The notes beneath the pieces are model-generated. The model made no database searches and had not been told where the DNA came from. It saw only the letters and a program-made list of their open reading frames with translations. A stretch of 37,788 nucleotides of DNA from Candidatus Melainabacteria bacterium GWF2_37_15 (GTDB lineage: Bacteria; Cyanobacteriota; Vampirovibrionia; Gastranaerophilales; UBA9971): assembly GCA_001784565.1 (NCBI GenBank), contig MFRL01000015.1, positions 1-37,788 of the forward strand, in the 5' to 3' direction. The translations under genes were made by a program, and so were the position numbers. Positions 1 through 37,788 of this stretch are shown here, piece after piece (position 1 is the first letter of the stretch; every line of letters starts with the position of its first letter).

Positions 1-54
1 TATGGATATACAAAATTGTTCCTCTAAACAATTGAAGGATTAAGGCAATTTATA

Positions 55-1065
55 GTGAAAAATAAACCAAAAATATTAATAGTAAGGCTAAGTGCAATAG
101 GTGATGTAGTACATTCCCTTCCGATTTTAAACATGTTACGAAAAAAATTTCCGGATTCTTTTATTGCTTGGGCGGTTGAAGAAAGGTCAGCAGATATATT
201 AGTTAATAACCCGCTTCTTGATAAAGTTTATATTTTTCCAAAAAAGAAATGGAATAAAAAAAGTTGGGCTGTGATTAAAGAAATAAGAAAAGAAAAGTTT
301 GACATAGCAATTGACCTTCAGGAACTCTTTAAAAGCGGAATAATTACTTTTTTAAGCGGAGCAAAGACACGAATTGCGCACGCAAAGACCAGGGAATTCG
401 CAGATATTTTCGTTAATGTTAAATTGCCTGCGCACGATACGTTTGACCACGAAAAACTTATAATAGAAAGATATCTGGAACCTGCTAAATACCTTGGAGC
501 TTCGGTCGATGAAGTTAAATTCAGCCTCCCTCCAATTGAGGACAGCATAAAAAGCAAGGTAAGCAGTTTGTTTGCCAGCCTGGAAAAAGAGATCGTAATT
601 TTTTCACCCGCAACCATCTGGTCAACAAAACATTGGCTGGAAAATTACTGGGCTGAGCTTCTTGATAAGCTCGTTGAAAAATACAATGTGGTTTTTATTG
701 GTAGTGCAAATGATAATGAGCTGATCCAAAGAATTACCAGCCACGCAAAAACAGATAATTACTTAAATCTTGCAGGAAAAACATCGTTGTTAGAACTTAT
801 AGAAATATTTAACAGGGCAAAATATGTAATAGCTCCTGATACTGGCCCTGCTCATATAGCAAATGCCACGCAGGTTCCTTCAATTATAATGATTTTCGGC
901 CCTACAGGGGTAAAAAGAACCCCGCCATACGGGGAAAAGCATTCCGCACTCTCAACAAGCCTGCCATGCCAGCCATGTTTCAAAAGAAATTGCCCGAGAA
1001 AAGATGTACCGCTTGAGTGCATGAAAAAAATTACACCGGATATGATTTTGGAAAAAATTTTTTAA
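55..1065 (+). CDS. GT9-family glycosyltransferase, heptosyltransferase I-like
   Basis: This 336-residue protein resembles the ADP-heptose:LPS heptosyltransferases (GT9, WaaC/WaaF type), which add heptose to the LPS core at the inner face of the cytoplasmic membrane. What is seen: an N-terminal KILIVRLSAIGDVVHSLP motif typical of the family, an ATIWSTKHW segment like WaaC, and a C-terminal donor-binding APDTGPAHIA motif followed by FGPTG. A Cys-rich tail (PCQPC..NCPR) follows the catalytic region. The start is GTG at 55, with TAAGG at 41-45 about nine bases upstream. The 54 bases before it probably hold the 3' tail of an upstream gene, but all three frames stop there and none can be chosen. 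Sugar and acceptor are inferred only; if correct, the cell has a lipid A-core outer leaflet. Confidence 0.85.
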   Translation: MKNKPKILIVRLSAIGDVVHSLPILNMLRKKFPDSFIAWAVEERSADILVNNPLLDKVYIFPKKKWNKKSWAVIKEIRKEKFDIAIDLQELFKSGIITFLSGAKTRIAHAKTREFADIFVNVKLPAHDTFDHEKLIIERYLEPAKYLGASVDEVKFSLPPIEDSIKSKVSSLFASLEKEIVIFSPATIWSTKHWLENYWAELLDKLVEKYNVVFIGSANDNELIQRITSHAKTDNYLNLAGKTSLLELIEIFNRAKYVIAPDTGPAHIANATQVPSIIMIFGPTGVKRTPPYGEKHSALSTSLPCQPCFKRNCPRKDVPLECMKKITPDMILEKIF

Positions 1066-1213
1066 GTTAAGAATGTTAAGAAAAAATTAATATTTTTTAA
1101 AAAAAAGAGCAATTTTCTGTAGAAGAGAGTTTTTATATATATAAGTATATATATTGTATATTAAAAATATCGAAACAGTAAGTAAAAACCAAATTAAATA
1201 GGAGAATAGAGAT

Positions 1214-1702
1214 ATGTGTGCAACAAATATCAAATTTGCCTCCCCGACAACAACATCGGGTTTTAATCCCCAGACAATGATGAATTTTATGCAGTCTGGT
1301 AATTTTTCAAGTATGATGTCTTCTATGATGAGTATGTTTACCGGTGGTGGTTCAACAAGTACATCAAAAACATCACAGCAGTCTTCATCTATTTTCCCAT
1401 CATCAACGTCATCCCCATACCCTGCCATATATGATTATCCAAACGCAGGCAGTGTGTTATCGCCTAACCACACTTTATATACTTTTATATCTGACACATA
1501 CGGTTTAATATCAAAATATAGATCCCCTGTTTACCAGCAGCCGCTTTCAGTAACATACGGACAGATGTATAATCCATATAACTCAATATCCAGCAGCAGC
1601 TACAATCCTCTGGACTGGACTGCTACTAATTCATATTACACCAACGGTATTAACCCTACGTATGGTGGTGGTATTAACTCCATGTATGGTGGTTACTACT
1701 AG
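1214..1702 (+). CDS. Ser/Tyr/Gly-rich orphan protein
   Basis: I do not recognise this 162-residue protein. It is low in complexity: a Met-rich segment (MMSSMMSMF), a Ser/Thr run, then a C-terminal half rich in Tyr, Asn, Ser and Gly ending in GGGINSMYGGYY. It has no signal peptide or membrane segment, and almost no Lys or Glu, so it is unlikely to be a globular enzyme. The start is supported by GGAG at 1201-1204, nine bases before the ATG. The N-terminus reads MCATNIKFAS, which fits the Phe-plus-small-residue tail shared by other orphans in this window. It stands alone, with about 150 bases of very AT-rich DNA upstream and a strong hairpin downstream, so it is probably monocistronic. A surface, fibre-like or aggregation-prone role would be a guess. 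Confidence 0.75.
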   Translation: MCATNIKFASPTTTSGFNPQTMMNFMQSGNFSSMMSSMMSMFTGGGSTSTSKTSQQSSSIFPSSTSSPYPAIYDYPNAGSVLSPNHTLYTFISDTYGLISKYRSPVYQQPLSVTYGQMYNPYNSISSSSYNPLDWTATNSYYTNGINPTYGGGINSMYGGYY

Positions 1703-1725
1703 TAATATTTGAAATTGCTTTAATT

Positions 1726-1754
1726 GTTGAGGGCTGCCACTGGCAGCCCTCAAC
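1726..1754 (+). terminator. perfect 13-bp hairpin after the 1214-1702 gene
   Basis: GTTGAGGGCTGCC at 1726-1738 and its exact complement at 1742-1754 are separated by a three-base loop. It begins 24 bases after the stop codon. Only a weak T-rich stretch follows, so it may act as an intrinsic terminator or as a 3'-end-protecting hairpin. Confidence 0.6.
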
Positions 1755-1781
1755 TTATGTTTATTATAAACTAGAAATATT

Positions 1782-2612
1782 ATGGAAAAGATTGTTGAAA
1801 TAAATTGTTTGGAACATATATACCCGGACAGGACAAGGCTGGAAATTTGTGGTATTGAGCTGTTTGTTGGCCGCGGGGAGCGAGTTGCGGTACTTGGTCC
1901 CAGCGGTTCAGGTAAAACTACCCTGTTAAAGCATATTGTTGGTTTGTTAACACCCTCAAACGGATTGGTAAAGGTTTTTGGAGTTGACCCCGCAAAAGAA
2001 TACAAAAAAATCAGGCAAAAAATTGGTGTAATTCTTCAAAATGTTGAGGAACAGCTTATAGGTCCGACTGTTTTGGAAGATGTGATGTTCTCACCTTTGA
2101 ATTATGGCTATTCAAAAGAACAGGCTGAACAAATGGCTGAAAAAGTTCTTTCTGAGCTTGAAATTACGCATTTAAAACATAAAATTATTCACTATTTATC
2201 CGGCGGTGAAAAGCGTAAAGTTGCTCTTGCGGGCGCGCTGGTTATGAAGCCTGAATTGCTTGTGTTGGATGAACCGTTTGCAGGGCTTGATATAAAGACT
2301 GAAAAAACTTATATAAAGTTGATTAAGGATTATTCACAGGAAAATAATATAAGCGTTATCGTTTCTCTGCATAACGTGGAACTGGTTTCAGAATTTGCAG
2401 ACACTGTGTATTTAATTTCATCCAGGGATAATGCCATTAAAAAAGGCACACCTGCTGAAATATTTTCCCAGCCTGCTGAATTACAAAAATTTAACCTTGA
2501 GGAGCCTGTTATGGTAAAATTGTTTAATAGGCTGAAACAAAGTGGTCTTGATGTAAAAATACCTGTGAATGTTGATGAAGCAACCCAAATCATACAAAAT
2601 CTTTGTCATTAA
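1782..2612 (+). CDS. ABC transporter ATP-binding protein, ECF/CbiO-like
   Basis: A 276-residue ATPase of the ABC superfamily. Seen: Walker A GPSGSGKT (residues 39-46), Q-loop Gln86, signature LSGGE (139-143), Walker B LLVLDEP (159-165), D-loop GLD and switch His197. The sequence after Walker A and the approximately 70-residue C-terminal extension resemble the energy-coupling-factor and cobalt/nickel ATPases (EcfA, CbiO, NikO), which energise uptake of metals or vitamins. No T component, substrate-binding S component or permease lies next to it, so the transporter partners must be elsewhere or the gene is an orphan. The next gene starts inside its 3' end, implying translational coupling. The start codon has only a weak ribosome-binding site. 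Confidence 0.88.
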   Translation: MEKIVEINCLEHIYPDRTRLEICGIELFVGRGERVAVLGPSGSGKTTLLKHIVGLLTPSNGLVKVFGVDPAKEYKKIRQKIGVILQNVEEQLIGPTVLEDVMFSPLNYGYSKEQAEQMAEKVLSELEITHLKHKIIHYLSGGEKRKVALAGALVMKPELLVLDEPFAGLDIKTEKTYIKLIKDYSQENNISVIVSLHNVELVSEFADTVYLISSRDNAIKKGTPAEIFSQPAELQKFNLEEPVMVKLFNRLKQSGLDVKIPVNVDEATQIIQNLCH

Positions 2613-3576
2613 CCCCATAAGCATAATCGGGGATCTGCTATTGAGAGGGATTGCCCGGGGGTTTGAAAAAATGGGACATAAAACCCTTATGATGGATGTC
2701 AGGGAGCTTGATGAAACAAAGATAAAAGAATTTAACCCTGATTTTGTGCTTGGAATGGATTATGCACACCTGATAAACAGTGATGCAGAGCAGATAGTAA
2801 AAGATTTAAACGTGCCTGTTGCTCACTTTTTTATTGATGATCCAAATTCCACATTTGCGCATTCCGGTGATTTAACGCTTTATGACAGGCTTGGTGCAAC
2901 TAAAGGTATTGTTTTTTGCTGGGATGAAACGTTTTTAAAAGATTTTAAGAATGAGGCATATTATTTACCGACTGGCATAGATTTTGGCGTGTATAAACAG
3001 CCCGACCCATCTGTAAAAATTGAAAAATCAACCATACTTTTTGCTGGAAGACCGCTCACTGATAAACGAGAGCAAATAATTGCGCATGTTGTGAGAAATT
3101 TTCCGGGAATGTTAAGTATTTATTCATACAAAGCTCACTTTGATCGCAGTATTGAGGCCATGCTTGAAAAAGGATTCCTGAATGAAAATGAAATTGAAGA
3201 ATATAAAAAATGCTACAAAGGCTTTTTGCAGGGAGAAAAGGAACTTGCAGCAGCGTATCATAATTGTGACATCGTATTAAACATCACAATGGAGCAGGGG
3301 CCTGCCAGTATGAATTCCAGGGTGCTGGAAGCGCTTGCAACAGGGACTTTCTTGCTGACGGACTATGTTGAAGATACCGCAAAATATTTTGAAGAAAATA
3401 GGGATTTTGTTTTTTATAGAAATCTGGACGATTTAACTGAAAAAATCAGGCTATATCTCAAAAATCCTGATTTAAGGCGCCAAGTTGCAGGAAATGGACA
3501 AAAAAAAGTTGAAGAAAACCATACACTTTACAATAGGGCTGAAAAAATCATTCAGTTAATGGAGAAATATCTTTAA
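2569..3576 (+). CDS. CgeB-like glycosyltransferase
   Basis: A 335-residue protein that resembles the CgeB/DUF3880 group of GT-B glycosyltransferases. The N-terminal half has a Rossmann-like start (KIFVINPISIIGDLLLRGIARG) and HFFIDDPNSTF, as in DUF3880. The C-terminal half has ILFAGRP and the family's donor-binding stretch SMNSRVLEALATGTFLLTDY. It probably transfers a sugar onto a protein or envelope polymer. Substrate is unknown. It overlaps the 3' end of the ABC ATPase gene by 44 bases, or 38 if the second in-frame ATG at 2575 is used; neither start has a clear Shine-Dalgarno. Co-transcription with the ATPase is likely, but the pairing does not match a known transporter-glycosylase cassette. 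Confidence 0.75.
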   Translation: MLMKQPKSYKIFVINPISIIGDLLLRGIARGFEKMGHKTLMMDVRELDETKIKEFNPDFVLGMDYAHLINSDAEQIVKDLNVPVAHFFIDDPNSTFAHSGDLTLYDRLGATKGIVFCWDETFLKDFKNEAYYLPTGIDFGVYKQPDPSVKIEKSTILFAGRPLTDKREQIIAHVVRNFPGMLSIYSYKAHFDRSIEAMLEKGFLNENEIEEYKKCYKGFLQGEKELAAAYHNCDIVLNITMEQGPASMNSRVLEALATGTFLLTDYVEDTAKYFEENRDFVFYRNLDDLTEKIRLYLKNPDLRRQVAGNGQKKVEENHTLYNRAEKIIQLMEKYL

Positions 3577-3636
3577 TCAGATATAAATATTTTTGTGATA
3601 TTATTATAAACGGGAATTGCTATACAGGAGATTATT

Positions 3637-4107
3637 ATGAAAATGCTTGAACTTGACAAAGACGTGGTTGAAATATCAAGTAAGTATGGTAAATCAAAAG
3701 ACCATTTACTGCGCATTCTTCAGGATTTGGTTGCTAAAAAAGGCTACCTTACAGAAAAAATAGTTAGGGATTTGGCTAAAGATATGAATATTAGCCCAAA
3801 TGAAGTTTATTCTGTGGCTACATTTTACTCTTTTATTAAAACAAAGCCAACCGGCAAGTACGTAATAAGGATATGCCAGACCATAAGCTGTGATCTCGCC
3901 GGAAAAGAAGAAATTATAAAAGCGCTGGAAAAAGAATTAAGAATCAAGTGCGGACAGACAACAGATGACATGCTGTTTACTCTTGAGACCACAAATTGTA
4001 TGGGAATGTGCGATCAGGGGCCTGCTATGCTCGTGAATGATGAAGTTTACACAAAAATGGATTCTATAAAAGCTATTGAACTTATAAGAGAATATAAAAC
4101 AAAATAA
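3637..4107 (+). CDS. hndA: NAD-linked [FeFe] hydrogenase, NuoE-like subunit
   Basis: A 156-residue thioredoxin-fold [2Fe-2S] protein, the 24-kDa/NuoE-like subunit of a multimeric [FeFe] hydrogenase (HndA in Desulfovibrio, HydC in Thermotoga). It passes electrons between the flavin subunit and the catalytic subunit in the cytoplasm. Seen: an N-terminal helical region with SPNEVYSVATFYSFI, then the four cluster cysteines as CQTISC (CX4C) and TTNCMGMCDQGPAM (CX3C). Length matches the family. AGGAG at 3626-3630 lies six bases before the ATG. It is the first gene of a three-gene operon, 12 bases ahead of hndC. The upstream 60 bases contain TATAAA at 3605-3610 but no convincing -35. Confidence 0.93.
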   Translation: MKMLELDKDVVEISSKYGKSKDHLLRILQDLVAKKGYLTEKIVRDLAKDMNISPNEVYSVATFYSFIKTKPTGKYVIRICQTISCDLAGKEEIIKALEKELRIKCGQTTDDMLFTLETTNCMGMCDQGPAMLVNDEVYTKMDSIKAIELIREYKTK

Positions 4108-4119
4108 TAGGAGATAAAA

Positions 4120-5277
4120 ATGCAGAGAAGTTGTTTACTTTCACCGGGTTGTAAATGTAATGAAGCATTTGAAAAGGCATTTTCCTATACACCTGAAGAA
4201 ATTATAAATATAATCAAGGATTCAGGCTTAAGAGGAAGAGGCGGCGCAGGTTTCCCAACAGGTATGAAGTGGGAATTTGCCGCAAAAGCCGCAGGGGAAA
4301 AGAAATATGTTGTATGTAACGCTGACGAGGGAGAACCAGGAACGTTTAAGGACAGGGTTCTTCTAACAGACAGTTTAGACAAATTAGTTCAGGGGATGGC
4401 TATTGCAGGTTATGCGATAGGCGCAAATTACGGTATCCTTTACCTTAGAAGTGAATACAAATGGATGCTGAATGACCTGAATGCTAAATTTAATGAATTT
4501 AAAAATCAGAACTATCTTGGCAATAACATTATGGGCAAAGGGTTTGATTTTGATATAGAAATTAAGCTGAATGCAGGCGCGTATGTATGCGGAGAAGAAA
4601 CCGCACTTATAGAATCAATGGAAGGCAAAAGAGGAGAGCCAAGAAACAAGCCTCCATTCCCTGTGCAATCAGGCTACATGGGCTATCCTACAGTAATTAA
4701 TAACGTGGAAACGCTGTGCAACATTCCATACATTCTTGAACATGGCGTTGCTGAATTTAAAAAATACGGTACAGAAAGGTCTTGTGGGACAAAATTATTC
4801 AGTATTTCCGGTGATTGCGCAAAACCAGGCGTGTATGAAATGGATTTAGGCATAACAATCCGTGAAATGCTTGAAATGGTTGGCGCTTCAAACACAAAAG
4901 CCGTACAAATCGGCGGCGCATCCGGGTCTACCGCAGGTGAAAAAGATTTTGACAAGACAATATGCTTTGAAGGGTTCCCTCCGGGCGGCTCAATAATCAT
5001 CTTTAATAAATCACGCAATATGGCCCGTGTGCTTAAAAACTTCATTCATTTCTTTGAAGAAGAATCCTGCGGTCAATGTACACCTTGCAGGGAAGGCACA
5101 AGAAGGCTTAAAGAAGCTGTCGACAGAATTGAACGTGGAGAAAAACTCAGCGACGAGGATATGAATACAATGCTTGAACTGGCAGAAGTTATGAAAAATT
5201 CGTCCAAATGTGGGCTTGGCCAGACAGCGGCTAATCCTTTTGTAGACATACTAGGAAAATTCAGAGAAGATTTTTAG
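4120..5277 (+). CDS. hndC: NAD-linked [FeFe] hydrogenase, NuoF-like flavin subunit (short form)
   Basis: A 385-residue NuoF/HydB-type subunit that binds FMN, NAD(H) and one [4Fe-4S] cluster. Seen: LRGRGGAGFPTGMKW (FMN/NAD site), NADEGEPGTFKDR, GAYVCGEETALIESMEG, and the cluster motif SCGQCTPCREGT with a distal Cys in SSKCGLGQ. Most HydB/HndC proteins are nearly 600 residues, with an N-terminal thioredoxin-like [2Fe-2S] domain and a C-terminal 2[4Fe-4S] ferredoxin domain. Both are absent here: the protein stops at FREDF and begins just before the flavin domain with an unusual Cys-rich lead (RSCLLSPGCKC). An in-frame TAG just upstream rules out a longer start. AGGAG lies just before the ATG. 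No HndB gene is present. Reduced architecture is a direct observation; its functional effect is inference. Confidence 0.92.
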   Translation: MQRSCLLSPGCKCNEAFEKAFSYTPEEIINIIKDSGLRGRGGAGFPTGMKWEFAAKAAGEKKYVVCNADEGEPGTFKDRVLLTDSLDKLVQGMAIAGYAIGANYGILYLRSEYKWMLNDLNAKFNEFKNQNYLGNNIMGKGFDFDIEIKLNAGAYVCGEETALIESMEGKRGEPRNKPPFPVQSGYMGYPTVINNVETLCNIPYILEHGVAEFKKYGTERSCGTKLFSISGDCAKPGVYEMDLGITIREMLEMVGASNTKAVQIGGASGSTAGEKDFDKTICFEGFPPGGSIIIFNKSRNMARVLKNFIHFFEEESCGQCTPCREGTRRLKEAVDRIERGEKLSDEDMNTMLELAEVMKNSSKCGLGQTAANPFVDILGKFREDF

Positions 5278-5304
5278 GATTCTTAATTTAGAAGGAGAAA
5301 TATA

Positions 5305-7098
5305 ATGCAAACAGCTGTAGAAAGCAAGCTAACTGTAAGCATAAACGGTAAAGAATTTGACGCAAGAAAAGGAGAAACTATACTCCAGCTTGCAAAAAGA
5401 AATGACATAAATATTCCAACATTGTGCAATCACGCAGACCTTTGCGAATCAGGTAACTGCCGCATGTGCGTGGTGGAAGTTGAAGGGCAGAGAGTACTTC
5501 AGGCATCATGTACCACCCCTGTAGCAGAAAGAATGGTAATCCGCACAAATACCAGAAAAGTCCGCAAAACCAGGCAAATGATTATAGAATTGCTTTTGGC
5601 AGAACACGTTGGCGACTGTCAGACCTGCAAGAGAAATACAAACTGCGAATTGCAGGATTTAGCGGCTGAATATGGTATTGAAGAAGTGAGATTTGGCAAA
5701 TCCCAGGAAAAAAGATATGAAGTTGATACCCGCACCCCAATCGTAAGAGATAATGATAAGTGTATACTGTGCCGCAGATGTACTCAGGTGTGCGAGGAAA
5801 TCCAGGGCGTTGAAGCAATCAAGCCTATGGGTAGGGGAAAAGATACTGACATTGGGTGTCTTTTCGGTCTTCCTCTTGATGAAACAACCTGTGTATTCTG
5901 TGGCCAGTGCATCAACCGCTGCCCAACCGGCGCTCTTACAGAAAGAGATGCTACAAAAGAAGTATGGAAAGCTATTGATGATCCGACAAAACACGTTGTT
6001 GTACAGACGGCTCCTGCTATTAGAGCAGCTCTTGCAGAAGAATTCGATATTCCTCCGGGAGAAAGAGTAACCGGAAAAATGGCTTCTGCGCTTAAAATGA
6101 TTGGGTTTGACACAGTGTTTGATACTGATTTTACTGCTGATTTAACCATTATTGAAGAAGGAACCGAGCTTTTAACAAGACTTAAAAAAGCTCTTGTTGA
6201 AAAATCACAGGTTGCATTGCCAATGTTCACATCCTGCTCACCAGGCTGGATTAACTACATTGAACATTACTATCCTGATTTGCTGCCTAATCTTTCAACA
6301 TGTAAATCCCCGCAGCAGATGTTTGGTGCGCTTATAAAAACATATTATGCCCAGAAAAAAGGTGTTGATCCTAAAAATATAGTTTCTGTATCAGTAATGC
6401 CTTGTACAGCTAAGAAATTTGAAGCTGACAGGCCGGAAATGTATGATAGCGGCTACAAAGACGTTGACCATGTCCTCACTACAAGAGAGCTTGCAAGAAT
6501 GATCAAGCAGGCAGGTATAGACCTTATGGACCTTCAGGACAGTGAATTTGACGATCCAATGGGCATATCTACCGGTGCAGCCGTTATATTCGGAGCTACA
6601 GGCGGTGTTATGGAAGCTGCTATCAGAACAGCTTACGAACTCGTAACCGGTAGGGAAGTACCGTTTGCAAACCTCGACATCAGACCTGTCCGAGGAATGG
6701 AAGGCATCAGGGAAGCTTCCCTCACCATTACTGATCCGCTTCCTGAATGGAGCTTCCTCAACGGTGCAGAAGTAAAAGTCGCAATTGCTCACAGCCTGAC
6801 TAAAGCAAGAATGCTTATGGACAAAGTAAGAGCAGGAGAAGCAACATATCACTTCATAGAAGTTATGGCCTGTCCTGGAGGATGTCTTGGAGGCGGCGGA
6901 CAGCCTATTCCAACCAGCCCTGAAATCAGGGAAAAACGTGCTCAGGCAATTTACACAGAAGACGGCGCTATGAAGCTCAGAAAATCTCATGAAAACCCTG
7001 CTGTTAAGGTGTTATATGAGGAATTCCTCAAAGAGCCTAACGGCCACAAGTCACATGAGCTTTTACACACAAAATACACGCCAAAAGATACTTGGTAA
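5305..7098 (+). CDS. hndD: [FeFe] hydrogenase catalytic subunit
   Basis: A 597-residue group A hydrogenase that interconverts protons and H2, probably with NADH as donor through the two preceding subunits. Domains in order: plant-type [2Fe-2S] ferredoxin (C41, C52, C55, C69); His-ligated [4Fe-4S] cluster (H101, C105, C108, C114); two [4Fe-4S] clusters (CILCRRCTQVC and CVFCGQCINRCP); and the H-cluster domain with signatures TSCSPGW (C311), MPCTAKKFE (C367) and MACPGGCLGGGGQP (C523, C527). The small-subunit C-terminus is present, ending in KSHELLHTKY. Every ligand is intact. An AGAAGGAG ribosome-binding site precedes the ATG. The HydEFG maturases needed for the H-cluster are not in this window. 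Confidence 0.97.
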   Translation: MQTAVESKLTVSINGKEFDARKGETILQLAKRNDINIPTLCNHADLCESGNCRMCVVEVEGQRVLQASCTTPVAERMVIRTNTRKVRKTRQMIIELLLAEHVGDCQTCKRNTNCELQDLAAEYGIEEVRFGKSQEKRYEVDTRTPIVRDNDKCILCRRCTQVCEEIQGVEAIKPMGRGKDTDIGCLFGLPLDETTCVFCGQCINRCPTGALTERDATKEVWKAIDDPTKHVVVQTAPAIRAALAEEFDIPPGERVTGKMASALKMIGFDTVFDTDFTADLTIIEEGTELLTRLKKALVEKSQVALPMFTSCSPGWINYIEHYYPDLLPNLSTCKSPQQMFGALIKTYYAQKKGVDPKNIVSVSVMPCTAKKFEADRPEMYDSGYKDVDHVLTTRELARMIKQAGIDLMDLQDSEFDDPMGISTGAAVIFGATGGVMEAAIRTAYELVTGREVPFANLDIRPVRGMEGIREASLTITDPLPEWSFLNGAEVKVAIAHSLTKARMLMDKVRAGEATYHFIEVMACPGGCLGGGGQPIPTSPEIREKRAQAIYTEDGAMKLRKSHENPAVKVLYEEFLKEPNGHKSHELLHTKYTPKDTW

Positions 7099-7107
7099 GT
7101 AATAATA

Positions 7108-7139
7108 AAAAAAATCCTCTCGTACGAGAGGATTTTTTT
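7108..7139. terminator. bidirectional intrinsic terminator
   Basis: A perfect 32-bp palindrome: seven A, TCCTCTCG, its complement CGAGAGGA and seven T, centred at 7123/7124. It has a U-run on either strand, ends the hnd operon on the plus strand, and overlaps the stop codon (7138-7140) of the convergent minus-strand hydrolase gene. Confidence 0.92.
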
Positions 7140-7956
7140 AAAGGTTTTCAATAAATTCTAAAACCGCTGCATCCTGCCAGCCAGTATCATTATGATCACC
7201 GGTTTCTGAAAGGAAAAGTTCAGCATTTTTATTGAGTTTTGATAGAGTTATTCCCATTTCATAAGGCACAATTGTGTCTTTTTTCCCGTGCAAAATAAGC
7301 ATTGGTGATTTAATCAGGCTAACTTTTGCCTTTGAATTAAATTTCTGGGTTATTGTCAGGGAATTATAAATGAAATCTCTCGTAAAATTGCTTACAGGGT
7401 CACCAAGGTCATCATTTTTAATCCTGTAATCCCGCATGTCCTCTACACTGGTGAACCCGCCTTCTGTTATAACACCTTTAAAATTAATATCCTTAGCTGT
7501 ATCGATCACAATCGCAGCACCTAATGAATGCCCCCAAATAACGATATTTTCAGGCTTTAAGTTCAAATATTTAATAAAAGACCTTACATCTGAATAAATC
7601 CCTCGCTCGTCGGGAGAACCGTCACTTTTGCCATATCCCCTATAATCAAGGGCATATACTTCATAACCCTTTTTTTCAAGAAATACCAGCTTTTTCTGAA
7701 GCTTTTCAAGGGTTACATTCCCTTCATTTCCGTGACAAAAGATTATTATCGGTGATTTTTTGTTACCTTTTATGTGTAAATACGATAATTTCAGGTTGTT
7801 AGGCGTGGAAAAATCGTGGATTTCAGCATTAAGAATCAACGGACTTAATGTTTTTGAGGGTTTATAAATAATATTTTTTTCTATTTCGCCGCTCAGGGAA
7901 AGGAAAAAACTTGATACAAATATAATTACGAGTTTAATACAAGCAATTAAGAGCAT
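7138..7956 (-). CDS. membrane-anchored alpha/beta hydrolase (ABHD13/17-like)
   Basis: A 272-residue serine hydrolase of the alpha/beta fold. Seen: an N-terminal hydrophobic segment (residues about 2-22) that would anchor it in the membrane or act as a signal; the oxyanion region FCHGNEGN; YALDYRGYGKSDG; nucleophile elbow GHSLGAA; an acidic residue in LHGKKDTIVP; and the catalytic His near SETGDHND. The pattern matches the BEM46/ABHD13 group of esterases or thioesterases, whose bacterial substrates are mostly unknown. It starts inside the end of aroB (23-base overlap), so it is the last gene of the aroF-aroB transcript. Its stop codon lies inside the shared terminator. No link to aromatic synthesis is evident. 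Confidence 0.83.
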   Translation of the reverse strand: MLLIACIKLVIIFVSSFFLSLSGEIEKNIIYKPSKTLSPLILNAEIHDFSTPNNLKLSYLHIKGNKKSPIIIFCHGNEGNVTLEKLQKKLVFLEKKGYEVYALDYRGYGKSDGSPDERGIYSDVRSFIKYLNLKPENIVIWGHSLGAAIVIDTAKDINFKGVITEGGFTSVEDMRDYRIKNDDLGDPVSNFTRDFIYNSLTITQKFNSKAKVSLIKSPMLILHGKKDTIVPYEMGITLSKLNKNAELFLSETGDHNDTGWQDAAVLEFIENL

Positions 7957-9031
7957 CTATAAGTTCTTCTTTTGTTATATCGTCAAATATTCCGACTTTT
8001 GCCTCGCCTATAGGCAACACAAACCGTAATTTGCCTGATACCACCTTTTTGTCTACCTGCATCGCATCGCAAAGATAATCCTGGGGGATAAAGATGCTTA
8101 TTTTATAGTCCATTTTGTATGAATCAAGCAGGTTCATGCATTTTTGGTAATAATCTTCTTTAATTAGTTCCTTGTTTTTGGCGATTATAAAGGCGCCTCG
8201 CATACCTATTGCTACTGCCTGGCCGTGATTAATGCCACTGTAGCAGTAAGATTTTTCTATTGCATGGCCGATAGTATGGCCAAAATTTAAAATAGCCCGC
8301 AACCCTGCTTCTTTTTCATCTTTATTAACCACAGCTGCTTTGAGTTCGCAGCAGTATTTTATAAGTTCAGGTGAAACGCTTCTGTTTTTATCCAGATAAT
8401 CAATAAACGGAACACCTAAATTTTCACTCAATCCGCACGTTTTCTCAATAAAACCATATTTTAAAACCTCTGCAAGTCCGACTTTAAGTTCAGTTTCGCT
8501 TAACGTGTTAAGAGTGCTGATATCTGTAATTACTGCTTTTGGCTGGTAGAAATTCCCGATTAGGTTTTTACCGAGAGCGTGATTTATTGCGACTTTTCCG
8601 CCAATAGATGAATCCACCTGCGCAAGGAGAGTAGTAGGGATCTGTATAAAATCTATTCCCCGTAAATATGTAGCAGCAGCAAACCCTGTGATATCACCTA
8701 TGACCCCGCCCCCCAGGGCAATAAGTGCATCTTTCCTTTCCAGTTTCAGTTCAATTGCTCGTGTCCAGATTAATTCCAGGGATTTTATGTTTTTATGTTC
8801 CTCCCCTTCTTCAATCAGTAAAAAATGAGCGTTAAACCCCTCATTAGTAGGGGATTGCATTACTTTTTCCCCATATAATGCGTGGACAGTTTTGTTTGAT
8901 ACAAGGAGTAGGTTTTTAGCCTTTGTGTATTGCTTTATATAGCTGCCTGTATCTTTAAGAATGTTACTTCCAATAAATATGGGGTAACTATAGGCTGTAG
9001 TTGCCGGGATTTTAACTGTTACTGTTTGCAT
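7934..9031 (-). CDS. aroB: 3-dehydroquinate synthase
   Basis: This 365-residue protein is AroB, the NAD- and metal-dependent enzyme that cyclises DAHP to 3-dehydroquinate, step two of the shikimate pathway. Seen: the NAD-binding signature [23 protein letters not shown], the substrate-site segment [20 protein letters not shown], and metal-ligand regions [11 protein letters not shown] and [11 protein letters not shown]. Length is normal. The start overlaps the end of the DAHP synthase gene by 13 bases, so the two first enzymes of the pathway are translationally coupled. The other shikimate genes are not in this window. Confidence 0.96.
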
Positions 9032-10029
9032 AATAGTTTTAATTGACTCATTAATGCCTTAAATTGATCAATTGTCAGGCTCTGGGCTCCATCAGATGAA
9101 GCATTGTCAGGGTCATGGTGGACTTCTATCATTAAACCATGCGCCCCTGCTGCAATTGCGGCCTTTGACATCGGCTCTATTAAAAACCTTCTTCCGGTTG
9201 CGTGGCTTGGATCAGCTATTACCGGCAGGTGGGAGTATTTCTTTATAACCGGGATCGCGGCAATATCAAAAATATTCCTTGTATAATGCGAATCCAGGCC
9301 TTTAACTCCTCTTTCACAGAGGATGACATTGGGATTTCCTGCATAAATAATGTATTCCGCCGCCAATAAAAATTCTCTTATACTTGCTGCCGGGCCTCTT
9401 TTTAATATTATAGGCTTGTTAACCTTTCCAAGAGCCTTAAGAAGTTTGTAATTCTGCATATTGCGTGCGCCTATTTGCAAAATATCTGCATATTCGGCAA
9501 CAAGACCAATTTCAGGCGTATCCATAACTTCTGTAGCTATTAAAAGGCCAGTCTTTTCCCGCGCTTCGGCAAGATATTTAAGTCCTTCTTCCTCCAGTCC
9601 CTGGAAATCATAAGGACTTGTCCTTGGCTTGAAAGCCCCGCCTCTAAGTACCTGTGCGCCTGCTTCCTTTGCTCCATAAGCCACTTGCAATAGTCCGTCA
9701 ATGCCTTTTTCTACACTGCATGGACCCGCCATTATTACAGGAGGCTGGTTTCCTCCAATTTTTACGCCATGTCCGAGATCAATAACTGAATCTTCCATTT
9801 TACTTTCTCTTCCAACAAGTTTATAAGGTTCCTGAATAAGTTTTACTTCCCTGACGCCTTCCATCGAAGCCAAAGAAGCAGGCTCAATAAGCCTTTTATC
9901 TCCAATAGCGGCCAGAACTGTCATAACTTCGCCGCGGTTAAAAACTATTTTAAATCCCAGGCTTTCCAGTTTTTTAGCAACATTTTGTATCTGCGTCTCA
10001 TTTGCCTGAGGTTCCATTACTATTATCAT
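9019..10029 (-). CDS. aroF: 3-deoxy-7-phosphoheptulonate synthase (type I beta, with regulatory domain)
   Basis: DAHP synthase condenses phosphoenolpyruvate and erythrose 4-phosphate, the first shikimate step. Seen: an N-terminal ferredoxin-like/ACT-type regulatory domain (about 70 residues, starting MIIVMEP as in the Thermotoga enzyme), then the barrel with [39 protein letters not shown] and [15 protein letters not shown]. The metal-binding Cys, His, Glu and Asp motifs are all present. I chose the start at 10029 (336 residues) rather than the longer reading frame from 10053. AGAGG lies eight bases upstream of 10029, and homologues begin there. The N-terminal domain suggests feedback inhibition by an aromatic amino acid, as known for this subclass. 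Confidence 0.95.
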
Positions 10030-10078
10030 TCGGGTCGCCTCTTGCCTAATCAATCCATGTCAAGTTTAACATAAACTA

Positions 10079-10107
10079 TTGACTCGCGAGCTAAAAGAAT
10101 GTTAAAA
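10079..10107 (+). promoter_or_regulatory. weak promoter candidate for the PfkB kinase
   Basis: TTGACT at 10079-10084 and TTAAAA at 10102-10107 are spaced by 17 bases. The start codon is only eight bases after the -10, so the mRNA would be nearly leaderless. No Shine-Dalgarno is visible. Confidence 0.3.
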
Positions 10108-10115
10108 AAGTAAAC

Positions 10116-11057
10116 ATGACTGATAATCTCGATATTATTGTAATAGGAGAAAGCTTAATTGAGCTTTCGACTGATAAAAAATTAGAATATGCTGAAGTAT
10201 TTCATAAATACTATGGCGGGGATGTATTGAATACAGCTATTACAGCCACAAGGCTCGGTTCAAGAGTTGGGTTTTTAACAAAGGTTGGAAATGACCCATT
10301 TAAAGATTTTTTACTGGATTCCTGGCAGACAGAGAACATTGATATAAGCTATGTTAAAGTAGTAGAGGGTTATAACGGACTTTATATTGTCTCAAACCCA
10401 GATGATGGCAAAAAAGAAATGGCCTATTATCGAAAAAAGAGTGCTGCAACTACACTTTCCATAGAGGATATTCCTGAGGAAGTTATTGAGAGGTCTTCTA
10501 TCGTATATTCTACGGGAATTACTCAGTCTTTGTCTACATCTGCAAGAGGAGCAGTCAAGAAAGCCTTCTCAATAGCCGGTGATAAGGAATGCCTGGTTGC
10601 TTATGATCCTAATTATAAAGCTACCCTTATTGACATTGAAGAGGCAAAAGCTGCGCTGGAGGAGGTTATTGAGTATATTGACATTTTGATACTCAGTAAT
10701 GTCCACGATGCTGAAAGGCTTATGGGCATTAATTCTGCAGATAAAATAATCAAGTATTTCTGGGATAGGGGAATCCCTACAATTGCCGTCAAAATGGGGA
10801 TGGCTGGTTGTGCAATAGGCCACAACGGAGAAATAAACATTATTCCACCCAGGCAAGTTAGCCCTGTGGACTCTACGGGGGCGGGTGATGCTTTTAATGG
10901 TGGATTTCTGCACGGAATCGCCAGAGGATTAACGCCATTTGAGGCTGGAAAGTTGGCTTCTATTGTTGCATCTGAGCAAACAAGAGGCTGGGGTGCAATA
11001 CAATCAATACCTAATAAAGATCATGTCCTTGAAGAATTTAAAAAAGGGGAAGCATAA
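10116..11057 (+). CDS. PfkB-family carbohydrate kinase, 2-keto-3-deoxygluconate kinase-like
   Basis: A 313-residue ribokinase-family (PfkB) sugar kinase. Seen: the N-terminal ESLIEL start; GGDVLNTAITATRLGSRVGFLTKVG, which is the sugar-binding signature; and the C-terminal ATP-site/catalytic motif DSTGAGDAFNGGFLHGIARG with the catalytic Asp. The overall pattern (ISYVKVVEGYNGLYIV, MAYYRKKSAA, DPNYKATL) is closest to 2-keto-3-deoxygluconate kinases. Ribokinase or fructokinase cannot be excluded from sequence alone. It stands alone, divergent from aroF with an 86-base gap, and the companion aldolase (KdgA) is not nearby. Confidence 0.85.
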   Translation: MTDNLDIIVIGESLIELSTDKKLEYAEVFHKYYGGDVLNTAITATRLGSRVGFLTKVGNDPFKDFLLDSWQTENIDISYVKVVEGYNGLYIVSNPDDGKKEMAYYRKKSAATTLSIEDIPEEVIERSSIVYSTGITQSLSTSARGAVKKAFSIAGDKECLVAYDPNYKATLIDIEEAKAALEEVIEYIDILILSNVHDAERLMGINSADKIIKYFWDRGIPTIAVKMGMAGCAIGHNGEINIIPPRQVSPVDSTGAGDAFNGGFLHGIARGLTPFEAGKLASIVASEQTRGWGAIQSIPNKDHVLEEFKKGEA

Positions 11058-11132
11058 AAACAATTATACGAATTCACCCGAATCAATGCATTAAGAATTA
11101 TTAACTAAAATTTTTTCAGGCGGGGAAAGAGT

Positions 11133-11160
11133 TTGCGCCATAATGTATAAATTTTATACA
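11133..11160 (+). promoter_or_regulatory. candidate promoter overlapped by a 17-bp operator-like dyad
   Basis: TTGCGC at 11133-11138 and TATACA at 11155-11160 are spaced by 16 bases. The spacer and -10 are covered by the perfect dyad TGTATAAA-T-TTTATACA at 11144-11160. A repressor binding there would block the promoter of the downstream orphan gene. Both elements are predictions. Confidence 0.35.
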
Positions 11161-11233
11161 AATTCAATGGAAAGATCTTTTTTGAGGGGTTTTAAAACAA
11201 ACGTAATAACTAGACAAAGGAGGAATGGATATA

Positions 11234-11641
11234 ATGTTAAATAAAATGAATTCTGGTATGAAAAGAACACCTGCATTTAGCGCAGTTGCTGTTTATGCAA
11301 AATTTACTGGTCCACCAGCAGAGTACAAACCTGGAAGTAAGGATACTTTTGAGGCTCTACACCAAAGATTAAAGGATGCAGCTCAAGCAAAAGGTCTGGT
11401 TGTATCGGAGGAGACTAAAACAGATGGAGTACTAATGGGAGGTTTCAAGCAATGGTTTGAATTTGCAGTTAAACCTAACTCGTTGGATCCTAAAGAAAAT
11501 GCTACACTAATGGCTTTAGATGAAGAAAAAAGGATTGCAGATATAATAAAAAAAGAATGCGGTGAGTTTGTTGATGTTGAGACTGATATTTTCAAACAAA
11601 GACCTATAGCTGCAGCTAAAGAAATCGAAAAACTTATTTAA
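11234..11641 (+). CDS. orphan protein with N-terminal KFTG tail
   Basis: I do not recognise this protein. The frame opens at ATG 11225, but AAAGGAGG at 11216-11223 sits only one base from it. ATG 11234 is ten bases downstream of that strong Shine-Dalgarno and is the likely start, giving 135 residues. The first 30 residues (MLNKMNSGMKRTPAF, then AVYAKFTGPP) are polar and loosely structured. The rest is Lys/Glu-rich and looks like a small soluble alpha/beta domain. No Cys, signal peptide or membrane segment is present. The Phe-Thr-Gly at residues 24-26 fits the recurring tail seen in other orphans here. It is monocistronic, with its own candidate promoter and a strong downstream hairpin. Confidence 0.75.
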   Translation: MLNKMNSGMKRTPAFSAVAVYAKFTGPPAEYKPGSKDTFEALHQRLKDAAQAKGLVVSEETKTDGVLMGGFKQWFEFAVKPNSLDPKENATLMALDEEKRIADIIKKECGEFVDVETDIFKQRPIAAAKEIEKLI

Positions 11642-11659
11642 TAAAATTATTGTTTTTTG

Positions 11660-11692
11660 TTAACAGGGCCGAGCTTCGCTCGGCCCTGTTAA
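11660..11692. terminator. 15-bp hairpin between convergent genes
   Basis: TTAACAGGGCCGAGC at 11660-11674 pairs exactly with 11678-11692 around a TTC loop. It is followed by AAC and four A on the plus strand and preceded by a run of T, so it can act for the minus-strand pfp gene and perhaps for both directions. Confidence 0.75.
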
Positions 11693-11705
11693 AACTAAAA
11701 ATCAG

Positions 11706-13358
11706 TTACTTATTCTCAAGTTGCAATGTCTCTGTTGTAATGTCAGTTACTTCTGATGGGCCAAAATACTGAATTGGCCCTGGATAAACATAACAATCCT
11801 CAAGCGCCCAGGTTTCCCTTTTTTCGCTAAACTTCCTGAATGGCTTGCCATCAAGCTCAACCAGTGCTTTTTTAATTACGGGCTTCATTTTGCCATGGCG
11901 TTTTTCCATATTCATCATTGAGGTTAGCGGTATGCCGCCTGCGATCCATTGATCTGACGATTTGGTCAGGTTTCTTACTGATGAAATGTAACCACTAAGA
12001 CCTGCCTGGATAAGTGCAAAAGCATTGTATCCCAGTGAATAGCAGTAATCAGCGTCAAAGTTGGAAGGTGCGGCGCATCTGCCTTCATAGCCGAAGAAGT
12101 GTGTCTGGCTAGCAAATTTAACGCCTGTTAACTTTGCTTTTAGCATTTCTGTAAGCAGTTTTTCAGTTTCAATCCTTGAAACCTGTACATTGCCGTGCGG
12201 GTCGCGATCAAGCATAAGTTGAAGCTGTATATCTCTAGGCAGGGAATTAAACAAGTTACTGTCTTTGCCGGTTAAAAGACCTTTTATGTAAGGTATTTCC
12301 TGTCCGGGTAGTGATGCCAGCTCTTTTTTAACTTCTTCCGTGGCTAGTTTATCGTTTAGCGTTGAAATAAGGTGTTTCATTTCAGGAATAAATTCTATTA
12401 ACCCTTCAGGTATCAGCGCAACGCCAAAGTTCTTGCCTTTTTGTGCTCTTTTGGTGATTATGTCAGCCATATAGTCTATTATTTGAGCCAGTGACATATT
12501 TTTTTCTGCCACTTCTTCAGAAATCAGTGTTATATTGGGCTGCGTTTTTAATGCGCACTCAAGAGCGATGTGGGATGCACTTCTTCCCATTAATTTAATG
12601 AAGTGCCAGTATTTTTTAGCGGAATTTGCGTCCTTAAGGATATTTCCGATCAGTTCTGAATACACCTTTGTTGCTGTGTCAAAGCCAAATGAGGCTTCAA
12701 TCTGTTCATTTTTAAGATCGCCGTCAATAGTCTTTGGCACGCCGATAACCTGTATATTAGCACCTTTGCTTTTAAAATACTCAGCAAGCATTGCAGCGTT
12801 GGTGTTGGAATCATCGCCACCTATTACGACAACTGCTGATACGCCTAAATTTTTACAGGTTTGCCATGTTTTTTCGAAGTGATCTTCTGTTTCCAGTTTT
12901 GTCCTTCCGGATCCGATTATGTCAAAGCCGCCGGTGTTGCGGAATTCATCCATATAATCAGCTGTAATTTCTTTATATTTACCTTCCATTATTCCTGAGG
13001 GGCCGCCAAGGAAGCCTATCAGCTTATTTTCAGGATTAGCTTCTTTTAACGCGTCAAATATCCCGGCAATAACGTTGTGGCCGCCGGGCGCCTGACCGCC
13101 TGAAAGGATTACGCCAACGTTAACAGTTATTTGTGCGGCATTGGTTCCGTTTGGCTCGAATGTAACCACTTTTGAGCCGAAAATATGCGGGAACATTGTT
13201 TTAATATCCTCGGCATCGCCTGCTGCGGATGTTGTTTCGCCTTCGACAACCTTTAAATTCTTAATGCCCTGTTTCAGGGATTTTGGAAGTTTAGGTTTAT
13301 ATTCGTGCCTTGCTTTTTGCAAAGGGGAAATTTCTGTTGTCTGTAAGGTTTTAATCAT
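11706..13358 (-). CDS. pfp: pyrophosphate--fructose 6-phosphate 1-phosphotransferase
   Basis: This enzyme phosphorylates fructose 6-phosphate with PPi instead of ATP, reversibly, saving ATP in anaerobes. The 550-residue length matches the long (plant-like/Spirochaete) PFP clade. Seen: [25 protein letters not shown] (residues about 180-186 from the chosen start) with Asp where ATP enzymes have Gly, [10 protein letters not shown] with the PPi-specific Lys, and MGRSASH. The reading frame extends to GTG 13367, but AGGAG is only one base from it and ten bases from ATG 13358, so I place the start at 13358. It lies 18 bases after the ORF6N gene and is probably co-transcribed with it, with a hairpin at its end. 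Confidence 0.96.
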
Positions 13359-13376
13359 ATTAGTCACTCTCCTCTT

Positions 13377-13910
13377 TTAATCTGTTATAAAGCCTATTTT
13401 ATTGGGTTCTTTAGGGTTTTCCAATAAATTATTTAATACGTGAATTATCTGGGTAAAATTCTGATCGTGCTCTTCCAGCCTGGCATCAGTTTTTTCCATA
13501 TACAGCAATAAAAGCTTTTTAAGTTCGCTTACTTCCTGCACTGGAGTAGTAGCTAACTGTCTTAATTTTACGAAAACCCTCATTATTTGAACATTAACGG
13601 CAACGGCTCTTTTGCTATTGAGTACGCTTGATAACATAAGAACGCCATGCTCTGTAAAGACATAAGGTCTAAAACCTTTACGACGGCTAGTTTTCTGAAC
13701 GTGGTCACAATTTGTGACCACCTCTTCTTCTGTGAGCTGGAACATAAAATCTTCCGGGAATCGGTCTATATTTCTCTTCACTGCTTGGTTAAGGACTTTT
13801 GTTTCCACTTCATAAAGTTCAGCAAGGTCACTATCCAGCATAACCCGATGTCCACGGATGATATAAATTTTATTTTCAATGGTTTTTATTGGTAAAAGTT
13901 GATTTTGCAT
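13377..13910 (-). CDS. ORF6N-domain DNA-binding protein
   Basis: The first approximately 90 residues match the ORF6N domain found in phage antirepressor-like and bacterial proteins: IENKIYIIRGHRVMLDSDLAELYEVETKVLNQAVKRN, then RFPEDFMFQLT and FTEHGVLMLSSVLNS (pieces of one motif). The C-terminal 60 residues are a Leu/Glu-rich helix, probably a dimerising coiled coil. It is likely a DNA-binding regulator; the target is unknown. The frame is open to 13934, but family members begin about nine residues before IENKIY, the upstream promoter would leave no leader for 13934, and AGAGGAAA precedes ATG 13910. I therefore chose 13910 (177 residues). It sits upstream of pfp in one transcription unit, which is unusual for a phage-type regulator. 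Confidence 0.85.
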   Translation of the reverse strand: MQNQLLPIKTIENKIYIIRGHRVMLDSDLAELYEVETKVLNQAVKRNIDRFPEDFMFQLTEEEVVTNCDHVQKTSRRKGFRPYVFTEHGVLMLSSVLNSKRAVAVNVQIMRVFVKLRQLATTPVQEVSELKKLLLLYMEKTDARLEEHDQNFTQIIHVLNNLLENPKEPNKIGFITD

Positions 13911-13942
13911 TTCGCAATGCTTTCCTCTTCTCATTCTCCCTA

Positions 13943-13972
13943 TTTATACCACAAGCAAAGAGGAAGTGTCAT
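13943..13972 (-). promoter_or_regulatory. promoter of the ORF6N-pfp unit
   Basis: On the minus strand, ATGACA (13972-13967) and TATAAA (13948-13943) are spaced by 18 bases. A TG one base before the -10 makes it an extended -10. Transcription would begin near 13936, consistent with the start codon at 13910. Confidence 0.55.
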
Positions 13973-13985
13973 TAAGGGGGGTCTG

Positions 13986-13999
13986 TTAACAATTGTTAA
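13986..13999. promoter_or_regulatory. perfect 14-bp palindrome, possible operator
   Basis: TTAACAATTGTTAA is a perfect dyad just upstream of the ORF6N-pfp promoter and about 155 bases before the small gene at 14155. It could be an operator, possibly for the ORF6N protein itself, but in AT-rich DNA it may be chance. Confidence 0.3.
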
Positions 14000-14154
14000 G
14001 GTCAATTTTTTAAGTATAGCAAGGGTTTAAGGGGGACGAGTAAAAATTCTCTTGTTTTTGTTGTTAATTTTTTCTTTCAGGGTTTTTGTATAAGTATTAA
14101 AAATCAAATTCACAAAAATGTAGGCAGATAAGAAGTAATGAAAGGGAAAAAAGA

Positions 14155-14397
14155 ATGAGTTTAAGTATTAACAGAGTAGGTATTCAACAGGCTAATTTCA
14201 GTAATTCAAGAAAAGTTGGTTTTGGAAGTCAAGAGGATAAAGACAGAATAAAACAACTGGAGCAAGAAAATGCGGAACTTAAACAAAAAAATGCGGAGCT
14301 TCAAAAAGAACTAGACGCTATAAATGCAAAGAAAATCGAAGAAGATCGCAAATTTTGGGCTGGAATGAGGAAAATAGGTGGAAGTCACTGTCAGTAA
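14155..14397 (+). CDS. small coiled-coil protein with N-terminal GFGS tail
   Basis: An 80-residue orphan. The first 27 residues are polar and flexible, ending in VGFGSQED (F23-G24-S25). Residues about 30-62 form clear heptads (IKQLEQENAELKQKNAELQ), so a dimeric or trimeric coiled coil is expected. The end is basic (FWAGMRKIGG). AAAGGG at 14141-14146 lies eight bases before the ATG, supporting the start. Upstream, 13935-14154 is a divergent regulatory region. A palindromic repeat lies 30 bases after the stop. No signal peptide in the classical sense, no membrane segment. Function unknown; the N-terminal tail links it to other small proteins in the window. Confidence 0.75.
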   Translation: MSLSINRVGIQQANFSNSRKVGFGSQEDKDRIKQLEQENAELKQKNAELQKELDAINAKKIEEDRKFWAGMRKIGGSHCQ

Positions 14398-14427
14398 AAA
14401 TTGCAACTTTAGCCTTGTAATCTTATA

Positions 14428-14446
14428 GGGTGCGCAGTGCGCACCC
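14428..14446. repeat. TAGGG-type palindromic repeat
   Basis: GGGTGCGC (14428-14435), loop AGT, GCGCACCC (14439-14446), headed by TA. It is the same style as the repeats at 36987 and 37549-37684. It lies between convergent genes and may double as a terminator. Confidence 0.7.
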
Positions 14447-14451
14447 TTCGT

Positions 14452-15141
14452 TTACTTTTCTTTTACATACTTCTCCCATAAATCCGGCCGCTTTTGCTGT
14501 GTTCTTAATACTGCCTGCTCTTTGCGCCATTCGGCGATTTTTTTGTGGTTGCCGGAAAGCAGCACATCAGGCACTTTCATTCCTCGAAAATCGTACGGCC
14601 TCGTGTAATGCGGGTATTCCAGTAATCCCTCATAAAAACTCTCTTCCACTGATGATTCGTCCTTGCCAAGAACGCCGGGAAGCAGCCTTGTGACTGCATC
14701 TATAATACAAAGTGCCGGGAGCTCTCCGCCTGTAAGTACAAAATCACCAATGGAAATTTCTATAATATCTGGGATTGCCCTTATTCTTTCATCAAAACCC
14801 TCGTAATGCCCGCATAGCATTATTAATTGTTCTTTTTGAGCAAATTCCACAGCTTTTTCCTGGTTAAAAGGCTGACCTTGAGGTGTTAATAGAAGGGTTA
14901 CTGAATTTTCAACCTTTTGTACTGATTCATAAGCATCATAAAAAGGCGGACACATTAGCACCATGCCAGCGCCGCCACCGTATGGAGTGTCATCTACTTT
15001 TCTATGCACATCATGCGTAAAATCGCGCGGGTTTGTTGTATTAACGGTAATAATACCCTGCTTGCGAGCACGGCCGGGGATGCTGAAGGAGCAGTAGTTG
15101 TCTATTATTTCAGGAAATAGGGTGATAATGTCGAATTTCAT
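14452..15141 (-). CDS. trmD: tRNA (guanine37-N1)-methyltransferase
   Basis: TrmD methylates G37 of tRNAs with S-adenosylmethionine, preventing +1 frameshifts. This 229-residue protein is full length. It opens with MKFDIITLFPEI and carries the substrate-site stretch DDTPYGGGAGMVLM, the SPOUT-fold knot region LCGHYEGFDERI, and IEISIGDFVLTGGELPAL, all diagnostic. The start overlaps the rimM stop by four bases (ATGA), so the two are translationally coupled. The gene is the last of the ylqD-rimM-trmD transcript, which ends just before a palindromic repeat. The rpsP and rplS genes that often flank this block are not present here. Confidence 0.97.
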   Translation of the reverse strand: MKFDIITLFPEIIDNYCSFSIPGRARKQGIITVNTTNPRDFTHDVHRKVDDTPYGGGAGMVLMCPPFYDAYESVQKVENSVTLLLTPQGQPFNQEKAVEFAQKEQLIMLCGHYEGFDERIRAIPDIIEISIGDFVLTGGELPALCIIDAVTRLLPGVLGKDESSVEESFYEGLLEYPHYTRPYDFRGMKVPDVLLSGNHKKIAEWRKEQAVLRTQQKRPDLWEKYVKEK

Positions 15142-15650
15142 TCAAACAGCCCTTCAATCCTGCGTATAGTTATCCTTTTTTCTTTTAAATCCACGTCAGG
15201 CACGATTTCCCTGTTGAATGGCACCATGGTTTCCTTGTTACTTTCATCCTTAATGAATAACGTATCCTGCTCTTTGATGTTTACAACTCCTGAAATCTTG
15301 CCCAGAAGGTTTCCTTCTTCGTCGTAGGCATTTAAGCCGACCAGATCACTAATGTAAAATTCATCTTCCTGAAGATACTTTTCCAGCAGTTCTTTTGGGG
15401 CTTTTAAGAGGGAGCCTTTGAATTCTATAGCCTCATCCACTGAATTTATTTCTTTAAATTTAATCAATGCAAACTTTTTATGAAACCTCAGCTGTTCAAT
15501 AGTTAGTATGGTTGTTTGAGAACCTCTCACAGCAAATAATTCGGCAATTTCAGAAAAGATTTTTTCGTCACCTTCTGTAAAGCCGACTTTAACTTCGCCT
15601 TTTATGCCGTGAAAGTTTAGGATTTTCCCGATTGATAATAGATTTTGCAT
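15138..15650 (-). CDS. rimM: ribosome maturation factor RimM
   Basis: A 170-residue RimM homologue that assists assembly of the 30S subunit head by binding S19 near 16S rRNA. Seen: the N-terminal beta-barrel start LLSIGKILNFHGIKGEVKV, with the family's GxxGEV pattern, and the C-terminal PRC-barrel (EFYISDLVGLNAYDEEGNLLGKISGV, here quoted in parts: DLVGLNAYDEEG and LGKISGV). Length and order fit. It shares one base with the ylqD stop and four with trmD, indicating a tight operon. Confidence 0.94.
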   Translation of the reverse strand: MQNLLSIGKILNFHGIKGEVKVGFTEGDEKIFSEIAELFAVRGSQTTILTIEQLRFHKKFALIKFKEINSVDEAIEFKGSLLKAPKELLEKYLQEDEFYISDLVGLNAYDEEGNLLGKISGVVNIKEQDTLFIKDESNKETMVPFNREIVPDVDLKEKRITIRRIEGLFE

Positions 15651-16087
15651 TAATCTATTATATCCTGAATAACCCCGTCTTTTACAAGTATTTCAGCTTG
15701 TTTGAATTTTTCGTATAAATTCTCACCGGGCTTGAGTTCTACATAGTTTTCAAGGCTTCCCGTCACTATCACGTTGTTTAAGGAGAGGTGGTCAATGTTA
15801 TCCTTTTGAAACTGTAATTCCTGCTTTAACTCACCCATTTGCTGAAGCCGGTGCAGGATTTCTTCAATTGCCTGCTGCGTCTGGTCAGGATTGCCTTCTC
15901 CAAAATACTGAGACAGACCTCCGCCGGTTTGATCCTGTATTTGCTTGGTTTGTAGCTCAAGCTGCATTATCTGGTTATCTATAAGGCGGATTTCCTTGTT
16001 TAGTTCTTCTTTTGCCTGTTGTTTAAACCCGTCAGTTACTATTGTTTTTACCATGACAGGCCTTTTAACTTTAATGGATTTAATCAT
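15650..16087 (-). CDS. ylqD: YlqD-family protein
   Basis: A 145-residue protein matching the YlqD family, whose gene lies just upstream of rimM-trmD in Bacillus as well. Seen: a short N-terminal beta region (KVKRPVMVKTIVTDGFKQQ), a central Gln/Glu/Leu-rich coiled coil (residues about 25-95), and a C-terminal beta domain (IVTGSLENYVELKPGENLY) ending in VKDGVIQDIID. The molecular role is unknown; position suggests ribosome biogenesis or RNA modification. A GAGG ribosome-binding site lies eight bases before the ATG. It is the first gene of the operon; 84 bases of AT-rich DNA separate it from nadA. Confidence 0.82.
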   Translation of the reverse strand: MIKSIKVKRPVMVKTIVTDGFKQQAKEELNKEIRLIDNQIMQLELQTKQIQDQTGGGLSQYFGEGNPDQTQQAIEEILHRLQQMGELKQELQFQKDNIDHLSLNNVIVTGSLENYVELKPGENLYEKFKQAEILVKDGVIQDIID

Positions 16088-16171
16088 GTCATACCTCTTT
16101 TAAGCTTTATATCTCACTTAAATTAAGTTTATTATATTAAAAATGATTTTTAATTACTAAAATAGGGTATT

Positions 16172-17074
16172 TTAGACCAGCAGCATGCGTTTTATTGCTT
16201 TACTGGCTTTCTGGAGCATTTCTGGTTCAACATTAATTTCATGTACATCGTTCTCAAAGGAAGTCAGGATATCTTCAATCGTATTCCATTTCATATTTTC
16301 ACAAACGGCTTTTTTGGACGCCAGGATAAAGGTTTTTTCCGGTAAATCCCTTTGCAGTCTTTCCACAACCCCCCGTTCAGTTGCGATTATAAACGTTTTT
16401 GCGCTGCTCTGTTTTGCTTTTTGCATTATGCCCGAGGTGCTGCCTACATAATCCGCTTCTTTAATAACTTCCATGTGGCATTCAGGATGAACAAGCACTT
16501 CTGCATCCTTATGCTTGTTTTTAAGTTCACGCACTTCTTGCGGAGTAATTCTCATATGAGTAGGGCAGTAACCATAATAAGAAATAATTTCCTTATCAGG
16601 TAATTGGCTTGCTACATATGCTCCAAGCCCCCGATCAGGAATAAAAAGCACTTTTTTATCCGGCAGGGATTGTACTACTTTTACCGCATTTGCACTGGTG
16701 CAGCAAATATCAGACTCGGCTTTTATCTCGGCTGTGGAATTTACATAACAGACTACCGGAACGCCAGGATATTGGGATTTAAACTTTTTTAATTCTTCCA
16801 CGTTTATCATATCTGCCATTAAGCACCCGGATTCCGGTCGTGGAAGGAGGACTTTTTTATCAGGGGAAAGTATTTTTGCTGTTTCTGCCATAAAATATAC
16901 ACCGGCAAAAACAATAATATCAGCATCTGTTTCTGCTGCCTTCTGGCTTAAATACAGCGAATCCCCTACATAATCAGCCACTTTATCGATTTCAATATTT
17001 TGATAACAGTGGGCAAGTATTACTGCATTTTTTTTCTTTTTTAAATAATTAATTGAATCCACTATTTCACTCAT
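16172..17074 (-). CDS. nadA: quinolinate synthase A
   Basis: NadA condenses iminoaspartate with dihydroxyacetone phosphate to quinolinate in NAD synthesis, using an oxygen-sensitive [4Fe-4S] cluster. The 300-residue length is usual for the compact form. The three cluster cysteines are C84 (ESGCLMADM), C170 (YGYCPTH) and C258 (VCENMKW). Substrate-binding motifs AHCYQN, YVNSTAEIKA, IPDRGLGAY and HPECHMEV are intact. Its usual partners nadB and nadC are not adjacent. It is divergent from the pilMN gene with a 74-base gap. Confidence 0.97.
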   Translation of the reverse strand: MSEIVDSINYLKKKKNAVILAHCYQNIEIDKVADYVGDSLYLSQKAAETDADIIVFAGVYFMAETAKILSPDKKVLLPRPESGCLMADMINVEELKKFKSQYPGVPVVCYVNSTAEIKAESDICCTSANAVKVVQSLPDKKVLFIPDRGLGAYVASQLPDKEIISYYGYCPTHMRITPQEVRELKNKHKDAEVLVHPECHMEVIKEADYVGSTSGIMQKAKQSSAKTFIIATERGVVERLQRDLPEKTFILASKKAVCENMKWNTIEDILTSFENDVHEINVEPEMLQKASKAIKRMLLV

Positions 17075-17095
17075 ATTACAATATAAACCGAAAAG

Positions 17096-17123
17096 CTTAT
17101 ATTTGTAAAAAACTTGCTAAAAT
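17096..17123 (+). promoter_or_regulatory. candidate extended -10 promoter for pilMN
   Basis: TG-C-TAAAAT with the -10 at 17118-17123 forms an extended -10; the -35 region (CTTATA, 17096-17101) is poor. It lies 25 bases before the PilM-PilN start codon, which has no visible Shine-Dalgarno. Confidence 0.35.
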
Positions 17124-17148
17124 GTAAACAACTAAATAAACTTAGTGT

Positions 17149-18792
17149 ATGGAATACCTTAAAAATTTAATTGAAAAATTCAGTGCCCCTTCAACAGAAA
17201 GTGTGGGGGTGTACATATCTTCAGATTCCAAGCTGGAAGTTGTAGTTTTTGATCGAATATTAAAACAGGTAAAAAGATGTGAGAAAACGGATGTTAAATA
17301 CGATAACGTATTAAGACTCGTTAATGCTCAAGATTTTGAAGCAGCTCTTATTATGCTTGTAAATAAAATGGATATTCCTTCTAATTATCCATATTACGTT
17401 TGTCTTCCAAATATCCTGACTTCCATAAAAACTTTTCCATCAGACCTGGAAGATATTGAACTTGAAGTTGCCCTGAATTCTGAGGCGGAAAAATCCTACA
17501 TATTTAAAAAAGCTGAGCCTGTAGCAAGCTGGAATTTGCTTTCTACAAGTGATCAAAGTCTTACCAGTACCTATATTTATTCTGTTTTACAGAAGGAACA
17601 GGCTGATAGTATACAGCAAGTATTTTCCAATAATAATTTGAAACTTTATGCAATTGATACATCATTTTCGTCATTGCTAAGAGGACTTGCCGCTTCAGGC
17701 ATTTTGAGCAAGAATTTTGATGAAAATATCAAGTGGGCTATAGTAACCGTTTCTTTCAATAACTACATTATAGCTAAGTTCGAAGGTAAAACACTTGTTA
17801 ATATAATAGAAACGCCGCTGGCATTAAAGTCAATAGAACCTGAAATTTTATATCCCACAATAAGTTCTGCAATAACCGAAAAATTAGGGAGTGAACCTGT
17901 TGATAACCTTTATCTGGTAAGTCAGACTAGCGACTTTCTGGCAGAAAAACTAACAAATCATATAAAACTTTTTTGTAATATCTATTCTATAGATAATAAT
18001 AAATTTAAGGGGAACCCTTTATTCATTTCTCCTATGGTTACTGCAATAGAACCTACAAGCCCTGAAAGTGTTGGTACAGCCTGCTGGGATAATTCTGCTA
18101 TAGATATAAACTTTAATTTCAGCAGTTTGAACACAAAAAGTCAGCTTCAGGGATTTTTAGGAACCATAATTAAAAAAAATCTTCATCTTTATTTAATCAT
18201 TGCTATGGTTGTAAGCATTGTTTTAATAGCAATAGTAGGAATCGTTTCTTCTGGTATAAATGGTTTTCTTGAGGCGCAGATAAGAAAAGAAACTATAGAA
18301 GTTACTAATTTGAAAAAACTCAGCACCCCGGCTCCAAAAGTTTTTGATATGACTAATGTCATATATCAGACTTACAATAAAAATTTGGAAGTACTTAATG
18401 CTTATGATGCTATAGGAGCTTCTATACCGGAAAAATTATGGCTGGAATCTTTTTTTATTGATGGTGATTTAAATACTATAATAAAAGGAAATGCCTATAG
18501 TGTAGAAGACATTGTAATATATTTTGAAAATCTTCAAAAACTAACGAAATTTAAAAACTTAAAAATTAAACATATTAAAGTAGCAATGAATGCAGAAAGC
18601 CCTGTAAGCAGTGATAATTACAATCGGGAAGGAGATATACCTTTACCGCTGCCTCCTGTATTAGAGGAAGGGGTGGCGCTGGGAACGCAGAATTATTACG
18701 AATTTGTATTTAATGATACTAATGAAACTGTTACTGAGAAAACATTCACTGATAAGCTGCCTGAGTCTGTAAGAAAATTATTTGGAAATTAA
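17149..18792 (+). CDS. PilM-PilN-like fusion protein (type IV pilus alignment complex)
   Basis: A 547-residue protein that appears to join the cytoplasmic actin-like PilM and the inner-membrane PilN of type IV pilus or type II secretion machines. Residues 1 to about 335 are soluble and alternate beta and alpha elements as in PilM. Residues about 346-370 form one strong membrane span (LIIAMVVSIVLIAIVGIVSSG). The periplasmic part has SIPEKLWLESF followed by IIKGNAYSVEDIVIYFENLQ, the usual PilN pattern. In most bacteria PilM and PilN are separate, held together by the PilN N-terminal peptide; a fusion would fix that contact. The typical PilM ATP-binding motifs are not obvious, so divergence or loss of ATP binding is possible. 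A PilO-like gene follows after three bases. Confidence 0.72.
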   Translation: MEYLKNLIEKFSAPSTESVGVYISSDSKLEVVVFDRILKQVKRCEKTDVKYDNVLRLVNAQDFEAALIMLVNKMDIPSNYPYYVCLPNILTSIKTFPSDLEDIELEVALNSEAEKSYIFKKAEPVASWNLLSTSDQSLTSTYIYSVLQKEQADSIQQVFSNNNLKLYAIDTSFSSLLRGLAASGILSKNFDENIKWAIVTVSFNNYIIAKFEGKTLVNIIETPLALKSIEPEILYPTISSAITEKLGSEPVDNLYLVSQTSDFLAEKLTNHIKLFCNIYSIDNNKFKGNPLFISPMVTAIEPTSPESVGTACWDNSAIDINFNFSSLNTKSQLQGFLGTIIKKNLHLYLIIAMVVSIVLIAIVGIVSSGINGFLEAQIRKETIEVTNLKKLSTPAPKVFDMTNVIYQTYNKNLEVLNAYDAIGASIPEKLWLESFFIDGDLNTIIKGNAYSVEDIVIYFENLQKLTKFKNLKIKHIKVAMNAESPVSSDNYNREGDIPLPLPPVLEEGVALGTQNYYEFVFNDTNETVTEKTFTDKLPESVRKLFGN

Positions 18793-18795
18793 AGT

Positions 18796-19437
18796 ATGTT
18801 AAAAAACTTCAACGTAAAAGAATTAAAGCGTAGAATACCTGAGTTAAAGGAAAAGTTTAATCAAATAAAATCTGAGTTTGACAGAGATGCACTGATATAT
18901 TGTATAGCGCTTTTAATTATAGTAATATACGGGTCTTTAAAATTTGTTTTTCCAAATGTTTCCAAAGTATCAAGCAATACTAGTGAACTTATGCTGCAAA
19001 AACAAACTACTAAGGAAATGCAAGAGCAACTTGCGATGTTAAATAAACAGAAAGATTATTTAAAAAAGGCTGAAATTCCTGTTAAAATTTATGAAGCACC
19101 CTATAAAGACACTGATGTTGAAACTGCGGGAACTGAACTTGTAAACTCCATTCTGTATATAATCAGGGCAAATGGTGTGAATGATATTGAAACAATTGAA
19201 TTTGAAACAAAGGATTTATTAGATAATGCAGGCTTAAAATCACCTAACCATGCTGTATTAAGCATAAAACTTCAGCTTAATAGCTCGTATGACAACATTC
19301 AAAATTTACTTAATGAATTATATTTGATGGATTATCTTGTTAAAATCCAGAATGTTTCTCTGGATGTTAAGCCGGAGTCTGAATTTCAAAGAGTAACAGC
19401 GTATTTGGTTCTGGATCTTTACATAAAGACTTCATAG
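18796..19437 (+). CDS. PilO-like pilus alignment protein
   Basis: A 213-residue bitopic membrane protein. Seen: a basic cytoplasmic N-terminus, one membrane span (residues about 32-52, ALIYCIALLIIVIYGSLKF), a periplasmic coiled coil (QTTKEMQEQLAMLNKQKDYL) and a C-terminal ferredoxin-like domain with SYDNIQNLLNELYLMDYLVKI (cited as its SYDNIQNLL and LYLMDYLVKI pieces), matching the PilO pattern. Position immediately after a PilN-containing protein supports PilO. PilP and the secretin PilQ do not follow; a palindromic repeat and a convergent gene do. Together with the preceding gene it should form the inner-membrane alignment complex. Confidence 0.75.
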   Translation: MLKNFNVKELKRRIPELKEKFNQIKSEFDRDALIYCIALLIIVIYGSLKFVFPNVSKVSSNTSELMLQKQTTKEMQEQLAMLNKQKDYLKKAEIPVKIYEAPYKDTDVETAGTELVNSILYIIRANGVNDIETIEFETKDLLDNAGLKSPNHAVLSIKLQLNSSYDNIQNLLNELYLMDYLVKIQNVSLDVKPESEFQRVTAYLVLDLYIKTS

Positions 19438-19450
19438 GTTCCATTATTTT

Positions 19451-19488
19451 ATTGTCATTGCGAGGGCTAAAGCCCTCGCAATGACAAT
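19451..19488. repeat. 18-bp palindrome of the GTCATTGCGAGG type
   Basis: ATTGTCATTGCGAGGGCT at 19451-19468 pairs exactly with 19471-19488 around AA. It lies between convergent genes, three bases before the stop codon of the minus-strand gene. The GTCATTGCGAG head resembles dispersed repeats I recall from many unrelated bacterial genomes. It may also terminate both transcripts. Confidence 0.75.
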
Positions 19489-19491
19489 ATT

Positions 19492-20388
19492 TTATTGGTT
19501 CCAATCATTATTAAACATTTTTTTATTTGCTGACTGGCAGGAATAACAGGTGCTCAGCTCAAGAAAGAATTTTTGAGCACTGTCAGTAAGTGTTTCCCCT
19601 ATTTTGCCCCTGGGATCATTTACAAGAGTAGGGCATACATATACGCCATTTTCAGTAATAACCCGGGAGTTCACACAGTCAAATCTTTCGGGGTTTGATT
19701 GCCGGAAACTTTCATTTGTAACAAGCTCATTTTCACTGTAAGAAGTGAAATTTTTTGCATATTCGCCTGTTTTAATAGCAGGAATTATTTTCAGGTTTAT
19801 TTCTGAAACTTCAAAATCAAACTGTGCTAAAAGTTCTAAAAATCCTGCTTTGAATTCAGCCTCCTCTTCTCCCCACAGGTTTACAGCAGTAATTATAGGG
19901 TTAAAGTCGCTGTTGACAAGATTGCTTATGCCATTTAAAGCTTTTCTAAAGCTTCCTTTACCTCTTAGTTCATCGTTTTTATGTTCTTTATAGTGATCCA
20001 GACCTACCCGGAAGATAATTTCATAATCACTATCAAGTTCTATCTGCCTTAAAAAGCGTGCTTTCTTGTCATTAATAAGTGTGGCGTTTGTTAGTATATT
20101 TACATTTGAGCGTTTAATACAAAGTCTTATTATATTATTTATGTCACGATGTAAAAGCGGTTCGCCCCCAAAAAGATAGATTTCCTCAAGGTGTTCTTTA
20201 TTTGTGTCATTGAGTGTTTGTTTAATTTTTTCCAAATTCAGGAATTTTCTTGATTTATTTACAGGACTGCAACTGGAATAACAATGCCTGCATTTTAGAT
20301 TACATGTAAAACCTGTCAGGTGAAACCACAGGTTGTTAAGTTTATTCATTTCAATACAAGGCGCCTGAAAACTTAGAGATGTTAGCAT
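19492..20388 (-). CDS. radical SAM protein with partial SPASM-like tail
   Basis: A 298-residue radical SAM enzyme. Seen: the cluster motif CNLKCRHC (C29, C33, C36), LFGGEPLLH for SAM binding, and a C-terminal Cys region (DCVNSRVITENGVYVCPTL, then CYSCQ) resembling a short SPASM or twitch domain that would hold an auxiliary Fe-S cluster. Such proteins modify peptides or act as anaerobic sulfatase-maturase-like enzymes; no obvious substrate peptide lies next to it. A strong AAGGAGGG ribosome-binding site precedes ATG 20388. The N-terminus (MLTSLSFQAP) carries the same Phe-plus-small-residue tail as several orphans in the window. Confidence 0.85.
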   Translation of the reverse strand: MLTSLSFQAPCIEMNKLNNLWFHLTGFTCNLKCRHCYSSCSPVNKSRKFLNLEKIKQTLNDTNKEHLEEIYLFGGEPLLHRDINNIIRLCIKRSNVNILTNATLINDKKARFLRQIELDSDYEIIFRVGLDHYKEHKNDELRGKGSFRKALNGISNLVNSDFNPIITAVNLWGEEEAEFKAGFLELLAQFDFEVSEINLKIIPAIKTGEYAKNFTSYSENELVTNESFRQSNPERFDCVNSRVITENGVYVCPTLVNDPRGKIGETLTDSAQKFFLELSTCYSCQSANKKMFNNDWNQ

Positions 20389-20498
20389 TTTTCCCTCCTT
20401 TAATGATATAATTCTATTAAAAGCAAAAACGATTTAAAATAACACAGCTAGCCTATGTCGGGGATATATCCGGTTAACTGATTTATTAAACAAATAAG

Positions 20499-20504
20499 TA
20501 TAAT
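20499..20504 (+). promoter_or_regulatory. -10 element candidate for ruvB
   Basis: A perfect TATAAT lies 24 bases before the TTG start codon. The best -35 (TTAACT) is 19 bases upstream, slightly too far. Confidence 0.4.
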
Positions 20505-20528
20505 ATTAATTTTGAGAAGGATTAGAAG

Positions 20529-21584
20529 TTGGCTATAATTTCTGATGGAGAAAAGTTCAAGCCTGAAACAACCAGGGAAAATATTTCTCCGAGAGAAACT
20601 GAATACGATCATAACTTTGAGAACAGCATCAGGCCTAAAACGCTAAATGAATATATAGGCCAGACGAAGCTTAAGGAAACATTATTAATATCTATACAGG
20701 CTGCTAAAAAGAGGAATGAGCCGCTTGACCATCTTTTATTCTATGGTCCGCCCGGTCTTGGAAAAACCACGCTTTCCGCTGTAATAGCCAATGAAATGGG
20801 CTCTAATATTAAGACCACCTCTGCTCCTGCGCTTGAGCGGCCAAGGGATTTAATAGGCATCCTGATGAACCTAAAAAACAATGATTTCCTGTTTATTGAT
20901 GAGATACACAGGCTCAATAAGGTGGCAGAGGAAATCCTTTATCCTGCAATGGAGGACTTTACCATTGATAGAACCATTGGTAAAGGCGAAAAAACCAGGA
21001 CATTGAGGATTCCGACAGCCAGATTTACGCTTATTGGTGCAACAACCAGGGCAGGCTCTTTATCAGGCCCGCTCCGTGATAGGTTCGGGATTGTGCATAA
21101 GCTGGAATTTTACAGCAGCGAAGAACTTACACAAATTGTTAAAAGAACGGCATGTATTCTTAATACTGAAATAACTGATGATGGTGCACAATTAGTCGCC
21201 AGCAGGTCAAGAGGTACGCCAAGGATTGCTAATCGCCTATTAAAAAGGATAAGGGATTATGCTATGGTTAAATCCGACGGCGTAGTTACTGAAAAAATAG
21301 CGGAAAAAGCACTCTGTATGTTAAATATAGACAAATGTGGGCTGGATATAACTGATAGGGACTTGTTGAAATTGCTTATTGAAAAGCATGATGGTGGCCC
21401 TGTAGGAATAGAAACTTTAGCTGCTGCTTTGGGAGAGGATATAAGGACAATAGAGGATGTGTATGAGCCTTATCTTTTGCAGGCGGGTATGATTTCAAGA
21501 ACACCACGAGGTAGGAAGGCTTCTGCGGAAGCTTATAAACATTTGGGATATAAAGTGCCAGCACATCAGCAGGAGTTGTTTTAA
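20529..21584 (+). CDS. ruvB: Holliday junction branch migration helicase RuvB
   Basis: RuvB is the AAA+ motor that, with RuvA, drives branch migration in recombination. This 351-residue protein has Walker [10 protein letters not shown] (residues 73-81), Walker B LFIDEIHR (121-128), the sensor stretch [11 protein letters not shown], the Arg finger region GPLRDRFG, and a C-terminal winged helix with [20 protein letters not shown] (within [16 protein letters not shown]). The start is TTG at 20529, with GAAGG about nine bases upstream. The N-terminal lead before [11 protein letters not shown] is about 34 residues, somewhat longer than in many homologues but plausible. ruvA and ruvC are not adjacent. 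Confidence 0.97.
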
Positions 21585-21637
21585 TATAAAAAATTTTGTA
21601 TTAAAATTGCTATAAATGAACTTAAGGGATTTAAGCC

Positions 21638-22063
21638 ATGGATAATCAGGAATTTCAAAAAATAGTTTTAGAAGAACTAAAAAGCATCAAGCAAGATACC
21701 TCCAGCCTTAAGCAGGACGTTACAGGACTTAAACAGGATGTCACAGGACTTAAACAGGATGTCACAGGACTTAAACAGGACGTTAAAATTGTAAAACAAG
21801 ATATTACGAATTTAAAACAGGATGTTACAGATCTTAAGCAGGATAATGTAATTCTTAAAAATCAAATGGACGAAAATACCCAGATGCTTAAAGCGCTCAT
21901 TCATGCGTCTGAAGTGCATAAAGCTGATATCGACAAGCTAACGTTTGATGTAGCACATGTTCAGGGGAACATTGTCGCATTGCGAAAAGATTTAACAACA
22001 GTAGAAAGAGTAACAGCGAGTAATTATACAGATATTATTGAACTTAAATCCATTAAAAAGTAA
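21638..22063 (+). CDS. coiled-coil protein with tandem LKQDVTG heptads
   Basis: A 141-residue protein, predicted to be mostly one long helix. Residues about 17-72 are eight seven-residue repeats of the LKQDVTG type, giving a perfect heptad coiled coil. The C-terminal half (MLKALIHASEVHKADIDKL) continues as helix. No membrane segment or signal is present. The repeat is seen in DNA as well (see the repeat entry). AAGGGA lies eight bases before the ATG. Similar repeat proteins are annotated in many Firmicutes as hypothetical; no function is established that I can name. It follows ruvB by 53 bases and may be read from the same promoter. Confidence 0.8.
   Translation: MDNQEFQKIVLEELKSIKQDTSSLKQDVTGLKQDVTGLKQDVTGLKQDVKIVKQDITNLKQDVTDLKQDNVILKNQMDENTQMLKALIHASEVHKADIDKLTFDVAHVQGNIVALRKDLTTVERVTASNYTDIIELKSIKK
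21686..21853 (+). repeat. eight tandem 21-bp units inside the coiled-coil gene
   Basis: The unit is CTTAAACAGGATGTCACAGGA and variants. Units 2 and 3 (21728-21769) are identical; the outer units diverge. Copy number could change in frame by slippage, lengthening or shortening the coiled coil by seven residues per unit. Confidence 0.9.
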
Positions 22064-22064
22064 A

Positions 22065-22190
22065 TTAATGTTTTAAAATAATGCCGATTTTTTCGGACAT
22101 TCTGGAAATCCTGTTAGTTTCATCCAGGGCTATTTCGGCTAAAACCTGGGATTCCGCATTACCTGTCAGTTTTTCCCATTTAATATTCAC
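22065..22190 (-). CDS. possible 41-residue small protein or gene remnant
   Basis: A minus-strand frame from GTG 22190 to TAA 22065 encodes 41 residues beginning VNIKWEKLTGNAESQ (GTG would be read as Met) and continuing with an amphipathic, helix-like segment (LAEIALDETNRISRMSEK). Composition is balanced and unlike random AT-rich sequence. Against it: the only Shine-Dalgarno-like AAGG touches the start, and an in-frame stop lies one codon upstream. It could be a real micro-protein, the 3' remnant of a decayed gene, or chance. It ends two bases from the convergent coiled-coil gene. Confidence 0.4.
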   Translation of the reverse strand: MNIKWEKLTGNAESQVLAEIALDETNRISRMSEKIGIILKH

Positions 22191-22294
22191 CTTTTATTAA
22201 AAATATTACAATAAAATACAATTAGTTTCTATAAAATTTACTATAGTTTCAATAAAAAATTAAGCTCAAAAAAATATTTTATACTTTTATTACT

Positions 22295-22498
22295 ATGATT
22301 AAAAATAATCTTTCGAAAATACTCGGAGAAAAGAGAATGCGAATGACTGAACTTTGTAGATTAACAGGGTTGAGTCAAAATACGGTTTTTCGCATTTACC
22401 ATGACCAAATTGCAAATATCAGTCTAGATACAGTAAATAAACTATGTAATGCTCTTGAATGCAATACACAAGACCTTTTTGAGCATATTCCCGATTAA
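22295..22498 (+). CDS. small Cro/C1-type HTH regulator
   Basis: A 67-residue single-domain DNA-binding protein of the XRE family, similar in size and pattern to YozG-type regulators. Seen: helix-turn-helix core MTELCRLTGLSQNTVFRIY and the following helix LDTVNKLCNALECNTQDLF. It has no ligand-binding domain. A TATACT box at 22280-22285 ends nine bases before the ATG and there is no Shine-Dalgarno, so the mRNA may be leaderless. The next gene, a YibE/F membrane protein, starts 17 bases after the stop and is probably co-transcribed, making it a candidate target or partner. Confidence 0.87.
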   Translation: MIKNNLSKILGEKRMRMTELCRLTGLSQNTVFRIYHDQIANISLDTVNKLCNALECNTQDLFEHIPD

Positions 22499-22515
22499 AG
22501 AATAGGAAATTTAAA

Positions 22516-23631
22516 ATGAAAAAACTTTTTAATGTAATTGCTTCTTTAATAATAACCATATTTTTAAGTGTTTCTGTCTTTGCGCAGGAAGCGCCGGAAT
22601 ACGTTGAGCCGGAAATCGACTTTGCCAGTGGAAAAGTGCTGGAAATAATAAAAGAAGAACAAAACCAGGATCTGGCCAGCGCATTTCAAACTTCTCAACT
22701 TATTCAACTGGCTAAAGTGATTGTAATTAACGGTAAACACAAGGGAAAAATAGTTGAAATAGAAAATCAGCTTACTTCCAACCCCGCTTATGACATAAAA
22801 CTCAGGCCCGGCATGAGGGTTGTACTGACCATGGAGAAAACGCCCGGGCAGACTCAGTTTTACATCACAGATATTGAAAGATTCCCGATATTAATGATAA
22901 TTTTAGGACTATTTTTGGTGTTACTGCTTGCTATTGGCGGGAAGAAAGGCTTGAGATCGTTAATATCCCTGGGAGTAACAACATTTTTAATATTTTTTGT
23001 CCTTGTACCGGCAATATTGAACAGTTATCCTATTATCCCTTCTGCTATAGGTGTATCACTTATTTCCACAATAATGACAATGACTATAGTGGGAGGATGG
23101 AACCTCAAGAGCCTTTCGGCCAGCCTTGGCACTATTATAAGCGTGACTATAGCCGGGCTTGTTTCCCTGTTGGTAATACACAGCGCACCTTTGAGTGGAT
23201 TTCATGACCAGGAATCCTCTATGTTATGGATGGCAAGACCCGACCTTGATTTTACAGAAATTTTAGCTGCCTCGGTAATTATAGCTGCGCTGGGCGCTGT
23301 TATGGATGTCGGAATGTCTATAGCAAGCAGTATTAATGAAATTAAAAATGCCAACAAAGACCTGACACCTGTTGAACTCATTAAATCAGGAATGAATGTA
23401 GGCAGAGATATAATGGGCACAATGTCGGACACCCTTATAATGGCTTACATTGGGGGAGCGTTCTCCTTGATGCTTCTTGCTGCAAATGCCCCGTTTATAA
23501 AACTGATTAACCTTAATTCCATAGCAACAGAAATAACAGCGGCAATAACCGGAAGTATCGGGATTGTGCTATGTGTGCCTATTACCGCTGCGATTGCAGG
23601 GTGGCTTATTGGGCGGAAACAATTGAAATAA
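22516..23631 (+). CDS. YibE/F-family membrane protein
   Basis: A 371-residue integral membrane protein of the YibE/YibF family, whose transport substrate is not established. Seen: a signal peptide (residues 1-23, cleavage after VFA), an extracytoplasmic beta-rich region (about 24-120) with LRPGMRVVLT, then seven or eight membrane spans with family motifs GGKKGLRSLISLG, ALGAVMDVGMSIASS and MGTMSDTLIMAYIGG. AGGA lies shortly before the ATG. The upstream HTH gene suggests regulated expression. A palindromic repeat follows. Confidence 0.88.
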   Translation: MKKLFNVIASLIITIFLSVSVFAQEAPEYVEPEIDFASGKVLEIIKEEQNQDLASAFQTSQLIQLAKVIVINGKHKGKIVEIENQLTSNPAYDIKLRPGMRVVLTMEKTPGQTQFYITDIERFPILMIILGLFLVLLLAIGGKKGLRSLISLGVTTFLIFFVLVPAILNSYPIIPSAIGVSLISTIMTMTIVGGWNLKSLSASLGTIISVTIAGLVSLLVIHSAPLSGFHDQESSMLWMARPDLDFTEILAASVIIAALGAVMDVGMSIASSINEIKNANKDLTPVELIKSGMNVGRDIMGTMSDTLIMAYIGGAFSLMLLAANAPFIKLINLNSIATEITAAITGSIGIVLCVPITAAIAGWLIGRKQLK

Positions 23632-23655
23632 TGTAATATTATATAAAATACAAAA

Positions 23656-23674
23656 GCACGCCCTAAAGGCGTGC
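23656..23674. repeat. short palindrome after the YibE/F gene
   Basis: GCACGCC and GGCGTGC (23656-23662 and 23668-23674) flank the five-base loop CTAAA. There is no U-run. It is in the style of the other GC-rich intergenic palindromes of the window, and may act as a 3'-end hairpin. Confidence 0.6.
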
Positions 23675-23794
23675 ATAACTTTCTAAAATCAACTAAATTG
23701 ATCTATATAGATTTATATTATCAGTATATCATTAATTAGATATTTTTCAACTTTTTTAATTATCTTTTTATATAATTTATGATTTAATATTTTC

Positions 23795-24556
23795 ATGCTG
23801 GATATATATGAAATAGAGTTTAGCAAACTATTTAGGCGTTTAATGAGTCTTGAAATTACAATTCGGACTAAATTATTAAACTCTGTGGAAGCTGTATATG
23901 GCACTAATTCTTTTAATCAATTTAAAAGTTTTTTCTTAAATAAATATGTATATAGAGAATACGATACTCGGAAAGGAAATAGATTATTAAAGATAATAAA
24001 TGATAATCAGGTTTCAGATAATGAAAAATTTGTTAGATTAATAAATTCTATTTACCTTTCACATCTTTTGGATTTAGTACTAAATTATAAACAATTCTAT
24101 TTAAATCAAGAAATTAAAAAAACGTTTTATTATGTTAAACCGGAAAACGACAAAGGGTATAAAGTACTTAGTGAAAAAAGAATTGTGATTAAGAATTTAA
24201 GAAATGATATAGCTCATTTTAATTTTGAAAATTTTGTAAAAAACCGGAAAGAATATCTTGATGCGCTTTGTTTATTTGAAACATATATAGGTTGTAATAT
24301 TTGTAAATTACATTCTTTAACTGAACTTGGTTATAAACCAACCATTAAGGATATTTTAACTGCTCTGCAAAATGTGGCTCCTGAACTATTCCTTAGCGGT
24401 AAACCAGAAGGACTTAATCGTGACAGAGATAGAGCTTTATTAGAGTTATTTGATGATTTAGCCATATTAAACGGTTATGATTGCAATGATCTGCCATCTC
24501 CTTGGAGTATTTTAAGACAAAAATATGAATTAACCAGATCAACTGTCAACCATTAA
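23795..24556 (+). CDS. HEPN/Abi_2-like protein, N-terminally short
   Basis: A 253-residue, AT-rich gene resembling abortive-infection (AbiD/AbiF, Abi_2) proteins. Seen: IYEIEFSKLFRRLMSLEITIRTKLL, matching the family's FDrxLRxLL..IExxIR region (first piece cited in two parts: IYEIEFSKLF and LEITIRTKLL), and NLRNDIAHFNF with R136 and H141, the RX4H catalytic signature of HEPN ribonucleases. Typical Abi_2 proteins have 60-80 further residues at the N-terminus (NYYRLSGYW region), missing here; an in-frame stop just upstream excludes extension. It may be a short variant or a truncated copy. No Shine-Dalgarno is clear. Its 3' end overlaps the convergent hydrolase gene by 18 bases. Low GC relative to neighbours suggests transfer. 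Function (phage defence by RNA cleavage) is inference. Confidence 0.7.
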   Translation: MLDIYEIEFSKLFRRLMSLEITIRTKLLNSVEAVYGTNSFNQFKSFFLNKYVYREYDTRKGNRLLKIINDNQVSDNEKFVRLINSIYLSHLLDLVLNYKQFYLNQEIKKTFYYVKPENDKGYKVLSEKRIVIKNLRNDIAHFNFENFVKNRKEYLDALCLFETYIGCNICKLHSLTELGYKPTIKDILTALQNVAPELFLSGKPEGLNRDRDRALLELFDDLAILNGYDCNDLPSPWSILRQKYELTRSTVNH

Positions 24557-25183
24557 CCACTTCTTAAACCACTCCACCGCCAAATCAGCAACTTCCTCCA
24601 GCTTGCCCGGCTCTTCAAATAAATGGGTAGCTCCTTCTACAATACTTAATTCCTTTTTAGCACTCCCGATTTTTTTAAATGCTTTTTTATTAAAGTCAAT
24701 AACAACATCATCGTCGCCCCCGACAATCAGCAAAACAGGGCATTCAACCTGGGCGAGGGTCGAATCTTCCGTTAAATCAGGCCGTCCGCCGCGTGAAACC
24801 ACAGCCTTGATGTCGGGTTTTAGCCCTGCTGCATCAACAAGAGCTGCTGCTGCCCCTGTGCTTGCTCCAAAATATCCTATAGACAAATTTTTTGTGTATT
24901 GATTTCTTTGAACCCAGCGTGTTACAAATTCCAGCCGCTTGCTTAACAGGTCAGTGTTAAACCTGTTCATGTACTCAAGATCTTCAATTGGGGTTAACAG
25001 GTCAAATAAAAGCGTTGCAAAACCGTTTTCCTGCAACCTGTTCGCAACAAATTTGTTTCTTGGACTGTGCCTGCTGCTTCCGCTGCCATGCACAAATATG
25101 ACAATTCCCTGTGCATTAGCGGGAATTCCCATTATTCCGCCGAGTCTCATTTCATTTATTTTTATTTGTACTTCATTTTGCAT
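24539..25183 (-). CDS. dienelactone hydrolase-like alpha/beta hydrolase
   Basis: A 214-residue cytoplasmic alpha/beta hydrolase. Seen: IVIFVHGSGSSRHSPRN (oxyanion region), the nucleophile elbow GYFGASTGAAAAL, VSRGGRPDL, the acidic residue in VGGDDDVVIDFN and the catalytic His in EGATHLFEEPG. This set matches the DLH-like group often found fused or next to phosphoribosyltransferases; none is present here. Substrate unknown. The gene is divergent from the 25233 gene with a 49-base gap. Confidence 0.85.
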   Translation of the reverse strand: MQNEVQIKINEMRLGGIMGIPANAQGIVIFVHGSGSSRHSPRNKFVANRLQENGFATLLFDLLTPIEDLEYMNRFNTDLLSKRLEFVTRWVQRNQYTKNLSIGYFGASTGAAAALVDAAGLKPDIKAVVSRGGRPDLTEDSTLAQVECPVLLIVGGDDDVVIDFNKKAFKKIGSAKKELSIVEGATHLFEEPGKLEEVADLAVEWFKKWLMVDS

Positions 25184-25232
25184 TACAATAAGTTTATAGG
25201 ATCGGAAAATTTTTTAAATGGTAGAGTGAGCT

Positions 25233-26846
25233 ATGTTTTTTATAAGAATGATTTTGGTTGTAGGTTTGTTTTTTAATAGCACCTTTGTGCTTGCTGTTGA
25301 AAATGAAAAACTTTTTAACCTACTAGACTTTGATGAGCTGGTTGAACTGTCAAAAACAGCGGAACCTGCAGAGGAATTGCAAAAAGAGCTGGATTTTGTT
25401 CTTAATAACCCTGTACTTGATAACACCATTGCTCCAAAAGATATAAAATTGAACAATAATGCAATATTAGGTGATTTTATAAGAGTAGGGACATGGAATA
25501 TTGCCAGGGGGCGCAATCTTGACCTTATTAAGCTGATTTTTACAAATCCCGATGAATTTTATTCAAAAATAAAAGGAAAAAACCTTAAAGAAATTAAAGA
25601 ACAGGTAGAAATCCTGAAGAATCTTGATATACTGCTCATTAACGAAGCTGATATCGGGATGCCGAGGACCGGGTATAAAAATATACCTGAAGAACTCGCG
25701 AAAATCCTGGGTTTTAATTACGCATTCGGGACGGAATTTGTGGAAGTTGACCCAACACATCTCGGCATTGAAAAGAATGTGTGGTCAGAAGAAAGAGTTT
25801 TATTTCCCAATGGTGAATATGTTGTTGACGGGGCTAAATATAAAGGTTTGCACGGTAACGTTATTTTAAGCCGATTTCCTTTAAAAAATATAAGAATTAT
25901 AAGACTTACAAACTACTATGACTGGTTTAAACACGAAAAGGACAAGGTTGTAGAAGTTGAATACCTGAGAAGAAAAGCTGCTGATTTTATTTTTAATGAG
26001 GCAATTTTCAGGGAAATAAGGCGTGGAAGCAGAATAGCCTTATTGGCTGACGTGGAAGTCCCCGGGGTGGAAGAACCTTTAACGGTTATCTCTGTACACC
26101 TTGAAAACAGGACATTGCCTGAATCCAGATACAAGCAGATGAAGGAATTGCTTGAAAAGATCAAGGATATAAAGAATCCGATAGTGCTTGGAGGTGACCT
26201 TAACACCACAACAAGGGATGGCAGACCTACTACTATCAAACGAGAGCTTAAAAAGAAGATAACTGATCCGCATTTTGTAGGAAGACAGGTTATACATGCG
26301 TTGGTGCCATACGCATTAATTGTTTCTGCTGGGCAGACTACTTTGGATATTGCCAGAAAACATAATAACCCTACAGTATTAAACGTTCCTGTTGTTTCTC
26401 CTAACAAAGAAAGAAGGCTTTTCCACATTATAAAGAGTATGAAATTTGAAGGTGGCGGGCGTTTTGACTATGGCGGGCAAAAATACAGGGCTGTTAAAGG
26501 TCACGATGGGCCCTTATCAAATTCTAACCAGCGGGCAAACCTTAAAGGCTTTGTTTCAACGTATAATTTTGATCGGGACTGGTATCTGGGTAGATTTAAG
26601 CTTGACTGGATATTTGTAAAACCCTGTGCCTGCAAGGTTGTAGAAGATGAAGATGTGCTTGGCAGGTTTGCACCTTTTTATGCCAGGACTTTACATGACT
26701 TAAACCATTCACTTTGTCCGCCGGTTTCCGATCATGCTCCAATTACGGTTGATTTACCGATTGCTCCGCCTAATAAGAAGGAAGTTAAAATCAGGAAAAA
26801 GGAATTGAAAAAGCTGGAAGAAAAGGCTAAATCAACGCCTCGTTAA
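25233..26846 (+). CDS. secreted endonuclease/exonuclease/phosphatase-fold protein
   Basis: A 537-residue EEP-superfamily hydrolase with a signal peptide (residues 1-21, cleavage after VLA). The EEP motifs are in order: GTWNIARG (metal site), LLINEADIG (catalytic Glu), [20 protein letters not shown] and, near the C-terminus, [10 protein letters not shown] (catalytic Asp-His). Members cleave phosphodiesters in DNA, inositol phosphates or sphingomyelin. The long insert between the GGDLN and SDH motifs (about 130 residues) and the Lys/Glu-rich tail are unusual. Export suggests an extracellular or periplasmic nuclease or lipase-like role, which is inference. Its last 20 bases overlap the convergent argH. 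Confidence 0.83.
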
Positions 26847-28197
26847 CTTCAATTGCTTTTTTAACCATCTCTTCGGCAGGTCCGCCAATAATATTGCGCT
26901 TGTTAACGCATTCTTCAAGCGAAATTGCCTTAAATACATCGTTTTCAATGGCCGATGATACAGCTTTGTACTCATCAAGTGTCATATCCTCAAGGCCGAT
27001 GCCTCTTTCTATGCAGGAAAACACTATTTTCCCTACAATTGAGTGCGCATCCCTGAAAGCAACACCTTTTTTAACCAGGTAGTCTGCCAGGTCAGTTGCA
27101 TTCGTGAATCCACCTTTTGCGCCTTCGTACATTTTGTTTTTATTGACTTTCATAGTTCTTACCATGTCGGTAAATACCGGAATGCACATCTTTACATTAT
27201 CTATTGCATCAAAAACCGGCTCTTTGTCTTCTTGCATATCTTTGTTGTAAGCAAGGGGAAGTGATTTCATGGTAGTTAACAGCGCCATAAGGCTTCCATA
27301 AATACGACCTGTCTTGCCTCTGACGAGTTCGGCTATATCAGGGTTTTTCTTTTGCGGCATAATGCTGCTGCCTGTGCTGAAAGCATCATCCAGCTCTATA
27401 AATTGGAACTCGTGAGAACACCAGAGGATAATCTCTTCTGAAAACCTGCTTAAGTGCATCATTATTATTGATAAATTACTTAAAAGTTCTATGCAGAAGT
27501 CCCTGTCGGATACTGCATCAAGGCTGTTTAATGACACAGCGTCAAAACCTAATTCCTGTGCTACGAAATCCCTGTCCAGCGGGTAAGTAGTCCCTGCAAG
27601 CGCTCCTGATCCTAATGGAAGCACGTTAGTGCGCTTATATGTGTCCTGTAATCTTTGTTTATCTCTTTTAAACATTTCCACATAAGCCAGTAAATGATGG
27701 GCAAGGGTTATGGGCTGGGCTTTTTGCAGATGTGTGTAGCCGGGCATTATTGTCATGCTATTTTCTTTTGCAAGGTTTAAAAGAATCCTTTGCAGGGCAA
27801 CCAGCATCTCTGTAAGGGTTTGTATTTCATCTTTCAGATACATACGCATATCGAGAGCAACCTGGTCGTTCCTGCTGCGACCGGTGTGGAGTTTTTTGCC
27901 AAAGTCGCCGATTCTTTCGATTAATATCGATTCCACGTTCATGTGTATGTCCTCGGCAGCCACATCGAACTCAACTTTGCCTTCTTCAATGTCTGAGAGT
28001 ATTTCTTTAAGTGTTTTTTGGATGAGTTCTGCGTCCTGCTGCGGAATGATGCCCTGTTTTCCGAGCATTTTTGCGTGGGCTATACTACCTGTAATGTCCT
28101 GTTTATAAAGTCTCTGGTCAAAATGAATTGACGAATTAAAGTCATCTGTAAGTTTATGTGTTGATTTTTGGAATCTCCCACTCCAGAGTTTACTCAT
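26827..28197 (-). CDS. argH: argininosuccinate lyase
   Basis: ArgH splits argininosuccinate to arginine and fumarate. This 456-residue protein opens with [14 protein letters not shown] and carries [31 protein letters not shown]-type [12 protein letters not shown], and the superfamily signature [12 protein letters not shown] with the catalytic Ser. Length is normal. An AGGAG site is about 11 bases before the ATG. argG is not adjacent. Its 3' end overlaps the EEP gene by 20 bases on the opposite strand. Confidence 0.97.
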
Positions 28198-28260
28198 CTT
28201 CTATTTATCTCCTCTTACCGGTTTTTTATATTTTAATACAAAAAAACTAGCAGTCCCTCA

Positions 28261-28287
28261 CGTCGTTCTGAGCGAAGCGAAGAATCT
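28261..28287 (+). repeat. GTCGTTCTGAGCGAAGCG-type dispersed repeat
   Basis: CGTCGTTCTGAGCGAAGCG followed by AAGAATCT. This sequence style is one I recall as dispersed in many bacterial genomes. It lies in the 165-base gap between argH and the TM2 gene, 26 bases from a second repeat. Confidence 0.65.
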
Positions 28288-28313
28288 TGCCAGCGTTTAT
28301 TCCAGGCTAAAAT

Positions 28314-28341
28314 CGTCATGCTGAACTTGTTTCAGCATCTT
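28314..28341. repeat. GTCATGCTGAACTTGTTTCAGCAT-type palindrome
   Basis: ATGCTGAA (28318-28325) pairs with TTCAGCAT (28331-28338) around CTTGT, headed by CGTC. A related element lies at 28855-28875. Confidence 0.7.
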
Positions 28342-28362
28342 GTAAACGTGGAGATAAATTTA

Positions 28363-28770
28363 TTAATACTGCCGAGGATATGTAATGCTAGGCTCGTAAT
28401 AGGTAGCAGGCTTTTCTTCAACTTGCGATTTAGCACGAGAATTAATAATTTTGTCGTAAAGACTTTTTTCTAGGGTATTATTAAGTGTTTCAATCCTGCT
28501 TGGGATAAGAAAAAGATCAATTATGCATAACATTACAGTAATAAATGGACCAATGATAATAAAAGCACCTAAAATCGTAATTAATGTGTATACAACGCAC
28601 ATAATTTTATTTTCTAAATATAGCTTATGTATTCCGAATAAACCTAAAAAAATCAACAATACATAAGCTATTCCAGCATTTTTCTTTTGTTTGCCATACT
28701 CAAATTGAAAAATAACTCTTTCTGATTCATCCAGATTTTTCATTAAATAAAATGTATCCATAATATCCAT
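28363..28770 (-). CDS. TM2-domain membrane protein
   Basis: A 135-residue protein with two membrane spans around a short turn. Seen: KNAGIAYVLLIFLGLFGIHK (first span with the GxxGxHkLYL-type TM2 signature, continuing LYLENK), then a second hydrophobic stretch IIIGPFITVMLCIIDLFLIP. The N-terminal 30 residues are acidic and the C-terminal 40 are polar and Tyr/Pro-rich. TM2 proteins are common in bacteria but have no agreed function. Two ATGs (28770, 28764) are possible; neither has a clear ribosome-binding site. The gene is isolated and flanked by palindromic repeats on both sides. Confidence 0.78.
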   Translation of the reverse strand: MDIMDTFYLMKNLDESERVIFQFEYGKQKKNAGIAYVLLIFLGLFGIHKLYLENKIMCVVYTLITILGAFIIIGPFITVMLCIIDLFLIPSRIETLNNTLEKSLYDKIINSRAKSQVEEKPATYYEPSITYPRQY

Positions 28771-28854
28771 AATTCTTAATTTTTATCTGTCAATGAATTC
28801 TATATTACCCAAAAAATTTTTTTTAACCAAATAATTTTTTTCTTCACTTGCAAG

Positions 28855-28875
28855 ACCCTGAAACAAGTTCAGGGT
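28855..28875. repeat. CCCTGAAACAAGTTCAGGG palindrome
   Basis: CCCTGAA (28856-28862) and TTCAGGG (28868-28874) flank ACAAG, with a further A-T pair outside and GACGC following. It is a sequence relative, in opposite orientation, of the repeat at 28314-28341. Confidence 0.7.
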
Positions 28876-28914
28876 GACGCTTGGGATCAAAAGTGACAAC
28901 TTTGACAACCCCAC

Positions 28915-28942
28915 TTTAAAATCCCAAAACTAATGTTATAAT
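28915..28942 (+). promoter_or_regulatory. extended -10 promoter of a short antisense RNA
   Basis: TTTAAA (28915-28920), a 16-base spacer and a perfect TATAAT (28937-28942) preceded by TG at 28934-28935, giving TGTTATAAT. Transcription should start near 28949, just opposite the 3' end of the small peptide mRNA. Confidence 0.6.
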
Positions 28943-28945
28943 AAT

Positions 28946-28990
28946 AAAAAGGGCGAGGATGCCCCGCCAGGACATCCTCTTTAAAAGCCC
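28946..28990 (-). terminator. terminator of the small hydrophobic peptide mRNA
   Basis: On the minus strand GGGC...GAGGATG pairs with CATCCTC...GCCC (28951-28990), with a seven-base bulge between the two left arms, and is followed by TTTTT (28950-28946). It lies just after the stop codon of the 37-residue frame. Confidence 0.65.
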
Positions 28991-29036
28991 ATTTTTAATG
29001 AAGTAAAAGACTTAGTATTTCTACTAGGTCTTTTTT
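28949..29036 (+). ncRNA. candidate antisense RNA (about 88 nt), antitoxin-like
   Basis: This RNA is predicted from an extended -10 promoter at 28937-28942 and an intrinsic terminator at 29005-29036. The terminator stem pairs 29005-29017 with 29022-29034 (one G-U pair, loop TTTC) and ends in six T at 29031-29036. The RNA would be fully complementary to the 3' untranslated region and the last 42 bases of the minus-strand small peptide gene. This matches the layout of txpA/RatA and related type I toxin-antitoxin pairs, where the antisense RNA blocks translation or triggers RNase III decay. Boundaries are approximate and expression is unproven. Confidence 0.55.
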
Positions 29037-29108
29037 GCCATATAGGAGAAGAATTACAATAACGAGTATTAATAATTCCCGCTCGCTAACGGCAAATTTA
29101 ACCTTCAT
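28995..29108 (-). CDS. 37-residue hydrophobic peptide, type I toxin-like
   Basis: A small frame from ATG 29108 to TAA 28995. It begins MKVKFAVSERELLILVIVIL and continues LLLYGKKDLVEILSLLLH. Residues about 12-23 form one strong hydrophobic segment flanked by charges (SERE before, GKKD after), the usual build of membrane-acting type I toxins and of small regulatory membrane peptides. The Shine-Dalgarno is exceptional: AAAGGAGGTGAT, 12 bases complementary to the 16S 3' end. The last third of the gene is overlapped by a predicted antisense RNA, and a terminator follows directly. I do not recognise a specific family (TxpA, Fst and holin-like toxins are similar in size only). The upstream promoter has TATAAA at 29147-29142 but no good -35. 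Confidence 0.7.
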   Translation of the reverse strand: MKVKFAVSERELLILVIVILLLYGKKDLVEILSLLLH

Positions 29109-29113
29109 CCGGC

Positions 29114-29125
29114 ATCACCTCCTTT
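29114..29125 (-). promoter_or_regulatory. 12-base perfect ribosome-binding site
   Basis: AAAGGAGGTGAT on the minus strand, five bases from ATG 29108 (nine from the GGAGG core). It is the strongest ribosome-binding site in the window and decides the start of the small peptide. Confidence 0.8.
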
Positions 29126-29210
29126 CTTCGACTATTCCACGTTTATAGCGTGTCCGAAGGGGAAATGATTCAGGGCTTACCCCATTGTGAAACCAATTTT
29201 AACATGATTG

Positions 29211-29231
29211 CATAAGATTCAAAATCTTATG
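29211..29231. terminator. hairpin at the metW stop codon
   Basis: CATAAGATT (29211-29219) pairs with AATCTTATG (29223-29231) around CAA. The metW stop codon (29227-29229) lies inside the stem. No U-run; a weak terminator at most. Confidence 0.4.
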
Positions 29232-29853
29232 ACCTACTTATATCCCTCTGTACAACAAAAATAGCTTCCTCTGCCCAGAAATTAGGCATCAATGTATGGA
29301 TAAAGTCGTTTTTAACCTGCGCTCTGTTTACATATATCTCTTTTAAAATTTTAATTTTTCTTTCCCTGCAAAAATTCTTGAAATCAGTGATCGTCAGCAA
29401 GTGAATGTTCGGTGTGTTGTACCATTCATAAGGCAAAATCCCGGATACAGGCATTTTGCCGTTAAAAAGCAGGTAAGACCGCACTCGCCAGTATGCGAAA
29501 TTAGGGAAGCTTATTATGCCTTTTTCTCCCACCCGCAGCATTTCCTGGATAACATAGTCCGGTTTATGCACGCACTGCAAGGTCTGATTTAATACTACAA
29601 AGTCAAAAGACTTATTTTGATAGTCTTGTAACCCTTCATCAAGGTTGCCTTGAAAAACTGATAAACCCTTTTCTATGCATTTTATAACGTTGTCTTCATT
29701 TATCTCAACGCCTCTGCCTCGTGCATTTTTCTTTTCCCTTAAGAGTTTCAGTAGATCACCAGAACCGCAACCCAAATCAAGGACACTTGAACCTTCATTA
29801 ATCAGGCCGCAAATTAATTCATATTTGGTTTGTACTGAGATGCTATTAATCAT
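29227..29853 (-). CDS. metW: MetW-like methyltransferase-fold protein
   Basis: A 208-residue protein of the MetW family, a SAM-methyltransferase fold that partners MetX in methionine synthesis in Proteobacteria. Seen: SVLDLGCGSGDLLKLL (SAM site), GVEINEDNVIKCIEKGLSVFQGNLDEGL (quoted pieces GVEINEDNV and QGNLDEGL), VVLNQTLQC and ISFPNFAYWRVRSYLLFNGK-type NFAYWRVR, then PYEWYNTPNIHLLTITDF, all typical of MetW. No metX is adjacent. It is divergent from the 29882 gene, with only 28 bases between the start codons. Confidence 0.9.
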   Translation of the reverse strand: MINSISVQTKYELICGLINEGSSVLDLGCGSGDLLKLLREKKNARGRGVEINEDNVIKCIEKGLSVFQGNLDEGLQDYQNKSFDFVVLNQTLQCVHKPDYVIQEMLRVGEKGIISFPNFAYWRVRSYLLFNGKMPVSGILPYEWYNTPNIHLLTITDFKNFCRERKIKILKEIYVNRAQVKNDFIHTLMPNFWAEEAIFVVQRDISRS

Positions 29854-29881
29854 TTTCCGATAATGTTATATTTACACTGAT

Positions 29882-31387
29882 ATGATAACAAAATCAGAGG
29901 AAAAATACATATATAAACCCGCAGTTAGGAAAAGTGATGCAATTCCGCTGTGGTTCTGCTTCCCTTCCACGTATATGATCGGGATGGCGTCTTTGGGGTA
30001 TCTGCATCTGTTCAGGCTTTTTGACGAGAACCCGGATGTTTATCCTGAAAGGGTATTTACTGATACTGAAAAGACATTTCATCAGGTTGAGAACATTGAA
30101 TTAATGGGATTTTCATTTTCATTCGAGCTTGATTTTTTAGGCATGTTTAAAATTTTTGATAAGTACAAAATTCCTTTCCGTGCAGAGGATAGGGGTGAGG
30201 AATTTCCGCTGGTGTTTGGAGGGGGGCCTGTTTTAACTGCTAATCCCGAACCTTATGCCGAGTTCTTTGACTTTATTAACATAGGGGAAGGCGATGAATC
30301 ACTGGTAGAAGTGGTTAATGTATATAAAGAAATGCGGGATATTAAGGATAAGAAGGCAAAGCTCGAGCGAATATCGCAAATTCCGGGTATTTACGTGCCT
30401 TCCTTAAACAAAGGAGAAAAAGTAGTCCACAAAACTTATGTTAAGGATTTTCAAAAAAGTTTATACACGCCTATTCTTACTGAAAAGTCGGTATTTCCTA
30501 ACATGTTTATGGTGGAGATTGCGCGGGGATGCCCTAAGAAGTGCCATTTCTGCATTGCCAGCTATTTAACGTTGCCTGCGAGGTATCCGGCTTTTGAGAA
30601 CATTAAGGCTGCAATTGATACAGGACTGCAATATTCAGATAAAATAGGACTTTTGGGCGCGTTAATCACGGAACATCCTGATTTTGACAAAATATGCCAA
30701 TATATTCTTGAAAAAAGGAAAGAAAAAGAGTTTGAAATATCTGTTTCCTCATTAAGGGTGGATAAAATTACTCCTCTTATTATAAAAACCCTTGTGGAAT
30801 GCGGGCAAAAGAGCAGCACTGTCGCAATTGAAGCAGGAACTGACAGATTAAGAAAGAAAATAAACAAAGACCTTATTGAAACTGCTATATTTAAAGGAAT
30901 AAAAACCGCGCATGAAAATGGCCTGACCGGCCTGAAAGTGTACGGAATAATCGGGCTGCCGGGTGAAACACAGGAGGATATTGAGGCGTTGGCAGATTTG
31001 ATGATAAGGTTAAAGAAGGATAATAAGGGTTTTAACCTGTCTTTAAGCGTGAGTTCATTTGTTGCCAAAGCGCAGACTCCTTTCCAGCGGGAAGCAAGGT
31101 CAGCGAATGAGGAATTGGAAGCTAAAAGCAATTATTTAAGAAAGGAATTACAGACTCATAAAGTGCAATACAAGCCCACGAGCATTAAATGGGATTATAT
31201 TCAGGCAGTGCTGTCACGTGGCGACAGGCGGCTAGCTCCTATGCTTGAGAAGGTGTATGAATTGAGCGGGACGCTCGGGAGCTGGAATCGGGCTTTTAAG
31301 GAATTTAGACATCTTGATCCTGACTGGTATGCTTTACGGGCAAGGCCGCAGGATGAGGTCTTGCCGTGGGGGTTCATTCAGGTTTAA
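29882..31387 (+). CDS. B12-binding-like radical SAM protein (TIGR03960-like)
   Basis: A 501-residue radical SAM enzyme. The N-terminal approximately 180 residues resemble a B12-binding-type Rossmann domain (FPSTYMIGMASLGYLHLFRL, VYPERVFTD, MGFSFSFELDF, VFGGGPVLTANPEPYAEF), as in the uncharacterised TIGR03960 family. The radical SAM core has EIARGCPKKCHFC with C217, C221 and C224, then VAIEAGTDRLR and GLPGETQEDIEAL. No His that would ligate cobalamin in the usual DXHXXG pattern is apparent. In many genomes this family lies beside a DUF2344 gene and rpl/rne genes; here it does not. The start has no Shine-Dalgarno, so the mRNA may be leaderless. Substrate unknown. Confidence 0.85.
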   Translation: MITKSEEKYIYKPAVRKSDAIPLWFCFPSTYMIGMASLGYLHLFRLFDENPDVYPERVFTDTEKTFHQVENIELMGFSFSFELDFLGMFKIFDKYKIPFRAEDRGEEFPLVFGGGPVLTANPEPYAEFFDFINIGEGDESLVEVVNVYKEMRDIKDKKAKLERISQIPGIYVPSLNKGEKVVHKTYVKDFQKSLYTPILTEKSVFPNMFMVEIARGCPKKCHFCIASYLTLPARYPAFENIKAAIDTGLQYSDKIGLLGALITEHPDFDKICQYILEKRKEKEFEISVSSLRVDKITPLIIKTLVECGQKSSTVAIEAGTDRLRKKINKDLIETAIFKGIKTAHENGLTGLKVYGIIGLPGETQEDIEALADLMIRLKKDNKGFNLSLSVSSFVAKAQTPFQREARSANEELEAKSNYLRKELQTHKVQYKPTSIKWDYIQAVLSRGDRRLAPMLEKVYELSGTLGSWNRAFKEFRHLDPDWYALRARPQDEVLPWGFIQV

Positions 31388-32084
31388 CAAGGCTATCTTG
31401 GATTCTGGATATTTGAGCGCCATCAAGTTTTAAGCTGGTAGATGAATCAGGTTTATAATATACATTGTACCTTTTGCGCGTTATTACATAGACAGTTCCG
31501 GGGCTGGTGTTTTCAAATGCCCTGACCAGTGCTCCTCTTGACCTGGACAAGCCTGCATCAGGTGATATAAATCCTGATATTAAACCAGCTCCAGCAGATG
31601 TCCCTACTCCTATAGCATATATAACACCTCCGCCAAGATTTGACGCAGCCCCTAAAGAAATAGCTACTACACCCTGTGCTATTACACTTGGAGCTCGTTC
31701 AAAAGTTTTTCTTGCCAGCGTTTTAGAGCGGGGGTCCATAAATTTTAATTTTAGAGGATCGTCTTTAAAACTGATTATTTGAGAATCAGGAGTTTGAATT
31801 TCATTAACTATCACGTGTATACAAGCATTTGTTCTTAAAATATTCTGCTTTTCTATTTTTGAAATATTTCCTTTAAGGATACTTCCCTGAGGAAATAGCA
31901 AATTCCCTTTGTAATAGATGTTTTCAGAAAGTTCAGCATTGAAATCATCTTCTATCACAGATTTATTACTATCAAGCAGTGTTTTAATATTAATAGAACA
32001 GCTAGCTCCATCCTGTTGGCTTTTACTGAAAGCTGGCAAAGGAATTATAAAGAAGCAAAAAATAATTAATATAGATTTGCGCAT
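31374..32084 (-). CDS. secreted orphan protein with Gly-rich hydrophobic centre
   Basis: I do not recognise this 236-residue protein. It has a signal peptide (residues 1-20, cleavage after AFS), a beta-rich domain containing LLFPQGSILKGNISKIE and the paired Cys of ASCSIN and TNACIHV, which could form a disulfide. A Gly/Ala-rich hydrophobic hairpin (VIAQGVVAISLGAASNLGGG, then VIYAIGVGTSAGAGLISGF) follows, then a short C-terminal beta segment. The sequence GSILKGNI resembles barrel or collar proteins such as VirB10/TrbI, but that is weak. No Shine-Dalgarno precedes the ATG, and a 14-bp hairpin overlaps it. Its 3' end overlaps the convergent radical SAM gene by 14 bases. Confidence 0.75.
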   Translation of the reverse strand: MRKSILIIFCFFIIPLPAFSKSQQDGASCSINIKTLLDSNKSVIEDDFNAELSENIYYKGNLLFPQGSILKGNISKIEKQNILRTNACIHVIVNEIQTPDSQIISFKDDPLKLKFMDPRSKTLARKTFERAPSVIAQGVVAISLGAASNLGGGVIYAIGVGTSAGAGLISGFISPDAGLSRSRGALVRAFENTSPGTVYVITRKRYNVYYKPDSSTSLKLDGAQISRIQDSLVKPE

Positions 32085-32115
32085 AAAAGCAAATCTATAA
32101 AAGATTTGCTTTTAT
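32083..32115. terminator. 14-bp hairpin overlapping the start of the 31374 gene
   Basis: ATAAAAGCAAATCT (32083-32096) pairs exactly with 32102-32115 around ATAAA. It lies 24 bases after the tpiA stop and could terminate that transcript. The minus-strand ATG at 32084 lies at its edge, so it would also sequester the start region of the next gene. Confidence 0.55.
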
Positions 32116-32138
32116 GTATATTAGCTATGTAGTTATTC

Positions 32139-32924
32139 TTATTTTCCAGTTCTTGCGAGCATGGTGCCTTTGATAATCCCGACAAAGCTGTCCGCTTCAA
32201 GGCTAGCTCCACCAACCAGCGCACCGTCAATATCTGACATGCTCATTTGCTCTTCAATAGTTGATGCTTTTACGCTTCCGCCATAGAGAATGCGCATTTT
32301 ATCGGCTGCTTCACGGGTTGAAACTTCAGCTACAGTGTCACGGATTAATTTAATTACCCTGTTAGCCTCTGGTGAATCGCAGGTTTTTCCTGTGCCGATA
32401 GCCCAGATAGGTTCATAAGCAATCACTGACTTTGCGATTTCTTCATTGCTCAAGCCTTTAAGGTCTGCTTTAACCTGGGTTTTAACTATTTCGTCGGTTT
32501 TTCCGGCTTCTCTCTGCTCTAAACTTTCACCACAGCAGATAATCGGGATAAGACCATGTGAAAGGATTGCTTTTGCTTTCTGGTTTACTGTTTCGTCTGT
32601 TTCTCCGAAATACTGCCTTCTTTCGCTGTGTCCTACTATTATATAGCTTACACAAATGTCTTTAAGCATAGGAACTGAAACTTCACCGGTATAAGCGCCG
32701 GAATCCACGTGGTAACAGTCCTGTGCTCCAAGATCGATCCCCTTGCCATGCTCTAAAATATTAGCAACAGACTTAAGCGCTGTAAAAACAGGACATACAA
32801 CTACTGTAGGCATTTGTTCCCTGTTAAGGTCCATTGTTTTTACTTTTATGTCCTCAACAAGACTTATTGATTCGTCTATGGTTTTGTTGAGTTTCCAGTT
32901 GCCTGCGATGATCGGTTTTCTCAT
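32139..32924 (-). CDS. tpiA: triosephosphate isomerase
   Basis: TpiA interconverts dihydroxyacetone phosphate and glyceraldehyde 3-phosphate in glycolysis. This 261-residue protein has AGNWKLNKT (catalytic Lys), IVGHSERRQYFGE (catalytic His) and AYEPIWAIGTGKTCDS (catalytic Glu and loop 6), plus RILYGGSVKA and DGALVGGASL for phosphate binding. The ATG overlaps the stop of the amidotransferase gene (ATGA), and GGAGG lies within that upstream gene's last codons. The pair is unusual: tpiA is more often next to pgk or gpmI. Confidence 0.97.
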   Translation of the reverse strand: MRKPIIAGNWKLNKTIDESISLVEDIKVKTMDLNREQMPTVVVCPVFTALKSVANILEHGKGIDLGAQDCYHVDSGAYTGEVSVPMLKDICVSYIIVGHSERRQYFGETDETVNQKAKAILSHGLIPIICCGESLEQREAGKTDEIVKTQVKADLKGLSNEEIAKSVIAYEPIWAIGTGKTCDSPEANRVIKLIRDTVAEVSTREAADKMRILYGGSVKASTIEEQMSMSDIDGALVGGASLEADSFVGIIKGTMLARTGK

Positions 32925-33640
32925 AATTTTCCTCCAATAACATTCTGTCCTATAGCATTCAATAATTTTTCCATATTATCTAACAAACTGTATAAATTTG
33001 CTTCAATTTCGGGAAATTTTGCATAACTTATCATATCCTGCGGGTTTTGAATATATGTTCCCGGAATGATTTCATTTGAGCAATTCTGGACCAGCTTTTC
33101 AACTGAGGCGTGTGAGGATTCAAGGTGGAACTGTAAAGCCACAACTCTGTCATTGTATATAAATCCCTGATTTGTACAAGCCTCACTTGATGCTATAAGG
33201 GTGCTATTCAAAGGCAGCTCAAAGGTGTCGCCGTGCCAGTGAAATGCCATAAATTCATCAGGAAAGTCTTTAAAAAGCTGGCTTTTAGTCGTTTTTTTAA
33301 GCGGGTACCATCCGATTTCCTTTTGTAAATTTTTATAAACCCTTGCTCCCAGCGAATCAGCCAGTAATTGCGCTCCAAGACATATTCCCAGCACAAGTTT
33401 ACCGGCTTTAATAACGTTTTTTATAAACTGTTTTTCCGCTTTGAGCCATGGGTAATCGTTTTCCTGGTATATACTCATTGGCCCGCCAAGTATTATAAGG
33501 AAGTCTATTGAATCCGGGGCAGGGAAATCAGAGTTTTCATACACCTTTGTCACTGTCAGAGTATGCTCTCCGGCCTCTGCCCAGTTTTTAATATTGCCCA
33601 GGTCTTCAAATGGAACGTGTTGTATGTAGTGGATCTTCAT
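32921..33640 (-). CDS. class I glutamine amidotransferase-like protein
   Basis: A 239-residue stand-alone GATase1 domain, similar to the GMP-synthase-type amidotransferase proteins of unknown partner. Seen: LIILGGPMSIYQENDYPWL (oxyanion strand), nucleophile Cys87 in VLGICLGAQLLADSLGA, HWHGDTFELP, and the catalytic His-Glu in ALQFHLESS. The triad is complete, so it can hydrolyse glutamine or a gamma-glutamyl compound. The partner synthase is not nearby. It is translationally coupled to tpiA. Confidence 0.88.
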   Translation of the reverse strand: MKIHYIQHVPFEDLGNIKNWAEAGEHTLTVTKVYENSDFPAPDSIDFLIILGGPMSIYQENDYPWLKAEKQFIKNVIKAGKLVLGICLGAQLLADSLGARVYKNLQKEIGWYPLKKTTKSQLFKDFPDEFMAFHWHGDTFELPLNSTLIASSEACTNQGFIYNDRVVALQFHLESSHASVEKLVQNCSNEIIPGTYIQNPQDMISYAKFPEIEANLYSLLDNMEKLLNAIGQNVIGGKL

Positions 33641-33663
33641 AGAAACAAAATATTAATAAAGAA

Positions 33664-33689
33664 GCTAAAAGTCAAAAAGAAGTTTTAGC
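33664..33689 (-). terminator. weak terminator candidate for the 33699 gene
   Basis: GCTAAAA (33664-33670) and TTTTAGC (33683-33689) flank 12 bases; on the minus strand TTCTTTATT follows. The stem is short and AT-rich. Confidence 0.3.
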
Positions 33690-33698
33690 GTTTTCTGA

Positions 33699-33977
33699 CT
33701 AATGCTTTATTTTAGAAAGATATGGTTTTACTAGCACTAAATCTGTGATTTCACCCCTATCTGCTGCTCTTTTAGCATCATGAAGCTCAGTTCCTAGACA
33801 GTCATCCTCTACAGCTACCTGGCAACCAATTTCTTTATCAGAATAAAATCCGGTTTCTTGTCCAAAGTTCTTCGCAGCGTTGACTGCTAATTTGTATTCT
33901 TTACAAGCATTTTTAACTGGTTCTTTTGAACCAAAACTTAATGACTGCGTTCTTGAAATTCCTGAAATATTCATCAT
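33699..33977 (-). CDS. small orphan protein with N-terminal SFGS tail
   Basis: A 92-residue protein with no recognised domain. The N-terminus (MMNISGISRTQSLSFGSKEP) carries the recurring tail, with F15-G16-S17. The rest is a mixed alpha/beta sequence with three Cys (ACKEYK, IGCQVAV, DDCLG) that may form a metal site or disulfide. AAGG lies seven bases before ATG 33977. It is divergent from the 34132 gene with a 154-base gap. Function unknown. Confidence 0.72.
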   Translation of the reverse strand: MMNISGISRTQSLSFGSKEPVKNACKEYKLAVNAAKNFGQETGFYSDKEIGCQVAVEDDCLGTELHDAKRAADRGEITDLVLVKPYLSKIKH

Positions 33978-34038
33978 AGACTTACCTTCCCTCTTGGATT
34001 ATTTATTTCTAATGATTAAAAACTCCTGAATAAAAAAG

Positions 34039-34068
34039 TTGACATTAAAGTTTTTTAAGTTTTGTAAC
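34039..34068 (+). promoter_or_regulatory. candidate promoter for the 34132 gene
   Basis: A perfect TTGACA at 34039-34044, spaced 18 bases from TGTAAC (34063-34068). The -10 is imperfect. The leader would be about 55 bases. Confidence 0.35.
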
Positions 34069-34131
34069 GATATGTAAACTATATTTAAAAATAAACAAAC
34101 ATAATACTTTAATAAATTAAAGGGGGCAGGC

Positions 34132-34776
34132 ATGTCTGGTAAAAATTACATTGACCTTATAAGCTTAAAAGCTGCAAATATACTGGAAAAACAGAATTTA
34201 AACATTATCCTGAACGATGATATCTGGGATAAGGACACACTTATAATCAGAAGCGGCGGTTATTTAACCGAAAGCCTTATAACCAAGTTAATTAATTTTG
34301 GCATAAGAGAAGTTAGCGTTGATTTTGCCCCTGAAGAGCAGGATAGTACATCTTTGCTGGAAGATTTTAGTAAAACCCAGAGTGCACTTATTATTGCAGA
34401 TAACCTTGCGGATTCGGCCTGGCTTGTTAAAAATCTGATAGATTTCGGTTTTGATAAAGAAAATATATTTATAACAGACAATCATAATTCCATAAATAAA
34501 TTCTTTAGAAGTAGGGCAATAAATATTATATTTACCAGCTCTGTGATTTATGAAAAATGTCGGAAATGCGTGGATAAATACAGCTTGCTTAGAAACACGC
34601 ATGCCTTTGTAATATTGGAAGAAAATGAGTCTGCCAGAAAGCTGAAAAGTGCTTATAGTTCACAGGTAAAATTTTTAATTAAACCTTTATATGCCAAAAG
34701 GCTGAAATTTTTTATAAATCGAGCCATAAATCAGAATTTCCTGGATTTTCACATGGACGAGGCACAAATATCATAA
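34132..34776 (+). CDS. degenerate receiver-like protein with N-terminal HD-GYP-associated-type module
   Basis: A 214-residue protein with two apparent domains. Residues about 15-65 (NIILNDDIWDKDTLIIRSGG, then YLTESLITKLINFGIREVSV) resemble the small module that precedes HD-GYP phosphodiesterases (DUF3391-like: loss of drug, keep KGT-type turn). Residues about 82-205 look like a response-regulator receiver: SALIIADN at the first strand and FLIKPL with the conserved Lys-Pro at the fifth. The strand that should hold the phosphoacceptor Asp reads NIIFTSSV, so it cannot be phosphorylated in the usual way. AAAGGGGG precedes the ATG. It may be a pseudo-receiver sensing partners rather than phosphate. 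Assignment is tentative. Confidence 0.6.
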   Translation: MSGKNYIDLISLKAANILEKQNLNIILNDDIWDKDTLIIRSGGYLTESLITKLINFGIREVSVDFAPEEQDSTSLLEDFSKTQSALIIADNLADSAWLVKNLIDFGFDKENIFITDNHNSINKFFRSRAINIIFTSSVIYEKCRKCVDKYSLLRNTHAFVILEENESARKLKSAYSSQVKFLIKPLYAKRLKFFINRAINQNFLDFHMDEAQIS

Positions 34777-34875
34777 TTATTTTGTAAAATTTTGTACAAA
34801 AATTTTTTCAACTGCTGTCCAAAAGAAATTTATTTATAAAAAAACATGTATAAAAACTTTCTTGTATTTAAAAAA

Positions 34876-34912
34876 CCACCCCATATAATCATTAATACAG
34901 GAAAGGGGTGAT
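34876..34912 (-). terminator. terminator of the 34939-35502 gene
   Basis: On the minus strand TCACCCC pairs with GGGGTGG around a 22-base loop, followed by TTTTTT. It lies 27 bases after the stop codon. The loop holds a plus-strand TATAAT (see findings). Confidence 0.6.
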
Positions 34913-34938
34913 GGCTGTTAATTCAAAAATTTAATAAT

Positions 34939-35502
34939 TTAAATCATTAAACTAAGACCTTTTTTACTATCATTTTCCTCATCTTTTTGGAAAGGAACGA
35001 AGAGCCCGCCAGGGCCTTTTCTGTCCTTATAGAGACTGGAGGACTGGGAAACTTCAGTTTCCCGATAATTTTCAAGATTAAATATAGCTTTGGATTCGGA
35101 GAGATCAACTTTTTCTGAATTAAAATGAACTTTTCCGTCAACTATTGGGGTTAAATTTTGAACTTGATGTTGTGCAGCTTGTGCTTTTAAAGAGTTTATT
35201 GCCTGCATTGCATCCTGGGAAAGCGTTACATCAAAGCCTGTACGGTTTGTTGCGACTTGTCTGACTGTGTCAACATTTGCTCCCTGGGTGAAAATTTTCA
35301 CATCCGTGGGAGCAACAGATGTTTTCCTCTGGGCGCCGGATAATATTTCCCTGGCGACTCTGGATAATTCATCTCCCTTAATAATATCTGAAGGGCTGGT
35401 AGTAGGTGTGGTAGAAGGGCTAACTGAAGAACCAGCGGCAGCAGAAGCAAATATATTGCTCTGTTTTGTGATGCTTAGTTCGTTGTTAACACTTAGGGCC
35501 AT
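34939..35502 (-). CDS. orphan low-complexity N-terminal protein with IFAS tail
   Basis: A 187-residue protein I do not recognise. Residues 1-40 are Ser/Thr/Pro/Ala-rich (SSVSPSTTPTTSPSD) and begin MALSVNNELSITKQSNIFAS, with Phe18-Ala-Ser. The middle (KGDELSRVAREILSGAQ, then SQDAMQAINSLKAQAAQHQV) is helical; the end is charged. There is no Cys, signal peptide or membrane span. Arrangement and composition recall anti-sigma FlgM-like or flagellar/hook-associated small proteins, but no motif decides it. AAGGAG lies seven bases before the ATG. It is monocistronic, with its own terminator. Confidence 0.72.
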   Translation of the reverse strand: MALSVNNELSITKQSNIFASAAAGSSVSPSTTPTTSPSDIIKGDELSRVAREILSGAQRKTSVAPTDVKIFTQGANVDTVRQVATNRTGFDVTLSQDAMQAINSLKAQAAQHQVQNLTPIVDGKVHFNSEKVDLSESKAIFNLENYRETEVSQSSSLYKDRKGPGGLFVPFQKDEENDSKKGLSLMI

Positions 35503-35689
35503 TCTATCTCCTTGACGACTTCTTCTTTTACAGTTATCGACCTTAACGCAGTGTTGCTTTAGGATTGATATATACTATGTTTAATAAATCTTAACATTCA
35601 TGCAAAAGCAATCCATGCCGAAATTAAGGCATGCCCGGCATGCTTTGCAATTATAAAAATGAACTTAGAAACTTATAAATATCCCCAAT

Positions 35690-35713
35690 AAAAAGCCCCG
35701 TTGTATAACGGGG
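35690..35713 (-). terminator. intrinsic terminator without an assigned gene
   Basis: On the minus strand CCCCGTT and AACGGGG flank a four-base loop and are followed by C and five T. Nothing annotated on the minus strand lies upstream before 36105, so it may end a small RNA or micro-protein message. Confidence 0.6.
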
Positions 35714-35873
35714 AAGAAGAGATCATGAGGCAGATTTTGTTTATTAAAACACTTCTTTATATATAATATAGAAACTTGTAATATTCAATAAAATATTAAC
35801 AAACATTTCTAAATAATTTTTACATAAGTTACTACTCACCATAATAAAACCATTAACTTTACATGAAATTTGG

Positions 35874-35900
35874 GATTATTATTTATATTAAATAATAATC
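35874..35900. repeat. perfect 12-bp AT-rich inverted repeat
   Basis: GATTATTATTTA (35874-35885) and its complement TAAATAATAATC (35889-35900) flank TAT. Role unknown; could be chance in AT-rich DNA or a binding site. Confidence 0.45.
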
Positions 35901-36045
35901 TGAGATGTTTCGTACAATCCCTTATAAAAATAAAAGCAAAATAAGTTGATTAAATATATCTTACTTAAAAAACGAAAAATAGCTATTAATCTTAAGAGCT
36001 ATTTTGGGTTAATTTACTTGAATAGTTAGTTAAAAAAACTTAATT

Positions 36046-36074
36046 TTGTTAATTTATCCAAAAAGTGAAATAAT
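36046..36074 (+). promoter_or_regulatory. candidate promoter for the 36106 gene
   Basis: TTGTTA (36046-36051), 17-base spacer and AATAAT (36069-36074) with TG one base before it. The start codon follows 31 bases later. Confidence 0.45.
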
Positions 36075-36105
36075 TTTATTAGGGTAATTAATTTGGAAAA
36101 CTATC

Positions 36106-36450
36106 ATGGATCAAAATTTTGAATTAATCAGGAAATTTTTTGAAAATTTAAAGTGTTCCTGCTGTGATAATTTTTTTAGTAAAGACTCTGTTGAGCCTGT
36201 AAGAAAAGAAGAAAATAATGTGATAGTAAGGATAACCTGTCTGCATTGCGGGAAAAACCTTGGTTTGGCGATATTGGGGATAGATACAAAAGAATATAAA
36301 AACAGTTTAAAATTCCAGGAAGCTGATGATTTGCCGGAAGAAATGGATATGCCGTATGACCCGATAACTTACGAAGATGTAGCGCAGGCGCATAATTTTT
36401 TCAGCGAGCTGGGGGCGGACTGGATGAAGCATTTACCCGGGCGGGAATAG
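36106..36450 (+). CDS. small zinc-ribbon-like protein
   Basis: A 114-residue protein. The N-terminal half has CSCCD (residues 18-22) and, about 25 residues later, CLHCGKN, a likely four-Cys zinc ribbon. The C-terminal half is acidic (EADDLPEEMDMPYDPITYED) and ends in a helix (VAQAHNFFSELGADWMKHL). Zinc-ribbon proteins of this size often bind nucleic acid or partner proteins; none is identified. The ribosome-binding site is weak (GGA ten bases upstream). It is followed by a strong terminator of opposite orientation. Confidence 0.75.
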   Translation: MDQNFELIRKFFENLKCSCCDNFFSKDSVEPVRKEENNVIVRITCLHCGKNLGLAILGIDTKEYKNSLKFQEADDLPEEMDMPYDPITYEDVAQAHNFFSELGADWMKHLPGRE

Positions 36451-36460
36451 CATTTTTACA

Positions 36461-36488
36461 CAAAAAAAAATCGGCCTTTACGCCGATT
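36461..36488 (-). terminator. intrinsic terminator for an unassigned minus-strand transcript
   Basis: On the minus strand AATCGGC (36488-36482) pairs with GCCGATT (36475-36469) around a six-base loop and runs into nine T in all (36470-36462 region). No gene on the minus strand is seen upstream until beyond 37129, so a small RNA may end here. It cannot serve the plus-strand gene because no U-run follows on that strand. Confidence 0.65.
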
Positions 36489-36700
36489 ATGTCTACCACA
36501 TATTAGAGAGGAATTAGAGAGAAGGATTGAAGGAAGATTGCTCGCCAGTTCTATATATATACTTTCCCTAAAATGAAATTTTTAAACGTGGTAATGTGAA
36601 AAGTTTATAAAATTTAATAATTCGAGAGCAGCTTGGCTATTGTAACAACCTCTTCACAAAATTTATCAATAAAACGCAATAAAATTTTACACCTTAAGGG
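36489..36700. other. AT-rich spacer with GGA-repeat / CU-rich segment
   Basis: No gene recognised. 36504-36539 contains GAGGA, AAGGA and AAGGA on the plus strand, that is UCC-rich on the minus strand just upstream of the minus-strand terminator. TATATA boxes at 36552-36561 could serve as a minus-strand -10. Nothing else is visible. Confidence 0.4.
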
Positions 36701-36729
36701 TTGAAGACACTTACAGCATAAAGTATAAT
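36701..36729 (+). promoter_or_regulatory. strong sigma-70-type promoter
   Basis: TTGAAG (36701-36706), 17-base spacer, perfect TATAAT (36724-36729). Best canonical promoter in the window. No coding frame follows for about 400 bases, so it probably drives a non-coding RNA. Confidence 0.65.
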
Positions 36730-36735
36730 AAGATT

Positions 36736-36966
36736 TACAAGGTCAAGTTTTGGTGGTTAGTTAGTCTACTAAGATTTGATTCTGTACAAACAAGATGATA
36801 GACGTCTATCTGACCGCAAAACAGGGGTAGAAGCCTGGAGGTCAGTATCTTTACAAAAATAACACAAACTTCCGGGCGACTACCCGATGTTTTGTAACAA
36901 ACAAAAACAAAATACTCGATAAACAGATAAGGCACCTTAGGCAAGTGCCTTATCTGTGCTGTTTAT
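36736..36966 (+). ncRNA. candidate structured non-coding RNA, about 230 nt
   Basis: This transcript is predicted from the promoter at 36701-36729 and a 13-bp terminator hairpin at 36923-36957. Within it, a long hairpin pairs AAAACA (36818-36823) and GGGTAG with CTACCC and TGTTTT (near 36880-36893), enclosing GCCTGGAGGT (36833-36842) paired with ACTTCCGGGC with two G-U pairs. A 5' domain offers GATAGACGTCTATC as a palindromic stem. ACTTCC-type pairs with G-U wobbles suggest RNA selection. No riboswitch, RNase P, tmRNA, SRP or 6S signature was recognised, although the long imperfect hairpin is 6S-like. Boundaries and function are inferred. Confidence 0.5.
36923..36957 (+). terminator. terminator-like hairpin of the structured RNA
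   Basis: ACAGATAAGGCAC (36923-36935) pairs exactly with GTGCCTTATCTGT (36945-36957) around nine bases. It is followed by GCTGTTTAT, a modest U-rich tail. Confidence 0.6.
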
Positions 36967-36985
36967 ACTTATTCTGTTTACACTG

Positions 36986-37008
36986 TAGGGCGGGATCCCT
37001 ACCCCGCC
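36986..37008. repeat. TAGGGCGGG-type palindromic repeat
   Basis: TAGGGCGGG head at 36986-36994, with GGCGGG (36989-36994) paired to CCCGCC (37003-37008). Same style as 14428 and 37549-37684. Confidence 0.65.
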
Positions 37009-37129
37009 TGTATAGCTTAAAACTTAAGGATTACAATTTGTAAATAATTTTATAAATTATTATTAACTTTTATTTTTAGGTGATTTTATACAGATGTAGT
37101 TAAAATTTTAAAGTAAAGGATACAAACAA

Positions 37130-37549
37130 ATGTTAAAAAATATATGTAACATTGGAATTACTACATCTTTTGGCCAGATATGCATAATGCCTATGTCAGA
37201 ATATGCAGGTAGTCCAAACATACATCAAAGAGGTAAAGAATTTGGAGAATTGGTAAAAGAGGCTGAAACCAAAACTAAGCAAAAACAAAATAAAGATTTT
37301 AAAGCTGTAGCTTGTATTCTTTCTCCTTCTTATCTTGCTTTTGTTTCTGGCAAAAAAGATATGAAATTCTATATGCAGGAATACAAAAAGGCTCAAATTA
37401 ATCCTAAAGACAATTCTAGTGAGCGTTATTTTATGGATAATTTCTTTGAACAAAACGCAACAAAATTAGATATAGACGTTAGCAAGCCTTTAAAAGACCA
37501 AATAGAAATAGTGGAAAAAGAAGACGGAGAACTCAGAGTAGTTAAATAG
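37130..37549 (+). CDS. orphan protein with N-terminal SFGQ tail
   Basis: A 139-residue protein with no domain I recognise. The N-terminus (MLKNICNIGITTSFGQICIM) carries the recurring Phe-Gly tail (F14-G15). The rest is Lys/Glu-rich and soluble, with a hydrophobic core segment AVACILSPSYLAFVSGKK and an acidic/basic C-terminal helix. AAAGGA lies nine bases before the ATG, supporting the start. The nearest upstream promoter is not clear; the AT-rich 37021-37129 has only weak boxes. The stop codon merges with the first of four palindromic repeats. Confidence 0.72.
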   Translation: MLKNICNIGITTSFGQICIMPMSEYAGSPNIHQRGKEFGELVKEAETKTKQKQNKDFKAVACILSPSYLAFVSGKKDMKFYMQEYKKAQINPKDNSSERYFMDNFFEQNATKLDIDVSKPLKDQIEIVEKEDGELRVVK

Positions 37550-37684
37550 GGCTTTAGCCCACTGGCAATTAATAATTAATATTTTGTAGGGTGCGCTATT
37601 GCGCACCGCTTAAATAAATTCCGTAGGGTACATTTATGCACCCTATTATTGCAGGTAGTTTAATAGGGTGGGCTTTAGCCCACC
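37549..37684. repeat. cluster of four TAGGG-type palindromes
   Basis: Four short palindromes, each headed by TAGGG: GGGCTTTAGCCC (37549-37560), GGTGCGC/GCGCACC (37590-37607), TAGGGT/ACCCTA (37624-37645, one mismatch) and GGTGGGCT/AGCCCACC (37667-37684). Starts are 34-43 bases apart. The remaining 37685-37788 shows no gene or other structure. Confidence 0.75.
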
Positions 37685-37788
37685 AATTATTGTAGCTTTG
37701 TAGGTTAGATATTTCTATCGATTTTTAAAATAAATTAGTATTTTAGTATTTTCCAAACGATGTTAGATAATTGCCTGGCAAGGCATTT

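What the first reader, a model, noticed from the sequence alone, without database searches (positions are those of the whole stretch)
28915..29125. Compact type I toxin-antitoxin-like locus: hydrophobic 37-residue peptide opposed by an antisense RNA
Seen: a minus-strand frame (28995-29108) with one hydrophobic segment, the strongest Shine-Dalgarno of the window (AAAGGAGGTGAT) and a terminator right after its stop. On the other strand are an extended -10 promoter (TGT-TATAAT, 28934-28942) and an intrinsic terminator (29005-29036) that delimit an approximately 88-nt RNA complementary to the gene's 3' end. Known: txpA/RatA, bsrG/SR4 and related loci have this layout. The antisense terminator stem lies inside the coding region, so peptide codons and RNA fold are under joint constraint. 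I do not recognise the peptide family.
Basis: partly seen in the sequence, partly recalled or inferred. Interest (0 to 1): 0.88.

Follow-up and report, generated by a model that had tools for sequence, protein, structure and literature searches.

The report
Tiny toxin gene with antisense switch
A bacterium of the order Gastranaerophilales carries at least eight copies of a tiny gene for a greasy membrane peptide, each folded shut in its own messenger RNA and opposed by a small antisense RNA; compensating mutations in about 130 related loci show this layout is under selection, and it is most likely a previously undescribed poison-and-antidote (type I toxin-antitoxin) family.

Summary
Neither RNA nor toxicity has been measured. 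The locus is one of at least eight copies in a Gastranaerophilales (Melainabacteria) genome. About 130 unique relatives in this order encode 19-43 aa hydrophobic peptides, often in tandem. They share one anatomy: (1) a 5' leader hairpin that sequesters a near-perfect Shine-Dalgarno; (2) two helices joining the mRNA's 5' and 3' ends, in 121/130 folds, with compensatory changes; (3) an opposite-strand sigma70-type promoter directly behind the toxin terminator; (4) an intrinsic terminator for that antisense RNA inside the toxin ORF, conserved by compensatory codon changes. In the window's family and its sister family, G-U wobbles in that ORF hairpin lie on the antisense strand (18 vs 1); in the leader they lie on the sense strand (104 vs 14). 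No Rfam, Pfam or NCBIfam family fits at cut-off. The only cyanobacterial-phylum type I TA in the papers held (MsoT1/MsoA1) differs. Unexplained: the leader's apical loop is CUNNAAA in 133/135 loci, like a tRNA anticodon loop. I call it a new type I TA family combining a hok/AapA-like closed mRNA with a txpA-like 3' antisense RNA.

The parts
29196..29204 (-). sense (toxin) promoter, extended -10 TGtTAAAAT
   Evidence: sequence; the same TGTTAAAAT/TATAAT stands at this distance before the leader in several copies; inferred, less uniform than the antisense promoter
29114..29183 (-). structured 5' leader: anti-SD ATCATTTCC (29161-29169) pairs with SD GGAGGTGAT (29114-29122); stem CTTCG (29155-29159)/CGAAG (29126-29130); stem CACG (29149-29152)/CGTG (29138-29141); 7-nt loop CTATAAA (29142-29148)
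   Evidence: covariance model R1, trained on another family only, finds it at 32.5 bits; covariation: 10 of 15 pairs with both-side changes, 126 cells vs 32 shuffled; SD unpaired probability 0.003. The window's own MFE draws the apical stem in another register
29173..29183 (-). 5' arms of the long-distance helices: GGGGT (29179-29183) and AAGCCC (29173-29178)
   Evidence: folds of 121/130 loci keep at least 5 pairs between the mRNA 5' and 3' ends, with many compensatory variants; window fold
29114..29125 (-). Shine-Dalgarno AAAGGAGGTGAT
   Evidence: only exact match in the window; GG[AG]GG in 130/130 parsed loci (an SD was required for parsing), GGAGGTGAT exact in 73
28995..29108 (-). ORF of the 37-aa hydrophobic peptide, the presumed toxin
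   Evidence: paralogues 77-83% identical; 130 loci with 19-43 aa hydrophobic peptides
28985..28990 (-). 3'UTR arm GGGCTT, pairs with leader AAGCCC
28946..28979 (-). toxin mRNA intrinsic terminator (stem 28955-28979, U tract 28946-28950); GCCCT (28950-28954) also pairs with the 5' end GGGGT
28915..28942 (+). antisense RNA promoter: -35 TTTAAA (28915-28920), 16 nt, TG (28934-28935), -10 TATAAT (28937-28942)
   Evidence: conserved at fixed position in relatives while the flanks diverge
28949..29036 (+). [quoted passage not shown]
   Evidence: promoter and terminator above; fold z -4.93; transcription not measured
29005..29036 (+). antisense terminator inside the toxin ORF (stem 29005-29017/29022-29034, U tract 29031-29036)
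   Evidence: more stable than with synonymous codons (z -2.38, 0/60); compensatory changes in relatives; G-U wobbles on the antisense strand 18:1; near-identical hairpins lie behind genes in Enterococcus phages

Best explanation
A chromosomal, multicopy type I toxin-antitoxin family. The toxin gene is transcribed on the minus strand from about 29187 to 28946 (about 240 nt). The finished mRNA closes on itself: its 5' end pairs with its 3' end through two helices, and the leader folds into a hairpin that buries an almost perfect Shine-Dalgarno, so the full-length mRNA should be translated poorly or not at all (inferred from conserved structure). A promoter on the opposite strand starts an ~88-nt antisense RNA at the toxin mRNA's 3' end; it stops at a terminator that lies inside the toxin ORF. 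Pairing would cover the toxin 3'UTR and the last third of the ORF, giving an RNase III substrate and removing mRNA that opens after end trimming (inferred by analogy with txpA/RatA and aapA/IsoA). If antisense supply stops, opened mRNA is translated and the 19-43 aa single-span peptide inserts in the inner membrane and damages or depolarises it (inferred by analogy). Shown by comparative sequence: peptide, leader, 5'-3' helices, antisense promoter, antisense terminator. Not shown: transcripts, toxicity, neutralisation, activation by processing.
For: Multicopy unit in its own genome: whole 211-nt unit 84-86% identical in three more copies, eight leaders in all, with a readable small peptide where inspected. 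Leader model R1, trained without it, finds it; leader covariation 126 both-side cells vs 32 shuffled, slid controls 13-33. 5'-3' helices in 121/130 loci with variants such as GGGT/GCCC to GAGGAC/GTCCTC and AAGCCC/GGGCTT to AATCCTT/AAGGATT. mRNA fold z -5.71; SD unpaired 0.003, rising to 0.42 when the 5' 30 nt are removed. Antisense promoter score 11.1 vs 8.5 for flanks and shuffles in f2; 13/14 in f1. ORF hairpin beyond coding need: mean z -3.6/-2.8/-3.1 for f2/f1/f3, 118/130 loci at most 1 of 60; covariation 75 vs 26 cells and 12 vs 4.1; wobble polarity 18:1 for the antisense strand in f1/f3 and 104:14 for the sense strand in the leader. Tandem copies and copy-number variation between genomes. 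Site beside metW empty in the nearest relative. RNase III encoded.
Against: No expression or toxicity data exist for any copy. f3 antisense promoters are weak (TAAAAT, scores 8.5-10 against a shuffle mean of 8.5). The f2 antisense terminators often have short or interrupted U tracts (at least 5 U in about half), and f2 wobble polarity depends on whether the tenth pair is counted (29:8 without it, 29:35 with it). Truncating the 3' end in silico does not free the SD (0.003), so 3' trimming alone is not predicted to activate the mRNA; the opening step is unknown.
Confidence: 0.82

Rival explanations
1. An antisense-regulated small membrane protein that is not a toxin, for example a stress regulator or modulator of a membrane complex, whose dose is held low by SD burial and antisense RNA.
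For: All RNA-level evidence fits equally; toxicity was not measured; peptide sequence is well conserved among close paralogues (77-83%).
Against: Peptide sequence and length drift widely (19-43 aa) while hydrophobicity stays; tandem arrays and patchy gain and loss are typical of toxin-antitoxin loci, not of a fixed subunit.
Confidence: 0.13
2. A TatA (twin-arginine translocase) relic or mini-TatA: ELLILVIVILLLYGKK resembles the TatA transmembrane-hinge start.
For: Weak profile matches: Pfam TatA_B_E 15.2 bits, E 0.012; NCBIfam tatAE E 0.0099.
Against: Below the cut-off (21 bits). Six other family members scanned have no match. The genome shows no TatA or TatC match (92% complete). A true TatA protein of a relative scores 60 bits and is a separate gene.
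Confidence: 0.02
3. A small selfish interspersed element: a repeat family that merely happens to carry an ORF and hairpins, copied by a mobile element.
For: Multicopy, intergenic, tandem, patchy; the closest relative lacks it beside metW.
Against: No transposase or target duplication was noticed beside the copies looked at; copies are diverged yet keep frame, leader pairing, antisense promoter and terminator by compensatory change, which copying without function would not maintain. A toxin-antitoxin locus can itself be selfish, so this is not fully exclusive.
Confidence: 0.03

Closest known systems
txpA/RatA, bsrG/SR4 (Bacillus subtilis type I TA)
   Same: small hydrophobic peptide, convergent cis antisense RNA pairing at the 3' ends, SD sequestration (PMC6562991)
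   Different: no peptide or RNA family match; here the mRNA 5' and 3' ends are joined by two covarying helices, and the peptides are as short as 19 aa
aapA/IsoA (Helicobacter) and hok/Sok
   Same: full-length mRNA closed by a 5'-3' long-distance interaction with the SD sequestered; multicopy (PMC6733600)
   Different: here the antisense covers the 3' end and terminates in the ORF; the anti-SD lies just upstream in the leader hairpin; no peptide similarity found by profile
MsoT1/MsoA1 (Microcystis), the only type I TA reported in the cyanobacterial phylum in the held papers
   Same: same phylum in the broad sense; antisense to the 3' end of the coding region and the 3'UTR
   Different: 63 aa with two predicted membrane helices, found in Cyanobacteria proper (PMC12390103); here one span, 19-43 aa, found only in Gastranaerophilales
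Ibs/Sib (E. coli; from general knowledge)
   Same: very short (about 19 aa) hydrophobic peptides, tandem multicopy loci
   Different: Sib covers the whole ibs gene; no 5'-3' closed mRNA of this kind is known to me; not tested by alignment

Membership tests
type I toxin-antitoxin systems | small hydrophobic, membrane-type toxin peptide | tested here: met
   19-43 aa; best 15-residue hydropathy at least 1.8 in 130/130 loci
type I toxin-antitoxin systems | dedicated antisense RNA gene overlapping the toxin mRNA (promoter and terminator) | tested here: met
   conserved promoter and ORF-embedded terminator with covariation and strand polarity; transcript itself not observed
type I toxin-antitoxin systems | toxin translation controlled by mRNA structure | tested here: met
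   SD burial and 5'-3' helices with covariation; prediction only
type I toxin-antitoxin systems | peptide toxic when expressed, antisense RNA neutralises | not testable with these tools
   needs expression assay
txpA / bsrG / hok / aapA / Ibs toxin families | peptide or RNA matches a known type I family profile | tested here: not met
   no Pfam or NCBIfam family other than sub-threshold TatA; no Rfam family at cut-off
hok/Sok, aapA/IsoA architecture | 5'-3' long-distance closure of toxin mRNA | tested here: met
   121/130 loci
hok/Sok, aapA/IsoA architecture | antisense RNA directed at the translation-initiation region | tested here: not met
   predicted antisense 28949-29036 ends inside the ORF, about 78 nt short of the SD
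TatA/B/E | profile score above curated cut-off and TatC partner | tested here: not met
   15.2 vs 21 bits; no TatC or TatA match

The most novel reading that the evidence does not exclude
The leader carries a mimic of a tRNA anticodon arm: a 7-nt loop C-U-N-N-A-A-A on a covarying stem, in 133 of 135 loci, with the two middle positions running through 12 dinucleotides. U33 and A36-A37-A38 are the pattern of tRNAs for UNN codons and the recognition sequence of the tRNA isopentenyl transferase MiaA, which this genome encodes. On this reading, a tRNA-modifying or anticodon-cleaving enzyme acts on the toxin mRNA leader, so toxin release senses tRNA-modification state or attack on anticodon loops, for example by phage or rival nucleases.
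Probability: 0.12. Interest if true: 0.9.

Novelty: new variant of a known kind. Interest (0 to 1): 0.72.

Why it matters
[quoted passage not shown] This is an order-wide family in Gastranaerophilales, a lineage known almost only from metagenomes, with about 130 unique loci in which each RNA element can be read from covariation. It gives a natural alignment for how a toxin mRNA, its antisense RNA and the peptide code are optimised together, since the antisense terminator sits in codons. The anticodon-like loop is a specific, testable oddity.

Tried and rejected
TatA relic: tested and rejected. MetW leader or attenuator: the nearest relative (83% MetW identity) lacks the element after metW, and R2 finds none near metW in 51 loci, nearly all Gastranaerophilales. 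Known Rfam element: none. Phage or plasmid carriage: BLAST of 276 nt gives only short matches, the best being to the antisense terminator hairpin; a viral-contig scan could not be run (alignment not conserved enough; peptide too short). R2 hit G549 in a distant cyanobacterium at E 0.006: inspected, no anatomy, chance. MAFFT alone did not align the leader stems; a hand-set structure was used for R1. An alignment-free swap test of 5' against 3' segments was uninformative within groups because the arms are too alike. Alignment A7 held a letter I mistyped and was replaced by A8.

Full report
OBSERVATION. The minus-strand ORF 28995-29108 encodes MKVKFAVSERELLILVIVILLLYGKKDLVEILSLLLH. Upstream is AAAGGAGGTGAT (29114-29125), the only exact occurrence in the window and complementary to the usual 16S rRNA 3' end (established knowledge). 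The toxin-side terminator (28955-28979) is the best terminator-like site of the region. On the plus strand are TTTAAA-N16-TATAAT with TG (28915-28942) and a hairpin with six T at 29005-29036. Taken alone the promoter motif is not above chance: two TGnTATAAT in the window, 3.2 expected. Conservation decides the case.

SETTING. The window is a contig of a 2.27-Mb, 92%-complete genome. Its MetW is 83% identical to that of a Candidatus Gastranaerophilales MAG, so it belongs to the Melainabacteria/Vampirovibrionia side of the cyanobacterial phylum. Neighbours are ordinary: a TM2-domain protein, metW, argH and a radical SAM protein. Below, f1 is the window's own taxonomic family, f2 and f3 two other families of the order, as numbered by the genome search; loci were sorted into f1 and f2 by peptide length.

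A MULTICOPY UNIT. The peptide has paralogues in the same genome at 77-83% identity, and the entire 211-nt unit is 84-86% identical at three other contigs while flanks are unrelated. The conserved block runs from GGGG of the leader to the antisense -35 box. A covariance model of the leader finds eight copies in this genome; copies on C45, C18 and C76 also encode small hydrophobic peptides, C76 from a TTG start. The protein profile A2 matches 115 of 383 genomes of the order at E up to 0.1, though many weak matches are doubtful and some are TatA. Leader model R1 alone, at E up to 0.01 with strict filters, finds 52 of 286; R2 finds 48 of 289 in the class and 44 of 292 in the phylum, all in this order except one inspected chance hit. 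Tandem arrays are common, such as G011:C44, G057:C34, G101:C20 and G118:C8. R1 was trained only on f2 (short peptides) and still finds the window leader at 32.5 bits.

THE PEPTIDES. 135 unique loci were parsed. After dropping five misparsed ones, 130 encode 19-43 aa peptides with one hydrophobic stretch. The f1 and f3 peptides have a charged tail (KKDLVEILS, KNELAKILTR). The f2 peptides end after the span (MVVNTEELAIILLILLVLTTK, MDFSITEKALVLILLIILALKSK). Six other members scanned match no Pfam family. The window's weak TatA match (15.2 bits, cut-off 21) is not shared, and no TatA or TatC is detectable in the genome.

THE SENSE RNA. The window mRNA 28950-29186 folds at -87 kcal/mol, z -5.71. 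Three structural features recur. First, ATCATTTCC pairs with GGAGGTGAT and buries the SD: mean SD unpaired probability is 0.10 (f1), 0.03 (f3) and 0.18 (f2), against 0.31, 0.23 and 0.27 with shuffled leaders; in the window it is 0.003, and 0.42 after removing the 5' 30 nt. Second, two stems between them covary: on 68 leaders 10 of 15 pairs have both-side changes, 126 such cells vs 32 in shuffles and 13-33 with slid partners; that alignment was fitted to the model, which favours it, and holds two probable false matches, which count against it. Third, the mRNA ends are joined: GGGGT with GCCCT and AAGCCC with GGGCTT; 121 of 130 loci show at least five such pairs in their own fold, with many compensatory versions, for example GAGGAC/GTCCTC, AAGTCTCC/GGGGACTT, GGAATCCTT/AAGGATTCT and AACCCTT/AGGGGTT. 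In the window's single-sequence MFE the apical stem is drawn in another register than the family consensus.

THE ANTISENSE RNA. The promoter sits at a fixed place just behind the toxin terminator. In f1 it is TTTAAA-N16-TGnTATAAT or close to it in 13 of 14 loci. In f2 it is TTGAAA-N16/17-TATAAT, mean score 11.1 vs 8.5 for neighbouring sequence and shuffles. In f3 it is weaker. In the window the predicted start, about 28949, coincides with the toxin mRNA's 3' end. The terminator lies inside the ORF. With the peptide held fixed and codons drawn from the family's own usage, the real antisense strand folds far more stably: mean z -2.8 (f1), -3.6 (f2), -3.1 (f3), and in 118 of 130 loci at most one of 60 controls folds as well. 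The stem changes sequence but keeps pairing: GACTTAGTA, GAGTTAGTA, GGGTTAGCA, and wholly different stems in L271 and L117. Formal counts: f2 75 both-side cells vs 26 shuffled, at most 12 when slid; f1/f3 12 vs 4.1, 0-1 when slid.

WHICH STRAND. A hairpin in DNA can serve either strand, but G-U wobbles show which RNA is selected. In f1/f3 the ORF hairpin has 18 positions that are G-U only on the antisense strand and 1 only on the sense strand. The leader has the reverse, 104 sense and 14 antisense. In f2 the result is 29:8 for antisense over the outer nine pairs, but 29:35 if the tenth is added. U tails also favour the antisense strand (f1 71% vs 43%, f2 51% vs 5%, f3 89% vs 33% with at least five U). 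Independently, the 33-nt window hairpin is 88-94% identical to hairpins in Enterococcus and Clostridioides phages and a Priestia plasmid; in the Enterococcus phages it lies directly behind a gene in the orientation that would terminate it.

MECHANISM. The sequence supports an inert, closed toxin mRNA plus an antisense RNA that pairs with its 3' end. Pairing should yield an RNase III substrate (the enzyme is encoded) as for txpA/RatA (PMC6562991), and the closed mRNA resembles aapA/IsoA and hok (PMC6733600). One point differs from aapA: in silico, removing the 3'UTR does not free the SD, so 5' processing, RNA unwinding or a factor acting on the leader may be the opening step. Membrane damage by the peptide is inference by analogy.

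UNEXPLAINED. The apical loop is C-U-N-N-A-A-A in 133 of 135 loci, with 12 different NN. This equals a tRNA anticodon loop for UNN codons, and A36-A37-A38 is the recognition sequence of MiaA-type enzymes (PMC7200024); the genome encodes MiaA. It may be only a rigid U-turn loop; a real anticodon-arm mimic is the most novel reading I cannot exclude.

NOVELTY. No paper held links type I TA with Melainabacteria, Gastranaerophilales or Vampirovibrionia. The only phylum-level precedent found is MsoT1/MsoA1 of Microcystis, a 63-aa two-helix protein. Rfam has no matching family. I rate it a new variant of a known kind.

Noticed in passing
window 28857-28876 (-): Interspersed palindromic repeat CACCCTGAACTTGTTTCAGG: 28 copies in the genome with up to 2 mismatches (13 exact) against 0 for the reversed control; similar remnants lie near copies in L116 and L145.
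   Followed up: partly
leader loop 29142-29148 (-) and homologous loops: 7-nt loop CUNNAAA conserved in 133/135 loci with 12 different NN dinucleotides, like a tRNA anticodon loop with A36-A37-A38.
   Followed up: partly
L006 (G024:C3), L014 (G046:C8), L023 (G019:C28): Other genomes of the order encode TatA-like proteins (60 bits for L006), whereas the window's genome shows no TatA or TatC match: possible loss of the Tat pathway in this lineage, or assembly gaps.
   Followed up: partly
L259, L267: Loci with the conserved leader but a broken ORF, probable decaying copies.
   Followed up: no
L264 (G143:C1:59516-59588): Divergent locus: weak leader match, 32-aa peptide with a Cys-containing middle (MIIELMLILFILQQCKYKELALMIITVLVLFQ), still with an inverted repeat in the ORF (GAACTAGCACTA / CAGTGCTAGTTTT); may be a separate branch.
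   Followed up: no

Follow-up and report, generated by a model that had tools for sequence, protein, structure and literature searches.

A candidate small-RNA gene with three paralogues in the genome of Candidatus Melainabacteria bacterium GWF2_37_15

The window analysed here is the whole 37,788-nucleotide stretch of contig MFRL01000015.1 (G000:C15:1-37788) of Candidatus Melainabacteria bacterium GWF2_37_15, whose 2.27-Mb assembly comprises 102 contigs and is 91.9% complete. Near its end, between a 114-aa frame (36106-36450) and a 139-aa frame (37130-37549), lies a sigma-70-like promoter followed by a predicted RNA with hairpins P1 to P4 (Table 1). The first-pass annotation had seen no plausible gene within 400 bases downstream of this promoter, and the open reading frames listed for the window likewise include none of note from the promoter on until the 139-aa frame. 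ARAGORN found no tRNA or tmRNA.

Table 1. Predicted features of the RNA locus in the window.
Feature	Position	Strand	Basis
Sigma-70-like promoter, TTGAAG-17-TATAAT	36701..36729	+	motif scoring; block conserved in paralogues
Whole predicted transcript, one copy of four (others on G000:C64, C44 and C57)	36736..36966	+	fold, paralogy
P1, hairpin at the 5' terminus, 51 nt, its start coinciding with the expected +1	36736..36786	+	fold, shuffles
P2, small hairpin GATAG-ACGT-CTATC	36797..36810	+	fold; counterpart of different sequence in 3/3 paralogues
Alternative pairing UGACC ... GGUCA(G), predicted only before the P3 3' arm exists	36811..36845	+	pairing probabilities
Long hairpin P3, 5' arm	36816..36842	+	8/25 compared columns differ from paralogue consensus
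P3 apical loop, A-rich, 25 nt	36843..36867	+	columns 60-84 of alignment A3: 11/25 differ
P3 3' arm, ACUUCCGGGCGACUACCCGAUGUUUUGU, most conserved element	36868..36895	+	2/25 compared columns differ, plus two one-base indels
A-rich single-stranded linker	36896..36922	+	fold
P4, 3' hairpin of 13 perfect bp, probably a terminator or the 3' end	36923..36957	+	fold; lacks a clean U tract

The promoter is present as described earlier, but it is not the best canonical promoter in the window: it scores 10/12, and four other sites reach 11/12 among the 63 that score at least 10/12 with spacers of 15-19. The RNA region holds 8 promoter-like sites against 8.2 in shuffled sequences and is thus not enriched. 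By this measure, the promoter is ordinary for such A/T-rich DNA, and since its consensus score is unexceptional, the case for it rests on conservation instead.

The fold, in contrast to the promoter score, stands out against shuffled sequences. Positions 36736 to about 36957 fold at -82.1 kcal/mol (z -8.36), a value equalled by none of 200 shuffles, and the area ranks second among 654 sliding 230-nt segments on both strands, the first being a palindrome near 19450. Long perfect palindromes between convergent genes, at about 19450-19490 and 11660-11695, also rank among the window's strongest folds. The long imperfect hairpin proposed in the first-pass annotation, P3, was recovered with the arms GCAAAACA.GGGUAG..GCCUGGAGGU and ACUUCCGGGC..CUACCC..UGUUUUGU, as was the perfect 13-bp hairpin P4. 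A clean T run is absent after P4, and P4 received no terminator score on the + strand. P1 is absent from the first-pass annotation; in the window copy this hairpin alone has a z of -5.6, with none of 500 shuffles as good.

Searching the genome with the window copy returned that copy and three more, on contigs C64, C44 and C57; with the C64 copy as query, these four were again the only significant matches in this genome. The three paralogues (L002, L003 and L004, the last on C57) are mutually 89-91% identical over 314-328 columns. The window copy is more distant, with about 72% identity to the C64 copy, and the alignment of these two starts no earlier than the end of P2. Homology among the three paralogues sets in a little ahead of the -35 box and stops at P4, and the flanking frames differ at all four loci. 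Bounded in this way and set among differing neighbours, the unit appears to be a small gene cassette that was duplicated and relocated.

All four copies share one architecture: a 5' hairpin at the expected +1, a small hairpin, the long P3 and, after an A-rich linker, a 3' hairpin. The sequence of P1 differs between the window copy and the paralogues, and the hairpin starts about 7 nt past the -10 box in every copy. Folding P2-P3 of each copy individually gives the same P3 pairs in 4/4 (columns 34-40/105-111, 43-44/101-102, 50-55/89-94 and the top three pairs). For the full transcript, z is about -8.3 in the window copy, -4.8 in L003, -5.4 in L004 and -3.4 in L002; P1 alone beats its shuffles in L003 (z -3.4) and L004 (z -3.8) and fails to do so in L002 (z -1.0).

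Two kinds of repeat were observed around these loci. Some 5-30 bases upstream of the -35 box, L002, L003 and L004 carry an inverted repeat (TTAAGGAAATTTTCCTTAA in L003, AAGTAA...TTACTT in L002) that is kept with different sequence and is not obvious in the window copy; it may serve these paralogues as an operator. Intergenic DNA also contains recurring short palindromes of the types TAGGGTGGGCTTTAGCCCACC and GTAGGGTGCGCTATTGCGCACC, dispersed at 36985-37010 and 37580-37690 of the window and in the flanks of L003 and L004.

Among the three paralogues, substitutions affect 13/40 columns upstream of the -35 box, 2/36 from -35 to +1, and 10/196 from -35 to the end of P3 (p 5e-6 for the last against the upstream columns). 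Many changes between copies preserve pairs. Both P1 substitutions among the paralogues do so, and P4 of L004 has two fully compensatory pairs near its tip; pairing is lost at two P3 columns in L002 and, in some copies, at two columns of the outer P4 extension. A formal count in P2-P3 found 96.3% of cells paired against 94.6% in shuffles, a level reached by 45/500 shuffles, and two pairs changed on both sides, reached by 66/500; the count lies close to the shuffles, which is to be expected where most pairs are invariant among four sequences. When the partner is shifted by 1-3 columns, pairing falls to 29-52% from the original 96%, a kind of test that is biased towards any structure built from the sequences themselves. 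As the family was seen only in this genome, covariation is carried by just four related sequences, and the alignment supports the fold without amounting to proof by covariation.

Constraint is distributed unevenly along the RNA. Compared with the paralogue consensus, the window copy differs in 10/22 columns of P2 and, within P3, in the numbers of columns listed in Table 1, so that conservation is higher in the P3 3' arm than in P2 plus loop (p 0.001). The asymmetry between the two P3 arms (p 0.07) is only suggestive.

Besides the main fold, the first-pass annotation had proposed a second, competing one, in which CUGACC (36810-36815) pairs with GGUCAG (36840-36845). The two segments are indeed complementary, and five pairs, UGACC/GGUCA, are present in all four copies; the competition between two folds was only partly borne out. 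With both P3 arms present, in a core of 107-113 nt depending on the copy (113 nt for P2-P3 of the window copy), the probability of this helix is about 0, and we rejected it as an equilibrium competitor. Its coexistence with intact P3 as a pseudoknot was likewise rejected, which we infer from the geometry. In nascent RNA that lacks the 3' arm, the predicted probability is 0.45-0.48 for the window copy and 0.68-0.999 for the paralogues, and the helix could arise as an intermediate during folding. Outside the main fold, no more than two bases are informative about selection for it.

A lack of conservation in close relatives had been named earlier as grounds for rejecting the RNA, and these grounds are only half present: nothing was found in other species, but conservation was seen between the paralogues. 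The P3 core pattern occurs in 1/383 genomes of the order, namely this one, and in none of the viral contigs, phages and plasmids searched; among 84,980 species genomes it matched one Dehalococcoidia record, which the covariance model did not support and which we took for chance. DNA of the window copy matched 4/60 genomes including its own, the other three matches being 30-50 nt long. The covariance model of the family, R1, found in 117 genomes the own one and one weak match, read by eye as lying inside a gyrB-like gene, and thus no credible foreign member. With the limit relaxed to E 5, R1 matched 6 of the 10 family genomes, the own one included; the best foreign match (25.2 bits) was rejected as an A/T-rich terminator-like palindrome, matched also on the opposite strand. 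The foreign R1 loci inspected leave out three weaker ones (<=16.2 bits, one of 17.5).

DNA of the L004 copy matched 11/383 genomes of the order including its own, with the ten foreign matches at query positions 128-210. These cover mostly the A-rich linker and the RBS-like stretch AAGGAGCAAATAAT, and the P3 core string was absent around the middle of 9/10 of these loci scanned. In other genomes of the order, stretches similar to the AAGGAGCAAATAAT of the L004 linker (G000:C57) occur immediately ahead of start codons. By eye, the region adjoining the 114-aa gene shows no counterpart in 8/9 relatives, the ninth being cut by a contig end and left out. As far as this evidence goes, the family appears specific to the genus or species; the genomes searched included no other species of the same genus, and since the searches scored only part of the candidates per genome, diverged relatives may escape them.

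The suggestion that the RNA is structured and belongs to no known class stood up, and is strengthened by the three paralogues. In the window, no Rfam family attains its gathering score, and the weak matches around the RNA lie far below threshold even at E up to 10. SraL (RF01408) matches two copies weakly on the same strand (20.4 and 21.2 bits against a threshold of 39 bits, E 0.3-0.5); the window copy shows only a weaker match, on the other strand. Yfr2 RNAs carry the conserved loop motif GGAAACA, which is absent in 4/4 copies, and Yfr2-type Rfam models gave no match at gathering score nor at E up to 10; by both tests the RNA is not a Yfr2 member.

In behaviour, Yfr2 would nevertheless be the closest analogue, alongside sibling sRNAs in general. 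Passages of one Yfr2 paper describe sRNA genes in several copies whose loci lack conserved synteny, with four copies in one Prochlorococcus (PMC6778093), and the RNA described here likewise has several copies at unconserved loci (four, with different neighbours). In the relevant part of another, conserved single-stranded motifs and lack of synteny are read as evidence against a leader role, and Yfr2a is given as about 80 nt long (PMC2662882), compared with about 230 nt here. Moreover, Yfr2 is widespread in cyanobacteria, whereas this RNA was seen in one genome. Sibling sRNAs such as CsrB, OmrA/B and the RyhB copies are described, in an excerpt of PMC6262261, as paralogous genes that arise by duplication and then relocate. 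The likeness lies in paralogous non-coding genes with their own predicted promoter and 3' hairpin; no sequence relation to CsrB, OmrA/B or RyhB was found.

A diverged 6S RNA, mimicking an open promoter and binding RNA polymerase, was a tempting identity, and the first-pass annotation had noted the resemblance. The RNA is similar in length to 6S (RF00013) and heavily structured, and the Rfam 6S model, found in 9/9 family relatives (8 over the cut-off), had no match in this genome or in the window. In 7/9 of the relatives 6S lies directly upstream of tsaE; no 6S lies immediately before tsaE in this genome (L075, G000:C68, tsaE 15426-15815, - strand). However, a lineage-specific 6S model (R2), built from the nine relatives, located a separate 6S further upstream, at G000:C68:16666-16788 on the - strand, ending at the contig edge, with 84.7 bits. 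On the four copies this model gave at most 13.2 bits, and on the terminal hairpin alone. 6S RNA has the shape of a rod with a large central bubble, unlike the separate hairpins of all four copies. The identity failed on these grounds, and its probability is practically nil. The case also carries a caution, as the genome seemed to lack 6S until the lineage-specific model found one at a contig end.

The remaining alternatives differ in what they ask of the locus. A cis-acting leader or riboswitch, in line with the cis-regulatory RNA suggested in the first-pass annotation, would serve the 139-aa frame that begins at 37130 and, in the other copies, whichever genes lie downstream, and a same-strand frame does follow each copy at some distance. 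However, the downstream proteins are unrelated where compared (2 comparisons), three of them have no Pfam match (window 37130-37549, L018:7521-7766 and L017:7028-7447), and the L016 copy precedes a 786-aa frame read by eye as ribonucleotide reductase. In addition, P4, where paralogue homology ends, closes the RNA about 170 nt ahead of 37130. Because the downstream genes differ among the copies, we consider cis-regulation very unlikely. A small protein encoded on one strand is highly improbable: short frames exist, the longest of 69 aa on the minus strand, but those that are longest within the transcripts vary from copy to copy in position, length and sequence, and a conserved AUG in CCCGAUG yields peptides with different ends. 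Together with one-base indels in P1 and P3, these discordant frames argue against a conserved peptide. If the locus were no gene but a repeat of the MITE or REP-like palindrome kind that is never transcribed, this would account for four dispersed copies in DNA whose intergenic parts, where read, commonly contain palindromic repeats. Such a repeat is quite unlikely, given that there are only four copies, at 90% and 72% identity, that no terminal inverted repeats were noticed by eye, that constraint tracks promoter and stems, and that P1 lies at the expected +1 in all four. More weight, though still doubtful, goes to an RNA that does not base-pair and instead acts on a protein as its decoy or scaffold, in the way of CsrB with CsrA; several copies, heavy structure and a conserved arm would all suit it, and CsrB copies are known as siblings (part of PMC6262261). 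Against it, a single GGA and no ANGGA motif occur in the window copy, and the paralogues have 3-4 GGA, counts too low for a CsrB-like array; proteins of another kind may still be bound.

Taken together, the locus is very probably a non-coding RNA gene of some sort, whose structure, paralogy, boundaries and lack of coding come directly out of the computations. With moderate confidence, based on sequence comparison and predicted folds, we favour a stand-alone small-RNA gene some 220-230 nt long that belongs to a set of four siblings, is restricted to its lineage and acts in trans. Hfq-dependent sRNAs would lead one to expect Hfq in the genome. Here the Hfq family (PF17209) was recognised in 0/1, with the control positive in 5/14, the genome being 92% complete and a very divergent Hfq being able to escape such a search. 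As no Hfq was recognised, the sRNA probably works without it.

For such a small RNA, we propose that each copy would give a separate transcript from its own promoter, with the 5' hairpin that starts at +1 protecting the transcript end and P4 terminating it. The active part may be the P3 3' arm (CCGGGC...ACCCGAUGUUUUGU), with the 5' arm as its cover, because the 3' arm is nearly fixed while its partner strand drifts, pairing being kept through G-U or compensatory changes. The 3' arm would base-pair with a target RNA, its partner in trans; capture by the target would free the 5' arm, which could then close as UGACC/GGUCA. A more specific version is unlikely, though it would join these elements: a new lineage-specific, multi-copy RNA class working as an Hfq-free co-transcriptional switch, in which UGACC/GGUCA forms first, the near-invariant 3' arm invades it, and the helix re-forms upon target capture.

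We found no relevant study of small or non-coding RNAs for Melainabacteria or Gastranaerophilales. If the small RNA proposed here is transcribed, it represents an uncatalogued sRNA family in a lineage for which no sRNA study was found under either name. Four loci, one nearly invariant arm and a predicted start and end provide ready probes for it. The family would show that an sRNA network can grow by duplication in a genome where no Hfq is recognisable.
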